This document shows positions 1-64,000 of a stretch of 64,000 bases of DNA, piece after piece; position 1 is the stretch's first letter, and each line of letters begins with the position of its first letter. The stretch covers positions 310,001 to 374,000 of the forward strand of contig DASTDE010000004.1 in assembly GCA_035710515.1 (NCBI GenBank). Reading direction: 5' to 3'. The stretch is from Candidatus Rubrimentiphilum sp. GTDB taxonomy: Bacteria > Vulcanimicrobiota > Vulcanimicrobiia > Vulcanimicrobiales > Vulcanimicrobiaceae. The notes beneath the pieces are model-generated. The model worked only from the letters and a program-made list of their open reading frames with translations. It was not told the DNA's origin and did not search any database. Position numbers and translations under genes: made by a program.

Positions 1-1347
<1,347 letters not shown>

Positions 1348-1390
1348 AAAACCTCCACGATTTTTCGGTCAGAATGCGCAATTTTTGGGA

Positions 1391-1417
1391 CTAGCACTCT
1401 CAAATGGAGACTGCCAG
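1391..1417 (-). promoter_or_regulatory. CIRCE operator, copy 1 (start of groSL transcript)
   Basis: On the plus strand the bases are ctagcactc, nine unmatched bases, then gactgccag. The consensus HrcA target is TTAGCACTC-N9-GAGTGCTAA; the left arm matches 8 of 9 and the right arm 6 of 9, with the exact N9 spacer. It sits just downstream of the predicted -10 box, the classical CIRCE position over the transcription start. Confidence 0.75.
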
Positions 1418-1424
1418 CCCCGAA

Positions 1425-1454
1425 ATCTTAGCAGAGTGGGGTGGAGACTGCAAG
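1425..1454 (-). promoter_or_regulatory. groSL promoter overlapping a second, weaker CIRCE-like site
   Basis: Reading the minus strand, TTGCAG (1453-1448), a 17-base spacer and TAAGAT (1430-1425) form a plausible housekeeping promoter. The same bases, 1428-1454 on the plus strand, read ttagcagag-N9-gactgcaag, a second CIRCE-like inverted repeat with 6 of 9 matches in each arm and again an exact 9-base spacer. Its start is 37 bases from copy 1. The promoter call rests on hexamer match and position only. Confidence 0.5.
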
Positions 1455-1513
1455 GGCTTTGTGTGAGGGCGTGCCGACGCTCGCTTCGGCCCAAGGGGAC
1501 GAGTTGGTTCGGG

Positions 1514-3760
1514 CTAGTTGCCCCTGTAGATGCTGACGACGCGGGGGGTCGTCGAGGGCGGCTGCTGCATCTCTTGTTCGGCGATTCGGGCCATGAGGTC
1601 GCCGCGCGCCAGCGGCCGGTGGAAGAGAAATCCTTGGGCCTGATCGCAATTCAGCGACCGGACGAACTCCCATTGGGCGTCGGTCTCGATGCCCTCGGCG
1701 ATGACGCGGAGTCCCAAGGTCTGCGCGAGGGTCGCGATGGCTTTGACGATGCCTTGGTCGTACGGGTCGCGCGTGACGTCGTCGATGAAGCCCTTGTCGA
1801 TCTTGATGGCGTGCACCGGCAGGCGTTTGATGTAGTTGAGCGAGCTGTAGCCGGTGCCAAAGTCGTCGACGACGATCTGCACGCCCATCGCGTGGATCCG
1901 CAGCAACGTCGCGACGGCCAGATCGTTCAGCACGATGTTTTCGGTCACTTCGAGCTCGAGCGCGCTGGCGGGCAGGCCGGTTTCGGCCAACACCGCGCCG
2001 ATCGTCGCGGCGCAATCCTGTTCGTAGAAGTCGCGCGGCGAAAGATTGACGGAGACCCGGAAGTCGGGCGCCGCGGTTTGGCGGATCCGCACCGCCGTAC
2101 TGCACGCCTGCGTCAGCACCCAGCGGCTGATCTCGACGATCGTTCCGCTCTCTTCCGCAATCGGAATAAAGACTTCGGGCTGAAGCTCGCCAAGAGTCGG
2201 GTGCTTCCAGCGCGCCAACGCTTCGGCGGTCACGATCCGCTTGCTCGCAATGTCGACGATTGGCTGGAACAGCAGTGACAACTCGCCGCGCGAGAGCGCT
2301 TGCCGCAAATCTTGCTCCAGGCCCATGCGCTCCAGCACGCGCGCGTGCATCGTGCCGTCGTACGACTTGACGTTGTTGCGCCCGGCTTCTTTCGCGCGAT
2401 ACATCGCCGAGTCGGCAAATGCGATCAGTTCGTCGGCGGTCTGCGCGTTCTGCGGGAAGAGACTCGTGCCGATGCTCGCGGTTACGAAGAGCTCGCGGCT
2501 GCCGATCAAGAACGGCTCGTGGAACGAGTTGACGACGCCCGTCGCAACCGAAACGACCGTCCGCTGATCGCCGATCCCTTCGATCACGACGACGAATTCG
2601 TCGCCGCCCGAGCGGTAGATCGTCGCGCGGTTGATCAAACGCTCTTGCAAGCGCGATGCAATGCTGCGCAGCAATTCGTCACCCACACGGTGTCCGAGCG
2701 TGTCGTTGATCGTCTTAAAACGATCGATGTCGATGAAGAGCGCCGCCAGATGTCCGCCCTTGGCGGCGGCTTCCGCAATGAGCAGCGGCAACGATTCTTC
2801 CAATGCCAGACGGTTGGGCAGCTGCGTCATCACGTCTTGACGCGCCAGTTTGGCGAAACGTTCGGCGCTCTCGCGCACGTCGGTGACGTCCAGCATCACG
2901 CCGATCGCGCCGATGACGCCGCCCTCGGCGTCGCGCAGCGGTTCGACGTCGTTTTGCAGCCAGCGTCCGTTTTGCCGCGTTTCATAACGCACCGCTTCGC
3001 CCGCGAGCGCACGGCGCAACTCGTTTAAGCACGCGCGCCGCTGTTCGGGATCGTCGATGCTTGCGCCGTACGGAGCTCCGATCAGGTCGTCAGCGTAGAG
3101 CCGTTGATCCGCCAGTGCCGCGCCTCTAATCGACGTGAGCCGCAAATCCGTGTCGACGGTCCAGACGACGGCGGGCAGCTGCGAAAGCAGCAGCCGCAGG
3201 CTGGCGGTGGCTTTCAAGAGCAGCTCGGACTTCTTACGTTCCGTGACGTCGCGCAGATGAACAAGCAACTCGTCGCGCGCCGGCTGAATGCGAATTTCGA
3301 TCCACTTATCCGTTGACTGGAAGTGCTGGACGCGCTCCAGCGGAAGACCCTGCCGGCGCACGCTAAGCATTTCGGGAACGAGATCGGAACCCAGCGGATC
3401 CAGCACGTCTTGTATGCGCGCGCCGATCAGCTCGCCGGCATTTTTGCGCAGCAACTCTTCGGCGGGCTCGTTGACGTGCGAGAAACGCCAGTCTTTATCG
3501 ATGATGTAAAAGCCGTCGGGAATGCTCTCGACAACGTTGTAGCCCCGTTCGGTTAATCCGCGAATCGACGCCATGCCGTCGCTGATCAGCAATTTGCCCG
3601 CGATCGTAATCGTGACGATGCCGACGCCGGCGTAAATCTCGAGAATGAGGCGCGGCAGTTGGGCCAGCGCCGCGCCAAGGAACGCAATGAAACACAGCGC
3701 GGTCAGCGCGGCGAAGATGATTAGCCGGGAAACTAGGCCCGCCGGGCCGGCGGGTTTCAC
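1514..3760 (-). CDS. Membrane-anchored PAS-GGDEF-EAL cyclic-di-GMP turnover protein
   Basis: Predicted to make and/or degrade cyclic di-GMP at the inner membrane. The 748-residue protein begins with two hydrophobic segments (about 12-34 and 38-58), followed by two PAS-like sensor domains (about 75-175 and 190-310), a GGDEF domain and a C-terminal EAL domain. The cyclase signature is intact (SGGDEF). The product-inhibition RxxD site is absent, because the aligned residues are INRA. The phosphodiesterase side also looks complete: EALARW, NLSPRDF, ELEVTEN, DDFGTGYSS, IKIDKGFID, AEGIET and QGFLFHRP. Its ATG overlaps the stop of the upstream LuxR/TPR gene by four bases, so the two are co-translated and probably form one signalling unit. 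Which activity dominates cannot be read from sequence. Confidence 0.93.
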   Translation of the reverse strand: MKPAGPAGLVSRLIIFAALTALCFIAFLGAALAQLPRLILEIYAGVGIVTITIAGKLLISDGMASIRGLTERGYNVVESIPDGFYIIDKDWRFSHVNEPAEELLRKNAGELIGARIQDVLDPLGSDLVPEMLSVRRQGLPLERVQHFQSTDKWIEIRIQPARDELLVHLRDVTERKKSELLLKATASLRLLLSQLPAVVWTVDTDLRLTSIRGAALADQRLYADDLIGAPYGASIDDPEQRRACLNELRRALAGEAVRYETRQNGRWLQNDVEPLRDAEGGVIGAIGVMLDVTDVRESAERFAKLARQDVMTQLPNRLALEESLPLLIAEAAAKGGHLAALFIDIDRFKTINDTLGHRVGDELLRSIASRLQERLINRATIYRSGGDEFVVVIEGIGDQRTVVSVATGVVNSFHEPFLIGSRELFVTASIGTSLFPQNAQTADELIAFADSAMYRAKEAGRNNVKSYDGTMHARVLERMGLEQDLRQALSRGELSLLFQPIVDIASKRIVTAEALARWKHPTLGELQPEVFIPIAEESGTIVEISRWVLTQACSTAVRIRQTAAPDFRVSVNLSPRDFYEQDCAATIGAVLAETGLPASALELEVTENIVLNDLAVATLLRIHAMGVQIVVDDFGTGYSSLNYIKRLPVHAIKIDKGFIDDVTRDPYDQGIVKAIATLAQTLGLRVIAEGIETDAQWEFVRSLNCDQAQGFLFHRPLARGDLMARIAEQEMQQPPSTTPRVVSIYRGN

Positions 3761-5319
3761 AGCATCTTACGTTGCCGCAGCTCGGCACGCAACGCATGAC
3801 GCGATTGCACGCCCAGAGCGGCAAAGATTATCTCGATCTGCTTTTCAAGCGTAAATGTGCTACGGCTAAACTGTTGCGACAGGGCGTCGAGCTCGGTGCC
3901 TTGCGAAAGCGCGATGGCGATCTGGCGCTGCATCGGCGTAAGCCCGGAGAGAACGCGCTGCTCCTCGACCCGATCCAATTCGGACAACCGGCGGTAAAGC
4001 GGGCTCTTGGCAAAGTGCGCGGCCTGCGAGCGAGCCTTATCGAGCCACTGTCCGTCTTCCGTCAGTTCGAACAATGCGGCAGCGGCCAGTGCGGCGCGAT
4101 ACGGATGGCGGATTTGCGCGAAGACGTCAAAGGCGAACTCGAGCGAGTCCTTCGCCAGTTTCACATTGCCGAGCACTGCTTGCACGCGGCCGGCGGCGTA
4201 TTTTTCGTACGCGATCGTGCGGCGATCGTGCGCGGCTGCGAGCGTCGGGTCTAGGCTGTCCCGGCCAAGTCTGGTATAGGTCGACACATACCCTTGCGCT
4301 TGCGCCATGTCGGTGGACGCAAACAGCTCGGCCAGCATCACCAGCGCTTGGCGTTCCTCGCCGTGCGTCGCATCCCACTCAACGTCACGCGCCAAGGTGT
4401 GCGCCAACGCAAGTTCTTCGGCCGCCCAAGCTTCGTTGCCGTTCATGCGGGCGACGAATGCGCGGTCGACGTGTGCGATGACTTGCCATGCGAGTGTCGG
4501 CGCCAGCGCCTTCGAATCTTTGAAGAGCCACTGCGCGCGGCCAGGATCGCCCTGATGGAACGCGTGCCATGCCAGCGCGCGAACGCTCATGAACTGCAGA
4601 TCTTGAATGTCGGGCGTCCACTCGATCGATTCGTATGCTATTTCGCCCGCGCGCATGCCATCGTTATCGCCGAGCTCAACCGACAGCCGCAGCAAGACAT
4701 GTAGCGAGATAGCGACGGACGTGACATCGCACGTGGCTTTCGAGTCTTCAAAGTACCGGAAGGCGGCGAGCAAGTCTTTCAGTTGCGACGCATAATCTTC
4801 CAGGCCCGCGTGCATCCACGAACGCAGTGCAAGCGCGCGGAACTGCGAAGCCGGAGCAGGGTCGCTCATTGCCAGCGCGATGTCGTCGCTGTTGGGATCG
4901 TACTGGCGCGTGGCCCAAGCCAAGCGCGAGCGTTCGTAACCCAAACGCGACGCACGCGACAAATCTTCTCCAACGAGGTCTTGCGCGCTGGCCAGCATGT
5001 CGCGCGCACCATCAAAGTTGCGGCTGTTGACGTACGAAAACGCGGAACTTACGAAGTAGCCGAAGCGCCCTGCCGGCGACGTAAAGGCATCAGCGTGCGC
5101 GGCCAGCGTTTCGAGAGCCAGAACGGGATCGCGGCGCGCCAAGACTTCCGCGCGAACCAGCAGACCCTGCTCGTTGAGCGGCTCGGGCCAGTCCTCGCAA
5201 TGCGTCAGCAATGCCAGCGCTTCGTCCCGGCGCGCGCGGCGCGCCAGTTCGGTCGCGTTTTGCAGTGCTGCTGCGACGTCTACGCCCGTCTCTACGAGGC
5301 GTGAGTCTTGCATATGCAT
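3757..5319 (-). CDS. LuxR-type response regulator with TPR-like helical repeats
   Basis: Probable cytosolic transcription factor. The 520-residue protein is mostly alpha-helical, rich in Ala/Leu/Arg pairs spaced like tetratricopeptide repeats (about 15-440). It ends in a LuxR-like helix-turn-helix: the last 65 residues contain LTPMQRQIAIALSQGTELDALSQQFSRS followed by TLEKQIEIIFAALGVQSRHAL, which matches the GerE/LuxR fold (normally LTxRExEVLxLxAxGxxxxEIA). No receiver or AAA/STAND ATPase module is visible, so the signal is unknown. It is the promoter-proximal partner of the GGDEF-EAL gene, overlapping it at ATGA. An alternative start is the second ATG six bases downstream. Confidence 0.75.
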   Translation of the reverse strand: MHMQDSRLVETGVDVAAALQNATELARRARRDEALALLTHCEDWPEPLNEQGLLVRAEVLARRDPVLALETLAAHADAFTSPAGRFGYFVSSAFSYVNSRNFDGARDMLASAQDLVGEDLSRASRLGYERSRLAWATRQYDPNSDDIALAMSDPAPASQFRALALRSWMHAGLEDYASQLKDLLAAFRYFEDSKATCDVTSVAISLHVLLRLSVELGDNDGMRAGEIAYESIEWTPDIQDLQFMSVRALAWHAFHQGDPGRAQWLFKDSKALAPTLAWQVIAHVDRAFVARMNGNEAWAAEELALAHTLARDVEWDATHGEERQALVMLAELFASTDMAQAQGYVSTYTRLGRDSLDPTLAAAHDRRTIAYEKYAAGRVQAVLGNVKLAKDSLEFAFDVFAQIRHPYRAALAAAALFELTEDGQWLDKARSQAAHFAKSPLYRRLSELDRVEEQRVLSGLTPMQRQIAIALSQGTELDALSQQFSRSTFTLEKQIEIIFAALGVQSRHALRAELRQRKML

Positions 5320-5328
5320 ATCGGCGAT

Positions 5329-6366
5329 CTAGTCCGTAATGGTTCCGGCTGAAGTCGTTTGGCCTGGACCCACAGTTATTGCGGGACCAAAGATGACGTC
5401 ACGTTTCGAAGCCGAGCCTTTCGCAGAAGAGTGCGCGCCCGCCGCATTGGTGTATGAATTGTAGATTCGAATTTGATACGTGTCGGACGGCAGCGTGTGA
5501 AGGTCGAATCCGCCCGAGGCATCCGTCGCAACCGTGTTGCCGACGTTGCCCGAGGATCCGATCGCGACGACCACTGCACCGCTCACGCCGTTGCCGTTCG
5601 AACCAACCACCGTACCGGTGATGTGGCCCGAGTTCGAGTTGCCTGCAACGAAGAGCGTCGGGCGGACGGAGATGCTGTTAGTGGCGATGCCGCCGCTGGT
5701 GTCCATCGGCGTGATGCCGCCGCTGGAGATGCCGCCGCCGGTGTCGTTGCCGGTGGAGAGCGATTCGAGAAGATTGAAGTCGATGTTCACGAGCTCGGCA
5801 GCGCTCGCGCCGATCGTGAAACTCTGCGTGTTGGTGATCGCAACGAGTCCGTGCCCGGCCGACGTGGTCCGCGTCGAGTTGCCTGCGCCTGAATCGCTCG
5901 AGGTGTTCCGGCCATAGGCGAAGTTGAGCGACGCGGTCGAGTTATCGGCATAAATGGCTTGGCTTGCCGCCGGGTCGACGACGAAGCGAATCTGGCCGTA
6001 CGTGCGCTGGGTGTTGCTAGTCTGACCGACGGCCGCACCGGATCCGCCTTGGTATTGCAGGACGTCGACGATGAGCGGGCTGCTGTACTGAGCGACGACC
6101 AGGAACCGGCCGGAGCCGTCGGTGGCGTCGACTTCGCGAATGGCGAGATTGAAGTGAGCGAGTTGTTTGCCGGAGAGGGTGGGCGCGGCGTCGCCGATCA
6201 GGAAGCTTGTGGCGATGCCGCCGTGAGTGTCGAGCGGAGTGATGACGCCGGGCGGGTTGTTGTTTGAGGCAAGGAGCGCCGGCGTGGACGATTGCCCATG
6301 CATAGAGCACGCCGCCGGCACAAAGGCCAAAAGCGTTACGCATAACGCTGAAAAATGTCGTCTCAA
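5329..6366 (-). CDS. Secreted lipoprotein-like protein with carboxypeptidase-regulatory (Ig-like) C-terminal domain
   Basis: Probably exported and anchored by lipid: an N-terminal hydrophobic stretch ends in PAACSMHG with a candidate lipobox cysteine at about residue 20. The start is TTG at 6366, chosen because a GGAGG lies nine bases upstream and no better start exists. The roughly 100 C-terminal residues read like a carboxypeptidase regulatory-like beta-sandwich (GHITGTVVGSNGNGVSGAVVV, then FDLHTLPSDTYQIRIY). A short motif occurs twice, TPLDTHGGIATS near residue 43 and TPMDTSGGIATN near residue 216, suggesting duplication of a surface segment. Function is not known. It stands just downstream of the LuxR gene on the other side and diverges from the alr unit. 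Confidence 0.6.
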   Translation of the reverse strand: MRRHFSALCVTLLAFVPAACSMHGQSSTPALLASNNNPPGVITPLDTHGGIATSFLIGDAAPTLSGKQLAHFNLAIREVDATDGSGRFLVVAQYSSPLIVDVLQYQGGSGAAVGQTSNTQRTYGQIRFVVDPAASQAIYADNSTASLNFAYGRNTSSDSGAGNSTRTTSAGHGLVAITNTQSFTIGASAAELVNIDFNLLESLSTGNDTGGGISSGGITPMDTSGGIATNSISVRPTLFVAGNSNSGHITGTVVGSNGNGVSGAVVVAIGSSGNVGNTVATDASGGFDLHTLPSDTYQIRIYNSYTNAAGAHSSAKGSASKRDVIFGPAITVGPGQTTSAGTITD

Positions 6367-6576
6367 GACCCTAAACCTCCGCCTCGGTCAACCCGCTTGC
6401 TGGCAATATATCACGTTTGCAGGTTAACTCCATCCTGGAAAACTGAGCCGAATGGCCCAATTTCAAGAATAGTCCGTTAAACCTACGTAAAGGTGCACTT
6501 ATTGGCCCTATTCCCTAAGCCCTGCGCGGCCGATATGCGCGCGAGGCAGGCCCGTGAGGCTGACCGAAAGGCCCGA

Positions 6577-6969
6577 ATGGTGACGAACCCACCGTTGGAT
6601 TGGCCCGCGGTCGCCTGGCGCGGAACGGCCGCCGGCTTGAGCGGCGCCGTGCTCTTTGGGCTCTTCATCTACCCCGCGGCGGGCCGCCCCGGCGCCGTGT
6701 CCGTCGCGCTCTACGCCGCGGTCTGCCTGGCTTGGGGATTGGGTTACGCCTATCTGGCGCAGACTCGCCCGCAGCTCAATACGCAGCCGGTCCTGTCCGG
6801 GGTGGTGTACGGCATCGTGGCATACGTCGTGATGCAGTTGGTTCTTTACAGCGTCGCGGCGGAGCGAACGGCAACCGTGCTGGAAGTTGCCTACGGCGGA
6901 TTCGCGAGCTGCTTGTTCTTCGGACTGCCGGTCGCGCTGGTCACGCGCCTGCTTTCGAGCCGCAGATGA
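6577..6969 (+). CDS. Small conserved membrane protein upstream of alr
   Basis: I do not recognise a characterised family. The 130-residue protein has four hydrophobic segments (roughly 15-36, 42-62, 72-95 and 103-123) and ends RLLSSRR, so it is an integral membrane protein with a short basic tail. Its frame is open upstream to an ATG at 6493, but the internal ATG at 6577 is preferred, because the extra residues are charged and unlike a membrane protein N-terminus. The TGA overlaps the alr ATG (ATGA at 6966-6969), so it is translationally coupled to alanine racemase. A role near cell wall supply is a guess from context. Confidence 0.6.
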   Translation: MVTNPPLDWPAVAWRGTAAGLSGAVLFGLFIYPAAGRPGAVSVALYAAVCLAWGLGYAYLAQTRPQLNTQPVLSGVVYGIVAYVVMQLVLYSVAAERTATVLEVAYGGFASCLFFGLPVALVTRLLSSRR

Positions 6970-8087
6970 TCGGCGCGCTGCGAATCTCAATCGCCGCGCT
7001 GCGCCATAATGCCCGCACGCTGCGCGACCTCGCGGCTCCCGCGAAAGCCGCTTTCGTCGTAAAATCGAATGCGTACGGACATGGACTCGTTCGCGTTGCG
7101 CTAGCGATAGAAGAGTTTGCAGACGCGATCTGCGTCTATGCGGTTGAAGAAGGCCTCGCGCTGCGCGAAGCCGGCGTCAAAGTACCAATTATGGTACTCG
7201 GCCCTACACCGGTGGAGCATCTGGAAGAAGCGCTCGCGCGCCAGCTGCAGATCACACTTTGGGACGCAACGACCTATCTTGACACCGTAGCGGGCATTGC
7301 GCGCCGGCACAATAGTGCGTTTCGCGTGCACATGAAAGTCGACACCGGAATCCGGCGCTTAGGACTCGATCCGCGCGACGCACCCAAAGCGATCGAACGC
7401 GCTTTGAAAACGCCCGGCATTGAGGTCGCCGGAATATTCTCACATCTCGCGTCGGCCGAAGATCTCGATTCACCGTTCACGCTCGGTCAATTGCAAACGC
7501 TGGAAAGCGTGTTGAACGCCGTGCACTTTGATGGAAAGTCGCACGCACCGCTACGTCATATCGCGGCGTCGGCCGCGGCCATGCTCTGGCCGCAGACGCG
7601 TTTGGATCTCGTGCGCTTCGGCATTGCGCTCTACGGATTGTGGCCCTCGAAGGAAACGCGCGCGTCGGTAAACGGCGGATTCAGCCTGCAGCCGGCGCTT
7701 TCGTTTGAGAGCCGCGTGATTGCGGTGCGCAAAGTAGAACCGGGGACGCTGATTGGATACGGCGGCTCGTACAAGGCGCCGCGCGCGATGCGCATCGGCG
7801 TCGTTCCGCTGGGCTATGCCGACGGCATTCCGCGACTGCTTTCCAACCGCGGGGCGTTCTTGGTGGCCGGGCAGCGCTGTCCCATCGCCGGGCGAGTCTG
7901 CATGAACATGACCATGATCGATCTCGGAGCGACGCAGGCGCGGCCGGGCGATCCGGTGGTTCTTATCGGGAACCAAGGTGATGCAAGCGTGACGGCAGAC
8001 GATTGGGCGGATTGGGCCGAGACGATCAACTACGAGATCGTCGCGCGCTTACCGTCCGAGCTTACGCGAATCTACGACGAACGCTAG
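6966..8087 (+). CDS. alr: Alanine racemase
   Basis: PLP-dependent cytosolic enzyme that interconverts L- and D-alanine, feeding Ddl and MurF encoded further along the window. The 373-residue product starts at ATG 6966. It shows the PLP lysine motif AFVVKSNAYGHG at about residues 32-43, the segment HMKVDTGIRRLG, and IGVVPLGYADGIPR near residue 280. The catalytic tyrosine region of the C-terminal beta-domain lies around AGRVCMNMTMIDLG. A much longer upstream extension is possible in frame, but it only reads through the membrane protein gene and is not real. Its TAG shares four bases with the TAG of the convergent citrate synthase gene. Confidence 0.96.
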   Translation: MIGALRISIAALRHNARTLRDLAAPAKAAFVVKSNAYGHGLVRVALAIEEFADAICVYAVEEGLALREAGVKVPIMVLGPTPVEHLEEALARQLQITLWDATTYLDTVAGIARRHNSAFRVHMKVDTGIRRLGLDPRDAPKAIERALKTPGIEVAGIFSHLASAEDLDSPFTLGQLQTLESVLNAVHFDGKSHAPLRHIAASAAAMLWPQTRLDLVRFGIALYGLWPSKETRASVNGGFSLQPALSFESRVIAVRKVEPGTLIGYGGSYKAPRAMRIGVVPLGYADGIPRLLSNRGAFLVAGQRCPIAGRVCMNMTMIDLGATQARPGDPVVLIGNQGDASVTADDWADWAETINYEIVARLPSELTRIYDER

Positions 8088-9259
8088 TGCGCTGTTGAGC
8101 CGTTGCCGGAGCGCTGTTCGATGGGTTCGAACGCATGCACTTCGGGCCCCGAATACGTTGCCTGCGGACGGATGAGCCGGTTGTCCGCCAGCTGTTCCAA
8201 GACGTGCGCCGTCCAGCCCGCGATGCGCCCGCACGCGAAGATCGGAGTGAATTCGTCGCCCGGAAATCCGAGGCTGTAGAACAGCGGCGCTGTGTAGAAG
8301 TCCACGTTGGCGTAAATGTTCTTGCCGGGTTTCTTCTCTTGCAGCACGACGTTGGACGCGTCTTCGAGCGCGCGCGCGATCTGATACCATTTCGGATCTG
8401 AAATCTCGCTGAGCTTTTTCGCGACCGCTTCCAAATGCTGCGCGCGCGGATCGCGCACCTTATACTCGCGATGGCCCATTCCCATGATGCGCTCGCCGCG
8501 GGCCAGAACTTCCCGCACGTACGCTTCGGCGCGCTCGGGTTTTCCGACTTCGAGCAGCACGCGTCCGACCGCGCTAGCGGCTCCGCCGTGCGCTTCGCCC
8601 TCCAGCGTTGCGATCGCCGATGTAACAGCGGCGTAGAGATCGGCTTTTGTCGATGCCGTGACGCGCGCGGAGAACGTCGACGCATTGAACGAATGGTCGG
8701 CCAATAGCACGAGATAGGTGTCCATGGCGTCTTCGGCCACTTCCGTCGGCTCGCTTCCGCGGCACATGTACAGGAAGTTGGCGGCCTGCGATAGATCGTG
8801 ACGCGGTTCGACGGGTTCGAGTCCGCGGCGAATGCGATCCCACATCGCGACGGCCGTCGGCACTTTGGCGATCAATTCGATTGCGGTATGCACGTCGGAA
8901 ACGTGCGCGCCGTGCGGATCGACCGGCACGAAAATTGCCAGACCTGAAACGATCGTGCGCAGCACGTCCATCGGCCACGCATCTTTGGGCACGCGTTCCA
9001 TCGCGTTGATCAGCGGCTCGGGCAGCATGCGGTGCGCGCCGAGTTCTTTCTTTAAAGCTTCGAGCTCGCTCTTGGTGGGCAGATGTCCGTAGAGCAGCAG
9101 ATGCACGACTTCTTCGAAACAGGCGTTGGGAGCCAGGTCGTGGATGTCGTAGCCGCGATAGGTGAGGCGGCCTTCTCTTCCCTCGACGTTGGAGAGCAGC
9201 GTGCTTCCGACCACCACGCCTTCAAGGCCGCGGTCGACGACGATTCCGGTTGTACTCAT
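8084..9259 (-). CDS. gltA: Citrate synthase
   Basis: Condenses acetyl-CoA and oxaloacetate, the entry step of the TCA cycle. The 391-residue length is the short Gram-positive/archaeal type rather than the long hexameric E. coli type. The catalytic triad region is recognisable: first histidine in LADHSFNASTFSARV, second in GMGHREYKVRDPRA, aspartate in NIYANVDFYTAPLFY. The sequence around the first histidine is DHS where many homologues have EHE or EHD; the enzyme could be a 2-methylcitrate synthase paralogue, which is difficult to exclude by eye. It ends tail to tail with alr, sharing a CTAG. The complete 2-oxoglutarate dehydrogenase at 54.9 kb supports a citrate synthase role. Confidence 0.93.
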   Translation of the reverse strand: MSTTGIVVDRGLEGVVVGSTLLSNVEGREGRLTYRGYDIHDLAPNACFEEVVHLLLYGHLPTKSELEALKKELGAHRMLPEPLINAMERVPKDAWPMDVLRTIVSGLAIFVPVDPHGAHVSDVHTAIELIAKVPTAVAMWDRIRRGLEPVEPRHDLSQAANFLYMCRGSEPTEVAEDAMDTYLVLLADHSFNASTFSARVTASTKADLYAAVTSAIATLEGEAHGGAASAVGRVLLEVGKPERAEAYVREVLARGERIMGMGHREYKVRDPRAQHLEAVAKKLSEISDPKWYQIARALEDASNVVLQEKKPGKNIYANVDFYTAPLFYSLGFPGDEFTPIFACGRIAGWTAHVLEQLADNRLIRPQATYSGPEVHAFEPIEQRSGNGSTAH

Positions 9260-9268
9260 GGTCTCTCC

Positions 9269-10225
9269 TTAGATAGGTACGTCTGGGACGTGCTGACCGT
9301 ATTCCCGAGGATTAAAATACCACCCGGGCAGCGAGCTGGGGAACGTGATGTCTTGAAAGTCAAAATCCACGATTGCGCCGTCACCGCCGTAGACGGTCTG
9401 CACACCGTTCGATTCGGTGCGCGCCCCCACGATTCCGTGCAGGTGCGTGACGACCAACTGGCCGCTCAAATAGCCGAGCGTATAGGTGAAGGTCACCGGA
9501 AAGATCCCCTGGTCGCCGGTGAACAGGCGGTCGTGGGCGATGATGCGCCGCAGTTCGTAACTCTTCTTGTCGACCCAGATCTCGCGCAGGACGTTCCGCT
9601 CGGGATCGCGCCGCGGCTTGAGCACCAGATGTAAGAGATTCTTTTCCACGGTCATTTGCGGCACGTCGTAGTCGGACTCGCCGATGGCAACCACGGAGCC
9701 GATTGTCTTGAGCGGCTCGCTGGTCGGTTCCGGCGTCGGAACGTAGGACGTCGGATCGATATGCTGGTGGATCGGCGCCGGCGCGAACACGTCGGCAGTC
9801 GGTGGCCCGGGATCGGTGGCTTCGTTGAGCGCCGGGCGGTCGAAGACCGCTTGGCCTTCAGCGTCGTCGCGGTAGATGCGGCGAGTCAGGGCGGCGCGGT
9901 CGACGTTGCGCACCCAATAGTGCGTCGTGTACGACCCAAGCGGATCCGGATACGGCGATGCGCCCGGCTCGGGAGCGTAATTCGTGTACTGCGTGCGGAT
10001 CATCGTGTAGGTCTCGTACGGCGGCGGCGGACGGTGCGAACGGAAGACGCGCCGGATGATACCGAGCACCCGCACCGGGGGCACACTTTGGTAGGGCGGC
10101 AGCGTCGCCTGGGGCGCCGGGCTCGCCGTCGGTTCCGGCTTCGATTGGGCCGACGAACGCACGGGGTTAAACGAAACGGTCAGGACGGCCGCCGCCAGAA
10201 GCGCGGCCAGGGAATTTTTCAGCAT
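9269..10225 (-). CDS. Exported protein of unknown function, LolA/RseB-like beta fold suspected
   Basis: A signal peptide spans about residues 1-26 (hydrophobic core LAALLAAAVLTV, cleavage near SSAQS), then a Pro-rich linker. The rest is strand-rich, with phrases such as REIWVDKKSYELRRI and HLVLKPRRDPERN that resemble the lipoprotein-carrier LolA/RseB fold, where a concave sheet binds lipid. That resemblance is weak and is inference only. No membrane helix follows the signal peptide, so a periplasmic location is expected. It lies nine bases upstream of gltA on the same strand, probably sharing a transcript without an obvious functional link. Confidence 0.55.
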   Translation of the reverse strand: MLKNSLAALLAAAVLTVSFNPVRSSAQSKPEPTASPAPQATLPPYQSVPPVRVLGIIRRVFRSHRPPPPYETYTMIRTQYTNYAPEPGASPYPDPLGSYTTHYWVRNVDRAALTRRIYRDDAEGQAVFDRPALNEATDPGPPTADVFAPAPIHQHIDPTSYVPTPEPTSEPLKTIGSVVAIGESDYDVPQMTVEKNLLHLVLKPRRDPERNVLREIWVDKKSYELRRIIAHDRLFTGDQGIFPVTFTYTLGYLSGQLVVTHLHGIVGARTESNGVQTVYGGDGAIVDFDFQDITFPSSLPGWYFNPREYGQHVPDVPI

Positions 10226-10261
10226 ACTCGGCCTGTATAACGCGTGAGAAGGACCGGAATG

Positions 10262-11644
10262 TTACGCCTCTAGGCGCGAGGTGTCCACCCGGCGGCCGCC
10301 GAGCATGACGAAGGACGGGCGCTCGAGCGTGCGGATGTTGGAGGCCGGGTCGTCGCCGACCGCAATGACGTCGGCGAGTTTGCCCGGCGCCAGCGTGCCC
10401 CGGTCGCTCGTTCCGAGCAGGTCGGCGGCGTGGCTCGTCGCCGATCGCAGCAGATCGATCGGCCGCATTCCCATGGACGCCAGCAGCGCGAAGTCCTTAT
10501 TGTTTTCGCGGTGCGGAAAGACGCCGGCATCGGTTCCGTACGTAATCTTCACGCGGCTCGAAATCGCTCGCTGCATGCCCTCGTTGCGCAGCGTCGCGGC
10601 CAGGTGCGCTTTTTCGATTCCGTTCGCGGAGACTTTGTTCGGATTGCCGGGCTGCAGAATCGAATCGAGCGCCCAGATCGTCGGCGTGAGATACGTGCCG
10701 CGATCTTCCATTTTTTTCAGCGTCGCTTCACTGACGCCGGTTCCGTGTTCGATCGAATGAACGCCGCCGTCGACCGCGATCGCGATGCCTTTGTCGCCGT
10801 GCGCGTGCGCCGCGACCTTCCGCTCGAACTTTGTGGATTCGTCCACGACCGCTTGCACTTCGTCCAGATTGAATTGCGGGATGTTCCAGACGTCGCCGTA
10901 CGACAGCACGCCGCCGGTCGCCAATATCTTGATGACGTCAACGTGACGTTTGACGTGCTCGCGCACGCGCTCTCGGAAGCCGTACGGCCCGTACGACACT
11001 CCGCTTTCGATCGGCTGATCGACGTGCACGAACTCCGGCAAGTCGTTGGTGTCGCCGTGTCCGCCGGTAATTGAAAGGCTCGGCCCGGCCGCAAGAATGC
11101 GCGGTCCCAGAAACGCACCGTTGGCAACGGCGTTGCGCAGCGCCAGATCGATCCCGGCGCCGCCGCCGACGTCGCGTACAGTCGTGAACCCGTTGCGCAA
11201 CATTTGCTGCGCGTTGCGAATGCTGTAGAGTGCGGCCTCGGCAACGTTGTCGGCCGCGGTCTTCGGCGGCATCAGCGCGAGCATGTACGTGTCGGGCACC
11301 ACGCGCGCCGCGACGTGCGTGTGGCAGTCGATCATTCCCGGCATCAGCGTTGCCGCTCCGAGATCGACGACCTGCGCGTCGCTGCCGGCGTCACCCGCGT
11401 GCATCGATACGATACGATCGCCTTTAATTACCAGAATGCCCGGCGCGTGCATTTCTTGTCCGTCAAACAGCCGGGCAGCTTTGAGAACCGTTACCTGCTC
11501 GGCCGCGCGGGCGCGCCACGGCAAAAGCATCGCCGCACCGGCAGCCGCGGCGCCGAGCAAGAACGAGCGCCGTGCGAAGAGCAGCTCGACCTCCGCAAAG
11601 AGTTTATCGGAGTGCGGAACGTGCGGGCAGCGGCAGTCGAACAT
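10262..11644 (-). CDS. Tat-exported metal-dependent amidohydrolase (imidazolonepropionase/prolidase-like)
   Basis: Hydrolase of the amidohydrolase superfamily, probably cutting a peptide-like or cyclic amide substrate outside the cytoplasm. Chosen start is the ATG at 11644, which overlaps the upstream TAA (TAATG). The product of 460 residues carries a twin-arginine signal, ARRSFLLGAAAAG, near residues 24-36. Metal and catalytic residues of the TIM barrel are present: MIDCHTHV, the lysine in VIKILATGG, AAHAHG, SIEHG and YGTDAG. The C-terminal GTLAPGKLADVIAVGDDP is the usual family ending. Substrate cannot be assigned; dipeptidase-like enzymes of this subfamily are often annotated Xaa-Pro dipeptidase. 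Confidence 0.88.
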   Translation of the reverse strand: MFDCRCPHVPHSDKLFAEVELLFARRSFLLGAAAAGAAMLLPWRARAAEQVTVLKAARLFDGQEMHAPGILVIKGDRIVSMHAGDAGSDAQVVDLGAATLMPGMIDCHTHVAARVVPDTYMLALMPPKTAADNVAEAALYSIRNAQQMLRNGFTTVRDVGGGAGIDLALRNAVANGAFLGPRILAAGPSLSITGGHGDTNDLPEFVHVDQPIESGVSYGPYGFRERVREHVKRHVDVIKILATGGVLSYGDVWNIPQFNLDEVQAVVDESTKFERKVAAHAHGDKGIAIAVDGGVHSIEHGTGVSEATLKKMEDRGTYLTPTIWALDSILQPGNPNKVSANGIEKAHLAATLRNEGMQRAISSRVKITYGTDAGVFPHRENNKDFALLASMGMRPIDLLRSATSHAADLLGTSDRGTLAPGKLADVIAVGDDPASNIRTLERPSFVMLGGRRVDTSRLEA

Positions 11645-12075
11645 TACTCTTCTTCGGCGCTCCAGGTCGAGCCGTCGGCGAACTTGATGTACTGCACGCT
11701 GCACTTCGGCTGCGGCTCGTGCGCGAAGATGAACTTCGTGCGTCCGCTAAAATCCTGGAACTTGTGATGGATGGTGATCCCGGGCGAGAACGTGCCGACG
11801 TCGCGTACTCCGGCCGTTTCGTCGCCGATCTTCACGCCGAATCGCACCATAGTTGCGACCTTATCGCCTTCGTTGACGAACTTGATCTCCAGCGGGCCGG
11901 AGCTCTTGGTGAGAGAAATCGCCGCGCTCGGCACGACGTTCGGGCCTGTGGCGTAGGCGATGTGGCAGAAATCGATTTGAATGGGCGACGCGGGTTTGGC
12001 GGATGTTAGGCTTGCCGGAAAAGATGCTGCGAAAACAGCAATGATGGCGGTAGCGATAAAGAGTAAGCCGCGCAT
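11644..12075 (-). CDS. Small secreted protein of unknown function
   Basis: The 143-residue product has a signal peptide (about 1-26, cleavage near TSAKP) and a compact beta-rich mature part with two cysteines (FCHIAYATG and PKCSVQY) that could form a disulfide in the periplasm. I know no family for it. It is followed with a one-base overlap by the Tat-exported amidohydrolase and preceded after seven bases by ddl, so it is probably at the tail of the cell wall cluster transcript. Confidence 0.6.
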   Translation of the reverse strand: MRGLLFIATAIIAVFAASFPASLTSAKPASPIQIDFCHIAYATGPNVVPSAAISLTKSSGPLEIKFVNEGDKVATMVRFGVKIGDETAGVRDVGTFSPGITIHHKFQDFSGRTKFIFAHEPQPKCSVQYIKFADGSTWSAEEE

Positions 12076-12082
12076 GTCTACC

Positions 12083-13027
12083 TCATTTCGTAAGAACGCG
12101 TTCCCCGTTGCGGGAGAGCGCGTAGCCCAAGAGCCGGTCGATCAACGCGTTGTAACCGATGCCGAGCGCGTTGCACGCGTCGGGCAAGAGGCTCGTCGGC
12201 GTCAGGCCGGGTAGGGTGTTGATTTCCAAGATATAGGGACGCCCTTCCTGGCTCACGATGAAATCCGTGCGCGAATAGTCGCGCAGCCCGAGTAGGCGGT
12301 GAGCTGAAAGTGCCAGCATGCCGATGCGCGCGGCGAGATCGGGGTCGATGTCCGCCGGCACGATGTGGGTGCTGCCACCGGCCTGATACTTCGAGTCGAA
12401 GTCGTAGAACTCGCCGGCGTTCGAAACAATCTCGACGACCGGCAGCGCTTCCTCGCCCAATATGCCGCACGTGAACTCGCGTCCGGCTATAAACTCCTCG
12501 GCGATGATCTCCGCGTACTCTCCGGCAGCCGCGATCATAGCCTTCGTCCACTCTTCGTGCGTGCGTACGATCGAAACGCCCGCGCTGCTGCCTTGAAAGC
12601 GCGGCTTGACCACGAGCGGCAGATTCAGCGATCCGGGCAAAAGCGGCAACGTGCCGCCGGAGAGGTCGAAGAGATCCCAGGTGGCCGTCGGCAGACCCTC
12701 GCCCGACAGCAGCTTCTTCGTCAGATGTTTGTCCATCGCCAGCGCCGCCGCTTCCAACCCGCTGCCCGTGTACGGAATGCCGAGATAATCGAGGATGCCT
12801 TGCACCTGTCCGTCCTCGCCGCCAGGTCCGTGCAGCGCATTGAAGACCGCGTCGGGTGCGACGTCGCGAATCGCATCGATGAAGCGCCGGTCGTAATCCA
12901 GCGACTGCGCCGCGTATCCGAGCGATTCGAGCGCGCGCATGACGCCCGATCCGGTCTGGATCGAAATCTCGCGCTCGGCGCTCGATCCGCCCATCACCAC
13001 GGCCACGCGGGCCTTTTTCTTTTTCAT
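12083..13027 (-). CDS. ddl: D-alanine--D-alanine ligase
   Basis: ATP-grasp enzyme joining two D-alanines, the dipeptide used by MurF. The start is ATG 13027 (MKKKKARVAVVMGG), which overlaps the murB stop in ATGA; the frame remains open upstream, but that part only reads through murB. The 314-residue length is normal. Recognisable parts are GGSSAEREIS at the N-terminus, ALHGPGGEDGQVQG, the lysine strand LPLVVKPRFQGSSAGVSIV, the omega region and ILEINTLPGLTPTSLLP with metal-binding Glu/Asn. It is the last cell wall gene of the cluster; what follows is unrelated, so the usual ftsQ-ftsA-ftsZ end is missing here. Confidence 0.97.
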   Translation of the reverse strand: MKKKKARVAVVMGGSSAEREISIQTGSGVMRALESLGYAAQSLDYDRRFIDAIRDVAPDAVFNALHGPGGEDGQVQGILDYLGIPYTGSGLEAAALAMDKHLTKKLLSGEGLPTATWDLFDLSGGTLPLLPGSLNLPLVVKPRFQGSSAGVSIVRTHEEWTKAMIAAAGEYAEIIAEEFIAGREFTCGILGEEALPVVEIVSNAGEFYDFDSKYQAGGSTHIVPADIDPDLAARIGMLALSAHRLLGLRDYSRTDFIVSQEGRPYILEINTLPGLTPTSLLPDACNALGIGYNALIDRLLGYALSRNGERVLTK

Positions 13028-13971
13028 TCGATGAAGACGCCCACAAGATGCACTTCGAGTTGCAACTCCACGCCGAACTTCTCGGCGACCGCGCGACGAA
13101 CGCGCGCTAGCAAGGCCGCGACGTCTTTCGCAGTTGCGCCACCGAGGTTGTTGATGAAGTTTGCATGCAGCGGCGAGACTTCCGCGCCCCCTTCGCGCCA
13201 CCCCTTAGCGCCCGCCGCCTCGATGAGGCGGGCCGCTTTATCGCCGGGCGGATTGCGAAAACACGAGCCCGCGTTCGGCAGCGCGACAGGCTGCGTCGCT
13301 TTGCGCCGCACGAGCCGGCTCTGCATTTCGGCGCGCACTGCCTGCGGTTCGCCGCGCTCGAAGGTTAACGTGACGCGCGAAACGATCGCGTCGCGCGCCA
13401 GCGACGTGTGCCGGTAATAATACTGAACTGAAACCGGGTGCGCTTGCGGCTTGGCGGGCGACTGCACCCACACTTCGCTTACGAAATCGCCCATCTCCCG
13501 ATCGGTGCCCGCGTTCATGCGTAGCGATCCGCCGACGCTGCCCGGAATGCCGGCCAGGGAACTGATGCCGACCGCGCCGGCCGACGCGGCTTTGGCAGTG
13601 AGCAGCGACATAGCGGCCGACGCACCGGCGTGTGCGACTACGTGCGCGCCGTCTTCCTTCACATCAATGTTAGCGAACTCTCCGGCCAGCCGCAAAACCA
13701 AACCGCGAATGCCGCCGTCGCCGATCAGGAGATTGCTCCCGCTTCCTAACACGAACCACGGCAGTTTGCGCCGCGCGCACAAGCGCATGACGGCGGCGAG
13801 CTGCGCTTCGCTTTCGATCACGACCCAAGCATCGGCCGGGCCGCCGATCTTCCACGATGTGTATGGTCCGAGCGGTTCGTCGAACCGCACACGATCGCCG
13901 CAAATGCTTTCCAGCTTTTCGCGATCGCTCGCGTCTAACAGACTCCGAAGCGCGTCATCGGCGGCGATCAC
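13024..13971 (-). CDS. murB: UDP-N-acetylenolpyruvoylglucosamine reductase
   Basis: FAD enzyme that reduces the enolpyruvyl group to give UDP-MurNAc. The 315-residue product matches the short type II MurB. FAD-binding residues are in VLGSGSNLLIGDGGI, and the substrate region is SSLAGIPGSVGGSLRMNAG. The catalytic serine and arginine fall in LPNAGSCFRNP, and the C-terminal glutamate in QLEVHLVG. Both neighbours overlap it by four bases, murC at its start and ddl at its end, so it is in the middle of a tightly coupled operon. Confidence 0.97.
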   Translation of the reverse strand: MIAADDALRSLLDASDREKLESICGDRVRFDEPLGPYTSWKIGGPADAWVVIESEAQLAAVMRLCARRKLPWFVLGSGSNLLIGDGGIRGLVLRLAGEFANIDVKEDGAHVVAHAGASAAMSLLTAKAASAGAVGISSLAGIPGSVGGSLRMNAGTDREMGDFVSEVWVQSPAKPQAHPVSVQYYYRHTSLARDAIVSRVTLTFERGEPQAVRAEMQSRLVRRKATQPVALPNAGSCFRNPPGDKAARLIEAAGAKGWREGGAEVSPLHANFINNLGGATAKDVAALLARVRRAVAEKFGVELQLEVHLVGVFIE

Positions 13972-15326
13972 GCCGACACGTCGTGCGCCAGATCGGCTGC
14001 GACCTTGGTGATGTTTCCGGCGCCGAGCATAAGGACCAGCGCGTTTTGCGGCGTCTCGCGCTGCAAGACTTCGCGCAGGTCGTGGACGTACTTCACGTAT
14101 GACAGCGGCACGCCCGCGGCTTCGAGGCGTTCGCCGATGAGCCGCTCCGAAACGCCTTCGATCGGCGTTTCTCCGGCGGCGTAGATGGGCGCCAAATAGA
14201 CGCGATCGGCGTCCGCGAGCGCTTCGGCAAATGCCGGCGCGAGGTATGCGGTGCGCGTGTACCGGTGCGGTTGGAACGCAGCCACGACCGGCCCGTGATG
14301 GTAGCGGCGCGCGGCCGCGATCGTTTCGCGCAGCGCCGTCGGATGATGCGCGTAATCGTCGACGACAATCATGCGCGGCGTCTTCGCCAGCACGTCGAAG
14401 CGCCGGCGCACGCCGGCAAATGCGCGCAGCGATTTCGCAATCGAGTCGAAGGGGATTTCAAGCGCAAGTCCGACGGCGATGGCCGCCAGCGCGTTCTCCA
14501 CGTTCATCGCGCCCGGCACTTGCAACTCGATCGTTCCCAAACGCGCGCCGTCGACGAACAGGTCGAACGTTGATTGTGATTGGCCGAACCGGATGTTCGA
14601 TGCGTGCACGTTGGCGTCGGTGGCGATACCGAACGTCACCGTGCGCGCGGATCGCTCGACTTCCGCGAGCGAACGCGTCAGCGGATTATCCGCGCCGATG
14701 ATTGCCGTACCGCCGGGTGCGACCTTCGACAAGAACTCTTCGAATGACGCAACGAGTTTGGGTAATTCGGCATCCGATGAAAGATGATCGTTCTCGATGT
14801 TGGTCACGACTGCGATCGCCGGATCCAGAAGCGTGAACGATCCGTCGGACTCGTCGGCTTCGGTTAAGAACCAGGGCGCGGTGCCGTCGTGCGCGTTGCT
14901 TCCCGTTCCGGCGTCGATGCCGCCCAGCACGACGCTCGCGTCGATGTTCGCGCCGTGAAGCACGGCAGCGGTCATCGCAGTCGTCGTGGTCTTTCCGTGC
15001 GTGCCGCAGATCGCGATGCCGCTGCGTCCTTCCATGATCCGCGCCAGCATCTCGCCGCGGCGCACGACCGGAATGCCCCGCTCGCGCGCCGATTGGATCT
15101 CGGGGTTTTCCGGATCGATCGCGGAGCTGACTATCACCGTGCTCGCGCCGTTCACATGCGTTGCGTCGTGCCCGACCGAGATCGTCGCGCCGGCGGCGCG
15201 CAGTTCGTCCAGCAGCGGCGAATCGATCGCATCGGATCCGGTGACGCGCTCGCCGCGAAGCAGCAGAATGCGGGCGATCGCGCTCATACCGATACCGCCG
15301 ATTCCGACGAAGTGCAATGTCCGCAA
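13968..15326 (-). CDS. murC: UDP-N-acetylmuramate--L-alanine ligase
   Basis: First Mur ligase, adding L-Ala to UDP-MurNAc. The start is TTG at 15326, two bases after the murG stop, giving 452 residues and an N-terminus RTLHFVGIGGIGMSAIA that matches the family; the reading frame continues upstream only as an artefact inside murG. The ATP loop CGTHGKTTTTAM lies near residue 105. Other hallmarks are TEADESDGSF, TNIENDHL and DDYAHHPT with VAAFQPHRYTRT. No clear ribosome site precedes the TTG, so coupling to murG translation is likely. The end overlaps murB by ATGA. Confidence 0.96.
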   Translation of the reverse strand: MRTLHFVGIGGIGMSAIARILLLRGERVTGSDAIDSPLLDELRAAGATISVGHDATHVNGASTVIVSSAIDPENPEIQSARERGIPVVRRGEMLARIMEGRSGIAICGTHGKTTTTAMTAAVLHGANIDASVVLGGIDAGTGSNAHDGTAPWFLTEADESDGSFTLLDPAIAVVTNIENDHLSSDAELPKLVASFEEFLSKVAPGGTAIIGADNPLTRSLAEVERSARTVTFGIATDANVHASNIRFGQSQSTFDLFVDGARLGTIELQVPGAMNVENALAAIAVGLALEIPFDSIAKSLRAFAGVRRRFDVLAKTPRMIVVDDYAHHPTALRETIAAARRYHHGPVVAAFQPHRYTRTAYLAPAFAEALADADRVYLAPIYAAGETPIEGVSERLIGERLEAAGVPLSYVKYVHDLREVLQRETPQNALVLMLGAGNITKVAADLAHDVSA

Positions 15327-15328
15327 GA

Positions 15329-16441
15329 TTAGCCGTTGTTCTTGGGGACGAGGGCCTCCACCCGCGCGAGAATTGTCGCTACGGCGTCGCGGCTGGCGAG
15401 CGAGCGAGCTGCCGAGCGAAGCTGCTCCAGCCGTTCGGTTTGCATCATGTCGCGCAGCGTCCACCACAGCGAGTCCGCGTTGAGATTCCGGTCCTCGATC
15501 ACGACGGCCGCTCCGCGCGCGGCCAGCGTCTGCGCGTTGTACGATTGATGGTCTTCGGCGGCGTAGGGATATGGAATCAGCACTGCCGGAATCCCGAGGG
15601 CCGCCAACTCGCCCACCGTCGAAGCTCCCGCGCGCGCGATCGCCAAGTCGCTGAGCGCATACGCGTCGGCCATGTCGTGCAGGTACGGTACGAGCACGAC
15701 CTTGTTGTCGCCAAAAGGCTGGCGCTCCGCAGCTTGCATGTACTCGTAGTCTCGCTCGCCGCACACGTGCAAGATCTGCCAGTTCGGCGGGAGCGCGCGC
15801 CGCGTCATCAACGCCGAGATCGCTTCATTAATAGTGCGCGCCCCCTGGCTCCCACCGACGGCGAGAATCGTGCGCCGCGCCGGATCGAGTCCAAGGCGCC
15901 GCGCCGCTTCGATCCGGTTGTTGGGATGCAGCAGCGACGCGCGCACGGGGATTCCGGTGTAGACATATTTTCCGGCAAACACCGGATCGGCGTCCGGAAA
16001 AGCTCCCCACACCTCGTCTACCACCGGCGCCAGCATGCGATTCGCCAAACCCGGCCGCGCGTTGGGTTCGAGCAGCGCGAGCGGTGCGCGCAACTGTCCG
16101 AACGTGCGCATGATCCGCGCGGCAACCATTGCGGGAAAACACACGTACCCGCCGGTCGCAATCACGATATCGGGATGAAAGACGGAGAGCACGCGCAGCC
16201 CCTGCGCCACGCCGACCATGTTCGTCGCCGCCGTCGCAACCGTGCCAAGCGTGTTGCCGCGCTGCAGCGGGCTGCTTTCAATTGTTTGCAGCTCGTACCC
16301 GGCCTCCGGAACGACGCTCGTCTCCAATCCGTCCGCGCTGCCGATAAACAGAATCGAGCTGCGGTCGCGTAGTTTATCGGCGATTGCAAGCGCGGGATAA
16401 AGATGCCCGCCCGTTCCGCCGCCGGCAAACGCAACCCGCAT
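15329..16441 (-). CDS. murG: UDP-GlcNAc:lipid I N-acetylglucosaminyltransferase
   Basis: Peripheral inner-membrane GT-B glycosyltransferase that converts lipid I to lipid II. The 370-residue product opens with the glycine-rich loop AFAGGGTGGHLYPALAIA. The second signature, ILAVGGSQGARTINEAI, stands near residue 195. The UDP-GlcNAc binding stretch ARAGASTVGELAALGIPAVLIPYP is near residue 275. Its ATG overlaps the ftsW stop by one base (TAATG). Complete and canonical. Confidence 0.97.
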   Translation of the reverse strand: MRVAFAGGGTGGHLYPALAIADKLRDRSSILFIGSADGLETSVVPEAGYELQTIESSPLQRGNTLGTVATAATNMVGVAQGLRVLSVFHPDIVIATGGYVCFPAMVAARIMRTFGQLRAPLALLEPNARPGLANRMLAPVVDEVWGAFPDADPVFAGKYVYTGIPVRASLLHPNNRIEAARRLGLDPARRTILAVGGSQGARTINEAISALMTRRALPPNWQILHVCGERDYEYMQAAERQPFGDNKVVLVPYLHDMADAYALSDLAIARAGASTVGELAALGIPAVLIPYPYAAEDHQSYNAQTLAARGAAVVIEDRNLNADSLWWTLRDMMQTERLEQLRSAARSLASRDAVATILARVEALVPKNNG

Positions 16442-17595
16442 TAGGGGTTGAGTCGCCGATGCCGGCCGACGTTGATGATCAACGCGACCGCAATCAGCGA
16501 CACGATCAGCGAGCTGCCGCCGAACGAAATGAACGGAAGCGGTACGCCCGTCACCGGCCAGGATGACGTAACGACCGCGATGTTGACGAAGGCTTGAATC
16601 ACAATCATGGCGGCGCAGCCCGTTGCCAAGAAGAATCCGAAGCGATCGGGTGCGGCGATCGCAATGCGGATAGACCGGTAGGCAAGCGTCCCGAACAGAA
16701 TCAGCACCGTTGCCGTGCCGATCAGCCCGAGCTCTTCACCCAGCACCGAGAAGATGAAATCCGTGTACTGCTCGGGCAGATAGAAGAACTTCGCGCGCGA
16801 TTCTCCCAAACCGACGCCGAACAGCCCGCCGCTGCCCAGTGCGAGCAGCGACTGCACGATGTGAAAGCCGGTGTTCTGCGCGTCTTTAAATGGATGCAAG
16901 AACGCCAGCATGCGCGCGCGTTTGTACGGGCTGCTCATAATCGCGATCGCCACCGGCGGGACGGTGACCGCAACGACCATCAGCAGATGTTCTATGCGGG
17001 CGCCCGCGGCGAAGAACATCGCAAACGCGGTGAAGATAATTAAGCTCGACGTCCCGATGTCCGGCTCTATCAGCACGAGCATCGCCGTCAAGAAGACCGG
17101 CACGCACAGCGGCGCCAGTCCCCGCGTCAACGAGGTGATGCGATCGCCGCGGCTTGCCAGCGCCGCGGAAAGGTAGATGACCAGACCAAGCTTGGCAAAC
17201 TCCGACGGCTGGAGCGAGAACGCTCCGGCGCCGATCCACCGGCGCGCGCCCGAGACCGTCATGCCGATGTGCGGCACAAACACCGTCAGCAGCCCCGCGA
17301 TGCACAAGAGCAGCGCGTATGGCGCGAACGCGCGCAGCTTGCGGTAATCGATCCGGTAGGCCCAATATGCGAGGAACAGGCCGACAACCAAATAGATTGC
17401 CTGGCGCTTCACATAGTATGCCGTGTCGTGATGATCGGCGTACGCTTGTGCGCTCGAGGCGCTGAAGATCATCACCAAGCCGATCGCGACCAGACTCGTG
17501 ACCGCAATAAAGAGCCACGTGTCGGGAGGCGAGGCGACGTATGAACGCGGCAGTTCCTGAGCGCGCTCGGCGCGTTTCGCTGCGGCAGACTTCAT
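16441..17595 (-). CDS. ftsW: Septal peptidoglycan polymerase FtsW (SEDS family)
   Basis: Polytopic inner-membrane glycosyltransferase of the divisome, acting with the FtsI transpeptidase encoded upstream. The 384-residue protein has about ten hydrophobic segments after a charged N-terminus. SEDS marks are the ARRWIGAGAFSLQPSEFAKLG region and the loop LPEQYTDFIFSVLGEELGLIG, together with the C-terminal PLPFISFGGSSL. It could in principle be the elongation paralogue RodA, but the position between murD and murG is the classical ftsW place. It overlaps murD by four bases. Confidence 0.95.
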   Translation of the reverse strand: MKSAAAKRAERAQELPRSYVASPPDTWLFIAVTSLVAIGLVMIFSASSAQAYADHHDTAYYVKRQAIYLVVGLFLAYWAYRIDYRKLRAFAPYALLLCIAGLLTVFVPHIGMTVSGARRWIGAGAFSLQPSEFAKLGLVIYLSAALASRGDRITSLTRGLAPLCVPVFLTAMLVLIEPDIGTSSLIIFTAFAMFFAAGARIEHLLMVVAVTVPPVAIAIMSSPYKRARMLAFLHPFKDAQNTGFHIVQSLLALGSGGLFGVGLGESRAKFFYLPEQYTDFIFSVLGEELGLIGTATVLILFGTLAYRSIRIAIAAPDRFGFFLATGCAAMIVIQAFVNIAVVTSSWPVTGVPLPFISFGGSSLIVSLIAVALIINVGRHRRLNP

Positions 17596-18971
17596 CGGGC
17601 GGGACTTCCCAAGACGGCGTCGGTAAACTTGCGCCCGCGATCTTCAGCCGATTCGAACATGTCGAACGACGCGCAGGCCGGCGAGAGAAGCACGACGTCG
17701 CCCGGCTTCGCCAGCGCTTGAGCCCGCCGCACGGCGTCTTCCATTGAATTCGCGCGCTCGGTCGGAATGCGATAGACGTGCGCCGCGATGTCGTCGGCGG
17801 CTTCGCCAATCACAATGAGGGCGCGCGCCCGTTCGTCGATGATCCGGCCGAGTTCGGTGAAGTCCGTGTTCTTCGGTTTGCCGCCGGCGATCAGCACGAT
17901 CGGTTTGTCGTACGAGCGTAAGGCCGCGATGACGGCGCCCGGGTTCGTGGCTTTCGAATCGTCCACATAGAGCACACCGTCCACGTCGCCAACGGGTTGC
18001 AAACGGTGATCCATCGGATTAAACGATCGGATCGCTTCGCGAAGCGAACGCGGTTCGAGTCCGGCCGCCAGCGCTGCCAGCGATGCCGCCATGACGTTTT
18101 GGACGTTGTGCACGCCCGCGAGCGCAATGTCGTCGCGGCGCGCGATCTCGAGCGGCCGGGGATCGCCGGTTACCGGCGAGTACATCAGCGATTCGCCGCG
18201 CAGATACATCGTCGCGCGGCGGCTGTCGTCACCCAGCGTGAACCAGAGCTGCTTGGCGCGAATGCGCGCTTCGCCGGTATGCCAGTGCAGTGCGGCGAGC
18301 CGCTCGTCGTCCAGGTTTCCGATAAAAGCGTCGTGCTCGTTTTGGTTGGCGAATATCCGGTATTTCGCTTCGATATACTCGTCCATCGAATGATAGCGAT
18401 CTAAGTGATCGGGCGAGATATTTAGAATCGTCGAGACGCGGGGCCGGAATGAGCGAATCGTTTCCAATTGGAACGAGGAGACTTCTGCAACGACCCAACT
18501 CTCGGCCGGCGCTCCGACAACTTCGCGAATGAGCGGATTACCGATGTTGCCGCCGACGCGCACGTCCTTGCCCGCCGCTCGCAAGAGATGCCCGGTCAAG
18601 GCCGCGGTCGTGGATTTGCCCTTGGTGCCCGTAATTGCGATAATCGGCGCCTTGCATAGGCGGTAGGCGACCTCAATCTCGCTAAAGACCGGCACGTCGG
18701 CGCTTTGTATGCGGCGCACGAGTTCGCCGTTGAGCGGAACGCCCGGTGACAAAACGGCGCAGGCTAGATCCGTCAAGCCCGCCAGGTTTTCCGGCGGCAC
18801 GAATTTCGCGCCTAGCGTTTCGATCTGCGCGACCGCGCCGGCGATTTCTGCTCGCGGCTTTTCGTCGGTGGCGAATATCTCGGCGCCCCGCGCGCGCAAA
18901 ACTTCGACGACGGCTTGGCCGCTGCGCCCGAGCCCGATGACCAATATCTTTTCCCCGCCCGCAAAGTTCAT
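17592..18971 (-). CDS. murD: UDP-N-acetylmuramoyl-L-alanine--D-glutamate ligase
   Basis: Second Mur ligase, adding D-Glu. The 459-residue product begins MNFAGGEKILVIGLGRSG. It has the ATP loop ITGTKGKSTTAALTG near residue 115, LNISPDHLDRY for substrate and carbamylated-lysine chemistry, and the C-terminal domain motif DDSKATNPGA. The ribosome site appears to come from a 12-base repeat, CAGGATGACACC on the minus strand, that ends at the ATG and is present a second time 18 bases upstream. A 76-base repeat-bearing gap separates it from mraY, the longest break in the cell wall cluster. Confidence 0.96.
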   Translation of the reverse strand: MNFAGGEKILVIGLGRSGQAVVEVLRARGAEIFATDEKPRAEIAGAVAQIETLGAKFVPPENLAGLTDLACAVLSPGVPLNGELVRRIQSADVPVFSEIEVAYRLCKAPIIAITGTKGKSTTAALTGHLLRAAGKDVRVGGNIGNPLIREVVGAPAESWVVAEVSSFQLETIRSFRPRVSTILNISPDHLDRYHSMDEYIEAKYRIFANQNEHDAFIGNLDDERLAALHWHTGEARIRAKQLWFTLGDDSRRATMYLRGESLMYSPVTGDPRPLEIARRDDIALAGVHNVQNVMAASLAALAAGLEPRSLREAIRSFNPMDHRLQPVGDVDGVLYVDDSKATNPGAVIAALRSYDKPIVLIAGGKPKNTDFTELGRIIDERARALIVIGEAADDIAAHVYRIPTERANSMEDAVRRAQALAKPGDVVLLSPACASFDMFESAEDRGRKFTDAVLGSPAR

Positions 18972-19030
18972 GGTGTCATCCTGCGCCGCGGTGTCATCCT
19001 GAGGTATCGAAGGACCCCGAGGTATCGAGG
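18972..19030. repeat. Short duplicated repeats between mraY and murD, resembling a dispersed REP-like element
   Basis: On the plus strand the 12-mer ggtgtcatcctg occurs at 18972-18983 and again at 18990-19001, and the 9-mer aggtatcga occurs twice just after (from about 19002 and 19020). Motifs of the form GTCATCCTGAG...CGAAGGA are scattered through many bacterial genomes as intergenic repeats; that likeness is from memory. Read on the minus strand, the first 12-mer carries AGGA eight bases before the murD ATG. Confidence 0.6.
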
Positions 19031-19047
19031 GGCGGCGCTGCAGAGCG

Positions 19048-20049
19048 TCATCGTACGATCGCCAGTCCGACGGCAGAGCAAATCGCCGATGCGATCCAAA
19101 ATCGCGTCGTGACTTTGGTTTCCGGCCAGCCCGAGAGCTCGAAGTGATGATGCAGTGGGCTCATCTTGAAAATTCGCTTGCCGTGCGTGAGTTTGAAATA
19201 TGCAACTTGCAACATCACCGACAGCGTTTCGGCCACAAAAACGGCGCCGATGATGACTAGCAGCAACATCTCGCCGGTCAGGATCGCTGCACCCGAAAGC
19301 AGCGCTCCGAGCGCGAGCGAACCGGTATCGCCCATGATCATCTTCGCCGGAAAAGCGTTGTACAGCAAAAACGCCATCAGTCCGCCAATCGCGGCCGGAA
19401 GAATTATTGGCCAATTATCCCCAGCCGGGATGGACATGCCGATTGCAATTACCCAAAGAACAATCAACGGCGGAATAAGCGACCCCGTGGCTAGTCCGTC
19501 CAGACCGTCCGTAAGGTTTACAGCGTGGATTGTACCCGTGATTGCCACGACGCCCAACAGCAGCCAAAGCCAGTGCGCGACGTGTAACTCGAACCCTCCA
19601 GCGTGAAACAGGGTGTCCTGCGGAAACAAAATTCTGCCCATGCTGACGTGGTAATCCGAATCGGCTGCAAGTCGCAGAAACGTCACGGCCACCAGCGCGG
19701 TCAACAACAGCTTTGTCCTTGCGCGCAAACCTCGATTCTTGCCGAACCGGATTCCGAGAAGATCGTCGATAAAACCGATTGCCGCGCACGCGAATACTAG
19801 AAATAGTAGTGCCCGCGTCCCCGGATCCCAACTCAAAAACCAAAAGGGTACGATCGCGGCCAAAATCGCAAGCCCGCCCATCGTGGGCGTTCCCGTTTTC
19901 ACAAGGTGCGTTTCGGGTGCATCCTCGTAGACTGTCTGTCTGACGCCCAACCGCCGCAGCAAAAGCAAAAGAACGAATCCGACAATTGCTGTTATGATGA
20001 ATCCGAGGGCGGCTTCAACGCCGAAGATTCGCCAGTCGTCGAGCGTCAT
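19048..20049 (-). CDS. mraY: Phospho-N-acetylmuramoyl-pentapeptide transferase
   Basis: Polytopic membrane enzyme that moves phospho-MurNAc-pentapeptide onto undecaprenyl phosphate, making lipid I. The 333-residue protein has about ten membrane helices. Active-site segments are all present: GTPTMGGLAI, the aspartates in GFIDDLLGIR, AVNLTDGLDGLATG, MIMGDTGSLALG and the histidine cluster FKMSPLHHHFELSGW. It overlaps the CofE-like gene upstream by four bases. Confidence 0.97.
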   Translation of the reverse strand: MTLDDWRIFGVEAALGFIITAIVGFVLLLLLRRLGVRQTVYEDAPETHLVKTGTPTMGGLAILAAIVPFWFLSWDPGTRALLFLVFACAAIGFIDDLLGIRFGKNRGLRARTKLLLTALVAVTFLRLAADSDYHVSMGRILFPQDTLFHAGGFELHVAHWLWLLLGVVAITGTIHAVNLTDGLDGLATGSLIPPLIVLWVIAIGMSIPAGDNWPIILPAAIGGLMAFLLYNAFPAKMIMGDTGSLALGALLSGAAILTGEMLLLVIIGAVFVAETLSVMLQVAYFKLTHGKRIFKMSPLHHHFELSGWPETKVTTRFWIASAICSAVGLAIVR

Positions 20050-20747
20050 GCCGGCTCCATCAGCGGGTTCGAACCGCTGCTACGCCACTTGAGAACCACA
20101 ATCGGCGTTTGCTCGTCGCCATTGCCATGCGGATTCGAAAGCAGCGCATCAGAAACGGCTTGTCGGTTCACGCCTGAAGACGCGCCCAACACTTTGGCTT
20201 TCTGCAAATCGTTCGCATCGACGATCGTACAGGCAACGCCGGTACGTTCGAAAACCGACTGGGCGAACGCGTCTGCATTCTGCGGTGCGAACACGATCAT
20301 TCGCTCGAACGGCGGCATCGTGCCGGTATACCCATCGATGGCGGCGATCGCCTCGCCCATAATTTCGTAAAACATTCCGCGCTTACCGACGAGACGTCCC
20401 AGCACTTGCATGATCGCGGCGTACACAACTTTGCCGGTGCCGACGTTGTCGATGACGATTTGCAGCGACTCCGGCTGACTGACGGTGGCCATCGCGCCCG
20501 CATGCCGGCACAAGAACAGCGCGAGCCGCGAAGGCCGCACGTATTCGGCACGCACGGCTTGACGCTGCGCGATCGCGAGCGCTGTCTCCGAAACGGCGAG
20601 CACGTCGCCGGGCTGCGCGATTCCCGTAACCGCCCGTTCGACCAGTGCGAGTAAGTCGTCACCGGGATGAACCAGCGGTGTGCGGATTGGAATTGCGACC
20701 ATGCCGGCCGGCAGCTCGGGGCGATCGATCCGCAGACTGCCGCTCAC
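20046..20747 (-). CDS. F420-0:L-glutamate ligase-like (CofE family) protein inside the mur operon
   Basis: The 233-residue protein resembles the CofE fold: AIPIRTPLVHPGDDLLALVERAV followed by PGDVLAVSETALAIAQ copies the CofE opening, in which a conserved proline and the GDDL turn precede a VVAQKVVSKAEGR-like strand. CofE itself adds glutamate to F420-0 using GTP. No other F420 gene is in the window and this protein sits between murF and mraY with four-base overlaps on both sides, so a role in precursor amidation or another amide-bond step of wall synthesis is an attractive but unproven inference. Whether the GTP and metal ligands of CofE are kept cannot be settled by eye. It could instead be a structural or regulatory relic. 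Confidence 0.65.
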   Translation of the reverse strand: MSGSLRIDRPELPAGMVAIPIRTPLVHPGDDLLALVERAVTGIAQPGDVLAVSETALAIAQRQAVRAEYVRPSRLALFLCRHAGAMATVSQPESLQIVIDNVGTGKVVYAAIMQVLGRLVGKRGMFYEIMGEAIAAIDGYTGTMPPFERMIVFAPQNADAFAQSVFERTGVACTIVDANDLQKAKVLGASSGVNRQAVSDALLSNPHGNGDEQTPIVVLKWRSSGSNPLMEPA

Positions 20748-22114
20748 GCCGCGCCGCTCCTAAAGGCTTCGACGATCTCCTCCATCCGGTATTTTCGCGA
20801 GCCTTTTAAAAGCACGACGTCTTGCGCGGTCGCCTGGTCGCGCAGCCACTTCGCCGCTTCTTCATTACTTCCGAACGAAATGATGCGCTCGCGCGGAAAA
20901 CCCGCATTCGCAGCTCCCGCGGCGAGCGACGCCGCGTAATCACCGCCAACCAGTAGTACATCGATGTTCAAGCCGGCGGCGTGCGATCCCACGCGCTCGT
21001 GAATCGCGGGCGCGTCGGGTCCGAGTTCCGCCATGCTTGAAAGCACCGCTATCCGGCGCCGTCCGCGTTCCGACGCGAACGCGTTGAGCGTGGCGATGGT
21101 CCCGCTTGCGTTTGCATTATACGCATCGTAAATAAGGCGCGGTCCGGCTTCGAGCTCGATGGCTTCGTAGCGTCCGGCCGGCAGCGATAAACCGGCCACG
21201 TTGCCTGCCAGCTCTTCGGCGTTTACGCCGAGCAGCAGCGCAGCGGCGATCGCGGCCGCAAGATTCGCGCGATTATGCGCGCCCGGAAACGGCACATCGA
21301 TCGGAAGCGTCTGCGACACGCCGCTGTGATTCAGCACCAGCGTGTGCGCGTCGCGCACCCAAACGCCGGGCATCGACGGTTCGCCGTCGCCGAACCAAAG
21401 CGGCGGCACATCCAGCTCCGGCGCGCGGGAGCGCGAGATTTCATCCTGCGCGTTGAGCACCGCTTGCGCGCCCTGCGAGAAAAGGCCCCACTTCGTCGCA
21501 GCCAGCGCCTCGCGCGATCCAAAGATCTCCAAGTGCGCATCGCCGATATTCGTCAGCACGCCGATGTGGGGCGCGGCGACGGAGACCAGATCCGCAACCT
21601 CGCCGGCATGGCGCGCACCCATCTCAACGATCAGCACCTGCTGCTCGGGCGTCGTGGATAAGATGAGTTTGCTGACGCCGATTTCGTTGTTCTCATTTGC
21701 GGGCGAAGCGGCAACGAGCCCCTGGTCGAAGTGCGTGCCGATGAGCTGCGCCAGCAAATGTTTGGTCGTCGTCTTGCCGCTGCTGCCGGTAATAGCCACG
21801 ACGCGACCGGTAAACTGAACGCGCGCTGCCGCGGCCAAAGCCATGTAAGCGCGGCGCGTGTCGCGCACGATCAGCGCCGGCGCGCCATCGGCGCGAGCCG
21901 ATTCGTTGTCGAGCACGAGCGCCGCGGCGCCCTTCTTCAACGCTTCGCCGACGAAGGCGTGTCCGTCGAACCGGTCACCGCGAAGGGCGAGAAACGTATC
22001 GCCGGCGCGCAACGTCCGCGTGTCGGTCACAACGTGCACCATTTTCGGCGCGCGGTCGCGCCCCACGATTTCGGCGCCCGTTACATCAGCCGCCATGTCA
22101 AAGGTGAGCGTCAC
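20744..22114 (-). CDS. murF: UDP-MurNAc-tripeptide--D-alanyl-D-alanine ligase
   Basis: Adds the D-Ala-D-Ala dipeptide made by Ddl. The 456-residue product has the N-terminal substrate domain (VTDTRTLRAGDTFLALRG, DGHAFVGEALKKGA) and the ATP loop ITGSSGKTTTKHLLA near residue 110. Also present are NENNEIGVSKLIL and IVEMGARHAGEV, typical of MurF, and the C-terminal DAYNANASGTI. It overlaps murE and the CofE-like gene by four bases each. Confidence 0.97.
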   Translation of the reverse strand: MTLTFDMAADVTGAEIVGRDRAPKMVHVVTDTRTLRAGDTFLALRGDRFDGHAFVGEALKKGAAALVLDNESARADGAPALIVRDTRRAYMALAAAARVQFTGRVVAITGSSGKTTTKHLLAQLIGTHFDQGLVAASPANENNEIGVSKLILSTTPEQQVLIVEMGARHAGEVADLVSVAAPHIGVLTNIGDAHLEIFGSREALAATKWGLFSQGAQAVLNAQDEISRSRAPELDVPPLWFGDGEPSMPGVWVRDAHTLVLNHSGVSQTLPIDVPFPGAHNRANLAAAIAAALLLGVNAEELAGNVAGLSLPAGRYEAIELEAGPRLIYDAYNANASGTIATLNAFASERGRRRIAVLSSMAELGPDAPAIHERVGSHAAGLNIDVLLVGGDYAASLAAGAANAGFPRERIISFGSNEEAAKWLRDQATAQDVVLLKGSRKYRMEEIVEAFRSGAA

Positions 22115-23544
22115 GAGTGCACGCGCTCCCGCTCGGCCAGCGCCCGGCGCGCTTCGGCGGCATCGTCAAACGGCAAGACTTCCGATCCGACGATCTGATA
22201 ATTCTCGTGTCCCTTACCCGCGATGAGCACGACGTCGCCGGGTTGCGCGCTGCGCACGGCCAAGTCGATCGCTTTACGCCGATCGGGTTCTACGGCATGC
22301 GGGACTTGACCCAAGCCCGGCACGATCGCATCGATAATCGCGACCGGATCCTCGGTGCGCGGATTGTCGGACGTCACGTAAGCAAAATCTGCATGGCGCG
22401 CCACGACTGCGCCCATCTCGGGCCGTTTGCCGCGATCGCGGTCCCCGCCGCATCCGAACACGACGATTCGCCGTCCCGAAGCCGTTTCGCGAAGCGCGCG
22501 CAGCGCGTTCTCAAGTGCATCCGGCGTGTGCGCGTAATCCACAATCACTTGAACCGGTCCGTCGCCGACTCGCTCCATCCGGCCGCGCACCCGTTCGAGC
22601 GAGAACAGTCCGCGCGCCGCGACTTCATCGGATATTCCGATCGTGCGCGCGACGGCAACCGCGCACAGCGCGTTGGCGACGTTAAACCGCCCCGGAATCC
22701 GGATCTCAAAAGACAAGCCGTCCAGCTTGAACGTGCTGCCGTCCGGGTGCAACGCGATCGCTTCCGCACGCAAATCCGCGCTCTGCTGCGAACCATACGT
22801 GAGTACGGGTTTCTTTTGGCGGAGTTCGCCGGCCCAGCGCGCTCCATGCGCGTCATCGGCGTTGAAGACGCAGCGCTCCGCGAATTCGAAGAGCTGGCGT
22901 TTGGCCGCGGCATACGATTCGGGCGTCTTGTGAAAATCCAGATGGTCGCGCGTGACGTTGGTGAGCGCGCCGACGGCGAAGCGCACGTCCGCGGTACGCC
23001 CGAGCGTCAACGCATGCGAACTCACCTCCATAGCCACGACCTTGACGCCGGTTTCGCGCATCTGCGCGAGCAGCGCATGCAACTCCGAGGCCAGCGGCGT
23101 CGTGTTGGAGAGCGGCCGCTCGACGCCCGCATAGGTCGTGCCGATCGTTCCGATGATTCCCGCCGACAGATTTGCCGCATTCGCGATGGACGCGATCATC
23201 TGCGTGACGGTGGTCTTGCCGTTGGTTCCCGTCACGCCCGCGACGGTGATCTCCCGCGAAGGCGATCCGTAAAATGCGTCGGCGATCTTCGAGAGCGCGA
23301 GCGCGGAATCGGATACGACGATCGCGGTGACATTTTTTGGAAGCGAGACGCGCTCTTCGGAAACGACCGCGATCGCGCCGCGCCTTACTGCTTCACCGAT
23401 ATAGCGGTGACCGTCGGTATGTTCGCCGCGTAGCGCAAAGAAGAGCGCGCCGGGAGTGACGGCGCGCGAATCGATCGCCAGCGAAGTGATGTTCTGCGGC
23501 AGCGCCTCCAGCAGCGACTCCAGCGGCACGCCCGGTTCGTTCAT
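22111..23544 (-). CDS. murE: UDP-MurNAc-L-Ala-D-Glu--meso-diaminopimelate ligase
   Basis: Third Mur ligase. The 477-residue product shows AIDSRAVTPGALFFALRGEHTDGH, the ATP loop GVTGTNGKTTVTQM near residue 110 and AMEVSSHALTLGR. The substrate-specificity motif is TSDNPRTEDP: DNPR is the form that selects meso-diaminopimelate, whereas lysine enzymes differ here. This predicts direct DAP-type peptidoglycan, expected of a diderm. Overlaps ftsI and murF by four bases. Confidence 0.97.
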   Translation of the reverse strand: MNEPGVPLESLLEALPQNITSLAIDSRAVTPGALFFALRGEHTDGHRYIGEAVRRGAIAVVSEERVSLPKNVTAIVVSDSALALSKIADAFYGSPSREITVAGVTGTNGKTTVTQMIASIANAANLSAGIIGTIGTTYAGVERPLSNTTPLASELHALLAQMRETGVKVVAMEVSSHALTLGRTADVRFAVGALTNVTRDHLDFHKTPESYAAAKRQLFEFAERCVFNADDAHGARWAGELRQKKPVLTYGSQQSADLRAEAIALHPDGSTFKLDGLSFEIRIPGRFNVANALCAVAVARTIGISDEVAARGLFSLERVRGRMERVGDGPVQVIVDYAHTPDALENALRALRETASGRRIVVFGCGGDRDRGKRPEMGAVVARHADFAYVTSDNPRTEDPVAIIDAIVPGLGQVPHAVEPDRRKAIDLAVRSAQPGDVVLIAGKGHENYQIVGSEVLPFDDAAEARRALAERERVHS

Positions 23545-25331
23545 ATCGCGAGATTCGCCGTTTTTTCAGGCCGTACCAAGCGCGCCTTGGGTTTGGGCGC
23601 CCCTTTGGGACGCGGGGTTGCCGGGAGCGTTCCGGAATGCAGCATTGCTTGGCGCGCGATCTCGGCAAACGCCGGCGCGGCCACGACCGAACCGTAGATC
23701 GCGCCCTGCGGACGCTCGACCTTCACGAAGATGAGATAGCGCGGATGCTCGTACGGAACCATCCCTATAAAGGAAGCAATGTACGCACCCGCTTCGTACT
23801 GGCCGTTGTTTACCACCTGAGCAGTTCCGGTCTTGCCGGCGGTCGTGTAGCCCGCAACCTGGCCGGCGGGATTGCCCGTGCCGCGCACGACCACCGCCCG
23901 CAGGAAGCGCTTCAGCGTGTCGGCGATACGGCGCGAAAAAACTCGCCGCTCGACTTCGGGGCCGTACTGGTAGACCAGGCGGCCTTGCGCATCAAAGACC
24001 GCGCGTAAGATTCTCGGGCGCATCAACAGACCGCCGTTTGCGATCGCACAGTAGTAGCGCGCCATCGCCAGCGGCGTGACGGACACGCCTTGCCCGAATG
24101 CCATCGTCGCCAGCGAACTGTCGCTCCACTCGGCCGGCGCCGGCACGATACCGGGATTTTCGCCGGCGAATCCTACGTGCGTGGGATCGCCGAAACCGGC
24201 GCGCCGCTCCATCGAATAAAACGGTCTTCCGCCGATGAACAGTCCCACTTCGGCGGCGCCGACGTTGTGCGAATAGGCGACGATGTCTTCAAGCGTCTCG
24301 CTGCTTCCGCGAATCGGCATGTCGTCCTCGGCGTTGTGAATGACGCGGCCGCCCACCTCAATCGCATTACGCGCCGGAAAATACGAGGACGTCGTCACTT
24401 TGCCGCTCTCGAGCGCGGCCGCCGCCGTCACGAGCTTAAATGTAGAGCCGGGTTCGTACGCGTCCTGAACGCCCCGCTCGCGGCGCGTCTCCGGCGAGAA
24501 CTTCCAGAAGACGTTGGGATCGAAGTGCGGCAAGTCGGCCAGCGCCAGCACCTCGCCGGTCGAGGGATCCATGACGATCGCGGTGCCGCTCTGAGCGTGA
24601 AACGTGTTGACCTGTTTCTTCAGCGCCGACTCCGCCACGAATTGCAGATACGGATCGATGGTGAGCTCCAGCGTCATGCCGGGCTTCGCAGGTTTAATGG
24701 CGCGCTCGCGCCCGAACGGAATCGGATGTCCGAATTCATCGGCTTCCAGCGTAACGCGTCCGGACGATCCCTTGAGCAGATCGTCAAACGTATACTCGAT
24801 ACCGGCTAAGCCGTTCTCATCGATGCCGACGAAGCCCAAGAGCGTGGAAGCGGTTTGGCCGACGAGATCCACGCGGCGCCCCGTGTCCTCTTCCATGACG
24901 GAAACGCCCGGCAGCTGCAGGGCGGCGATCGCATCGGCTTGGTCATGCGGAATCTTTCGCGCGACCCAAGCGAACTGCAGCGTGCGATCTTGCAGCTGCG
25001 CGATCGTCGAGTCCGAAAGTTTGCCGAGAACGCGCCGCAGCTGCGCGACCGTCGTTGCCGCGTTCCCCAGATCGTGCGGCACGGCGTAAATGCTCTCCGA
25101 CGGTAACGAGTAGACCATCACGTTGCCGTCGCGATCCAAAATGCTGCCGCGCCGGGCGAAAACGTCGACGGTATCACTGCGCTGCTGCAAAGCTTGCTTT
25201 GCATAGATCGGGCCTTTGAGCACTTGCACGTCGATCAGGCGCCACGCCAAGACAAGCGCGATGAGGGCTACGCCATAAAACAGTATCTTGGCGCGGCGGG
25301 GTCCGACGCGTGAGAAGGTGCGGCCGTGCAT
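23541..25331 (-). CDS. ftsI: Septal peptidoglycan transpeptidase FtsI (class B PBP)
   Basis: Membrane-anchored transpeptidase of the divisome, partner of FtsW. The 596-residue protein has one N-terminal membrane helix (about 15-35), a pedestal region starting RGSILDRDGNVM, and the penicillin-binding domain with SxxK in EPGSTFKLV, SxN in AYSHNVGAAEV and KTGT in AGKTGTAQVV. No PASTA domains follow, unlike many Gram-positive homologues; the C-terminus is instead a short basic Pro/Lys tail. It overlaps murE by four bases and follows ftsL by 13 bases. Confidence 0.95.
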   Translation of the reverse strand: MHGRTFSRVGPRRAKILFYGVALIALVLAWRLIDVQVLKGPIYAKQALQQRSDTVDVFARRGSILDRDGNVMVYSLPSESIYAVPHDLGNAATTVAQLRRVLGKLSDSTIAQLQDRTLQFAWVARKIPHDQADAIAALQLPGVSVMEEDTGRRVDLVGQTASTLLGFVGIDENGLAGIEYTFDDLLKGSSGRVTLEADEFGHPIPFGRERAIKPAKPGMTLELTIDPYLQFVAESALKKQVNTFHAQSGTAIVMDPSTGEVLALADLPHFDPNVFWKFSPETRRERGVQDAYEPGSTFKLVTAAAALESGKVTTSSYFPARNAIEVGGRVIHNAEDDMPIRGSSETLEDIVAYSHNVGAAEVGLFIGGRPFYSMERRAGFGDPTHVGFAGENPGIVPAPAEWSDSSLATMAFGQGVSVTPLAMARYYCAIANGGLLMRPRILRAVFDAQGRLVYQYGPEVERRVFSRRIADTLKRFLRAVVVRGTGNPAGQVAGYTTAGKTGTAQVVNNGQYEAGAYIASFIGMVPYEHPRYLIFVKVERPQGAIYGSVVAAPAFAEIARQAMLHSGTLPATPRPKGAPKPKARLVRPEKTANLAI

Positions 25332-25344
25332 GCGGTTTCCGGTG

Positions 25345-25764
25345 CTACTTGGCGCCGAACCAGCTCGCCAAACTCGAGAGGAACAGACGCGATCGTCCCT
25401 GCGGCGAAGCGGGCGGCAGCGTCACCATTGCAAACTGCGCGGGTTCGCGCATGTGCAACTGTGAGGCCATCTTCGACAAGCGGTCATCGGAGCGGAGCGC
25501 CGCCAGGCGGTCTTCGAGCCGTGCCGTTTCCGCCTGCAGCGAAGCGCGCTGACGTCCGGCGCGCGAAACCGAATAGTTCAAACTCGTCAGATTCGCCATG
25601 AGCATGACGTAAAACATCACGCCGCATAATACCACCCCGAGTACGCCGCTAAAACGCACGATGCCGGAGTAGCGCGAGCGCGACGCGTGCGACTTGCGCA
25701 GATGCGTCGCATGCTTGGCCGTGCGGACGTTGCGCACTCTGGTCTGCGCTTGAAAAGCCACCAT
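25345..25764 (-). CDS. ftsL: FtsL-like bitopic cell division protein
   Basis: Small divisome scaffold, probably forming a coiled coil with an FtsB/DivIC-type partner. The 139-residue protein has a basic cytoplasmic N-terminus, one membrane helix (about 38-58) and then a heptad-like stretch, SRAGRQRASLQAETARLEDRLAALRSDD, followed by LSKMASQLHMREP, which is typical of FtsL. Primary sequence is weakly conserved in this family; the call depends on size, topology and its place between rsmH and ftsI. Confidence 0.85.
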   Translation of the reverse strand: MVAFQAQTRVRNVRTAKHATHLRKSHASRSRYSGIVRFSGVLGVVLCGVMFYVMLMANLTSLNYSVSRAGRQRASLQAETARLEDRLAALRSDDRLSKMASQLHMREPAQFAMVTLPPASPQGRSRLFLSSLASWFGAK

Positions 25765-25767
25765 CAG

Positions 25768-26640
25768 TTAGCTCGCCTTCCGTTCGGCCGCGCGCATCTT
25801 CGCGCTGCTGGAGCGTGGGTTGCGTTCGATCTCGTCTTGATCGGGCACGATCGGTTTCCGCGTTAAGACTTCCAGACGATCGTCTTGCAAGAACTTGCGC
25901 TTGACGATGCGATCTTCCAATGAATGAAAGCTGATCGCCACGATGCGTCCGGCGCCGCGCAGCCGGTCGACGGCACCGTCTAAACTCTCGCGCAGCGCTT
26001 CGAGCTCGTCGTTGACCGCGATCCGCAGAGCTTGGAAGATCCGCGTCGCCGGATGGATCCGTTCGCGCGTGCCGGAGCGATGCATCAACCCGCTAATCAT
26101 GCGCGCGAATTCCAGCGTCGTTCCCGGGAACGAGCCGGCCTTGCGGCGGCGCACGATGGCGCGCGCGATTTTCCGCGAAGCGCGCTCTTGTCCGTAGTCA
26201 AAAAATATTTCGGCCAGTTCCGTTTCGCTGGCGCTCATCAGCACGTCGTACGCACTGCGTCCGGCCAGCGGATTCATTCGCATGTCGAGCGGACCCGACT
26301 CGCGGAACGAAAAGCCGCGTGTGGCTTCATCAAACTGCATCGAGGAGACCCCCAAGTCGTAAAGCACGCCATCGATCGACTCGATATCGAGCCGATCCAG
26401 AACCGCGGGCAGCTCGCGGAAATTCGCATGCACAAAGGTAAAGGCGCGGTCGTCTATACTTGCGGCGATTGAGGCTGCGGTAGGATCCGCGTCGAGCGCA
26501 ACGAGACGCCCACCCCGTAAGCGGGAGAGGATGCCACGCGAATGGCCACCCGCGCCGAAGGTCGCATCCACGTAGATCCCAGATGGCTTGATCGCCAGCC
26601 ACTCTAAGGCCGGCGCGTGAAAAACCGGAATGTGTTGCAT
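25768..26640 (-). CDS. rsmH: 16S rRNA (cytosine1402-N4)-methyltransferase
   Basis: SAM-dependent enzyme, also called MraW, that modifies the ribosomal P site. The 290-residue product begins MQHIPVFHAPALEWL and has the SAM loop YVDATFGAGGHSRGIL near residue 25. Other hallmarks are GVLYDLGVSSMQFDEATRGFSF, PLDMRMNP and AISFHSLEDRIVKRKF. It is second gene of the cluster, 15 bases after mraZ, the standard arrangement. Confidence 0.97.
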   Translation of the reverse strand: MQHIPVFHAPALEWLAIKPSGIYVDATFGAGGHSRGILSRLRGGRLVALDADPTAASIAASIDDRAFTFVHANFRELPAVLDRLDIESIDGVLYDLGVSSMQFDEATRGFSFRESGPLDMRMNPLAGRSAYDVLMSASETELAEIFFDYGQERASRKIARAIVRRRKAGSFPGTTLEFARMISGLMHRSGTRERIHPATRIFQALRIAVNDELEALRESLDGAVDRLRGAGRIVAISFHSLEDRIVKRKFLQDDRLEVLTRKPIVPDQDEIERNPRSSSAKMRAAERKAS

Positions 26641-26655
26641 CGCCCCAGCCCGTCA

Positions 26656-27099
26656 TCAATAAAGCCCCAGCTCCGCCATTAAGTCACCGGCCTCGGAATC
26701 GGGCGCGGCGTGCGAGGCGTAGCGCTCTTTGGCCCAGATCTCCACCCGGGTGAGCGAGCCGACCGAAACGACGTCGCGCTCTATGCCGGCGTAAGTCCGC
26801 AGCGCCGACGGAATCAGCAGCCGTCCTTGGACGTCGCATGCGACCTCCTCGGTGCGAGCAAAAATATGGCGAACGAGGCGGCGGAAACGCTCGTCTTTCC
26901 GCGGGGCGCCCTCGAGCCGGCTGCAAAAGTCAGCCCAGGCCGCCTGCGGATAGAGGGCGAGACACGGGTCCGGCTGAGCGATGGTTAGTACGAAGCCGGT
27001 CCCTAGCCGCTCGCGGAAACGCGCGGGCACGATGAGGCGGCCCTTGTCGTCAAGGGCATGCTCCACCGAACCTGAAAAGCGCGGTAAATCCGCGTGCAA
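26656..27099 (-). CDS. mraZ: Transcriptional regulator MraZ
   Basis: DNA-binding protein with two SpoVT/AbrB-like repeats that usually autoregulates the division cluster. The 147-residue product has the paired DxxGRL motifs, LDDKGRLIVPARFRERLG near residue 15 and CDVQGRLLIPSALRTYAG near residue 90. The start is TTG at 27099, directly preceded by the purine-rich GGAGGGAAGG; no ATG fits. It heads the cell wall operon, and a promoter with three regularly spaced boxes lies immediately upstream, so autoregulation is likely. Confidence 0.95.
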   Translation of the reverse strand: MHADLPRFSGSVEHALDDKGRLIVPARFRERLGTGFVLTIAQPDPCLALYPQAAWADFCSRLEGAPRKDERFRRLVRHIFARTEEVACDVQGRLLIPSALRTYAGIERDVVSVGSLTRVEIWAKERYASHAAPDSEAGDLMAELGLY

Positions 27100-27115
27100 C
27101 CTTCCCTCCCTCGGT

Positions 27116-27168
27116 CACCACTACGCACCACTTTGCACCACTATACGCCCTCAGCAGGGTGAAGGCAA
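27116..27168 (-). promoter_or_regulatory. mraZ promoter with three-box MraZ-type operator
   Basis: On the plus strand caccact occurs at 27116-27122, 27126-27132 and 27136-27142, an exact 10-base period. On the coding strand this reads as three AGTGGTG boxes. Known MraZ operators are short TGGG- or AAAGTG-type boxes in direct repeat with about one helical turn between them, so these fit. TTGCCT (27168-27163), 17 bases and TATAGT (27145-27140) form a housekeeping promoter whose -10 box overlaps the outermost repeat. Confidence 0.7.
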
Positions 27169-27283
27169 GATTAAGAAACCACTGGAGATTACTGATCGAA
27201 CTGATGTTCGATACGCCTGCCGCATAAAAACGCCGGCGCGTTGCCGCAGTTATCGCAAACTTTTCGAACGAACGGGAAGCAAT

Positions 27284-29059
27284 ATGCCCGCTAGCCGCGC
27301 CTTGAGGATCGGCTCCATCATTCTGTTCACCGGATTTCTGCTGCAAGCGCGGGCCGCGGCAGCTCCGTCATATACTCCGATCGATCCGGTCATGGCGGAT
27401 CGCACGATCGTTCTGACAGGCAAGTCGCTGACGGTCGATCAAGTGATCGCGATTGCGCGGTACGGTGCGCGCGTTCAGCTGAGTGCGGAAGCCAAGCAGC
27501 GCACCGCCGACGCATACGGCTTGCTGATGGAAGCCGCGACCGAAAACGTTCCGGTCTACTGGTTCAATCGTGGCGACGGGCCCGATCGTCACGTGGTGAT
27601 CTTCAGCGGCGATCCGGACTCGCCGCAAAATAAGGCGCTGCTCGCCAAGAAGCAGCTCGATGCTTTGCGGCGCGGTGCAGTGCAAGGTTATGGTCCGGAG
27701 ATTTCTGATGAAGAACTCGTGCGCGCGATCATGGCAATTCGCGTCAACACGATGACGTACGAAGCGGCCAGCCCGCAGCTCACGCAGATGCTGCAAGACC
27801 TCCTGAACAAACGCGTGACGCCGGTCGTGCAATCGCGGGGCACGGTTGGCGAGGGCGATCTCGCGACGATGGGCAACATCGGCGCGACCATGGTCGGCAG
27901 TGGCGATGCATACTATCGCGGCGTGCGCATGTCCGCGGCGCAAGCGCTCGAGCGAGCCGGCTTAAAACCCCTGCAGCCGGGCGCCGCCGACGATGGCGCG
28001 CTGACCTCGACCAACGCCTATGCGGCCGCGCAAGCTGCACTACTTGTGAATGATGCGCGCCTCACGCTGGAATGGGCCGACCTCATCTATGCGATGGACC
28101 TGCTCGGCATGAACAGCACCGTTACGCCGCTTGCAGCGCCCGTCCAGGCAAACCGGCCATTCAAATGGTTGAACTTTGATGCGCACCGCGTTCTGAACAT
28201 ACTCAAAGGGAGCTACCTCTTCGATCGCGATCCGCTGCGCATTATCCAAGATCCGGAAAGCCTGCGAGCATCGCCGCAACGCCAAGGGTCGGCATGGGAA
28301 GCGTGGGGGCGACTGCGCGACGATCTTCAACTACAGATGAACTCTTCCGATCACAATCCAGCCGTGCTCGTAGGCGCTTCGCCCACCGATTCTTGGGAGA
28401 TGAGCACGCCGGCGATGATGCAGTACTACGTCAAGGGCGGTCCGCACAGCCACGGACAGCACGGCTACGTACTGTCCACTGCGAATTGGGATCCGTATCC
28501 GCTCGCGAACAGCGTCGAAGCGCTCACAATCGCGCTGGCAAATATGGATGTTGCGGTCGCGCAGCGCATCGATCGCTTCACCAACACGTTCTTTACTGTC
28601 GTCAGCCCGGCGGACGTGCTCGGCCGCACGCCGGCCGATCCCCCGATGCAAGCCTTCACGCCGTACCTGCGCGCCGATCTCTGGCAGCAGATCGCGGATT
28701 CGATGAATCCCATTTCGCCCAACGGCGATGCTATTGTCGCCGGCGTTGAAGATCTGCAAGGACATACGCGTCTGAAGCTGGCGCGCGCCCGCTCGGCAGT
28801 GGAGACGACGATGCAACTACTGGGGCTCGATCTGCTCAACGCAAGTTACTGGATGGACTTGCGCAAACGGCAAGACGCGACACGGAGCTTCGGAACCGCG
28901 CCCGCCACAGCGTTAACCGCCCTGCGAAAGGCCGTGCCGTGGGACTCGGCTGACCGGCCCGCGGGGCCTCTGGGCGAAGCGGCATACGCTTTCATGCGGG
29001 AGCACCCGGCCGCGGAGTTCTACCCGGCCGAAACGCCCCCGCAGGCGCCCTCGTTGTAA
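27284..29059 (+). CDS. Exported histidase/phenylalanine-lyase-fold protein lacking the MIO triad
   Basis: The 591-residue protein (ATG 27284) has a signal peptide ending near QARAAAAPS and then a full aromatic amino acid lyase fold: VQGYGPEISDEELVRAIMAIRVNTM, LASPQ-type region ASPQRQGSAWEAW and MNSSDHNPAV match the conserved blocks. In family members an Ala-Ser-Gly triad inside GSVGASGDLAP cyclises into the MIO cofactor. Here residues 186-193 read GTVGEGDL, one residue shorter, with Glu-Gly where Ala-Ser-Gly should be. The usual TGFG loop is also changed, to NRGDG. Normal ammonia-lyase chemistry is therefore unlikely. It diverges from mraZ and precedes a lytic transglycosylase and lptF, so an envelope role is possible. 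Function unknown. Confidence 0.8.
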   Translation: MPASRALRIGSIILFTGFLLQARAAAAPSYTPIDPVMADRTIVLTGKSLTVDQVIAIARYGARVQLSAEAKQRTADAYGLLMEAATENVPVYWFNRGDGPDRHVVIFSGDPDSPQNKALLAKKQLDALRRGAVQGYGPEISDEELVRAIMAIRVNTMTYEAASPQLTQMLQDLLNKRVTPVVQSRGTVGEGDLATMGNIGATMVGSGDAYYRGVRMSAAQALERAGLKPLQPGAADDGALTSTNAYAAAQAALLVNDARLTLEWADLIYAMDLLGMNSTVTPLAAPVQANRPFKWLNFDAHRVLNILKGSYLFDRDPLRIIQDPESLRASPQRQGSAWEAWGRLRDDLQLQMNSSDHNPAVLVGASPTDSWEMSTPAMMQYYVKGGPHSHGQHGYVLSTANWDPYPLANSVEALTIALANMDVAVAQRIDRFTNTFFTVVSPADVLGRTPADPPMQAFTPYLRADLWQQIADSMNPISPNGDAIVAGVEDLQGHTRLKLARARSAVETTMQLLGLDLLNASYWMDLRKRQDATRSFGTAPATALTALRKAVPWDSADRPAGPLGEAAYAFMREHPAAEFYPAETPPQAPSL

Positions 29060-29109
29060 TGAGGGTCGAAGGCCGGATCGATACCATCTAGAAGAGGGTC
29101 CTCTAACCC

Positions 29110-29583
29110 ATGAAAAGATTGCTCGGGACTGCGGTATTCCTGAGCTTGCTCGGCGGCTGTAGCGGAGCGGGTTATCTTCCCTATGCGCCGCACGCCCTGA
29201 GCCCCGTGCAGATCCAGAATTTGGTGAGTGCCGCCTCGGCGCGGAACGGCGTTCCAGCCGGTCTTACGACCGCTGTCCTCATGGCCGAATCCGCCGGCGA
29301 CCCGTCGGCGATCAGCAGCGCCGGAGCACAAGGTTTGATGCAGTTGATGCCCGGCACAGCGGCGGGCTGCGGAATCGACAACCCGTTCGATCCGGCGGAA
29401 AACGTCGACTGCGGAACGCGCTTTTTGCACCGGCTCTTGAAACGCTACGGCAATAACGTTGAGCTGGCGGTGGCGGCGTATAATGCCGGCCCCGGCGCCG
29501 TCGATCAGTATCACGGCGTGCCGCCCTACGCCGAAACGCAAGCCTACGTGGACCGCGTTCTGACGGCTTACCGCAACTACTAG
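29110..29583 (+). CDS. Lipoprotein lytic transglycosylase (SLT family 1)
   Basis: Cleaves the glycan strands of peptidoglycan without water. The 157-residue product has a lipoprotein signal ending LLGGCSG (cysteine near residue 17) and then little more than a catalytic SLT domain. The catalytic glutamate is in AVLMAESAGDP, followed by GAQGLMQLMPGTAAGCGI and the closing AVAAYNAGPGAVDQY. Two mature cysteines (GCGI and DCGT) may pair. Probably anchored in the periplasm. It is followed 15 bases later by lptF. Confidence 0.93.
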   Translation: MKRLLGTAVFLSLLGGCSGAGYLPYAPHALSPVQIQNLVSAASARNGVPAGLTTAVLMAESAGDPSAISSAGAQGLMQLMPGTAAGCGIDNPFDPAENVDCGTRFLHRLLKRYGNNVELAVAAYNAGPGAVDQYHGVPPYAETQAYVDRVLTAYRNY

Positions 29584-29598
29584 AGAACGATAGCGCGG

Positions 29599-30753
29599 AT
29601 GGCCTCCATTTCCGGAGCACGCCCCGCGCCCCTTAACGCGCTCCGCACGCTGCGCCTCCCGCTGCTGGATTCGTACATCCTGCAAGAGTTTTTCTGGCCG
29701 TTCGTCATCTCGTTTCTGGCGTTTTTTCTTTTCTGGGGATTCAACATATTCTTTTTGTCGGCGAAGTTCATCCTCGCCGAAAACGCGCCGTTCTTCTTAG
29801 TCTTTCGTTACGTACTCTTTCGCGTGCCGCAATCTATTCCGATGGCTTTTCCGTTTGCCGCGCTTTTCGCGACGCTGCTCGGCATCGGGCGGCTGATGGC
29901 CGACAACGAGATCAATGCGATCCGCACCTCGGGAATCTCGCTCTGGCGTCTCTGTCTGACGCCGCTCCTCTTCGGATTCGCCACGTTTCTCGTCGCGTGG
30001 CTGATGAACGAATTCGTGGCAACCCGATCGGTCGATCTTTCGACCCGAACGTTCTATCAGATCATTTACCACACGTCGTCGCTTCCGGTCGAACCGCAGT
30101 TCTTCCGCAAAGATCCGGATACGAACAATGTTTTCTACGTCGGCCGCATTCTGCCGGACGGAAAAACTATGGCGAACGTGCAGATATTCAAGCCGGGACG
30201 CAGCGGATTCTGGAACCAGACGATTCAAGCTAAGACTGCGCACATCGAAGGCGCAACCCTGGTACTGAACAACGTCATTCTTTCATTTTATAACCCGCAA
30301 GGCTATCTCACGTCGCAGGTCGACCGCTCGCAGGCAACCGTCGGTCTGCCGCTGGGGGAGAGTGCGGGCGAATTCATGAGCAGCGAAAACAACGACGCCT
30401 GGACGATGAACTCAGCGCAATTGAGCGCACGCGTGAAGGCGCTGCGCGCTCAAGGCGTCGGCGGTGAAACGCTGGGTAATCTCGAGCTCAGTCTCGCCAG
30501 TAAACTTGCATTGCCGTTTGCAGCGCTGGTTGCGGTGCTGCTGGCGTTGCCGCTCGCGATCATCTTCGGCCGAAAGGGACGGCTGACGGGCATGGCGCTC
30601 TCCGTCATGGGATTTTTCGCGTATTACTTGCTGCTCCAGGCGGGCGCCGCATTGGCGAGCACGGGCAAGATGAATCCGTACTTTGCCTCGTGGTTGCCGA
30701 ATATCGTCTTTGCCGTCGGCGGCTTGGCGTTGCTTTGGTACGAAGAGCACTAA
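29599..30753 (+). CDS. lptF: LptF/LptG-type permease of the lipopolysaccharide exporter
   Basis: Inner-membrane subunit that, with the LptB ATPase, extracts lipopolysaccharide and passes it to LptC and LptA. The 384-residue protein has the family layout of three N-terminal membrane helices (about 30-130), a periplasmic beta-jellyroll (about 150-280) and three C-terminal helices (about 300-380). MADNEINAIRTSGIS is the conserved coupling-helix segment. Whether it is LptF or LptG cannot be told by eye and no second permease gene is next to it. The lptD gene follows after eight bases. Confidence 0.9.
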   Translation: MASISGARPAPLNALRTLRLPLLDSYILQEFFWPFVISFLAFFLFWGFNIFFLSAKFILAENAPFFLVFRYVLFRVPQSIPMAFPFAALFATLLGIGRLMADNEINAIRTSGISLWRLCLTPLLFGFATFLVAWLMNEFVATRSVDLSTRTFYQIIYHTSSLPVEPQFFRKDPDTNNVFYVGRILPDGKTMANVQIFKPGRSGFWNQTIQAKTAHIEGATLVLNNVILSFYNPQGYLTSQVDRSQATVGLPLGESAGEFMSSENNDAWTMNSAQLSARVKALRAQGVGGETLGNLELSLASKLALPFAALVAVLLALPLAIIFGRKGRLTGMALSVMGFFAYYLLLQAGAALASTGKMNPYFASWLPNIVFAVGGLALLWYEEH

Positions 30754-30761
30754 GCGCCTCA

Positions 30762-33170
30762 GTGTTTCGCGGAATCGTTTGCCTCGCGGCCTTTCTCGCC
30801 GGCGCCGTGCCGATGCCGTTGCGCGCCCAACCCGTGCGCGCCGAAAACGTGGTGGGATTGCTCAGCGCGCAGTCGTGCGCTGTGCGGACGAGCGCACTGG
30901 TGGCGGCTGCTACTCCGACTCCCGCACCAACCGCTTCACCCTCGGCGGGTCCAACAGTTGCGCCCGCGCCGCTGACACCCGGACAGATCTATACGACTCC
31001 CTTCCCGCGCAGTTCACCGGTGACGCCGCCGCCGGTTCCGACGCCGACGCCGGCGGCAAAAGCCAGCGCCGGTCCCGTCTACATCGTGCATCCATCGGGC
31101 ACGCCATCGATCGTGCCCGCCGGATCGCCCACGCCGTCCGCGTCGCCGAACCCGATCGCAGCTCCGACGTTACAGCCGGGCTACGGCGCGATCATTGCCG
31201 ATAAAATCGTCGGCAATATGCTTAAACCAAACGCGCCCGGCGACGCCATCGGCAACGTCAACATTTTCTATCAGGACGAAATACTCGTCGGCGACAAAGC
31301 GCACTGGGACGGCATCCGGACGATCACCATCTCGGGCAACCCCTACATCATCAACAACACAAAGACGTCGACCTACCATGCCGAGGTGATAAAGTTCGAC
31401 GCGCTTACACAGCAAGCGGAGCTCATCAACGGCCATGGCGAGAGTTCGCAGGGCGTCGAACGCGGCCTAGTCTATTTCAGCGCCAAAGATCTGAAATCGG
31501 ACGAGCACGGCGTCGCGCACGGCGACTATGCCAACGTCACCACGTGCGAACGCCCGCGTGCCGGGTACCACCTGACCGGCCGCACGCTCGACGTATATCC
31601 CGGCGATCGGATGGTCATAAGCAAAGCCGTGCTGTGGCTCGGCGCTGCCGCGGTGTTCTATTTGCCGAAGGTCATCATTCCGTTACGGCGCGTCGAAGAC
31701 GAACGTCAGCGGCCGTCGTTCTTCCCCGAAATCGGCTACAATTCGACGCAAGGTTTTTATATCAAGGCCAAGCCCGGGTTCGGACGCGACCAATTTTATT
31801 ACGGATACTACCGCGTCGAATACTACTCGCGCACCGGATGGGCGTTGGGCTACACCGCGTTTCTGGCCGCCAAGAGCGGCAAGCGGCAATCCTCAATTGA
31901 TTACTATTTGGTCCGCGACCGGCGCGTACAAAAACCCAACTACAACATCAACGCCTCCGACATCGAGAATTTTTCACAGACGTTGAAGGGGCGATTCGGT
32001 TTTCAATACGTGAGCAACTTCGGGCCGCTCGTGAACCTGCCGCCCAATCAATCGATCAACGCGGCGGTCACTCATACGGGGCTGAATTCTTCCCAAGGGT
32101 ACAGCTTTGCGCGAAGCGCGATCCAGGGTCAGTCGAGCACCGACAATTACGGCTTTACGGATACGCGCATCTACGGTGCCGCGGTCACAAATAGTTTCAA
32201 CTTCAGCCTGACGCGAGCCCAAACGCTGAACAATATCAGCAACAGTTCGGCGGCGACGGTAAACGACGTTTTTCACTGGGCGAACAGGGCCGCCGACTAT
32301 ACGCTCACCTTCGACAAAGAGTTTACAAAGACGCCGTCGCGGCTTGTCAAAGAGCCGGAGCTGCAGGTGCGGCCGCGCGCCTTCTTGCCGCGCTTTATCT
32401 TTCCGCTGTCCACGCAACTCACGATCGGCAACTACAACGAACCGCAGACTCCGCTTTCCACGTCGCGCGCCGACTTGTTCGTTACGATGGGCCCCGCGCT
32501 TTATCGCTTCCTGGGCAGCGACTTCAGCGCGACCGTGAACGTCCATCAGTTCGCCTACGGTACGGGGGACATGAAGGCGAGCGTTGCACAAAACATGACG
32601 CTCTCCACGCCGATCGGAAATCACATCGTCAACTCGATCACGTACGCTGAGACGAACTATAACGGGCCGCCGTCGCTGCCGTTCTCGCAGCTCGACTTAC
32701 AATCGTCGTTCAACTACAAGAATGCGGCGGACGTATTGCGGTTCTTTAACGGCGACTACTACAACTTCGCACTCAATTTCGGAACCAGCTTCAACCGGCG
32801 GGCGCAGCCGGTTCAATATCAGCTGACCATGCGGCCGTCCCGCCGGTCGTACGTGGCGTTGGGCGGCGCGTTCACGCCGGGTTCGGGCCAAGGCTTCTAT
32901 ACCACCAACGTTCAGTTCTCGACGCCCTTCGGGCGCGGCTCGACCTTGCAATTCATCGGCGACATCGACTGGAAGAACAAGGCACGCATCATCAACAAGA
33001 GCATCTGGTATAGCCACATCGTGGGCGATTGCTACGTCATTCAAGTGCAATATAACCAGGCCGCGCGCCAGGTCAACGTCACGTTGAGTCTGCTTGCCTT
33101 TCCGTCGCGCGCCGCCTCATTCGGCTTGAACACGTCCGGATCGATCATTCCAACCAGTTTAAATTTCTGA
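30762..33170 (+). CDS. lptD: LptD-like outer membrane lipopolysaccharide translocon
   Basis: Beta-barrel that inserts lipopolysaccharide into the outer leaflet. Chosen start is GTG at 30762, eight bases after lptF, giving 802 residues with a signal peptide (about 1-23, cleavage near LRAQ). Then comes a Pro/Thr/Ser/Ala-rich linker (about 50-150), an OstA/LptA-type jellyroll domain (about 155-280; AHWDGIRTITISGNPYIIN) and a long stretch of alternating aromatic strands typical of a barrel, ending in aromatic phenylalanine (SLNF). There is no clear ribosome site, so coupling to lptF is likely. The linker is an oddity compared with proteobacterial LptD. No lptE was recognised nearby. Confidence 0.85.
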   Translation: MFRGIVCLAAFLAGAVPMPLRAQPVRAENVVGLLSAQSCAVRTSALVAAATPTPAPTASPSAGPTVAPAPLTPGQIYTTPFPRSSPVTPPPVPTPTPAAKASAGPVYIVHPSGTPSIVPAGSPTPSASPNPIAAPTLQPGYGAIIADKIVGNMLKPNAPGDAIGNVNIFYQDEILVGDKAHWDGIRTITISGNPYIINNTKTSTYHAEVIKFDALTQQAELINGHGESSQGVERGLVYFSAKDLKSDEHGVAHGDYANVTTCERPRAGYHLTGRTLDVYPGDRMVISKAVLWLGAAAVFYLPKVIIPLRRVEDERQRPSFFPEIGYNSTQGFYIKAKPGFGRDQFYYGYYRVEYYSRTGWALGYTAFLAAKSGKRQSSIDYYLVRDRRVQKPNYNINASDIENFSQTLKGRFGFQYVSNFGPLVNLPPNQSINAAVTHTGLNSSQGYSFARSAIQGQSSTDNYGFTDTRIYGAAVTNSFNFSLTRAQTLNNISNSSAATVNDVFHWANRAADYTLTFDKEFTKTPSRLVKEPELQVRPRAFLPRFIFPLSTQLTIGNYNEPQTPLSTSRADLFVTMGPALYRFLGSDFSATVNVHQFAYGTGDMKASVAQNMTLSTPIGNHIVNSITYAETNYNGPPSLPFSQLDLQSSFNYKNAADVLRFFNGDYYNFALNFGTSFNRRAQPVQYQLTMRPSRRSYVALGGAFTPGSGQGFYTTNVQFSTPFGRGSTLQFIGDIDWKNKARIINKSIWYSHIVGDCYVIQVQYNQAARQVNVTLSLLAFPSRAASFGLNTSGSIIPTSLNF

Positions 33171-33189
33171 TCAGGAACCACCGAGGGCG

Positions 33190-33213
33190 AGCCCGTTCGG
33201 GCTGGGTATACCC
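33190..33213 (+). promoter_or_regulatory. Paired palindromes in the leader of the metallothionein gene
   Basis: AGCCC-GTTC-GGGCT (33190-33203) can form a small hairpin and is directly followed by the perfect palindrome GGGTATACCC (33204-33213), which ends five bases before the metallothionein ATG. They could end the lptD message or be bound by a metal-sensing repressor. No T-run follows, so a terminator is the weaker reading. Confidence 0.35.
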
Positions 33214-33218
33214 ACTCC

Positions 33219-33380
33219 ATGCAACAGACGATCGAGTGCGCCCACGACTTGTGCAATTGCACGTTGACCGCGGAGATGGAGACCGAAGAATACTGCAGCG
33301 CGTCGTGCAAGGACGATGATAGCGGCGGCATCGAGATGGACGCTTGCAACTGCGGCCATCCGCCCTGCGACGTGCAGTAA
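33219..33380 (+). CDS. Small Cys-rich metallothionein (SmtA/BmtA-like)
   Basis: Cytosolic metal-binding peptide, probably for zinc, cadmium or copper. The 53-residue product has eight cysteines at 7, 12, 14, 26, 30, 43, 45 and 50, in the arrangement C-x4-C-x-C, then YCSASC, then CNCGHPPC. The YCSxxC and CxCGHxxC patterns match bacterial family 14 metallothioneins such as cyanobacterial SmtA, which use Cys plus His ligands. The gene is short and easily missed. No clear ribosome site is seen ahead of the ATG; two palindromes are. It lies between lptD and a convergent lipoprotein gene, with adjacent stop codons. Confidence 0.78.
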   Translation: MQQTIECAHDLCNCTLTAEMETEEYCSASCKDDDSGGIEMDACNCGHPPCDVQ

Positions 33381-34070
33381 TTACTTCGTATTAACGATTT
33401 CGCCGCCGATAATCTGCGCGCTGGACGGATTCACTTGAGGCCAGCCCGCGACGGCGGTCCACTGCTGATCGAAGGTAGTGCTGACGTCGATGCCGGGCGT
33501 CCCTGAAGGCGGAAACGTAAACGAGGTGTCTTGCGGGCCGCCTAAGCCCGGAGCGTCGATCGGCTGAAACGTGCCGTTGGTGGTAAACCAGTTGACGTAC
33601 CACAAATTCGGGTTCGGACCGGTCGGCGTCGGCGTCGCGACAACGCCGTTGAATAACCTCCGGTCGAAGGTCACGATAAATTGATTGGCGGCCGGTTGTG
33701 TAAACTGCAACTGCAGCGACGAGTAAATAACATTTGTCGGTAATGGGGCCGTTCCGGACTGCGTAACGTACTGGATGACCTGGACTTGTGAAGACGTGCC
33801 GTTTCCGCCCACCACAATCGCGAACGAATAGTTCGCGAAGTTGTTGAGATAGCCGTTCGCATACGGCATTCCGCCCGTCGAAGTGGTGTTGAACATGATG
33901 ACGTATCTGACGTTCGTGAAATCGAGCGGCTGCGCCGTCGTAAATTTCACTTGCATGAAACCTGAGGCCAGTCCCGAAGGCGTGGTCGTGCGGTCCGGCG
34001 TCACTTGACGGCCGCACGCTGCAAACGTGAACGCCGCGATAGACACGACGAACAACAATTTGCGTAACAT
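33381..34070 (-). CDS. Lipoprotein of unknown function
   Basis: The ATG at 34070 is preceded by a perfect GGAGG five bases upstream, so the start is secure. The 229-residue product has a lipoprotein signal ending FAACGRQ (cysteine near residue 19). The mature part is strand-rich and polar, with many Thr, Asn and Gly residues, ending IIGGEIVNTK. No characterised family recognised. Its 5' end overlaps the annotated 5' end of the divergent lnt gene, and its stop abuts the metallothionein stop. Confidence 0.65.
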   Translation of the reverse strand: MLRKLLFVVSIAAFTFAACGRQVTPDRTTTPSGLASGFMQVKFTTAQPLDFTNVRYVIMFNTTSTGGMPYANGYLNNFANYSFAIVVGGNGTSSQVQVIQYVTQSGTAPLPTNVIYSSLQLQFTQPAANQFIVTFDRRLFNGVVATPTPTGPNPNLWYVNWFTTNGTFQPIDAPGLGGPQDTSFTFPPSGTPGIDVSTTFDQQWTAVAGWPQVNPSSAQIIGGEIVNTK

Positions 34071-35565
34071 CGGTACCTCCGTCATCGTTTCCGCCGTCAG
34101 TGCGGTGGCGCTAGCGCTTGCGTTTCCGAAGCCGGGCCAAGCGTGGCTCGCCCCGCTGGCGGCGGCGGGCCTGTTCTGGGCTTGGCAACGGCTCTCCTGG
34201 AAACGCGCGTTCTTCACCGGATGGTTCGCCGGAACGATTTTTTTCTCCATCAATTTTTCGTGGTTCACGTATACTGTCGGCGATTACGTAGGCGGCTTCG
34301 CCTTCGCCGTCGTCTTGATTCCGGCGCTGGTCGAAGGGCTGACCTTCGCGATCAGCGCTGCAAGCGTGCGGCTGGCGTATCGCTTCGCGCCTAGCTGGAT
34401 CGCGCCGGTGGCCTGCGCGGCGGCATTTACCGTTTTCGAATGGCTGCGCTCGATCGGAATGCTTGCGGTTCCATTTGCGCAGATTGGCTATTCGCAAACG
34501 AGCACGCCGCTCGCGGTCTTTGCGCCGTACATCGGATCGATCGGCGTAACGTTCGTCGTCATGCTGCTGGGCGCGTACATCGCGCAGGCGTTCGCGTCAC
34601 GCAGCGCGCGCGCGCTTGCCGTCGTCGTGCTTGTCGTCGGAATATCCGGCCTTGCGTTTTATGCGGCATGGCCGGCGCGTCACGACCGGCGGATTCCGAT
34701 TCTGCGCGTCGCGGCGGTTCAGGGAAACATCGCACAAACAATCAAGTGGAACCCGCAGGCGTTTTGGCCTACCGTCAACACCTACGTCGCGCAGACGCGA
34801 AGTTTACTCCCGCTGCGGCCGCAGCTCATCGTGTTGCCCGAAACGGTGATTCCAACGGACTTGAACGCCGAGGATTCGGCCGGCGCTCGCCGTTTCGTCC
34901 GAGCGCAATTTGCCGGACTTGCAAAAACGCTGCATGCGACGATCGTTGTCGGCAGCCTCGAGACGCGCGGCGGCCGGGAGTACAACGCGCTTTTTACGTT
35001 CGGTCCGGACGGATCGCTCGCGAACGTGTACGAGAAGCGGCAGCTCGTGCCGTTTACCGAGTCCTTTCCGGCAGAACGCTGGCTGAATTGGCTTCCGGAT
35101 TCAAGTTTGATCGGACGCTTCGCCGCCGGGGATGACGACATGGTGCTCTCGGCCGGCGGCGTGAAGTATGCGCCGCTGATCTGCTGGGAGTCGGCCTTTG
35201 CCGGACTCGTGCACGCCCAAGTCGCGCGCGGTGCGCAGTTCTTGGTCATCGCGACCGACGACGCGTGGTTCGGCGAAACGTCCGGCACGTTTCAACACGC
35301 GCAGATGGCGCAGATGCGCGCGATCGAAAACGGCGAGTGGGTGCTGCAATCGGCTGCGACCGGCATCAGCGGCATCATCGCGCCCGACGGCTCATGGGTG
35401 CAACGAACCGCGCTCGACAAGCGCGCCAACGTCGCCGGCACGGTTGGGCTGCCGCCGGGCTCGCTGTTCGCGCGCATCGGACCGCGACCGGTCGGCGTCG
35501 CCCTGATCTTGGTTTATATCGGCATCGTTGGAATAGGCGCGCTTAGGAAACCGCGACTGCAATGA
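34027..35565 (+). CDS. lnt: Apolipoprotein N-acyltransferase
   Basis: Inner-membrane enzyme that adds the third acyl chain to lipoproteins, needed for transfer to the outer membrane. The product (up to 512 residues) has about six N-terminal membrane helices and a periplasmic nitrilase domain with the triad Glu in VLPETVIP, Lys in YEKRQLVPF and Cys in LICWESAF. The start is uncertain: GTG 34027 gives the full frame but overlaps the divergent lipoprotein gene by 44 bases. TTG 34060 and GTG 34105 are alternatives, none with a clear ribosome site. It overlaps the LptC-like gene by four bases. Confidence 0.93.
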   Translation: MNAAIDTTNNNLRNIGTSVIVSAVSAVALALAFPKPGQAWLAPLAAAGLFWAWQRLSWKRAFFTGWFAGTIFFSINFSWFTYTVGDYVGGFAFAVVLIPALVEGLTFAISAASVRLAYRFAPSWIAPVACAAAFTVFEWLRSIGMLAVPFAQIGYSQTSTPLAVFAPYIGSIGVTFVVMLLGAYIAQAFASRSARALAVVVLVVGISGLAFYAAWPARHDRRIPILRVAAVQGNIAQTIKWNPQAFWPTVNTYVAQTRSLLPLRPQLIVLPETVIPTDLNAEDSAGARRFVRAQFAGLAKTLHATIVVGSLETRGGREYNALFTFGPDGSLANVYEKRQLVPFTESFPAERWLNWLPDSSLIGRFAAGDDDMVLSAGGVKYAPLICWESAFAGLVHAQVARGAQFLVIATDDAWFGETSGTFQHAQMAQMRAIENGEWVLQSAATGISGIIAPDGSWVQRTALDKRANVAGTVGLPPGSLFARIGPRPVGVALILVYIGIVGIGALRKPRLQ

Positions 35566-36116
35566 AAGGGTGGAATTGGCGTAAGATCGGCTGGGCCGCC
35601 GGAACGATCGTGCTCATCTGGCTGATTGTCGGCGTGGTATTGGCAGGGCGCGAGCCGGCGCCGCCGGTGCCGGGCATGCAGCCGCTCACGCTTCACGGCG
35701 GACGCGTGACCGGAAATCGCATGAGTACGAAATCCTGGATGTTCGAATACAAGAAAGCGGAGATGTCTTCGGATGGCACGCTTGCGACTGTCGACGGCGT
35801 GAAGCAAGGGGTGCTCTACAAAAACGGAAAGCCGTATTTGAGCGTAACGGCGGAGCACGTTTCGGTGAACACGCAGACGTTTGACTTCACAGCCACGGGC
35901 GACGTGCACGTCACGCAGATGCAAGACGCCGGCGGCGGAAGCCGTTCGTTCGACACGGACTTCATTCAATGGAACAATGCGACGAAGGCGCTGATGCTGC
36001 CGCATCCGAGCGTCGTGCGCAGCGGCGGTCAAACATTGAAGGTGACGTCCATCAACGTCAACTTTAGAACCGGAGAGATCCGCTTCGGCGGATTGCAGGG
36101 CGGAATCGAGCCTTAG
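35562..36116 (+). CDS. lptC: LptC-like periplasmic lipopolysaccharide transport protein
   Basis: Probably receives lipopolysaccharide from the LptF-type permease. The 184-residue product has one N-terminal membrane anchor (about 11-29) and then a repetitive beta-jellyroll typical of LptC/OstA domains: GKPYLSVTAEHVSVNTQTFDFTATGDVHVTQ and QTLKVTSINVNFRTGEIRFGG. The short periplasmic length fits LptC better than LptA. Sequence in this fold is poorly conserved, so the assignment also uses its context next to lnt and lptF-lptD. Its stop overlaps that of the convergent KGG gene by three bases. Confidence 0.78.
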   Translation: MKGWNWRKIGWAAGTIVLIWLIVGVVLAGREPAPPVPGMQPLTLHGGRVTGNRMSTKSWMFEYKKAEMSSDGTLATVDGVKQGVLYKNGKPYLSVTAEHVSVNTQTFDFTATGDVHVTQMQDAGGGSRSFDTDFIQWNNATKALMLPHPSVVRSGGQTLKVTSINVNFRTGEIRFGGLQGGIEP

Positions 36117-36436
36117 GGCTCTTTCTCGCCGGCGATTTTCTTTTTCGCCTCCGCGATCAATTTCTTGACTTTCTGACCGCCCTTGTGCCCGATCTCCTCA
36201 TAAAAATCGGCGCCGTATTTTTCTTTGACGACTTTGCCGCCTTTTTGGCCGATCGATTCGTAGAACTCAATGCCGTGGCGCTCGCGCGTGGCCTTGCCGC
36301 CCTTGCGTCCGATCTCTTCGTAGAAGCCGGAGCCATAGCGGTCGCGGACCGTGTTGCCGCCCTTTTTGCCGGCTTCGCGCACGGACATGTCACCGCCGGG
36401 CTTCTTTTCGCCGCCCTGGGGAGCCGGTTTTGCCAT
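36113..36436 (-). CDS. KGG-repeat general stress protein, three-repeat copy
   Basis: Hydrophilic, glycine- and lysine-rich protein of the GsiB/KGG type, thought to act like a hydrophilin under drying or osmotic stress. The 107-residue product opens VREAGKKGG and carries a roughly 22-residue repeat, of the form RYGSGFYEEIGRKGG, three times, ending in a Lys-rich tail. No signal peptide or membrane helix. It follows a shorter paralogue with a 20-base gap and probably shares its stress promoter. Confidence 0.88.
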   Translation of the reverse strand: MAKPAPQGGEKKPGGDMSVREAGKKGGNTVRDRYGSGFYEEIGRKGGKATRERHGIEFYESIGQKGGKVVKEKYGADFYEEIGHKGGQKVKKLIAEAKKKIAGEKEP

Positions 36437-36456
36437 TGGGATGCCCCGGTTGAGGC

Positions 36457-36675
36457 CTAGGAGCTCTTACGTTTGAGCTTCTGGCCGCCTTTTTGGCCTA
36501 TGACCTCGTAAAACGAGGGACCATACTTTTCTTTCGTGGCCTCTCCACCTTTACGGCCGATAGCCTCGTAGAACTCAGTACCGTATTTGGCCTTGACCCG
36601 CTCGCCCCCGCGCTTGCCTGCTTCGCGAACAGTCATGCCCCCGCCCGGGTTTTGGACTTGGTCTTGAATCGCCAT
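36457..36675 (-). CDS. KGG-repeat general stress protein, two-repeat copy
   Basis: Paralogue of the next gene downstream. The start is ATG 36675, with AGGGG upstream; 72 residues, MTVREAGKRGGERV followed by two KYGTEFYEAIGRKGG-type repeats and a basic end KLKRKSS. Hydrophilic and cytosolic. The two genes probably arose by tandem duplication with a change in repeat number. A promoter of the SigB/SigF form lies 38-62 bases upstream, which matches the strong SigB dependence of gsiB in Bacillus subtilis. Confidence 0.88.
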   Translation of the reverse strand: MAIQDQVQNPGGGMTVREAGKRGGERVKAKYGTEFYEAIGRKGGEATKEKYGPSFYEVIGQKGGQKLKRKSS

Positions 36676-36712
36676 GGTGGTGTTGCCCCTTATGAGTGAA
36701 CCTGCGCAGTAA

Positions 36713-36737
36713 GTACCCACTCGAAGGCTTGTTAAAC
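36713..36737 (-). promoter_or_regulatory. SigB/SigF-type stress promoter for the KGG genes
   Basis: On the minus strand GTTTAA (36737-36732), 13 bases, GGGTAC (36718-36713). The Bacillus SigB consensus is GTTTAA-N12-14-GGGTAT and the actinobacterial SigF consensus GTTT-N15-17-GGGTA; both spacings are met. It lies in the gap between coaE and the first KGG gene. Confidence 0.65.
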
Positions 36738-36772
36738 GAAAACGGGTGCTGCGGAAGGGGCCGGCCGGGTGC

Positions 36773-37351
36773 TTAGCGCGAGAGCTGTTCGTATACTGCG
36801 CGCGTGCGCTCTTTGAGCTGCACGAAGCCGCCGTCGTTTTCAATCACGTACGTCGCGCGCGTGCGAGCCTCCGCGGGATCGATCTGCGAGGCCATGCGGG
36901 CGCGGATCTGCTCTTCGCTCAAACCGTCGCGCTGCCGGATGCGCGCGATGCGCTGATCGTCCGGTGCGACAACCAAGACCGAAGCGTCGCACAGTTTGTC
37001 ATACTCCGTTTCAAACAACAGCGGAACGACTTGAACGATGATCTGCCCGGGTTTGGCATAGGCTTCGTTCGCGGCGGCCAAACGGCGCACGTGCGGATGC
37101 ACGATCGCGTTGAGGCGTTCGCGCGCGGTCGGGTCGTGAAAGATAATCTCGGCGAGCGCGGACCGGTTTAATGCGCCGTTGCGCACGACCGCCGGCCAAC
37201 TGCGCGCGATCTCGCGCAGGGCATCGCTGCCCGGCGCGACCGCTTCGCGCGCAAGTTTGTCCGTGTCGATGACATACGCGCCGAATGATTCAAGGCAGCG
37301 CGCGACCTCGCTCTTGCCGGATCCGATTCCGCCGGTCAGGCCGACTCGGAC
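36773..37351 (-). CDS. coaE: Dephospho-CoA kinase with apparent GTC start
   Basis: Last step of coenzyme A synthesis. The frame encodes the complete kinase only if it begins within the end of rpsA: translating from the GTC at 37351 gives xRVGLTGGIGSGKSEVARCL, the normal CoaE opening with its P-loop, and 192 residues in all. GGAGG stands exactly seven bases before that GTC (37363-37359). No ATG, GTG or TTG occurs in frame upstream until far inside rpsA; the first GTG in frame (37186) would remove the P-loop. Either GTC (or the CTG at 37339) is used, or a GTG was misread. Later motifs, VPLLFETEYDKLCDASVLV and RQRDGLSEEQIRARM, are typical. It overlaps rpsA by 16 bases. Confidence 0.9.
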   Translation of the reverse strand, partial: VRVGLTGGIGSGKSEVARCLESFGAYVIDTDKLAREAVAPGSDALREIARSWPAVVRNGALNRSALAEIIFHDPTARERLNAIVHPHVRRLAAANEAYAKPGQIIVQVVPLLFETEYDKLCDASVLVVAPDDQRIARIRQRDGLSEEQIRARMASQIDPAEARTRATYVIENDGGFVQLKERTRAVYEQLSR

Positions 37352-38538
37352 GGTTCGCCCTCCGCCGGCACTGCGGGTTCGGTCTCGGTCGCAGCTTCGG
37401 TCGAAGCTTCGGTAGCGTCTTCCGGAATCGGAAGCTCCTCGACCTCGATCTTGTCGATCTCTTCGGGCGGAATGTCCGCCACGTGCTGGATCGACGCGGT
37501 AATGCGCCGCGTCGAGTGATTGATCGTAAGCAGCGTTACTTCAACCTCTTGGCCCGGGCTGAACTGCGCGCCCGGATCGAACTCGCCTTTCGGCACCATT
37601 GCCAAGACGCCGGGCACGATTTCGACCAGCAGGTAATTCGGCGTAACCTTGACGATCTGCGCGCTCAAGCGGTTCGTTTCATAGAGCTTGTTCGCGTACT
37701 CGTCCCACGGATCGGGTAACGCGTGTTTGAGCGAAAGGCTGACTTTCTTGGCGTCCGGATCGAACTTCATGATCTCGACGTTCACGACGTCGCCGATCTT
37801 CACGACTTCCGACGGATGTTTGATCCGTGCGTAGCTGAGCTCGCTGTTGTGAATCAAACCGTCGATACCGCCCAAGTCTACGAATGCGCCGAACTCGGCC
37901 AGCCGCACGACCACGCCTTCGCGGATCTGTCCGACTTCCAGCGTTCCGAGCAACTCTTGCTTCTTGGCATTGAGTTCTTCCTCAAGCACAAGCCGCTGTG
38001 AGAGAACGACGCGATGGCGTTTGTGATCGAGATCGATCACTTTCAGCCGCAGCCTCTTTCCAATCAGCTCGTCGAGGTTGCCGATCGGCTGACGCCGGAT
38101 CTGCGAAGCGGGTACAAAGCCGCGCATGCCGAGGTCGACCAATACGCCACCCTTGACGACCTGCGTCACCGTCGCTTCGATCACTTCGTCGTGCTCGTGC
38201 GCTTCGATGACTTTCTCCCACGTCTTGAGCGCGCGGGCGCGCCGCTCGGAGAGAAAGAGCGTGCCGTCGTTGTCGTCGATACGGTGGATCATCACTTCCA
38301 GCGTGTCGCCGACTTTTAATTCTTTGGGCTCTATGGCCAACGAGAGTTCGCGGAAAGGCAGCGTGCCTTCGGATTTGCCGCCGATGTCTACCAGCAGTTC
38401 ATCCTGATACTTCGCGACGATCAGTCCGTTGAGGACTTGTCCTTCGTCCAGGACCTTGAGTGAATCTTCGTAGAGTTGCTGCTCGAGTGCGAGTTGATCT
38501 TCTTCCTCGGCTACCGGAGCGGTGGGTGAAGTAGAGAT
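37336..38538 (-). CDS. rpsA: 30S ribosomal protein S1, start codon abnormal
   Basis: Ribosomal mRNA-binding protein. The frame holds four S1 OB-fold domains (about 25-95, 110-180, 190-265 and 275-350) and an acidic Glu/Ala/Thr-rich tail, the four-domain architecture of many non-proteobacteria. The first in-frame standard start (TTG 38340) would cut domain one in half. Upstream coding is clear (EEEDQLALEQQLYEDSLKVL) up to the mutM stop at 38574, but contains no ATG, GTG or TTG. I place the start at ATC 38538, 12 bases after AAAGGA, giving MSTSPTAPVAEEED. Alternatively one extra G at 38548-38551 has put an ATG (38551) out of frame. It precedes coaE. Confidence 0.92.
   Translation of the reverse strand: MSTSPTAPVAEEEDQLALEQQLYEDSLKVLDEGQVLNGLIVAKYQDELLVDIGGKSEGTLPFRELSLAIEPKELKVGDTLEVMIHRIDDNDGTLFLSERRARALKTWEKVIEAHEHDEVIEATVTQVVKGGVLVDLGMRGFVPASQIRRQPIGNLDELIGKRLRLKVIDLDHKRHRVVLSQRLVLEEELNAKKQELLGTLEVGQIREGVVVRLAEFGAFVDLGGIDGLIHNSELSYARIKHPSEVVKIGDVVNVEIMKFDPDAKKVSLSLKHALPDPWDEYANKLYETNRLSAQIVKVTPNYLLVEIVPGVLAMVPKGEFDPGAQFSPGQEVEVTLLTINHSTRRITASIQHVADIPPEEIDKIEVEELPIPEDATEASTEAATETEPAVPAEGEPSESA
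37359..37363 (-). promoter_or_regulatory. Ribosome binding site that fixes the coaE start
   Basis: GGAGG on the minus strand, seven bases before the GTC at 37351. It lies inside the last codons of rpsA and is the main sign that coaE translation begins at that GTC. Confidence 0.65.
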
Positions 38539-38571
38539 TTTAGAGTTCCATCCTTTATATTTATTTGTTCC

Positions 38572-39384
38572 TTATCTTTGACAGGTGCGGCACCACCAGG
38601 TACCGCGCTGGGCCAGAACCGTTCGCACGATCGGCCGTCCGCACCGTTCGCATTTGCCCCCGGCCCTTCCGTAGACCGAGAGCGCATTTTGAAAGCCGCC
38701 TTGGCGGCCCCGCGCATCGACGTAATCGTCGACGCTCGTGCCCCGCAGAGCAATCGAACGCTGCAAAACCTCGACGATGGCGTTATGCAGCCGGCGTGCG
38801 GCCGGCTTGGTCAACGCTTTCGCGGGAGCGCCCGGACGGATCCGGGCTCCCCACAGCGCCTCGCAAGCATAGATATTCCCAACACCCGCGATGCGCCGCT
38901 GATCGAGCAACAACGCCTTGATAGGCGTCGTCCGCCCCGAAAGCATACCGATAAAGCGCTCCGGAGTAAAGTCCCCCGAAAGCGGCTCCACGCCGAGTTG
39001 CGAATCCCACGCCTCGCCGCGCTCGACCAAGCGCATGCGTCCAAACTGGCGGGCGTCGGCAAACGCGAGCCGGGCGCCGTCGGTGAACGTCAGCGTCACG
39101 TGCTGGTAGGGAATCGCCGGTTCTCCCTTTTCCAGCACCACAAGCCGCCCGGTCATCCGCAAGCTGACGACCAGCCGCCTGCCCGAAGCAAGTTCGATCA
39201 CGGTGTATTTTCCGCGACGCGTCACGGCAACGATCCGCTCTCCGCGAACCGCCCTGCGAAAATTCACGCCCTGCGGCGCGGTTGCCATTTTTGCGAGCGT
39301 GACGTCCGCTTTGGCGATCGTCTTGCCGGCGATGCTCGCGGCGAGACCGCGCACGATCGTCTCGACCTCCGGCAACTCGGGCAT
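38572..39384 (-). CDS. mutM: Formamidopyrimidine-DNA glycosylase
   Basis: Base-excision repair enzyme removing 8-oxoguanine. The 270-residue product begins with the obligatory PELPEVET (catalytic proline 2, glutamate 3), has the conserved lysine in RRGKYTVIEL, the helix-two-turn-helix RIAGVGNIYACEALW and a complete C-terminal zinc finger, CERCGRP ... CRTCQR. Its start overlaps the DUF192 stop by one base. It is followed by rpsA after 33 bases. Confidence 0.97.
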   Translation of the reverse strand: MPELPEVETIVRGLAASIAGKTIAKADVTLAKMATAPQGVNFRRAVRGERIVAVTRRGKYTVIELASGRRLVVSLRMTGRLVVLEKGEPAIPYQHVTLTFTDGARLAFADARQFGRMRLVERGEAWDSQLGVEPLSGDFTPERFIGMLSGRTTPIKALLLDQRRIAGVGNIYACEALWGARIRPGAPAKALTKPAARRLHNAIVEVLQRSIALRGTSVDDYVDARGRQGGFQNALSVYGRAGGKCERCGRPIVRTVLAQRGTWWCRTCQR

Positions 39385-39830
39385 TACGGCAACTTGGAGA
39401 TGCGGACGCCGTACCAGAAACCGTCGCGCGCGGCTTCGCCCGCCGGCAGCTCCAGAACGTACTTGGCGATGCCGTCACGCCGTGGGATAAGGTTGTCGGG
39501 CGTATCGAGCGGCACAACCGGAACGTTGGCAAACACGTTGCGGACGATTCCGTTCTTTCCGATGAAGACCATGTCGAGCGGCAGAAGCGTATCCTTCATC
39601 CAAAATTCAATCGGCGCATCGGCGTCAAACACAAAGAGCATACCGGTGTGCGCAGCCAGTTTGCGCACGCCCATGAGGCCGCGCTCGCGCTGCTGCTCCG
39701 TCCGCGCTACCTGCACGCGCAGGCGGGCGGACGGCGCGCTCAACCACATCGCCGGCAAGATCTGCGGAGTCGGAACCGGCTGCGGCGAGCTCGTGTTCAG
39801 TGCAACCGCGAGAACAAGCGCCTCAAGCAT
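39384..39830 (-). CDS. DUF192 family protein
   Basis: Conserved small protein of the DUF192 family, whose function is not established. The 148-residue product has an N-terminal hydrophobic segment that may be a signal or anchor, then the family pattern: ARTEQQRERGLMGVRKL, MLFVFDADAPIEFWMKDTLLPLDMVFI, and VLELPAGEAARDGFWYG. It lies between polA and mutM, overlapping polA by eight bases and mutM by one. Confidence 0.85.
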   Translation of the reverse strand: MLEALVLAVALNTSSPQPVPTPQILPAMWLSAPSARLRVQVARTEQQRERGLMGVRKLAAHTGMLFVFDADAPIEFWMKDTLLPLDMVFIGKNGIVRNVFANVPVVPLDTPDNLIPRRDGIAKYVLELPAGEAARDGFWYGVRISKLP

Positions 39831-42435
39831 CTACAGTCTCCTCGACGTCGTACCAATTCTCTCCGACTTTGACGGTGACGTCGAGCGGCACGCTGAGCTG
39901 CATGACGTTTTTCATTCCCTCGCGCACCAGCGCGGTGACGTCCGCCAGTTCGGCGCGCGGCACTTCAAAGATCAGCTCGTCGTGAATCTGCAAGAGCATC
40001 TTCGCCGCCAGCTCCCGTTCAATCAATTTTTCTCCGATCCGGACCATCGCGAGCTTCATGAGATCCGCCGCGCTCCCTTGTAACGGAGCGTTGGTGGCTT
40101 CGCGTTCCGCCGCGGACCGCAGCATGTAGTTGCTCGACTTTAAGGCGGGCATGTACCGCCGGCGGCCGAGAATCGTAGTCACGTAGCCCAGCTCGCGCCC
40201 TTGCTCGATGATGCTCTCGATATACTCGCGCACGTTCGGGAAACGTGCGAAGTAGGCGGTGGTTATTTCGCGGGCGTCCGCGCGCGGGATCTCCAGCCGC
40301 TGCGCCAGGCCGAAATCGGACATGCCGTAGAGTAAACCGAAGTTCACCGACTTCGCCATCCGCCGCTGATTCGGATCGACGCTGGTCCCCGCGGGAACCG
40401 CAAAAATCTGACGTGCCGTAAAGTCGTGGATGTCTTGACCTTCGTGAAACGCGCTGCGCATGGCTTCGTCGCCGGAGAGATGCGCCATCAGCCGCAATTC
40501 GATCTGATTGTAGTCGGCCGCCAGCAGCACGGCATCTTTGCCCGGCGCCACAAAGGCGCGCCGGATCCGCCGGCCCAGGTCGCCGCGCACCGGAATGTTT
40601 TGCAGATTCGGATTCGTGGAGCTCAGCCGGCCCGTTGCAGTGGCCGTTTGATTGAAGATCGTGCGCAGGCGGCCGTCGCGCGGATCGGTGAGCGCCGGGA
40701 TCACGTCCACGTAGGTGTTCTTGAGTTTGGTTACCTCGCGATACTCGAGCACCTTGGCGCAGATTGGATAGTCGCGCGAGAGGCCGGCCAGAATCTCAAC
40801 GCCGGTCGCCCACCCGGTCTTCGTTTTCTTTCCGTTGGGAAGACAAAGTTTTTCGAAGAGAATGTTGCCGAGTTGCTGCGGCGAGCCGATGTTAAATTCG
40901 TCGCCGGCCAGCGTGTAGATCTCGCCCTGCAGCCGCGCGATCGTTTTCTCAATCTCGCCGGCCAAGCGGGTCAATTCCGCGGGATCGATCGCCACGCCGG
41001 TCCATTCCATCTTCGCAAGGATCGGCGCGAGCGGAACTTCGACGTCTTCATACAGCCGCAGCTGATCGCGCGCTTGGAGTTCGCCGCGCTCTCTGTCGAC
41101 CAGACGCAACACTGCATCGGCGTGAGCGGCGACGTCCTCGCCGGCCGTGAGCTCCAGAAACTCTTGCGTTGCATCGTCGATACGGGCAAACGTGCGCGAC
41201 GGATTGAGCAAGTGTGCACCGATCATCGTATCGTCGGCAAATGCGCGCTCGGCAAACCCGCGGTCGTGCAAGACGTGCAGGACGGCTTTTACGTCGTGCG
41301 CGGCCAGGCGCTGTCCGCCGAGCCAAACTTTTTCGAACGCCGCTCGCACCGGGTCATGCGCGAGTGCGCCCGCCAAAAACGACAGACCGCTGCCGGTCGA
41401 ACTCGTTATTCCAATCTCGCCGTCGGATTTTACCGCGAAAGCAAGCCGTTCGGCAGACTCCAAACTCTCGAGCTCGCGCGCCAATTGCGCGTATTCGGGC
41501 GGATCCGTGGCCGCAATATACGATCGGTAGTTGCCGGTTAGGCGCTCTTGCGCGTGCAGCAGCGGCAGCTCCGCCGGCACGTTCAGTCTTCCGAGCAGCG
41601 TCTTGAATTCGAGCTCGCTGTACAACCGGTAAAGTTCGTCATTCCCGGCGGGCGTGTATTGCGATTCGGCCCAATTCACGTTCAAATCCAGCCGGTCGTT
41701 GGCCACTGAAACGTCGCGGCACACCAGCGCCTGTTTTCCGTACTCCTCGACGAGCTTTTGCAGCTTCGGCGAACCGGCGAGCGACGGATCCGCGACGAGC
41801 GCGTCGAGCGAACCGGCGGCTTTGATCAACTTGATCGCGGTTTTTTCGCCGACGCCCGGAATGCCGGGCAAATTGTCGGACGGGTCGCCTTTGAGTCCGC
41901 GATAATCCGGCAGTTGTTTGGGATCCAGATCGAAGCGTTCGCGCACGGCCGCTACATCGTAACGCGCGAGTTCGGTGATGCCGCGCCGCGTCATCAGAAC
42001 GGTGGTTGCGTCGTCCACGAGCTGCAGCAGATCCAGATCGCCCGTGACGATCAGCGCGCGCTCGCCGGCTTCTTTGGCTTGGCGCGCCAACGTGGCGATG
42101 ACGTCGTCCGCTTCCTCTCCCTCGATCTCGAGGATCGGGATATGGTTGGTCTCCAGAATCTGCCGAACCAACGCAAACTGTGGGCGCAGATCGTCCGGCA
42201 TGCGATCGCGCTGCGCTTTATACTGTTGATAGAGCGCGACGCGGTGTGCCGGCAGTCCTTTGTCGAATGCGGCAATGACGTGCGTCGGCTTTTCGTCATT
42301 GACGATCTTGTTGAGCATCATCGTAAAGCCGTAGGCTGCATTGATCGGAACGCCGCGCGTGGTCGTCAGCGGAGGCAGAGCGAAAAAGGCTCGATAGACG
42401 AGCCCGTAGGTGTCCAGGAGCATCAAACTCGCCAT
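39823..42435 (-). CDS. polA: DNA polymerase I with probably inactive proofreading domain
   Basis: Repair and Okazaki-fragment polymerase. The start is ATG 42435 (MASLMLLDTYGLVYRAFFA), giving 870 residues. The 5'-3' nuclease domain (1-300) has EGEEADDVIATLA, TGDLDLLQLV and GLKGDPSDNLPGIPGVGEKTA. The polymerase domain has motif A DYNQIELRLMAHLSGD, motif B RRMAKSVNFGLLYG and motif C QIHDELIFEV. The middle domain (about 310-480) keeps the 3'-5' exonuclease fold but I cannot find its DxE metal motif, so proofreading is probably absent, as in Taq and Bacillus enzymes. It heads the polA-DUF192-mutM-rpsA-coaE run. Confidence 0.96.
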   Translation of the reverse strand: MASLMLLDTYGLVYRAFFALPPLTTTRGVPINAAYGFTMMLNKIVNDEKPTHVIAAFDKGLPAHRVALYQQYKAQRDRMPDDLRPQFALVRQILETNHIPILEIEGEEADDVIATLARQAKEAGERALIVTGDLDLLQLVDDATTVLMTRRGITELARYDVAAVRERFDLDPKQLPDYRGLKGDPSDNLPGIPGVGEKTAIKLIKAAGSLDALVADPSLAGSPKLQKLVEEYGKQALVCRDVSVANDRLDLNVNWAESQYTPAGNDELYRLYSELEFKTLLGRLNVPAELPLLHAQERLTGNYRSYIAATDPPEYAQLARELESLESAERLAFAVKSDGEIGITSSTGSGLSFLAGALAHDPVRAAFEKVWLGGQRLAAHDVKAVLHVLHDRGFAERAFADDTMIGAHLLNPSRTFARIDDATQEFLELTAGEDVAAHADAVLRLVDRERGELQARDQLRLYEDVEVPLAPILAKMEWTGVAIDPAELTRLAGEIEKTIARLQGEIYTLAGDEFNIGSPQQLGNILFEKLCLPNGKKTKTGWATGVEILAGLSRDYPICAKVLEYREVTKLKNTYVDVIPALTDPRDGRLRTIFNQTATATGRLSSTNPNLQNIPVRGDLGRRIRRAFVAPGKDAVLLAADYNQIELRLMAHLSGDEAMRSAFHEGQDIHDFTARQIFAVPAGTSVDPNQRRMAKSVNFGLLYGMSDFGLAQRLEIPRADAREITTAYFARFPNVREYIESIIEQGRELGYVTTILGRRRYMPALKSSNYMLRSAAEREATNAPLQGSAADLMKLAMVRIGEKLIERELAAKMLLQIHDELIFEVPRAELADVTALVREGMKNVMQLSVPLDVTVKVGENWYDVEETVDA

Positions 42436-42509
42436 TATCGCGCGCCCGCGGAACCCATAGGGCCTACCCGTTCGTTGCCTTGCAGCGATGCAGAACAATC
42501 GGAGGCAAT

Positions 42510-43127
42510 ATGTGTAAAAATGGGAAAACGTCCGGACATGAACGCTCGGCTTTCGACGGTAGCCGCATGAGGCGCCTGCGCTCCATTTTTCTGGTCGCGA
42601 GCGCCCTCTTGGCGCTTCCCTTAGCCGCCGGCGCGGCGAGCGCTCCGGCCCCTGTCGCGACGCCGAAACTGCCGACGAAACCCCTGCACGTCGATCTGCA
42701 AGTGGAAGTCAATAAGCTCGGGCAAGTCGTACGCGTGCTGCACGGCAACCTGTCGGGCAACGTTCCATTCGATACGATGGTGATGGGCAACGCGCTGCAG
42801 ATGTGGATCCGCGATCGGCGCGGACAAACGGTTACGGCCGTCGTCGGATTATATCGCGTGAACTACGATTACGATCCCCGCAAACATTCCGTGCATCGCA
42901 AAATCGCCTTGATCAAGCGCGGCGGCAACTGGGCCAACGAAGACGGCGCCGCCACTAAAATGCTGGCCGACGCCAAGAAACAGGCGCAAGCGGCGGAGGA
43001 AGCTTTGGCGCGGCTGCGCGCCGAGCAAAAGAAACAACAATTGGAGCAGAACAACAATCTGCCCGACATCAACGGCATCCTGAAGAAATCCACGAAGCCG
43101 TCTCCATCGCCCTCACCCCACGCCTAG
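42510..43127 (+). CDS. Secreted protein of unknown function with coiled-coil tail
   Basis: The start is ATG 42510, preceded by GGAGG four bases upstream; an ATG at 42567 would give a tighter signal peptide but lacks a good ribosome site. The 205-residue product has a signal sequence (RRLRSIFLVASALLALPLAAGAASA), a small beta-rich domain and an Ala/Glu/Lys coiled coil (about 150-185) ending in a Pro/Ser tail. No family recognised. It diverges from polA. Confidence 0.6.
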   Translation: MCKNGKTSGHERSAFDGSRMRRLRSIFLVASALLALPLAAGAASAPAPVATPKLPTKPLHVDLQVEVNKLGQVVRVLHGNLSGNVPFDTMVMGNALQMWIRDRRGQTVTAVVGLYRVNYDYDPRKHSVHRKIALIKRGGNWANEDGAATKMLADAKKQAQAAEEALARLRAEQKKQQLEQNNNLPDINGILKKSTKPSPSPSPHA

Positions 43128-43133
43128 GCATCC

Positions 43134-43976
43134 ATGCGGTATGTGACGTTCGCGCACGGCGGCCGGCAGCGTCCCGGCTTCGTCGAGAACGATCGCGTTA
43201 CTCCGATCGACTGTGAATCGCTGATCGCGTACATCGCACTGCCTGCAACGGCGCGCGCCGGCCGTCACCTTTCCGAATCGTACGCGTTAGGCGACGTTTC
43301 ACTCGCGGCTCCCGTGCGTCCGCACAAAAACATCTTCGCCGTCGGACGCAACTATATGGAACACGCCAAAGAAGGCGCGCGTGCTGCCGGACGCGATTTG
43401 AAATTGCCCGACGTGCCGACTTTCTTTACCAAGGCGCCGACCGCGATCGCCGACCCGGATCAAACGGTCGAGCTCTCTCGCGCGGTTTCCCCGGAGTACG
43501 ACTGGGAAGCCGAACTCGCGATCGTCATGGGTGCGCGCGTGAAAGACGTTCCCGCCGAGAGCGCTCTCGAAGCAGTCTTCGGGTACACCTGTTTCAACGA
43601 TATTACGGCGCGCGATCTGCAGCGCGCGCACGGACAGTGGTTTAAAGGAAAGAGTTTGGACAATGCAGCTCCCATGGGGCCGTGGATCGTGCCGGCCGCC
43701 GCGATCGGTGATGCGCAGCATTTGGACATTGCGCTGCGCGTGAACGGAGTCGAGAAGCAGCACAGCAATACCGCCGGCATGATATTTTCGATTCCCAGAA
43801 TCATTGCGGAGCTGAGCAAGGGCATGACGCTGGAGCCCGGCGACGTCATCGCGACCGGCACGCCCGAGGGCGTCGGATTTGCGCGGACGCCGCCCGAGTT
43901 CTTCAAAGACGGCGACACCGTCGAAGTGGAGATCGAAAAGATCGGCGTTTTGCGCAACCGCATTCACCTAATCTAA
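43134..43976 (+). CDS. Fumarylacetoacetate hydrolase family protein
   Basis: Metal-dependent hydrolase/decarboxylase of C-C bonds in keto acids. The 280-residue product has the family core: KNIFAVGRNYMEHAKEG, DVPTFFTKAPTAI, YDWEAELAIVMG with metal-binding glutamates, and DVIATGTPEGVGFAR. Substrate is not predictable; homologues act on acylpyruvates, oxaloacetate or catechol meta-cleavage products. It stands alone, seven bases after the secreted coiled-coil gene and 41 bases before pntAA. Confidence 0.9.
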   Translation: MRYVTFAHGGRQRPGFVENDRVTPIDCESLIAYIALPATARAGRHLSESYALGDVSLAAPVRPHKNIFAVGRNYMEHAKEGARAAGRDLKLPDVPTFFTKAPTAIADPDQTVELSRAVSPEYDWEAELAIVMGARVKDVPAESALEAVFGYTCFNDITARDLQRAHGQWFKGKSLDNAAPMGPWIVPAAAIGDAQHLDIALRVNGVEKQHSNTAGMIFSIPRIIAELSKGMTLEPGDVIATGTPEGVGFARTPPEFFKDGDTVEVEIEKIGVLRNRIHLI

Positions 43977-44017
43977 AGCGAAGGGTTCGCTCGGCGGGGC
44001 GGGAAACGGTCGGCCCG

Positions 44018-45160
44018 ATGACCATCGCCGTGCTGCGGGAAACTGCGCCAAATGAAACGCGCGTGGCGCTCGTTCCCGAAACTGTCGCGAGGCTGACCAA
44101 GGCCGGAACGACGGTGAAGATCGAACGCGGCGCGGGCGAGCGTGCAGCATTCCCGGACGCACTGTATAGCCAAGCCGGAGCTACGGTCGGCGATCGTGCC
44201 GGGACCCTAGCGGATGCCGATTTGGTCGTCACCGTCGGACGGCCCGACGACGGCGTGCTGTCCTCGATGCCCAAACATGCGACATTACTTGGGCTATTGG
44301 GGCCGCTCGGCGACCCGCAGTACGTCAAACGCCTAGCCGACGCCGGTATCACCGCGCTCTCGATGGATGCGATTCCACGCATTACGCGCGCGCAAAGTAT
44401 GGATGCGTTGAGTTCGCAGAGCAACATCGCGGGATATAAAGCAGTACTGCTCGCAGCCTCCGAACTGCCGAAGTTCTTTCCGATGCTCACCACCGCCGCG
44501 GGCACGATCCGTCCGGCAAAAGTTTTGGTGTTGGGCGCAGGCGTCGCGGGATTGCAGGCCATCGCGACCGCGCGGAGGCTCGGCGCAGTCGTAAGCGCGT
44601 ACGACACGCGCGCCGTCGTAAAGGAACAAGTGCAAAGCTTAGGCGCGTCGTTCTTGGAGTTCGATCTTGGCGCGGACGCCGAAGGCGCCGGCGGTTACGC
44701 CAAAGAGTTGACGCCCGAACAGATTCAAGAGCAGCGGCAGTTCATGGTCGATCACATCGGATCGTCCGACGTCGTCATCACGACGGCGCTGGTTCCGGGA
44801 CGTCCGGCTCCGTTACTTATTACGGAAGAAGCGATCGCCGCGATGGGGCCGGGCTCGGTGATCGTCGACCTTGCCGCCGAGGCCGGCGGCAACGCCGCGC
44901 TGACCAAAGCCGATCAAACTGTCGTAACCGCGAACGGCGTGCACATCATCGGCAAGACGAACCTGGCCGGCACGATGCCGTTCCATGCGTCGCAACTCTA
45001 CTCGCGCAACGTTCAAGCCTTGCTCGACGCACTCGTCAAGGACGGGAAGCTGACGCTGGATCCGGAGGACGAGATCGCGCGCGGCACGACGATCGTCCGG
45101 GATGGAAAGATCGTGCATCAGCCGACGCTCGACGCGCTCGGCGCCGGAGTGGCCTCGTGA
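44018..45160 (+). CDS. pntAA: NAD(P) transhydrogenase subunit alpha, part 1 (NAD-binding)
   Basis: Soluble NAD(H)-binding domain I of the proton-translocating transhydrogenase, which uses the proton gradient to reduce NADP. The 380-residue product is related to alanine dehydrogenase: AVLRETAPNETRVALVPE at the start, KVLVLGAGVAGLQAIATA for the Rossmann fold and SSDVVITTALVPGRPAP near residue 250. The alpha subunit is split into two genes here, as in Rhodospirillum. It overlaps the second gene by four bases. Confidence 0.96.
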   Translation: MTIAVLRETAPNETRVALVPETVARLTKAGTTVKIERGAGERAAFPDALYSQAGATVGDRAGTLADADLVVTVGRPDDGVLSSMPKHATLLGLLGPLGDPQYVKRLADAGITALSMDAIPRITRAQSMDALSSQSNIAGYKAVLLAASELPKFFPMLTTAAGTIRPAKVLVLGAGVAGLQAIATARRLGAVVSAYDTRAVVKEQVQSLGASFLEFDLGADAEGAGGYAKELTPEQIQEQRQFMVDHIGSSDVVITTALVPGRPAPLLITEEAIAAMGPGSVIVDLAAEAGGNAALTKADQTVVTANGVHIIGKTNLAGTMPFHASQLYSRNVQALLDALVKDGKLTLDPEDEIARGTTIVRDGKIVHQPTLDALGAGVAS

Positions 45161-45480
45161 GCGAACTCACAACCTTCTTCGAGCTGCTGACGGTCTTCGT
45201 ACTGGCCGTCTTCGTCGGCTTTGAAATGATCTCCAAGGTGCCGACAACGCTGCACACGCCGCTGATGTCCGCGACCAACGCGATCCACGGCATCGTGCTG
45301 GTCGGCGCGATCATCGTGACGATCGAGTTGTTGACTCCGGCGCACGCGCTGGCGACTCCGTTGTTGACCGTTATCGCTATCGTGGCGGTGACGCTGGGCA
45401 CGATCAACGTCGTCGGCGGCTTCGCGGTGACCGAACGCATGCTCCAGATGTTCAAGAAACGCGAGCCGGGCAAGAAGTGA
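45157..45480 (+). CDS. pntAB: NAD(P) transhydrogenase subunit alpha, part 2 (membrane)
   Basis: Short membrane part of the split alpha subunit. The 107-residue product has three hydrophobic segments (about 8-28, 45-65 and 70-92). Typical phrases are VFVGFEMISKVPTTLHTPLMSATNAIHG and INVVGGFAVTERMLQMFK. It overlaps pntAA and pntB by four bases each, so the three subunits are co-translated. Confidence 0.95.
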   Translation: MSELTTFFELLTVFVLAVFVGFEMISKVPTTLHTPLMSATNAIHGIVLVGAIIVTIELLTPAHALATPLLTVIAIVAVTLGTINVVGGFAVTERMLQMFKKREPGKK

Positions 45481-46886
45481 CAGCTTTCGTTCTTCTGCAC
45501 CTAGCCGAGCTCGCCGCGATCGTGCTGTTCTTCCTCGGCCTGCACTTCTTGAGCTCGCCGGCAACGGCGCGCTTTGGAAACCGCCTGGCCGCACTCGGCA
45601 TGCTGATCGCGATCGTCGCGGTCTTGGCTCCGTCACGCGGCATCGGCTGGTGGGCGATCTTGATCGGTATCGTCGCCGGCACGGCCATCGGACTGATCTC
45701 GGCGCTCAAAGTAAAGATGACCGCGATGCCGCAAATGGTCGCGCTCTTCAACGGCGCGGGCGGCGGCGCGGCGGCGTGCGTCTCAACCACGCAATACTTA
45801 TTGTGGGAGCGCGCGCATACTGCGGGCGTCCGGCTGGACGTGCTCACCGACGTATCGCTCGTCATCAGCGCGATTATCGGCGCGGTCAGTGCGGCCGGCT
45901 CGGTCATCGCATTCTTAAAACTGCAAGAACTCATGAGCGGACGTCCGGTCACCTATCCCGGACAACAGATCGTAAACGGAGCGATCGCGCTGGCCATTGC
46001 CGGCCTGGCAGGTTGGGTGATGGTTACGCTCGGCGTCGAGCCGACGTGGGCCTACGGCGTGATGGTCGCGCTCGCGCTGGTACTGGGCGTTCTGTTCGTG
46101 CTGCCGATCGGCGGCGCCGACATGCCGGTCGTGATCTCGTTGCTGAACTCATTTACCGGTCTCGCCGTTGCCATCACCGGCTTCGAATTGCGCTCCAATC
46201 TGCTGATCATCGCGGGCACGCTGGTCGGCGCGAGCGGCACCATGCTGACCATCCTTATGGGCCGAGCGATGAACCGCCCGTTGCGCAACGTGCTGTTCGG
46301 CGCGTTCGGCGCGAGCGGCGGAATGGAAGTCGCCGCGTCCAAAGGCGGCCAGCAGAACATTCGCAGCGTCAGCGTGGACGACGTCGCCGTCATGCTGGCA
46401 TACGCGCACCAAGTCATTGTCGTTCCCGGATACGGCATGGCCGTCGCGCAGGCACAGCACAGCGTGCGCGAGCTCGCCGATCAGCTCGAGAAGCACGGAG
46501 TCACGGTAAAATATGCGATTCATCCCGTCGCCGGCCGCATGCCGGGACACATGAACGTTCTGCTCGCAGAAGCGAACGTGCCCTACAACCAACTCTACGA
46601 CATGGACGACATCAACCCGGAGTTCGCGCGTACCGACGTAGCGCTGATCATCGGCGCGAACGACGTCACGAATCCCGCCGCGCGCAACGTCGCTTCGTCG
46701 CCGATCTACGGCATGCCGATTCTCGACGTCGACAAAGCCGCCAATGTCGTCGTACTCAAGCGTTCGATGCGTTCGGGATTCGCGGGCATTGAGAATCCGC
46801 TTTACGAGGAACCGAAAACCGCCATGCTCTTCGGCGACGCCAAAGCCAGCGTCGACGGTTTGGTCTCAGCGGTTAAAGCGCTCTAA
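45477..46886 (+). CDS. pntB: NAD(P) transhydrogenase subunit beta (NADP-binding)
   Basis: Membrane domain plus NADP(H)-binding domain III. The 469-residue product has about nine membrane helices (1-270) and the soluble C-terminal domain with VIVVPGYGMAVAQAQH, KYAIHPVAGRMPGHMNVLLAEANVPY, IIGANDVTNPAA and VDKAANVVVLKRSM, all of which are signatures. With pntAA and pntAB it forms a complete enzyme for NADPH supply. Confidence 0.97.
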   Translation: MTAFVLLHLAELAAIVLFFLGLHFLSSPATARFGNRLAALGMLIAIVAVLAPSRGIGWWAILIGIVAGTAIGLISALKVKMTAMPQMVALFNGAGGGAAACVSTTQYLLWERAHTAGVRLDVLTDVSLVISAIIGAVSAAGSVIAFLKLQELMSGRPVTYPGQQIVNGAIALAIAGLAGWVMVTLGVEPTWAYGVMVALALVLGVLFVLPIGGADMPVVISLLNSFTGLAVAITGFELRSNLLIIAGTLVGASGTMLTILMGRAMNRPLRNVLFGAFGASGGMEVAASKGGQQNIRSVSVDDVAVMLAYAHQVIVVPGYGMAVAQAQHSVRELADQLEKHGVTVKYAIHPVAGRMPGHMNVLLAEANVPYNQLYDMDDINPEFARTDVALIIGANDVTNPAARNVASSPIYGMPILDVDKAANVVVLKRSMRSGFAGIENPLYEEPKTAMLFGDAKASVDGLVSAVKAL

Positions 46887-46890
46887 CGCG

Positions 46891-47424
46891 CTAGTGCGGT
46901 GCGCGCACCATACGTTCGTATGCGTCGCGCGACGAGTACGCTAAGAACAGCAGTACGATCGGCAGCGCGATGTCGTTGACCCACAGAATGAGTCCGGCAT
47001 TTCCGGGCGCATAGTTTTGACAGCACAGGATCTGCTGGATGTGCTGCGCCGCCGCTCCGAACGAAAAGATCGACACGATAAGCGTCACGGCCAGCCGCAG
47101 CTCGTAGCCGCGCGCCAGCGACAGCAGCGCCACAAAGGCGATGCCGAGTTCCGCCCAAGCGAGCTCCCACTCGAACGGACTGGGCTGCCAGCCGATCGAC
47201 TTCGCGGCAATCTGTTGTATAAACGCATGGAACACGAACGCCCACAGAAAGCCGAACCCAATCGCATAAAAGATCAGCTCGCCCCAGAGCGTGTAGCTCG
47301 CGGTCATTACCGTGTGATGCGCCTTCGCGCGCCGCAGTTTGAATAGCGTCGTTAGAATCGCGATGACGATAAAAACCAACTCGAGATTACCGAGAATGGT
47401 GCTGATGACGCCTGCAACCGTCAT
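46891..47424 (-). CDS. Five-helix membrane protein, DUF6790-like
   Basis: Integral membrane protein of unknown role. The start is ATG 47424, preceded by GGGAAAG; upstream in-frame codons only cross the neighbouring lipoprotein gene. The 177-residue product has about five hydrophobic segments and a conserved-looking loop HIQQILCCQNYAPGNAGLILWVND with paired cysteines, which reminds me of DUF6790 proteins; that family name is uncertain. It follows the solute-binding lipoprotein by 13 bases. Confidence 0.6.
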   Translation of the reverse strand: MTVAGVISTILGNLELVFIVIAILTTLFKLRRAKAHHTVMTASYTLWGELIFYAIGFGFLWAFVFHAFIQQIAAKSIGWQPSPFEWELAWAELGIAFVALLSLARGYELRLAVTLIVSIFSFGAAAQHIQQILCCQNYAPGNAGLILWVNDIALPIVLLFLAYSSRDAYERMVRAPH

Positions 47425-47437
47425 GCTTTCCCTTTCA

Positions 47438-49033
47438 TTAGCGTAACTGCCACGCGGCGGCATTCCATGTGGGCAAGAATGCGTTCGGATAGAAACCGGC
47501 CAGCTGCGAGCGGTACGCATAGATGTAATTCGCGTTGAAGAGATAGATGATCGGCACGTCGGCGGCGACGATTCGTTCGATGTGACCGTACAAGCCTTTG
47601 CGCTGCGTTCGCGACGTCGACGCGAGGGCAGATCGTTCCAGCGCATCGACGCGCGGGTTGCAGTACCGCATGTAATTGCTTGGTGCGCGGCACGCGAGTA
47701 TGGAGGAATCGTCCGGATCCGATCCCATCGTGAACGGCACGTACGCGAGGTCGTAGTTGCCGCTCGCGAGCACCCCGGTGTGCGGCAAGAAGAGCTGCGC
47801 GTTGCTGATCGTCTTCATCTCGACGTTGATGCCGCGTTGCCGCAGCTGAGCTTGTACTGCCGTCGCAACGCGCATGCCCGTGGTCGTCTCTTTGAACTGG
47901 ACGTAGACAAGCGTGAGCGGCTGACCGTTCTTGTGCCGGACGCCGTCACTTCCGCGGCGCCAGCCGGCGGCGTCAAAGAGCGTATCCGCGCAGGGCGGAT
48001 CGTAGCCGGGTTCCTTTACCGAGCGGTCGTACGCCCACGAAAACTGCGGCTGAATCGCATCGGTAACGGGATAGCGTCCGAGTGTGATCTTGCGGCTGAT
48101 CGCCCCGCGGTCGATCGACATCGCGAGTGCGCGCCGGACGCGTGGATCGTTTAGGGGAGGATGCGAAAGGTTGAGCGTCAGTCCGGCGACGACGCCGGTC
48201 GTCACGTACCGGTAAACGATCTCATGATGCGACTGGAGAGTGCGCTGTTGCACCGGCGCGATCAAATTCCAATCCAATTCGCGCGACTGCAGCAGGACGA
48301 GGTTGGTGGCGGGATCGGGGATGACGCGAATGTCGAGCCGTTTCGTCTTGGGCGCGCCGCGCCAGTAGCGCTCGTTGGCGACGTACAGCAGCGACTCGCC
48401 GCGCCGCCAAGAGACGAACCGGTATGGGCCGTCGCCGACTGAGGGCGCCGCGTTAAACGGCGCCTGCGCGAGCGGCTGCTGCGAGCGAAGAACGTGCGCC
48501 GGCAAAACGAACTGCGGGCGATAGCCATACGAAAAGAGCGTGTCGACGGCGGGCGCCCAGCTATGCTTTAAATGAAAGACGACGATGTGCGGTCCGCGCG
48601 CGTAGGCGCGATCGATCAGATCGTAGCCTTCGTGCGACGGCACCGGGTTGCGCGGATCGAGGATCGCGCGCAGCGTGAAGAGCACGTCGTCAGCCGTAAC
48701 CGGAACGCCGTCGCTCCAGCGCACTTGCGGACGCAACCGGTAGACGATGGTGCGCCCGTCGGGCGAGAGATCTCCGTTGGCTTGCGTCGGGACGCGCGTA
48801 ATGAGCTCCGGGATTTCGCGGCCACTCGGATCGAAATCGATGAACGGCTCGAACGCGAGGCGCGCCACCTGCTGCTCGACCGAGGCGGCATCCTGGTGCA
48901 AGAAGAGCGGGTTGAGATTTGCCGGGTCGGACGCCAAGTCGAACCGCACCGCGCCCGAGAGGCGTTGCGGCGAGCCGCTCGAGCAAGCACTCAGCAGCAG
49001 TGCGGCCATCCCCAGCACCCACGCGATGCGCAT
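47438..49033 (-). CDS. Peptide/nickel-type ABC transporter solute-binding lipoprotein, orphan
   Basis: Periplasmic receptor of the family 5 type (OppA/DppA). The 531-residue product has a lipoprotein signal ending LLLSACSSG and family blocks: SDGVPVTADDVLFTLRAILDP, DGPYRFVSWRRGESLLYVANERYWRGAPKTKRLDIRVIPD, and LNLSHPPLNDPRVRRALAMSIDR. No permease or ATPase gene is adjacent, so it must work with a transporter encoded elsewhere or have a sensory role. Confidence 0.9.
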   Translation of the reverse strand: MRIAWVLGMAALLLSACSSGSPQRLSGAVRFDLASDPANLNPLFLHQDAASVEQQVARLAFEPFIDFDPSGREIPELITRVPTQANGDLSPDGRTIVYRLRPQVRWSDGVPVTADDVLFTLRAILDPRNPVPSHEGYDLIDRAYARGPHIVVFHLKHSWAPAVDTLFSYGYRPQFVLPAHVLRSQQPLAQAPFNAAPSVGDGPYRFVSWRRGESLLYVANERYWRGAPKTKRLDIRVIPDPATNLVLLQSRELDWNLIAPVQQRTLQSHHEIVYRYVTTGVVAGLTLNLSHPPLNDPRVRRALAMSIDRGAISRKITLGRYPVTDAIQPQFSWAYDRSVKEPGYDPPCADTLFDAAGWRRGSDGVRHKNGQPLTLVYVQFKETTTGMRVATAVQAQLRQRGINVEMKTISNAQLFLPHTGVLASGNYDLAYVPFTMGSDPDDSSILACRAPSNYMRYCNPRVDALERSALASTSRTQRKGLYGHIERIVAADVPIIYLFNANYIYAYRSQLAGFYPNAFLPTWNAAAWQLR

Positions 49034-49101
49034 GGCTCGGCGCTTCTGCGGGAGCGGCCCAGCCCCCGCCGGGGTCGCTTGCGCCGAACGACCTTCGGGC
49101 G

Positions 49102-49131
49102 TATAGTTATTTTACCGAATATTTTTCGGTA
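49102..49131 (+). promoter_or_regulatory. Perfect palindrome and -10 box in front of the lrp gene
   Basis: TACCGAA-TATTT-TTCGGTA (49113-49131) is a perfect 7-base inverted repeat ending two bases before the lrp ATG. TATAGT at 49102-49107 is a likely -10 box that would start transcription inside the palindrome. Lrp-type regulators normally autoregulate, so this is a good operator candidate. There is no ordinary ribosome site, because the palindrome occupies its place. Confidence 0.6.
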
Positions 49132-49133
49132 TT

Positions 49134-49619
49134 ATGAATAAACACCCGAACATAGCACCCGAACCCGGCGAGTTGGACGACCTCGATCTCCGGCTGCTTT
49201 CCGCTTTGCAGCAAAACGCGCGCTCGACGTTTGCCGATCTCGGCGAGATCGTCGGCCTCAAGGCCTCCGCCGTGCACGATCGCGTGAAACGACTGGAGAG
49301 CCGCGGCTACGTCCGGGGCTACGCCGCGCAGCTCGACGGAAAGCTCCTCGGCCTCGAGCTGGTCGCTTTCGTCGGCTGCTATACCGCGCCCGACTGCAGC
49401 TACGACGCGTTCATCGCGGCGCTCTCCGCGATGCCGGAGATCTGCGAGATTCACAGCGTTGCCGGTGAGGAATCGTTCGTCCTCAAAGTGATGACGCGCT
49501 CGACCGCGCACTTGGACGAGCTGCTCTCCCGTCTGAAGAGCGTACCGGGAATGGCGCGGACGAAAACGACGATCGTCCTTTCAACGCCGTTCGAACGCGG
49601 CGGAATCTCCGTACGATGA
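49134..49619 (+). CDS. Lrp/AsnC family regulator of the lysine genes
   Basis: Feast/famine-type transcription factor. The 161-residue product has an N-terminal helix-turn-helix (DDLDLRLLSALQQNARSTFADLGEIVGLKASAVHDRVKRLESRGYV in full occupies about residues 15-60) and a C-terminal RAM effector domain (about 75-150) with CEIHSVAGEESFVLKVMTRS. It overlaps the next gene by four bases, so it most probably senses lysine or a product and controls kdd-kamA. Confidence 0.92.
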   Translation: MNKHPNIAPEPGELDDLDLRLLSALQQNARSTFADLGEIVGLKASAVHDRVKRLESRGYVRGYAAQLDGKLLGLELVAFVGCYTAPDCSYDAFIAALSAMPEICEIHSVAGEESFVLKVMTRSTAHLDELLSRLKSVPGMARTKTTIVLSTPFERGGISVR

Positions 49620-50680
49620 AATCGCATCGTTACGGCGCGCACCGGGTCATCGCACCGGCAGGCGCCTTACCGCAAAATGCTATGAAGCTCGACAACACGC
49701 CGCGGCCATTCGCCAACGAGATTCTCTGCGACGTCGAGGTGCTGAACCTCGATTCGGCCTCGTTTGCGCAGATTCGCAGCGCGTGCGACGACGATCCAAA
49801 GAAGATTGCCGATCACATTTCGGCAACCGTGCGCGAGCGCGGCAAACAGCACAATGCCGTTACGGGAAGCGGCGGCATGTTCGTGGGCCGCGTCGCCGAG
49901 ATCGGTGAAGCGCTCCAAGACATAGTTGCGCTGCGCGAAGGCGATGCGATTGCCTCGCTGGTCTCCTTGACGCTCACGCCGCTACACCTCGAGACGATCA
50001 CGGAAGTACAACTCGCCAGCGGACACGTGCACGTACGCGGCAAAGCGATCTTGTTTGAATCCGCCGCCTGGGCGAAATTGCCGGACGATATCGATCCCTG
50101 CGTCGCGCTGGCCGTGCTGGACGTAGCCGGCGCGCCCGCCCAGATCGCAAAACTAGCCAAGCCCGGAATGACCATCGCCGTGATCGGCGCGGATGGAAAA
50201 TCCGGCTTGCTGGTGTGCGCCGCCGCGCGATCGCAGCTCCGTACATCGGGCCGCATTATCGGCGTGAGCCCGAACGCGAATTCAGAGGCGGCGCGCCTGC
50301 TTGTTGAAAGCGGACTCGTCGATGCATTCGTCGCGGCCGATGCGCGTGACGCGCTGGCGCTTTCCGAACTCGTTGCGGCCGAAGCGCCGCAGCTCGCCGA
50401 CCTGGTCGTCAATTGCGTCAACGTGGACGGAACCGAGCTCGGTTCGATCCTCTGCGCAAAAGACGGCGGAACGGTCTATTTCTTTTCGATGAACACGTCG
50501 TTTACCGCAGCCGCTTTGGGCGCCGAGGGCGTCGGGAAAGATGTGACGATGCTCATCGGAAACGGCTACACAAAACACCACGCCGATCTTGCGCTGCAAA
50601 CCCTGCGCGACAATCCGGCCATTCACGCCTATTTCACAAAGCAGTTTGCCATCCGTCAGCCCGCGAGGACATCGTTATGA
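49616..50680 (+). CDS. kdd: L-erythro-3,5-diaminohexanoate dehydrogenase
   Basis: Oxidative deamination of 3,5-diaminohexanoate in the lysine fermentation route, with NAD(P). The 354-residue product has the very characteristic opening YGAHRVIAPAGALPQNAMKLDN, then LNLDSASFAQI, ERGKQHNAVTGSGGM and a Rossmann core VIGADGKSGLLVCAAA. It overlaps lrp at its start and kamA at its end by four bases. The intermediate aminomutase subunits (kamD, kamE) and later enzymes (kce, kal, kat) are not in the window. Confidence 0.92.
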   Translation: MKSHRYGAHRVIAPAGALPQNAMKLDNTPRPFANEILCDVEVLNLDSASFAQIRSACDDDPKKIADHISATVRERGKQHNAVTGSGGMFVGRVAEIGEALQDIVALREGDAIASLVSLTLTPLHLETITEVQLASGHVHVRGKAILFESAAWAKLPDDIDPCVALAVLDVAGAPAQIAKLAKPGMTIAVIGADGKSGLLVCAAARSQLRTSGRIIGVSPNANSEAARLLVESGLVDAFVAADARDALALSELVAAEAPQLADLVVNCVNVDGTELGSILCAKDGGTVYFFSMNTSFTAAALGAEGVGKDVTMLIGNGYTKHHADLALQTLRDNPAIHAYFTKQFAIRQPARTSL

Positions 50681-52050
50681 ACGCCGTCATGCACACCAAG
50701 CCGCCCGTCGATCCGAGCTACTTCAAATACAAGAACCTCAAAGAGGGCGAGTTCTGGCGGCACGTTCCGGCCTACAAAGACGTCGACGAAGCCACGTTCA
50801 TGGATCACCTGTGGCAGCAGAAACATTCGGTGAAGACTGCTGCCGAGCTGCTGGAAACAATCGAGGGCCTTGCCTCGGGAGAGTTCATCGAAGATGCGCG
50901 CGCCGGTTTTGCTCACGCGCCCATGGCGGTACGCGTCTCGCCGTATGCGATCGCGCTGATCGATTGGAACGATCCCTACGGCGACCCGATCCGCCGGCAG
51001 TTCATTCCGACCAAGAGCACGTTCTTGCCCGACCATCCGCGCCTGGTACTGGATTCGCTGCACGAGCAGGCCGATTCACCGGTGCCCGGGCTCGTGCACC
51101 GTTACGTCGATAAAGCGCTGTTCTTGCCGCTCGCGGTTTGCCCGGTGTATTGCCGGTTCTGCACGCGCAGCTACGCGATCGGGCCGGATACCGAGGAAGT
51201 GGACAAAGTCGAACTCGCGCGCACGCCCAAACAGTGGCAGGACGCATTCCGCTACATCGCCGAGCGGCCCGAACTCGAGGACATCGTGATCTCGGGCGGC
51301 GACGTCTACCAGCTTCCGCCGAAAAACATCGAGCTGATCGGCAACGCGCTGCTCGACATTCCGCACGTCCGCCGCATGCGCTTTGCGACCAAAGGCCCGG
51401 CCATTATGCCGATGAAGCTGCTTACGGATCCGGCATGGGTGGACGCGCTCGCCGGCGTCGTCGAACGCGGACGGTCGCTCGGCAAGGACGTCGTGCTGCA
51501 CACGCACTTCAACGCGCCCGAAGAGATCACGTGGATCACGCAAAAGGCGATGGCCGTACTCTTCGAGCGCGGAGTGTTCGTCCGCAACCAATCCGTGCTC
51601 ATCCGCGGCGTCAACGACGAGCCGGAGCGCATGGAGTTACTCGTCAAGCGTCTGAGCTACGTCAACGTCCATCCGTATTACGTTTACATGCACGACATGG
51701 TCAAAGGCGTTGAAGATCTGCGCACGACGATCCAAACCGCAGTTGACGTCGAAAAATTCGTGCGAGGCAGTACGGCCGGATTCAACTCGCCGACATTCGT
51801 CTGCGACGCGCCGGGTGGCGGCGGCAAGCGCGACGTGCACAGCTTCGAGTACTACGATCGCGAAAACGGTATCGCCGTTTACACGGCGCCGAGCGTCAAA
51901 CCCGGCAAGGCATTCATGTATTTCGATCCGATCGACCGTCTATCGCCCGACGCGCAAGCGCGCTGGGCCGTCAAAGAGATCCAGGATCAAATGATCCAGA
52001 ATGCCCTGCGGAATTCAGGCGCCGGAGACGATCAGCTCGTCTTAGCTTAA
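50677..52050 (+). CDS. kamA: L-lysine 2,3-aminomutase
   Basis: Radical SAM and PLP enzyme that turns L-lysine into beta-lysine. The start is ATG 50677, overlapping the kdd stop; 457 residues. The iron-sulfur motif is CPVYCRFC near residue 153, the PLP lysine is in DAPGGGGKRDV near residue 380, and EDIVISGGDVYQLP and HTHFNAPEEIT are family blocks. Beta-lysine may feed the adjacent dehydrogenase route or could serve as an osmolyte. Its stop overlaps the convergent PPC-domain gene. Confidence 0.95.
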   Translation: MNAVMHTKPPVDPSYFKYKNLKEGEFWRHVPAYKDVDEATFMDHLWQQKHSVKTAAELLETIEGLASGEFIEDARAGFAHAPMAVRVSPYAIALIDWNDPYGDPIRRQFIPTKSTFLPDHPRLVLDSLHEQADSPVPGLVHRYVDKALFLPLAVCPVYCRFCTRSYAIGPDTEEVDKVELARTPKQWQDAFRYIAERPELEDIVISGGDVYQLPPKNIELIGNALLDIPHVRRMRFATKGPAIMPMKLLTDPAWVDALAGVVERGRSLGKDVVLHTHFNAPEEITWITQKAMAVLFERGVFVRNQSVLIRGVNDEPERMELLVKRLSYVNVHPYYVYMHDMVKGVEDLRTTIQTAVDVEKFVRGSTAGFNSPTFVCDAPGGGGKRDVHSFEYYDRENGIAVYTAPSVKPGKAFMYFDPIDRLSPDAQARWAVKEIQDQMIQNALRNSGAGDDQLVLA

Positions 52051-52487
52051 TGCGTAAGGTCGAGCAGCGGGATGCCGACTTCGGGACGGTCAGTGCGATG
52101 CAGGTTCCCCGCAAGCTCGTCGAGCACGATCTCGAGCGTCGGACGAACCGTTGCTTGGAGCAGATGCCCGCCAACGGCGCTTCCGTCCCGGCGCCCAAGG
52201 ACGACGTGAATGTGCAGTTTCTGCTTACCGTCTAAGATCGAGACGTTGCCGTTAAGCGAAAGCAGCTCGGACTGCGAATCGATTTCGATCGGTTCGTACT
52301 GTTTGTTGGCGAGATTGTAGAAGCCGACTGTGGCGCGCTGCACGCCGCCCAAACCGTGAAAGAACGCCGCCATGACGCTCTGCTCCTCGACGAAACGCTG
52401 CAGTTCGCCCATCACGTCGTCGCCGGTTTCAAAAACCAGCACGAAGCGTCGCGGGACTTCACGTCCGCCAAACAAACGGTATTCCAT
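52047..52487 (-). CDS. PPC (DUF296) domain protein
   Basis: Small trimeric-fold domain found in bacteria as a stand-alone protein and in plants fused to AT-hooks; bacterial role not established. The start is ATG 52487 (MEYRLFGGREVPRRFVLVF), giving 146 residues. Family marks are FVLVFETGDDVMGELQRFV, SVMAAFFHGLGGVQRATVGF, LSLNGNVSILDGKQKLHIHVVLGRRDG and GHLLQATVRPTLEIVL, with conserved histidines that may bind metal. It is divergent from the LOG-family gene. Confidence 0.85.
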   Translation of the reverse strand: MEYRLFGGREVPRRFVLVFETGDDVMGELQRFVEEQSVMAAFFHGLGGVQRATVGFYNLANKQYEPIEIDSQSELLSLNGNVSILDGKQKLHIHVVLGRRDGSAVGGHLLQATVRPTLEIVLDELAGNLHRTDRPEVGIPLLDLTH

Positions 52488-52537
52488 GTCGCCTTCTACG
52501 GCAGGCGCGCGACCGCGCCCCGCCAAACGCCGGGCCA

Positions 52538-53083
52538 ATGCCTCAACGCGTGGGTGTATTCTGCGGTTCGCAATCGGGGAACGGCGACCGGTACATCGAG
52601 ACTGCAATCCTGACCGCCAGCCGCATTGTCCAGCGCGGCTGCGGCATCGTCTACGGCGGCGGGCGCGTGGGTCTGATGGGCGTCCTGGCCGACACGGCGC
52701 TGGCGGCGGGCGGTGAGGTCATCGGCGTGATTCCCGAAGCGCTCGCCGGCAAAGAGATTGCGCATGGCGGTTTGACCGAGCTGCACGTCGTCACCAGCAT
52801 GCACGAGCGCAAAGCGCTGATGGCCGATCTGAGCGACGCGTTCGTGGCCCTGCCCGGCGGATTCGGAACGATGGACGAATTTTGCGAGATACTCACTTGG
52901 GCGCAGCTGCGCATTCACGACAAGCCGGTCGGCCTGCTCAATGCGTACGGCTATTTCGACGACCTGATCGCGCTCTTCGACAACATGGTGAGCGAAGGGT
53001 TCGTCACGCCGCGGAACCGCACGCTGGTGCGAAGCGCCGGAACGATTGACGAACTGCTCGACTCCCTTTTGCCCGTAGGCTAG
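52538..53083 (+). CDS. LOG family (TIGR00730) nucleotide phosphoribohydrolase
   Basis: Cytosolic Rossmann-fold enzyme; characterised members cut cytokinin riboside monophosphates or related nucleotides, releasing ribose 5-phosphate. The 181-residue product starts RVGVFCGSQSG, has IVYGGGRVGLMGVLADTAL and the signature ALPGGFGTMDEFCEILTW. Substrate in bacteria is often unclear; many act as nucleotide 5'-monophosphate nucleosidases. Confident on family, less so on substrate. Confidence 0.92.
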   Translation: MPQRVGVFCGSQSGNGDRYIETAILTASRIVQRGCGIVYGGGRVGLMGVLADTALAAGGEVIGVIPEALAGKEIAHGGLTELHVVTSMHERKALMADLSDAFVALPGGFGTMDEFCEILTWAQLRIHDKPVGLLNAYGYFDDLIALFDNMVSEGFVTPRNRTLVRSAGTIDELLDSLLPVG

Positions 53084-53112
53084 AAAAAAAAGAGGCCGCC
53101 CAAGGCGGCCTC
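53084..53112 (-). terminator. Rho-independent terminator of the three-repeat secreted protein gene
   Basis: On the minus strand a 9-base GC-only-rich stem, GAGGCCGCC/GGCGGCCTC with a 3-base loop, is followed by eight T residues (the plus strand A-run at 53084-53091). It lies 12 bases after the stop of the gene ending at 53125. Read on the plus strand the hairpin lacks a T-run, so it mainly serves the minus strand. Confidence 0.9.
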
Positions 53113-53124
53113 TCATGGTCGTTC

Positions 53125-53970
53125 TTAGTGCCGTCGTCCTCGGTCGAGGCTAATTGAGCCGTCGGCATTCACAAAGAATTCGATCGGCTTGCCGATGTGC
53201 GCAGTCTTCAAGCGCATCATGTCATTGGCGGCTACCGTGAACGTTTGCGAATTGCCGGCCGGGAACAGCACCGTAACGGTGTTACCGCTGATCGCCGTCA
53301 GCTTCGCGTGAAGCGGGCCGGGCCCACCTTGTGCGCCTGCAAAGGCGAACGTGCCGTTCGTTACGCGGAACGAAACGTTTCTCCCGATGAAAGCGCGCAC
53401 GCGCGCCGCCGTTTGCGCGGAGGCGCTGAGCGTTTCAGACGTTCCATTCGGCTCGCGAATCACGATCGTGTTCCCATTGACCGCCGTGACCACGCCGTGC
53501 GTGACCATCATTCCATCACGGTCACGGTCGCGGTCCCGGTCGCCCATTGGCGTCAATAGGCCGTTCGCTACGCGAAACTCGATCGGTTTGTTCAGTCGAG
53601 CCTTCAGGTCCGTCGCAGTGTCGCCGGTCACGGTGAACGTTTGCGTGGATCCATTTGCCAATCGCACCGTTACCGTGTTTCCGGTAATAGCGGTGAGTGT
53701 TCCGTGCATCGGAATGTTCGAGCTGAGGCGCGCATTCGCGTTTGCATGCGCGTCAGCTTTCACCGGGACCGTCACCGGCGGCCCTTGCCGTTGCGGTATA
53801 TTTACCGGTGGTATCGCGGGACGCGGTACGCCCATGGGCGGAGCGCCAAGCGAGCCGTGCGCACTCGCACCGACACCTGCCCCGATACCTGCGGGTGGCG
53901 CCGCAAGCGCCGCCGCGCTTGTCAACGCGACCAAGCTTGCGAAACTAAGAATGTAGCGGGCTGTTGTCAT
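53125..53970 (-). CDS. Secreted protein with three DUF5666-like beta repeats
   Basis: The start is ATG 53970 with GGAGG eight bases upstream; 281 residues. A signal peptide (about 1-23) precedes a Gly/Ala/Pro-rich linker and then three copies of a module of about 56 residues, each containing LTAITGNTVTVRLANGSTQTFTV or a close variant followed by a PIEFRV-like strand. The second linker is a DRDRDRDR run from a hexamer repeat in the DNA (about 53515-53543). Function unknown; resembles periplasmic DUF5666 proteins. It has its own terminator. Confidence 0.7.
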   Translation of the reverse strand: MTTARYILSFASLVALTSAAALAAPPAGIGAGVGASAHGSLGAPPMGVPRPAIPPVNIPQRQGPPVTVPVKADAHANANARLSSNIPMHGTLTAITGNTVTVRLANGSTQTFTVTGDTATDLKARLNKPIEFRVANGLLTPMGDRDRDRDRDGMMVTHGVVTAVNGNTIVIREPNGTSETLSASAQTAARVRAFIGRNVSFRVTNGTFAFAGAQGGPGPLHAKLTAISGNTVTVLFPAGNSQTFTVAANDMMRLKTAHIGKPIEFFVNADGSISLDRGRRH

Positions 53971-54052
53971 GTGTGCTTCCTCCTCGAATAGATAGCGTTT
54001 CCGAGGAGTGAAACGACCAAACCTGAGGGAGCTGTTTCTGCCCGACGCTCGC

Positions 54053-54430
54053 TTACTTCTCGCGCTTATCGACCACGCGCTTGACAACCGCTAATGCGTT
54101 GAGCGCTTTTGGAAAACCGATGTATGGAATCAGCGTCATGACGGCTTCGACAATCTCTGCTTCGGTCAAGCCGACGTTGAACGCGCCCCGCACGTGCGTG
54201 CCGAGCTGCTTGTCGCAGCCGCCCATCGTCGCCAGCGACGCAATGGCGATCAATTCGCGGTGCTTTGCGTCGCCCTCACGCGCGTAGACGTCGCCGAATG
54301 CAAACTCGATGAGGTAGCGCGCAAAATCCGGCGCGAGATCTTTGTAGTCCTCGAGCAGGTTGTCTGCGACTTTGTCGCCGTCGATCTTGCGCAGCAGTTT
54401 CTCGCCGCGCTCGTATCTCTCGTTAGGCAA
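54053..54430 (-). CDS. Carboxymuconolactone decarboxylase family (AhpD-like) protein
   Basis: Small helical protein of the CMD/AhpD superfamily. The 125-residue product shows HRELIAIASLATMGGCDKQLGTHVRGAFNVGLTEAEIVE in the usual place, with the conserved histidine. Only one cysteine is present in that region, so the CxxC pair of true AhpD peroxidase is missing; a decarboxylase-like or unknown function is more likely than peroxidase. It overlaps the membrane protein gene upstream by eight bases, in the transcript that starts at the 2-oxoglutarate dehydrogenase gene. Confidence 0.88.
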   Translation of the reverse strand: MPNERYERGEKLLRKIDGDKVADNLLEDYKDLAPDFARYLIEFAFGDVYAREGDAKHRELIAIASLATMGGCDKQLGTHVRGAFNVGLTEAEIVEAVMTLIPYIGFPKALNALAVVKRVVDKREK

Positions 54431-54857
54431 GATTTCTCAAATACGCGGCTTGGCCGTAGAGTTGAATCACCACTCCGAAGATCATCAAACCGAGCCAAAG
54501 GCTCCACGATCCACTGAGAAACGAGACTCCCAACCACGTGCTAGACGCTTGGCCGATGATCCCGACAAAAATTGCGATGGATCCAATTGTTGTGGAACCC
54601 ATAAGAACGCGCGATGCACTATCCCGCTTCGGATCATCGAGACGGGCCGGTGGCGCCGCCACGCGCCGGACCGTACCGCCTACCAGCGCTACCATCGCAT
54701 AAAGCAGCCCCACTAAACCAATAGAGAGGCCGGTAATAATCGGCATCGTGAATAAAAATTTCAGCGCTAAGAAAAGAAACAGGACAGTCCACACCATGGC
54801 GGAGACAGCAAGCGTGAAGAACTTCATGGACGTTGCCGGCGTAGCAATGAACGTCAC
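54423..54857 (-). CDS. Four-helix membrane protein downstream of the oxoglutarate dehydrogenase gene
   Basis: Integral membrane protein I cannot place. The 144-residue product has about four hydrophobic segments (10-35, 37-62, 88-108 and 112-135) and a short basic loop. Its ATG overlaps the stop of the large dehydrogenase gene and its stop overlaps the CMD gene, so all three are co-translated. Confidence 0.6.
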   Translation of the reverse strand: MTFIATPATSMKFFTLAVSAMVWTVLFLFLALKFLFTMPIITGLSIGLVGLLYAMVALVGGTVRRVAAPPARLDDPKRDSASRVLMGSTTIGSIAIFVGIIGQASSTWLGVSFLSGSWSLWLGLMIFGVVIQLYGQAAYLRNLA

Positions 54858-57800
54858 TCAGTCAGCGCTTCTTTGACGATGCGCTCTTGCTCGGCCGCGT
54901 GCGCTCCCGGATAGCCTTCGGACGGGCTTGCGCGGTACGGACGGCCGATGTAGTCGATCTCGAGCTTGTCCGTGCGCCGTTCGATCAGGCGGCGGCGTAC
55001 GTACGCCCGCGCGCCCATGTTCTTCGGCTCTTCTTGCACCCAAATAAGCTTTTTGAGGTTCGGATACGTCGCGATGACGTCGTTGATCTCGGTGTACGGC
55101 AGCGGCGAGAGCAGTTCGACGCGCACGATGGCGGTTTTCTTTAGGCTCTTCGCGGCGTCGTTCAGCGTGATGTCGTAGTAGATCTTTCCGCTGCACAATA
55201 AGAGACGTTCGATCTTGCCCTTGTCCTCAATTCGCGGATCGTCGAGCACCGGCCGGAACGCGCCGCTTGCCATTTCGTCGAGGCTTCCCGCAGCGGCCTC
55301 GTGGCGCAACAGCGATTTCGGCGTCATGACGACCAGCGGAACCGGCTGCGGCATGGTGGCTTGCTGACGAAGCAAGTGATAGTAGTTTGCAGCCGTCGAC
55401 GGATTGGCGACGCGCAAGTTCCCCTCGGCCGTGAGTTGCAAGAACCGTTCGAGGCGCGCGCTCGAGTGTTCGGGGCCCATGCCTTCGTAGCCGTGCGGCA
55501 GCAGCAGTGTGAGCCGCGCGGTCTGTCCCCACTTCGCTTGACCGGCGACGATGAACTGATCGATAACGATCTGCGCGCCGTTGTCGAAGTCGCCGAACTG
55601 CGCCTCCCATAAAACGAGCGCCTTCGGAACCGTCGCACTGTACCCGTACTCGAAACCGAGGCACGCATATTCCGAGAGCGGGCTGTCGTGAATTTCGAAC
55701 GACGCTTTCGATCCGTTCAAATGCTGGAGCGGAACGAACTCGCGGTTTGCTCCCGGATCGTGCAGCACCGCGTGGCGGTGGCTGAACGTGCCGCGCTCCG
55801 TATCTTGACCGGTAAGCCGGACCGGCGCGCCTTGCGTCAGCAACGACGCGAACGCCAGCGCTTCCGCCAAACCCCAATCGACTAAGCCTTTTTGTTCGAC
55901 CGTCGCTTGGCGCCGCTCGAATTGCGCGAGCAGTTTCTTGTTGACCGTGAAACCTGCCGGCACGCGCGTGAGGTCCGCGCTCCATGCCAAGAGTTGCGGC
56001 TTGCTTGCCGGCGCGAGCGGCACGGCTTCGATCGCCGGCGCGGCGCTGATCCGCGCCAGCATGCCCGCGACGTCATGTTTTCCGCTCTTGACGGCGCGGT
56101 GCGTCTCTTGCAGATGCGCGGTCGCATCGACGATTAATTCCTGCACGTGTTCGGCGGAGAGCACACCCTGCGCGATGAGTTTGTTTGCGAACAGCTCGCG
56201 CGCGGTCGGATGCGCTTTGATCTTCTCGTACATCTCGGGCTGCGTGTACGCCGGCTCGTCTTGTTCGTTGTGCCCGAAGCGGCGGTAACCGATGACATCG
56301 ATCACCGCGTCGCGTCCAAAACGGCGCCGGAATTCCGCGCAGAGATGCACGGCCCAGATGCAGGCGTTGAGATCGTCGGCGTTCACGTGCACAATCGGCA
56401 CGTCGAAGCCTTTGGCGAGATCGGAGGCGTAGCGAGTCGAACGCCCGTCGCGCGGATCGGTCGTGAAGCCGATCTGGTTGTTTGAGATAATGTGAATCGT
56501 ACCGCCGGTGGTGTAGCCCGGAAGCGATTGCAGATTGAGTACCTCGGCGACGACGCCTTGCCCGGGAAATGCTGCGTCGCCGTGAATCAGAATCGGAACG
56601 GCCTTCTTCGGATCGAGTTGCGCGACCGGCTCGGAGTGATCGGTTTGCAGTGCGCGCGCTGTTCCTTCGACGATTGGGTCGACCGCTTCCAAGTGACTCG
56701 GATTGTTGGCCAGCGTAACGCGAACTTTTTTTCCGTCCGGCGTTTCGAAGACGCCTTCGGCGCCCTGATGATACTTCACGTCGCCCGTAACGTCCGCCGC
56801 ACCGAGCTCGCCGCGCTCGTGCGCCGCTTCGAACTCCGTGAGCAGCTCTTCGTACGGCCGGTTGAGAATGTGCGCGATCGTATTCAGGCGCCCGCGGTGC
56901 GCCATACCGATCACCGCTGCCGGCGTTCCGTCGCTCGCCAGCAGCGCCAGAAGCTCCTCGAGCATCGGCACCATGACGTCCAGACCCTCGAGCGAGAACG
57001 TCTTCTGGCCGAGGAAAATTTTCCGGAGATACCGCTCGAAGCTTTCGACGCGAGTCAGCCGGCGCAGCAACTCGATCTTGCGATCGTCGGAGAACGCGAT
57101 CTTGTACCGGCCCGATTCGATCGCATCGCGCAGCCATTCACGCTGTTCGGTGTTCGAGATGTGCTCGACTTCGTAGGCAATCGTCGAGCTGTACGTGTCC
57201 CGCAGCTGCGGCAAAATCTCGGCCAGCGTATTGCCCGGAACTTTGACGCGCAGCACCGAGGCCGGCACCGCCGACTGCAGCGCGGGAGTGAGTCCCCAAT
57301 TCGCCGGTTCGAGTGACGGATCGCCGGGCGGCGGCGAGCCGAGCGGATCCAGATGCGCAGCCAAGTGTCCGTGCGTGCGATAGGCGGCCACCAGCGCCAT
57401 GCCGGCTGCAACCGCACGCAATATTTCATCAGACGCGGGGACCGCCGGCCGCTCCGCGCTGGGCGTTTCGACTTCGCCAACCTTGAGACCGAGCGATGCA
57501 AAAATAGTTTCGTAAAAACCGTCTTTGCCTTGCAGCAGTTCGTCGATGCGGCGCAGATAATCGCCGGATTGCGCGCCCTGGATCACGCGATGATCGTAGG
57601 TGGACGTCATCTGCATGATCTTGGTCATGCCGAGCGATTTGAGCGAGGCCTCATTGGCGTTGGTAAATCCGGGCGGATAGCCGATTGCGCCCGCTGCAAT
57701 AATCGCGCCCTGTCCGGGCATCAGCCGCGGCACGGACGCCGAGGTTCCGATGCCGCCGGGATTGGTCAGCGTGAACGAGGCGCCTTGCAGATCGTCGGCG

Positions 57801-58786
57801 GCGAGTTTATTCGTCCGCGCTTTCGAAACGAGGTCTTCGTACGCGTTGCGAAACGCCGCGAAGTCGAGTGAGGAGGCGTCCTTGATCACCGGAACCACTA
57901 AGAAGCGCGTCCCGTCTTTACGTTCGGCGTCGACTGCCAGGCCAAGGTGAATGCCGGGCTCCACGCGGACCGGCTGATCGCCGTCGCGCCGGAAATGCGC
58001 GGTCATGTACGGCATCTCGTGCGCGGCGCGCACCAATGCGTACGCAATGACGTGCGTGAACGAAATTTTTTCCGAGCGTCCCGCCGATTTAATTCCGGCG
58101 TTCAGTTCGCGCCGGCGCGCGTCGAGCGTGTCGACGGCGATCGTGCGGAAGCTCGTCGCGGTTGGGATGCTGAGGCTCTGCTCCATGTACGCGGCCAGCG
58201 CCGCGGCCGGACCTTTGATCGGTGTGACAACCGCGCCGGGAGGAAGCGGCGGTAGCGGTGGAAGTTGCGCGCCGCGCGACGCGGACGGCAGCGACGCAGC
58301 TTGTTTGTCGACGTCTTCGCGCAGAATCAATCCGTCGGGACCGCTGCCGCGCACGCGCGCGAGATCGACGTCGAGTTGTCGCGCGATGCGGCGCGCTTGC
58401 GGCGTGGCAACGACCTCGCCCGTGCGAGCGCCATTTCCGGCAGGCGCCGGTGTCTTCGGCGCCGCTTTCGGCGGCTCGGAAGCTTTCTTCGGTTCCGGAG
58501 CTTTCGGCGCCGGCTTTGCGGCAGCGCCATCTGGTTTGGCGGATGTGTCGATCTCGGCGAGCGCCGCGCCGACGTCGACGGTGTCGCCCTCGGCCGCCAA
58601 AATCTGTTTCACGACGCCGGAAACCGTCGCCGGCACTTCGACGTCAACTTTGTCGGTCGTCACCTCGACGAGCGGATCGCCTTCCGCAACGAACTCGCCG
58701 ACCTGCTTGCGCCATGCAACGATGGAGCCTTGCGTGACCGACTCGCCCATCTCGGGGAGCGTGACTCGGATCAGGGTGTCAGGCAA
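54854..58786 (-). CDS. kgd: 2-oxoglutarate dehydrogenase, fused lipoyl-E2-E1 polypeptide
   Basis: Converts 2-oxoglutarate to succinyl-CoA in the TCA cycle. The 1310-residue protein joins E2 and E1 in one chain: a lipoyl domain (1-80, lipoylation lysine 46 in TTDKVDVE), a Pro/Ala/Lys linker, a subunit-binding domain (about 126-160, ATPQARRIARQLDVD), an E2 acyltransferase domain (about 190-440, TYDHRVIQGA) and an E1 thiamine domain (about 460-1310; HRGRLNTI, HGDAAFPGQGV, SNNQIGFTT, GYRRFGHNEQDEPAYTQP, LLPHGYEGMGPEHSSARLERFLQL). Actinobacterial Kgd/OdhA is the closest plan known to me but has no lipoyl or binding domain. No E3 gene is near. Confidence 0.95.
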   Translation of the reverse strand: MPDTLIRVTLPEMGESVTQGSIVAWRKQVGEFVAEGDPLVEVTTDKVDVEVPATVSGVVKQILAAEGDTVDVGAALAEIDTSAKPDGAAAKPAPKAPEPKKASEPPKAAPKTPAPAGNGARTGEVVATPQARRIARQLDVDLARVRGSGPDGLILREDVDKQAASLPSASRGAQLPPLPPLPPGAVVTPIKGPAAALAAYMEQSLSIPTATSFRTIAVDTLDARRRELNAGIKSAGRSEKISFTHVIAYALVRAAHEMPYMTAHFRRDGDQPVRVEPGIHLGLAVDAERKDGTRFLVVPVIKDASSLDFAAFRNAYEDLVSKARTNKLAADDLQGASFTLTNPGGIGTSASVPRLMPGQGAIIAAGAIGYPPGFTNANEASLKSLGMTKIMQMTSTYDHRVIQGAQSGDYLRRIDELLQGKDGFYETIFASLGLKVGEVETPSAERPAVPASDEILRAVAAGMALVAAYRTHGHLAAHLDPLGSPPPGDPSLEPANWGLTPALQSAVPASVLRVKVPGNTLAEILPQLRDTYSSTIAYEVEHISNTEQREWLRDAIESGRYKIAFSDDRKIELLRRLTRVESFERYLRKIFLGQKTFSLEGLDVMVPMLEELLALLASDGTPAAVIGMAHRGRLNTIAHILNRPYEELLTEFEAAHERGELGAADVTGDVKYHQGAEGVFETPDGKKVRVTLANNPSHLEAVDPIVEGTARALQTDHSEPVAQLDPKKAVPILIHGDAAFPGQGVVAEVLNLQSLPGYTTGGTIHIISNNQIGFTTDPRDGRSTRYASDLAKGFDVPIVHVNADDLNACIWAVHLCAEFRRRFGRDAVIDVIGYRRFGHNEQDEPAYTQPEMYEKIKAHPTARELFANKLIAQGVLSAEHVQELIVDATAHLQETHRAVKSGKHDVAGMLARISAAPAIEAVPLAPASKPQLLAWSADLTRVPAGFTVNKKLLAQFERRQATVEQKGLVDWGLAEALAFASLLTQGAPVRLTGQDTERGTFSHRHAVLHDPGANREFVPLQHLNGSKASFEIHDSPLSEYACLGFEYGYSATVPKALVLWEAQFGDFDNGAQIVIDQFIVAGQAKWGQTARLTLLLPHGYEGMGPEHSSARLERFLQLTAEGNLRVANPSTAANYYHLLRQQATMPQPVPLVVMTPKSLLRHEAAAGSLDEMASGAFRPVLDDPRIEDKGKIERLLLCSGKIYYDITLNDAAKSLKKTAIVRVELLSPLPYTEINDVIATYPNLKKLIWVQEEPKNMGARAYVRRRLIERRTDKLEIDYIGRPYRASPSEGYPGAHAAEQERIVKEALTE

Positions 58787-58874
58787 AAACTGTTTCTCCG
58801 TCTTCCACTAATAGGGGCACTCACCAAGATTGCCCCGTTTAGCCCTTCGGATGCAACCTGCCCGGTCGCACCCG

Positions 58875-59669
58875 TTAAAAATACTTGGCGGGCTCGGCCG
58901 GAAAAACCACCGCTCGGCCGCCGGCGAAGCGCGGCCGGCTGTGGCTCAGGACGAAGGCGGAGACGTCGTAGGCCTGCTGGGCGGTCAGCGTCCCCGGAGC
59001 GTTTTGCGGCATGTTGGCGCGCACGAAGGCCGCCATCGTCCAGAGGCGATGCATGCCCGCCCCGCCATTGAACGACGTCGCGCCCCAGAGCGGCGGAAAG
59101 ACCGCACTGCCCGAGCCGCTGGCACCATGGCAAGCAGCGCAGCGCTGCGTGTAGAGTCGGGCTCCCGCCGGCGCATTGGCGGGCTGCGGCGGCTCGAACC
59201 GGGTGAGGCGCACCGCGGGGTCGGGCGTCGCTCCGACCGTCGTGCCGCGCGAAAGATAAGCGATGTACGCGACCATCGCGATCATTTCGCGGCTGGAGTA
59301 GGCCGGCGGCTTGCCGTTCATGCTGTAGAGAAAACACTCCGCCAAGCGATCCTGCAGTGCGATCACGCGATGCGAACGGGTATTCCATTGCGGAAACTGT
59401 CCGTAGATGCCGACGAAGCTGCCGCCCTTCGGCTTCGTTCCGCCCGCGATGTGACAGGCTGCGCAATCCATGTTGGCAACGACGTTCGCGCGCATGTGCG
59501 CCCGCGTGTTCACAATGAGTTCGCGTCCGTAGCGGATCAATTCACCGGGGGCTCCCGTCGGAAGCGCTTTCACGTCGTACGCCGCAGCCGCAGGAGTAGA
59601 GCTGGGCTGATTGTTCGCGCACGCGGTCAGCGCCGCAACACAAACCAACGCCGATAAAACGCATCTCAT
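58875..59669 (-). CDS. Diheme cytochrome c, TsdA-like thiosulfate dehydrogenase
   Basis: Periplasmic, probably membrane-anchored. The 264-residue product has a lipoprotein signal ending LTACANN, then two heme-binding motifs, CAACH at about residues 69-73 and 181-185. The stretch DRLAECFLYSMNGKPP between them matches the segment that in TsdA carries the axial cysteine of heme 1 (normally NxCxxRSMNGK). TsdA oxidises two thiosulfates to tetrathionate. The match is by motif only; a SoxA-like or other diheme protein is the alternative. Its start overlaps the stop of the DsrE-like gene upstream. Confidence 0.8.
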   Translation of the reverse strand: MRCVLSALVCVAALTACANNQPSSTPAAAAYDVKALPTGAPGELIRYGRELIVNTRAHMRANVVANMDCAACHIAGGTKPKGGSFVGIYGQFPQWNTRSHRVIALQDRLAECFLYSMNGKPPAYSSREMIAMVAYIAYLSRGTTVGATPDPAVRLTRFEPPQPANAPAGARLYTQRCAACHGASGSGSAVFPPLWGATSFNGGAGMHRLWTMAAFVRANMPQNAPGTLTAQQAYDVSAFVLSHSRPRFAGGRAVVFPAEPAKYF

Positions 59670-60376
59670 GCAAACGTCAGCGTCAGATAGCTGTAATGGT
59701 AACGCTGCTGCAGTTCCGCGATCGCCGCAATCATCGCAGGCACCACGTGCGTTCCGGGAATCAAGTTGGTGAGAATATCGTTGGCCACATCGGTTGGGCT
59801 CATTCCGGTGGGCGCAAACCCGCCTTTGACGATCGCGCGGGCTTGTTCTTCGACCGCGGTGTGACAGGTAAGAAAAACGACGCCGCGGCTCTGCAGCGTT
59901 TCAATGGCCGTGTCCTGGAAGAGGCCTTGCGGATCGTTCGGATCGGAAGTGTTCTCAAATACAGTCGGCGGACGCAAGTAGATGTTGCTCGCGATCGGCT
60001 TTCCGGCCGCATCTTTAATTCCGAAGAATTCTCCGATACGGTATTTCTGCCACACCGCATCCGAATACGTGTAGGCGCTCGACGGTCCGTGCGGGGCGAA
60101 CACCATGGTAATGCGATCGGGCCGGTAACCGAAGCCGAACTGCAACCCGTTTAAACCGTTCTTCATGTTGTTGAAGACCGCGGGATGGAACGCTACCGCC
60201 TCCCACAGTTGACGAACGTTTTGCGGCTTGTTCACCGCCCGGATAAAACCGGCGGCGTCGAAGTTTGCCTTGCGTTCGACAAAATCCGATCCGCCGGGGA
60301 CCGTCGTCGCTGCATTGGCCGTGCCCGCCGCGATCGCCGCGAGCGAAGCCGAGGAAAGAAACGAGCCGCGGTTCAT
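59666..60376 (-). CDS. Exported DsrE-like protein
   Basis: The ATG at 60376 has GGAGA five bases upstream and gives 236 residues with a signal peptide (SFLSSASLAAIAAGTANAA). The mature part looks like the DsrE/DsrF fold: RGVVFLTCHTAVEEQARAIV near residue 155 with a single cysteine where sulfur-carrier members hold sulfur, and a closing LIPGTHVVPAMIAAIAELQQRYHYSYL. Its operon partner is a TsdA-like cytochrome, which supports a role in sulfur transfer or oxidation. The call is by pattern; confidence is moderate. Confidence 0.6.
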   Translation of the reverse strand: MNRGSFLSSASLAAIAAGTANAATTVPGGSDFVERKANFDAAGFIRAVNKPQNVRQLWEAVAFHPAVFNNMKNGLNGLQFGFGYRPDRITMVFAPHGPSSAYTYSDAVWQKYRIGEFFGIKDAAGKPIASNIYLRPPTVFENTSDPNDPQGLFQDTAIETLQSRGVVFLTCHTAVEEQARAIVKGGFAPTGMSPTDVANDILTNLIPGTHVVPAMIAAIAELQQRYHYSYLTLTFA

Positions 60377-60407
60377 GAACTCTCCATTTCGCCTCCAGGA
60401 GTACGCC

Positions 60408-61262
60408 ATGAAAGAGATTGATCCCACGCAGTCCACCGACCCCAGAGTAAGGCGAGCAACCTTCGTTGGGGCAACTGCGGCGGCAGCCGCAGGCACCGCC
60501 GTCCTCGGTACCGCGTTCGCGCAAAGCGACTTGGGCCAAGCTCACCCGCCGATCGTTGCCGAGAACGATCCCGCGATCGTGGTCGAGCACGTCGAGTTGC
60601 AAACTCCGGACGGCGCTCTTCCGGCATACGCGGCTACTCCGAAAGGGGCAACTGCGACGACGCCCTGCGTCGTAGTCGTGATGGCAATTTGGGGTCTTGA
60701 CGTTTCGATTCGTGACGTCGTACGGCGTTTCGCGAAGGCCGGCTTCGCCGCCATCGCACCGGATCTGTACGGACGGCTCGGAGCGCCGAGCGGCGACGGC
60801 GTCAGCGACATCTCGATCTTCCGTCCGTTGGCGCAAAAGCTTCAGCGGCCGCAAACCGCGGCCGACATCAAGACGGCGGCCCAGTGGCTGAAGGCACGGC
60901 ACGCCAAAGCACGCATAGGCGTGACCGGATTTTGCATGGGCGGAACGATCGCGCTGCGCCAAGCGATCGACAACGCGGACGTCTTCTCCGCCGACGCGGT
61001 TTGGTATGGCAGTGTGGCGGACATCGATCCGGCGGCGATTCACATGCCGATCGTGGGCAACTACGGCGAGCGTGACACCGGCATTCCGGCCGCCGACGTG
61101 CGCGCATTTCAAGCGAAGCTGCAAGTTCCGAACGACATCGTGATCTATCCCGAGGCCGGGCATGCGTTCTTCGACGATCAACGCCGTTCGTATGTAGCTT
61201 CCGCGGCCGAGGACGCGTGGCGCCGCACGCTGGCCTTCTTTACAAAGTATTTGACGGCGTAG
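60408..61262 (+). CDS. Tat-exported dienelactone hydrolase family protein
   Basis: Alpha/beta hydrolase. The ATG at 60408 has AGGAG six bases upstream; 284 residues. A twin-arginine signal, RRATFVGATAAAAAG, ends near FAQ. The mature enzyme has the Cys-type nucleophile GFCMGG near residue 182, the acid in NYGERD and the histidine in EAGHAFF, the Cys-Asp-His triad of dienelactone hydrolase. Substrate unknown; ester or lactone outside the cytoplasm. It diverges from the DsrE-like gene with only 31 bases between the starts. Confidence 0.9.
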   Translation: MKEIDPTQSTDPRVRRATFVGATAAAAAGTAVLGTAFAQSDLGQAHPPIVAENDPAIVVEHVELQTPDGALPAYAATPKGATATTPCVVVVMAIWGLDVSIRDVVRRFAKAGFAAIAPDLYGRLGAPSGDGVSDISIFRPLAQKLQRPQTAADIKTAAQWLKARHAKARIGVTGFCMGGTIALRQAIDNADVFSADAVWYGSVADIDPAAIHMPIVGNYGERDTGIPAADVRAFQAKLQVPNDIVIYPEAGHAFFDDQRRSYVASAAEDAWRRTLAFFTKYLTA

Positions 61263-61278
61263 CGCGAATCACTAAGGC

Positions 61279-62388
61279 GTGACGATCACGCTGGCCGTCC
61301 TTTTCGCAGTCGTCGCCGCCGCGCTCGGCGCGGCGATCACGTGGCTCGCAGTCGGCCGCGCGCGAGCGCATGAAGCCAACGTGCGCATCGCCGAAATGCA
61401 GCGCGACTCGTTCATCGCTCTCGCCAACGAACGATTCTCGGCCATCGTCTCACCGGTCCAACAGAAGCTCACCGAATTCGACGCGCTCGTGCGCGAGATG
61501 GAAGAGAAGCGGCTCGGCGCTTACGAGGGGCTGCGCGAGCAGATCGCCGGCCTGATCGATCGCAGCGGCAAAATGGAGACCGCTGCCACCAACCTCTCGG
61601 CCGCGCTGCGCAACCCGACCACGCGCGGAAAATGGGGCGAGATTCAATTGCGCCGCGTCGTGGAGCTGGCCGGCATGGAACCGTACTGCGACTTCGGCGA
61701 ACAGCAGACGCTCGACACCGGCGATGAGCGCGGGCGCCCCGATCTGACCGTGCAGCTGCCCGGCAATTCGCGCATCTTCGTGGATGCGAAAGTTCCGCTC
61801 AACGCATTCCTCGAGGCGACCGAGCTGTCCGATGAAGCCGGACGGCGCGAGCGCTTCCGCGCTCACGCTTCAGCGTTCAAAGGTCACGTCGATCAGCTCG
61901 CACGGCGAAACTACCAGCGCGCCGAACGCTCCGCGGATTTCGTGGTGATGTTCGTGCCGGGCGAAGCCTTCCTGAGCGCAGCGTGCACCGAGAACCCGGA
62001 TCTCATCGAGTACGCCGCCGGCAAAGACGTTTACATCGCGAGCCCGTTAACGATGATCGCGCTGTTGCGCTCCTATGCGTTGGGCTGGCAGCAGCGCCAG
62101 CAGGAAGAAAACGCCAAGAAGATCGCAGAGGCTGCGCGCGTGCTGTACGATCGCGTGGGCGTGTTTGCGGGACACATTGCCGCAATCGGCGCCAACCTCG
62201 AAAAAGCCGTCGTGGCGTATAACAGCGCAGTCGGCTCGATGGAGAGCCGCGTACTGCCGCAAGGCCGCAAGATCAGAGAGTTGGCGTCGCTTCCCGACGC
62301 CGAACTGCCGGAGCTGACGCCGGTCGAACTCGCACCGCGCGAGATCACCGCACTCGACGCTCAGCCACGCCGGCGCGTTAACGAGTAG
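61279..62388 (+). CDS. rmuC: DNA recombination protein RmuC
   Basis: Membrane-anchored coiled-coil protein with a restriction-endonuclease-like core that limits inversion of repeats. GTG start at 61279; 369 residues. One N-terminal helix, a coiled coil (about 35-100) and the core GKWGEIQLRRVVELAGMEPYCDFGEQ, RPDLTVQLPGNSRIFVDAKVPLNAFLEA and VVMFVPGEAFLSAA. Its 3' end overlaps the convergent anti-sigma gene by 11 bases. Confidence 0.93.
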   Translation: MTITLAVLFAVVAAALGAAITWLAVGRARAHEANVRIAEMQRDSFIALANERFSAIVSPVQQKLTEFDALVREMEEKRLGAYEGLREQIAGLIDRSGKMETAATNLSAALRNPTTRGKWGEIQLRRVVELAGMEPYCDFGEQQTLDTGDERGRPDLTVQLPGNSRIFVDAKVPLNAFLEATELSDEAGRRERFRAHASAFKGHVDQLARRNYQRAERSADFVVMFVPGEAFLSAACTENPDLIEYAAGKDVYIASPLTMIALLRSYALGWQQRQQEENAKKIAEAARVLYDRVGVFAGHIAAIGANLEKAVVAYNSAVGSMESRVLPQGRKIRELASLPDAELPELTPVELAPREITALDAQPRRRVNE

Positions 62389-63019
62389 CGATCGTCGCGC
62401 GCGCGACCGCACGCGCTCCGTCGAACAGATAGACTTCCTTTACCCGCGGCGGGTTAGCGACGAACAGCTCGCGCTCCGTCCCGGTTCCTTTAAGGACACC
62501 TAGGTCGCGACGTGTGCCGCCGGAGTTCACTACGACCGTATAATCCTGGTTCGTCGTCGCGATGACGTAGAGCCACGCGCCCGTTCGCGCAAAGATCGCT
62601 TTCGCGGCCGGCGCTCCGGGCGCCATACTTGTAAACGGCGCGTGCAGAAAATGCGAATGGACCATCGCCGAAGCGGCTTGCTGCCGTGTTCCGTCAATCG
62701 AGCTAAGATCGCGATCGCGTTGCCAGAGCAATGCCGAAGGCAGCAATCCCAGAATCAACGCTGCCGCTACCAGCGAGTAAAACGATCGCGGAAGAGACCG
62801 CGGCGCGAACGTCGCGCGCATCCTCCGGTCGAGTTGCGCCGGTACCGCAAGTTCGCGCGCCGACAGCGCCGCCACGATTTCTTCGGCTTCTCCGACGCGT
62901 TGCGCGCAGCTCGCGCACGTTGCGACATGCGCGTCCACTGCCGCGCGCTCGGAGTCCGAGAGCGAACCGAGTGCGTACAACTCGGCATTTTCGTCGACGT
63001 GCATTCCAGTGGTATTCAT
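62378..63019 (-). CDS. Anti-sigma factor, RskA-like, with zinc-finger domain
   Basis: Membrane protein that should hold the adjacent ECF sigma factor inactive. The 213-residue product has an N-terminal anti-sigma domain (HVDENAELYALGSLSDSERAAVDAHVATCASCAQRV, split here as the His-x3-Cys-x2-Cys zinc motif at about residues 31-38), one membrane helix (about 80-98) and an extracytoplasmic C-terminal domain. ATGA overlap with the sigma gene. Release by proteolysis of the outer domain is known for the family. Confidence 0.85.
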   Translation of the reverse strand: MNTTGMHVDENAELYALGSLSDSERAAVDAHVATCASCAQRVGEAEEIVAALSARELAVPAQLDRRMRATFAPRSLPRSFYSLVAAALILGLLPSALLWQRDRDLSSIDGTRQQAASAMVHSHFLHAPFTSMAPGAPAAKAIFARTGAWLYVIATTNQDYTVVVNSGGTRRDLGVLKGTGTERELFVANPPRVKEVYLFDGARAVARATIATR

Positions 63020-63603
63020 CGCAACTCTCCGTGAGCCGAGAACTCGGCGCGCAGCGCCCGCACCGCGTTTGAAAGCCGGCTCTTAATCGTCCCGAGCGGC
63101 TCGTTCAGGCGCTGAGCTATTTCGATCTGCGTCAGACCCTCGTCGTACGCCAAGTGGACGGCTTCGCGTTGCTTCTCGCTCAAAGTTTGCATGGCGCGCG
63201 CGATCCGGTCGCGGTCGGCCAACGATTCATCCGCAGGTTCCGCGATCTCCGGCCGAAGAGTCTCGTGTTCGATCCGCGATCGGTTCGTATACTTGCGGCG
63301 CCGCGAGAGCGCTTCGTTGCGGACGCACACCACCAGGAACGAACGCAGCGAGCCGCGCGCAGCCGAGTACGCGTGTCCGCGCCGCCAGAGCCGCGCAAAA
63401 ACGTCGTGCACGCAGTCCTGCGCCTCCTCGCGATCGGTCAGAACCTGCATTGCCGTAGCCAATAACAAGCGCTTGAATTCATGATAAGCGGCTTCAAACG
63501 CCCAAGCCTGGCCGTCGACAAACGCAGCTGCGAGTTCAGCCGAGGCTGCGATCGGTGATGGCGGCGTTATGGCCCCGGTCGAGATAGACGTTTCGATATC
63601 CAA
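63016..63603 (-). CDS. RNA polymerase ECF sigma factor (sigma-70 family)
   Basis: Directs RNA polymerase to a stress regulon. Chosen start is TTG 63603, which gives 195 residues and overlaps the phosphoesterase gene by 68 bases; no standard start lies closer. Region 2 includes AMQVLTDREEAQDCVHDVFARLWRRGHAY and FLVVCVRNEALSRRR; region 4 has LSEKQREAVHLAYDEGLTQIEIAQRLNEPLGTIKSRLSNAVRALR, the helix-turn-helix, in two adjoining parts. The next gene encodes its anti-sigma factor. Confidence 0.93.
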   Translation of the reverse strand: MDIETSISTGAITPPSPIAASAELAAAFVDGQAWAFEAAYHEFKRLLLATAMQVLTDREEAQDCVHDVFARLWRRGHAYSAARGSLRSFLVVCVRNEALSRRRKYTNRSRIEHETLRPEIAEPADESLADRDRIARAMQTLSEKQREAVHLAYDEGLTQIEIAQRLNEPLGTIKSRLSNAVRALRAEFSAHGELR

Positions 63604-64000
63604 TCGCGTGCAGCAGTTGATCGTGCGGTAGTGCGAGCGGTCCCGGCTTATCCGCTTTTCCGGGCGCGGGCTGTGGATATGCCGTGGCGTTGGCCGTCGC
63701 AAAGCGAATGTTGCCTTCCTGATGCGTGACGACCTGGTGGATGTGTCCGCTTAAAACGGTCACGTTGTCGAAGCGGCCCAGCATCGAGAGGGCTTTGGCG
63801 CCGTCTTCCGTCGTCCAGCCCCAGCTCGGAAAGAGCGCGTACAGCGGGGCGTGCGTGAAGACCACCAGCGGCGTTGAATTTTTTTGTGCCGCCAGATCGC
63901 GGCGCAGCCAATCGAGCTGATCGGTGCCGAGCAAGCCCATCTTCTCGAAATCGAAAACGTTTATCAGCGCGACGAAGTGCGTGCCGTTTTGGTCCCACGA
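63536..64000 (-). CDS. Metallophosphoesterase, N-terminal part cut by window edge
   Basis: Calcineurin-like phosphoesterase of the secreted or cytosolic type. 154 C-terminal residues are visible. The histidines of the metal site are in VVFTHAPLY and VLSGHIHQVV, and WDQNGTHFVALIN and GTDQLDWLRRDLA precede them. The upstream half, with the first Asp-His motif, lies outside the window. Its 3' end overlaps the sigma factor gene, so the two are probably in one transcript. Confidence 0.88.
   Translation of the reverse strand, partial: SWDQNGTHFVALINVFDFEKMGLLGTDQLDWLRRDLAAQKNSTPLVVFTHAPLYALFPSWGWTTEDGAKALSMLGRFDNVTVLSGHIHQVVTHQEGNIRFATANATAYPQPAPGKADKPGPLALPHDQLLHAIGYRNVYLDRGHNAAITDRSLG

Follow-up and report, generated by a model that had tools for sequence, protein, structure and literature searches.

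The window analysed here, a 64,000-nucleotide stretch of a Candidatus Rubrimentiphilum sp. contig, carries a gene for a protein with the aromatic amino acid lyase fold that lacks the MIO-forming triad. The gene is divergent from mraZ, and genes for a lytic transglycosylase, lptF and lptD lie downstream, a setting that an earlier sequence-only reading of this DNA had described correctly as regards mraZ, the transglycosylase and lptF. The features are listed below. Column counts were taken over 37 clade members, 6 ergothionase-like proteins and 12 histidases and are lower bounds, some rows being partial or locally misaligned. The roles of residues (catalytic, binding or substrate-facing) were assigned from established histidase work, which we take to hold here.

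27149..29027, no strand assigned: inserted segment in the spacer between mraZ and the transglycosylase gene; boundaries approximate, right boundary 29027-29052
27284..29059, plus strand: MIO-less aromatic amino acid lyase-fold protein (P0001), 591 aa (ORF translation, PF00221, best PDB match ergothionase 6s7j)
27284..27364, plus strand: predicted Sec-type signal peptide, about residues 1-27, N-terminus MPASRALRIGSIILFTGFLLQARAAAA-PSY (inspection and hydrophobicity)
27557..27559, plus strand: Tyr92, equivalent to histidase Tyr53, the presumed catalytic base position (histidases 12/12, ergothionase-like proteins 6/6, clade 32/37)
27566..27580, plus strand: NRGDG replacing TTGFG; Arg96 in 36/37 clade members and in the Treponema denticola ergothionase
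27839..27862, plus strand: GTVGEGDL (residues 186-193) replacing the MIO-forming GSVGASGDL (translation, alignment)
28007..28018, plus strand: S-T-N-A motif, compare ergothionase S-C-N-A, replacing the histidase N195 region (LNGTQ) (alignment)
28247..28267, plus strand: QDPESLR, with Gln322 and Arg328 as histidase Q277 and R283, and Glu325 versus histidase Tyr280 and ergothionase Leu
28373..28471, plus strand: subclade-specific insert, residues 364-396, with Lys384 and His393 (alignment)
28487..28489, plus strand: Trp402 replacing histidase and ergothionase Phe329 (column counts)
28748..28750, plus strand: Glu489, counterpart of histidase Glu414 (alignment, column counts)

We assessed the gene and its altered motifs. 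The PF00221 profile is matched from end to end by residues 49-548 (317 bits against a curated cut-off of 27.3), and Foldseek comparison to solved members of the fold returned E-values down to 3e-28. The protein is thus an aromatic amino acid lyase by fold, complete apart from its motifs as the sequence-only reading had stated. The two replacements which that reading reported were also recovered: Ala-Ser-Gly is changed to Glu-Gly, which makes the segment one residue shorter than in the genome's own histidase, and residues 92-99 read YWFNRGDG where TGFG is expected. The same genome encodes a normal HutH (G000:C3) with GSVGASGDL and TTGFG intact, and all 12 true histidases of our set carry the triad as ASG, CSG or ACG. 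The window lyase has neither Ala-Ser-Gly nor Cys-Ser-Gly, and its TIGR01225 hutH score of 176.8 bits is below the cut-off of 539, so it does not qualify as a histidase. A sequencing indel whose correction would restore Ala-Ser-Gly was ruled out: the deletion is in frame, and GE-[GA]-D is common to all close homologues, which come from independent assemblies. On residue conservation we likewise rejected a decayed gene or pseudoenzyme, as 37 clade members carry the altered motif together with the other catalytic residues.

We compared the protein to lyases of known structure. The best PDB sequence match is the ergothionase of T. denticola (6s7j, E = 2.7e-49), followed by a histidase (2.1e-27). 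An AlphaFold2 model of the window lyase (pLDDT 85.6, pTM 0.86) has the same ergothionase as its best Foldseek match (E = 3.2e-28, TM 0.87 on the target); histidases rank below it. In the alignment, 6s7j carries both altered motifs, with NRGVG for TGFG and RSSIGEGD at the MIO segment. Ergothionase works without MIO and its product is trimethylamine (PMC13405746). As judged by sequence comparison, the missing triad is therefore a trait of a known enzyme branch, that of ergothionase, and the new chemistry suggested by the sequence-only reading is mostly set aside, since MIO-free elimination is known from an enzyme that has both motifs.

A maximum-likelihood tree was built with the columns of both motifs removed and with histidases as the only outgroup. 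In it, all the MIO-less sequences group together (100/100), separately from the true histidases, so the Glu-Gly motif does define a clade, and the combination of features that had looked like a singular oddity is shared by a clade. With GE[GA]D in place of the MIO triad, the window lyase groups with ergothionase. Its subfamily is a clade of its own within the MIO-less clade (100/100), on a stem of 1.74 changes per site, in which the window lyase pairs with the copy of another genome of the same family, G007. Close relatives (52-62% identical) occur in Steroidobacteraceae and other Gammaproteobacteria and in Rhodospirillales, and some are plasmid-borne (Paracoccus aminophilus pAMI4 and one Rhizobium ruizarguesonis plasmid). 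Carriers are rare, with 2 of 149 genomes in the window's own phylum and 7 of 196 in one order of bog and soil Gammaproteobacteria. We conclude that the window lyase is not a unique oddity: its subfamily, undescribed so far and mostly proteobacterial, falls within an MIO-free enzyme type that is already known. Some genomes hold multiple copies, with a maximum of six, and divergent motifs (YGLNRG, GESD, GEAD) were seen among the copies of G063 (L115, L116, L117) and G264 (L082, L084-L088). From their sequences, several divergent copies per genome suggest several substrates.

Plasmids of Sinorhizobium, Polaromonas, Paracoccus and Burkholderia carry MIO-less proteins that are more distant from the window lyase, at 28-34% identity. 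This proteobacterial ergothionase-like group, which includes proteins of S. meliloti pSymA and of Paraburkholderia, shares G[EAQ][GA]D and mostly signal-like N-termini with the window lyase but differs in having Leu at position 325, often a urocanase homologue next door, joined in one genome by a hydantoinase-like ORF. The T. denticola ergothionase (6s7j/6s7q) resembles the window lyase in fold, GEGD, NRG, S-x-N-A and the Tyr, Gln, Arg and Glu positions, whereas identity is 27-30%, the long insert of the window's subclade is missing, and the match begins at chain residue 3, which leaves no space for a signal peptide. HutH (PF00221, TIGR01225) shares the fold and several active-site residues, but in the window lyase Ala-Ser-Gly, MIO and TGFG are absent and His83 and Tyr280 are replaced. 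The MIO-dependent tyrosine and phenylalanine ammonia-lyases and aminomutases have the superfamily fold but also the MIO triad, and are less similar than ergothionase by both sequence and fold.

The signal peptide noted in the sequence-only reading is borne out, as a prediction, by inspection and hydrophobicity of the N-terminus. A hydrophobic, signal-like segment precedes the domain in 34 of the 35 clade members with a readable N-terminus, the exception being the R. ruizarguesonis member. We considered export as a hallmark of the window's subclade alone and dropped the idea, because most of the proteobacterial ergothionase-like proteins of the sister group, including at least four of its five proteobacterial members in the tree, have signal-like N-termini too. 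The R. ruizarguesonis protein, a basal clade member without a signal peptide encoded on plasmid pRlX3 (L045:9980-11656), is flanked by ABC transporters, an acetate-CoA ligase-like gene and an ornithine cyclodeaminase.

We examined how the gene came to lie beside mraZ. In four genomes of the same genus (G001, G002, G005, G006) and one of the same family (G010), mraZ is directly beside the transglycosylase gene with no lyase between them; the spacer in the same-genus genomes is 184-238 bases. Spacer similarity to the sister genomes ends near 27148 and resumes at 29027-29052. Because this similarity breaks off and resumes, and because the lyase is absent from the sister genomes, the window lyase gene is a lone acquired insertion. 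Its position beside mraZ and lptF, not being shared with congeners, carries no information on envelope function, and the envelope role that had been read from this setting falls away as an accident of insertion. A role in cell division or LPS transport was ruled out on the same arrangement of the sister genomes and because in G007 the lyase gene lies elsewhere, next to pabA-like and flagellar genes. In G008, a related genome, the spacer holds a different stretch of ~1.4 kb (L112:4789-6148) with a 196 aa ORF (5408-5998) and no lyase; the spacer may be a recurrent insertion site. A foreign source found no support in codon usage, which in the insert is like that of the host and neighbouring genes.

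The column counts show which active-site positions are kept. Tyr92, Gln322 (histidase Gln277), Arg328 (Arg283), Asn358 and Glu489 (Glu414) are retained in all three groups. The S-x-N-A motif is present in the MIO-less groups, and Ala-Ser-Gly or a near variant is restricted to histidases. Two positions separate the window's subclade from both other groups: Glu325 (32/37) corresponds to Tyr280 of histidases and to Leu in the ergothionase group (6/6), and Trp402 (33/37) corresponds to Phe in the ergothionase group (6/6) and in histidases. Leu and Phe, the residues expected for the ergothionase branch at these positions, are thus not those of the window lyase. Within the insert, Lys384 is found in 31 and His393 in 32 of the 37 members.

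We compared 23 stretches around members of the window's subclade to 8 around members of the sister group. A urocanase homologue, the link to thiourocanate breakdown expected of the ergothionase branch, is near 5 of the 8 sister-group loci and was detected in 0 of the 23 subclade neighbourhoods; the loci are not independent samples, and the contrast is suggestive and not a formal test. Carrier genomes have one urocanase each, except for G064 and fragments, and the extra urocanase of G064 adjoins that genome's sister-type lyase. Among the 23 subclade loci, the neighbours comprise TonB-dependent receptors (9), a PhnD-like protein with a fatty-acid-desaturase-like protein (7), GcvT/DAO proteins of the dimethylglycine-dehydrogenase type (3), TauD (2) and an NCS1 permease with aldehyde dehydrogenase (2); TPR-sulfotransferase, MFS transporter and sulfatase-like genes also recur. 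These are catabolic and uptake genes, which do not name the ring of the substrate. The metabolite:H+ symporter beside several subclade loci shares 52-60% identity with its counterpart at sister loci. From these neighbourhoods, the two groups seem to act on related substrates but to feed the products into separate pathways.

Four subclade loci (L121:3918-13601, L123:3455-13160, L124:3471-11896, L118:5256-12276) have a cassette of TonB receptor, TPR-sulfotransferase, lyase, PhnD-like protein (without an obvious signal peptide), desaturase-like protein and MFS transporter. At four sister-group loci (L149:1828-6404 in G064, L146:3755-8554, L049:4940-9548, L147:3857-8566), the order is urocanase homologue, metabolite:H+ symporter and lyase with a signal-like N-terminus, and at one sister locus the lyase is followed by the hydantoinase-like ORF, named from sequence only. 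The sister-group loci of this order are likely a catabolic operon of an exported ergothionase. A PhnD-like partner was sought in the window's own genome and gave no match, so the function of the lyase there may differ. That genome also has an EgtD-type methyltransferase (L150:5158-6153, G000:C1).

Taken together, we propose, with a probability of about 0.6, that the window lyase is a periplasmic enzyme of the ergothionase branch that catalyses beta-elimination without MIO, acting as a trimethylamine-lyase on an aromatic betaine that is probably not ergothioneine. After export, the enzyme would bind the betaine, or N,N,N-trimethylated form, of an aromatic amino acid; Tyr92 would take the beta-proton and Arg328 would hold the carboxylate. 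Trimethylamine would then be expelled without covalent activation, leaving an aryl-acrylate in the periplasm. Histidases would depend on MIO because ammonia leaves poorly, whereas the quaternary trimethylammonium would be a good leaving group; the tertiary amine departs easily without MIO, which would thus be dispensable. The choice of trimethylamine as leaving group follows ergothionase, a relative with only about 27-30% identity. Glu325, Trp402, the insert with Lys384 and His393 and the lack of urocanase neighbours in the 23 stretches suggest a ring other than the thio-imidazole of ergothioneine. Candidate substrates would be the betaines of tryptophan, tyrosine or phenylalanine, the indole and phenol betaines being the simplest. 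We note that a substrate is established for ergothionase, and that the window's subclade is characterized here by comparison. A literature search for betaine lyases besides ergothionase returned nothing usable. More tentatively, and at somewhat less than even odds, the activity may be a new one: an exported MIO-free trimethylamine-lyase of soil and bog bacteria for a non-imidazole aromatic betaine (e.g., hypaphorine or tyrosine betaine), with a dedicated operon of TonB receptor, PhnD-like protein, desaturase and transporter, that releases trimethylamine in the periplasm.

The protein could instead be a periplasmic ergothionase or hercynine lyase proper, its subclade differences being neutral or tuning affinity. 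The nearest characterised relative is an ergothionase that has Arg96 of NRG and S-x-N-A in common with it, and the host lineage may be able to synthesise hercynine or ergothioneine, since EgtD is encoded by 54 of 60 related genomes as well as by that of the window. Hercynine or ergothioneine synthesis may be ancestral in this lineage; we discounted EgtD as a substrate clue because a gene so widespread is uninformative on two lyase carriers. We consider this alternative unlikely, because the subclade differs, through Glu325, Trp402 and the long insert, at positions that in histidase face the substrate, urocanase-like neighbours and extra urocanases are confined as described above, and the stem branch is long. 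Expulsion from an aromatic compound of another good leaving group (e.g., another quaternary amine, a sulfonium or a sulfate ester) is improbable. MIO loss requires merely a leaving group that needs no activation, and the subclade loci repeatedly have sulfotransferase, sulfatase-like, PhnD-like and TauD genes nearby, but the TPR-sulfotransferases travel with TonB receptors and may belong to those, the sole characterised MIO-less relative expels trimethylamine, and betaine-type transporters and GcvT/DAO demethylation enzymes are also nearby. A non-catalytic binding protein in the envelope, as the sequence-only reading had proposed from the missing triad and the predicted export, is very improbable given that Tyr92, Gln322, Arg328, Asn358 and Glu489 are retained even in divergent members, that the branch includes an active MIO-less enzyme and that members are located in catabolic operons. 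What stands of that reading is the motifs, including their clade-defining character, the fold and the export signal; the binding protein and the envelope link do not.

Ergothionase is known in few genera, and divergent homologues were left uncounted in a survey (PMC13405746). The comparison of G[EAQ][GA]D to ASG provides a simple test that separates MIO-free lyases from ammonia-lyases, and our results suggest export signals for most proteobacterial MIO-free lyases. They also single out a subfamily that has a conserved operon and probably a new substrate; if our proposal is true, trimethylamine in soil would have a periplasmic source that has gone unrecognised. Where the distant MIO-less proteins are annotated, they are labelled as ammonia-lyases of histidine or of aromatic amino acids, a name that implies both the wrong chemistry and the wrong compartment. 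The S. meliloti pSymA gene annotated hutH (L046:7944-9584) has GSVGQADM at the MIO triad and a signal-like N-terminus, and its label is probably a misannotation as histidine ammonia-lyase.
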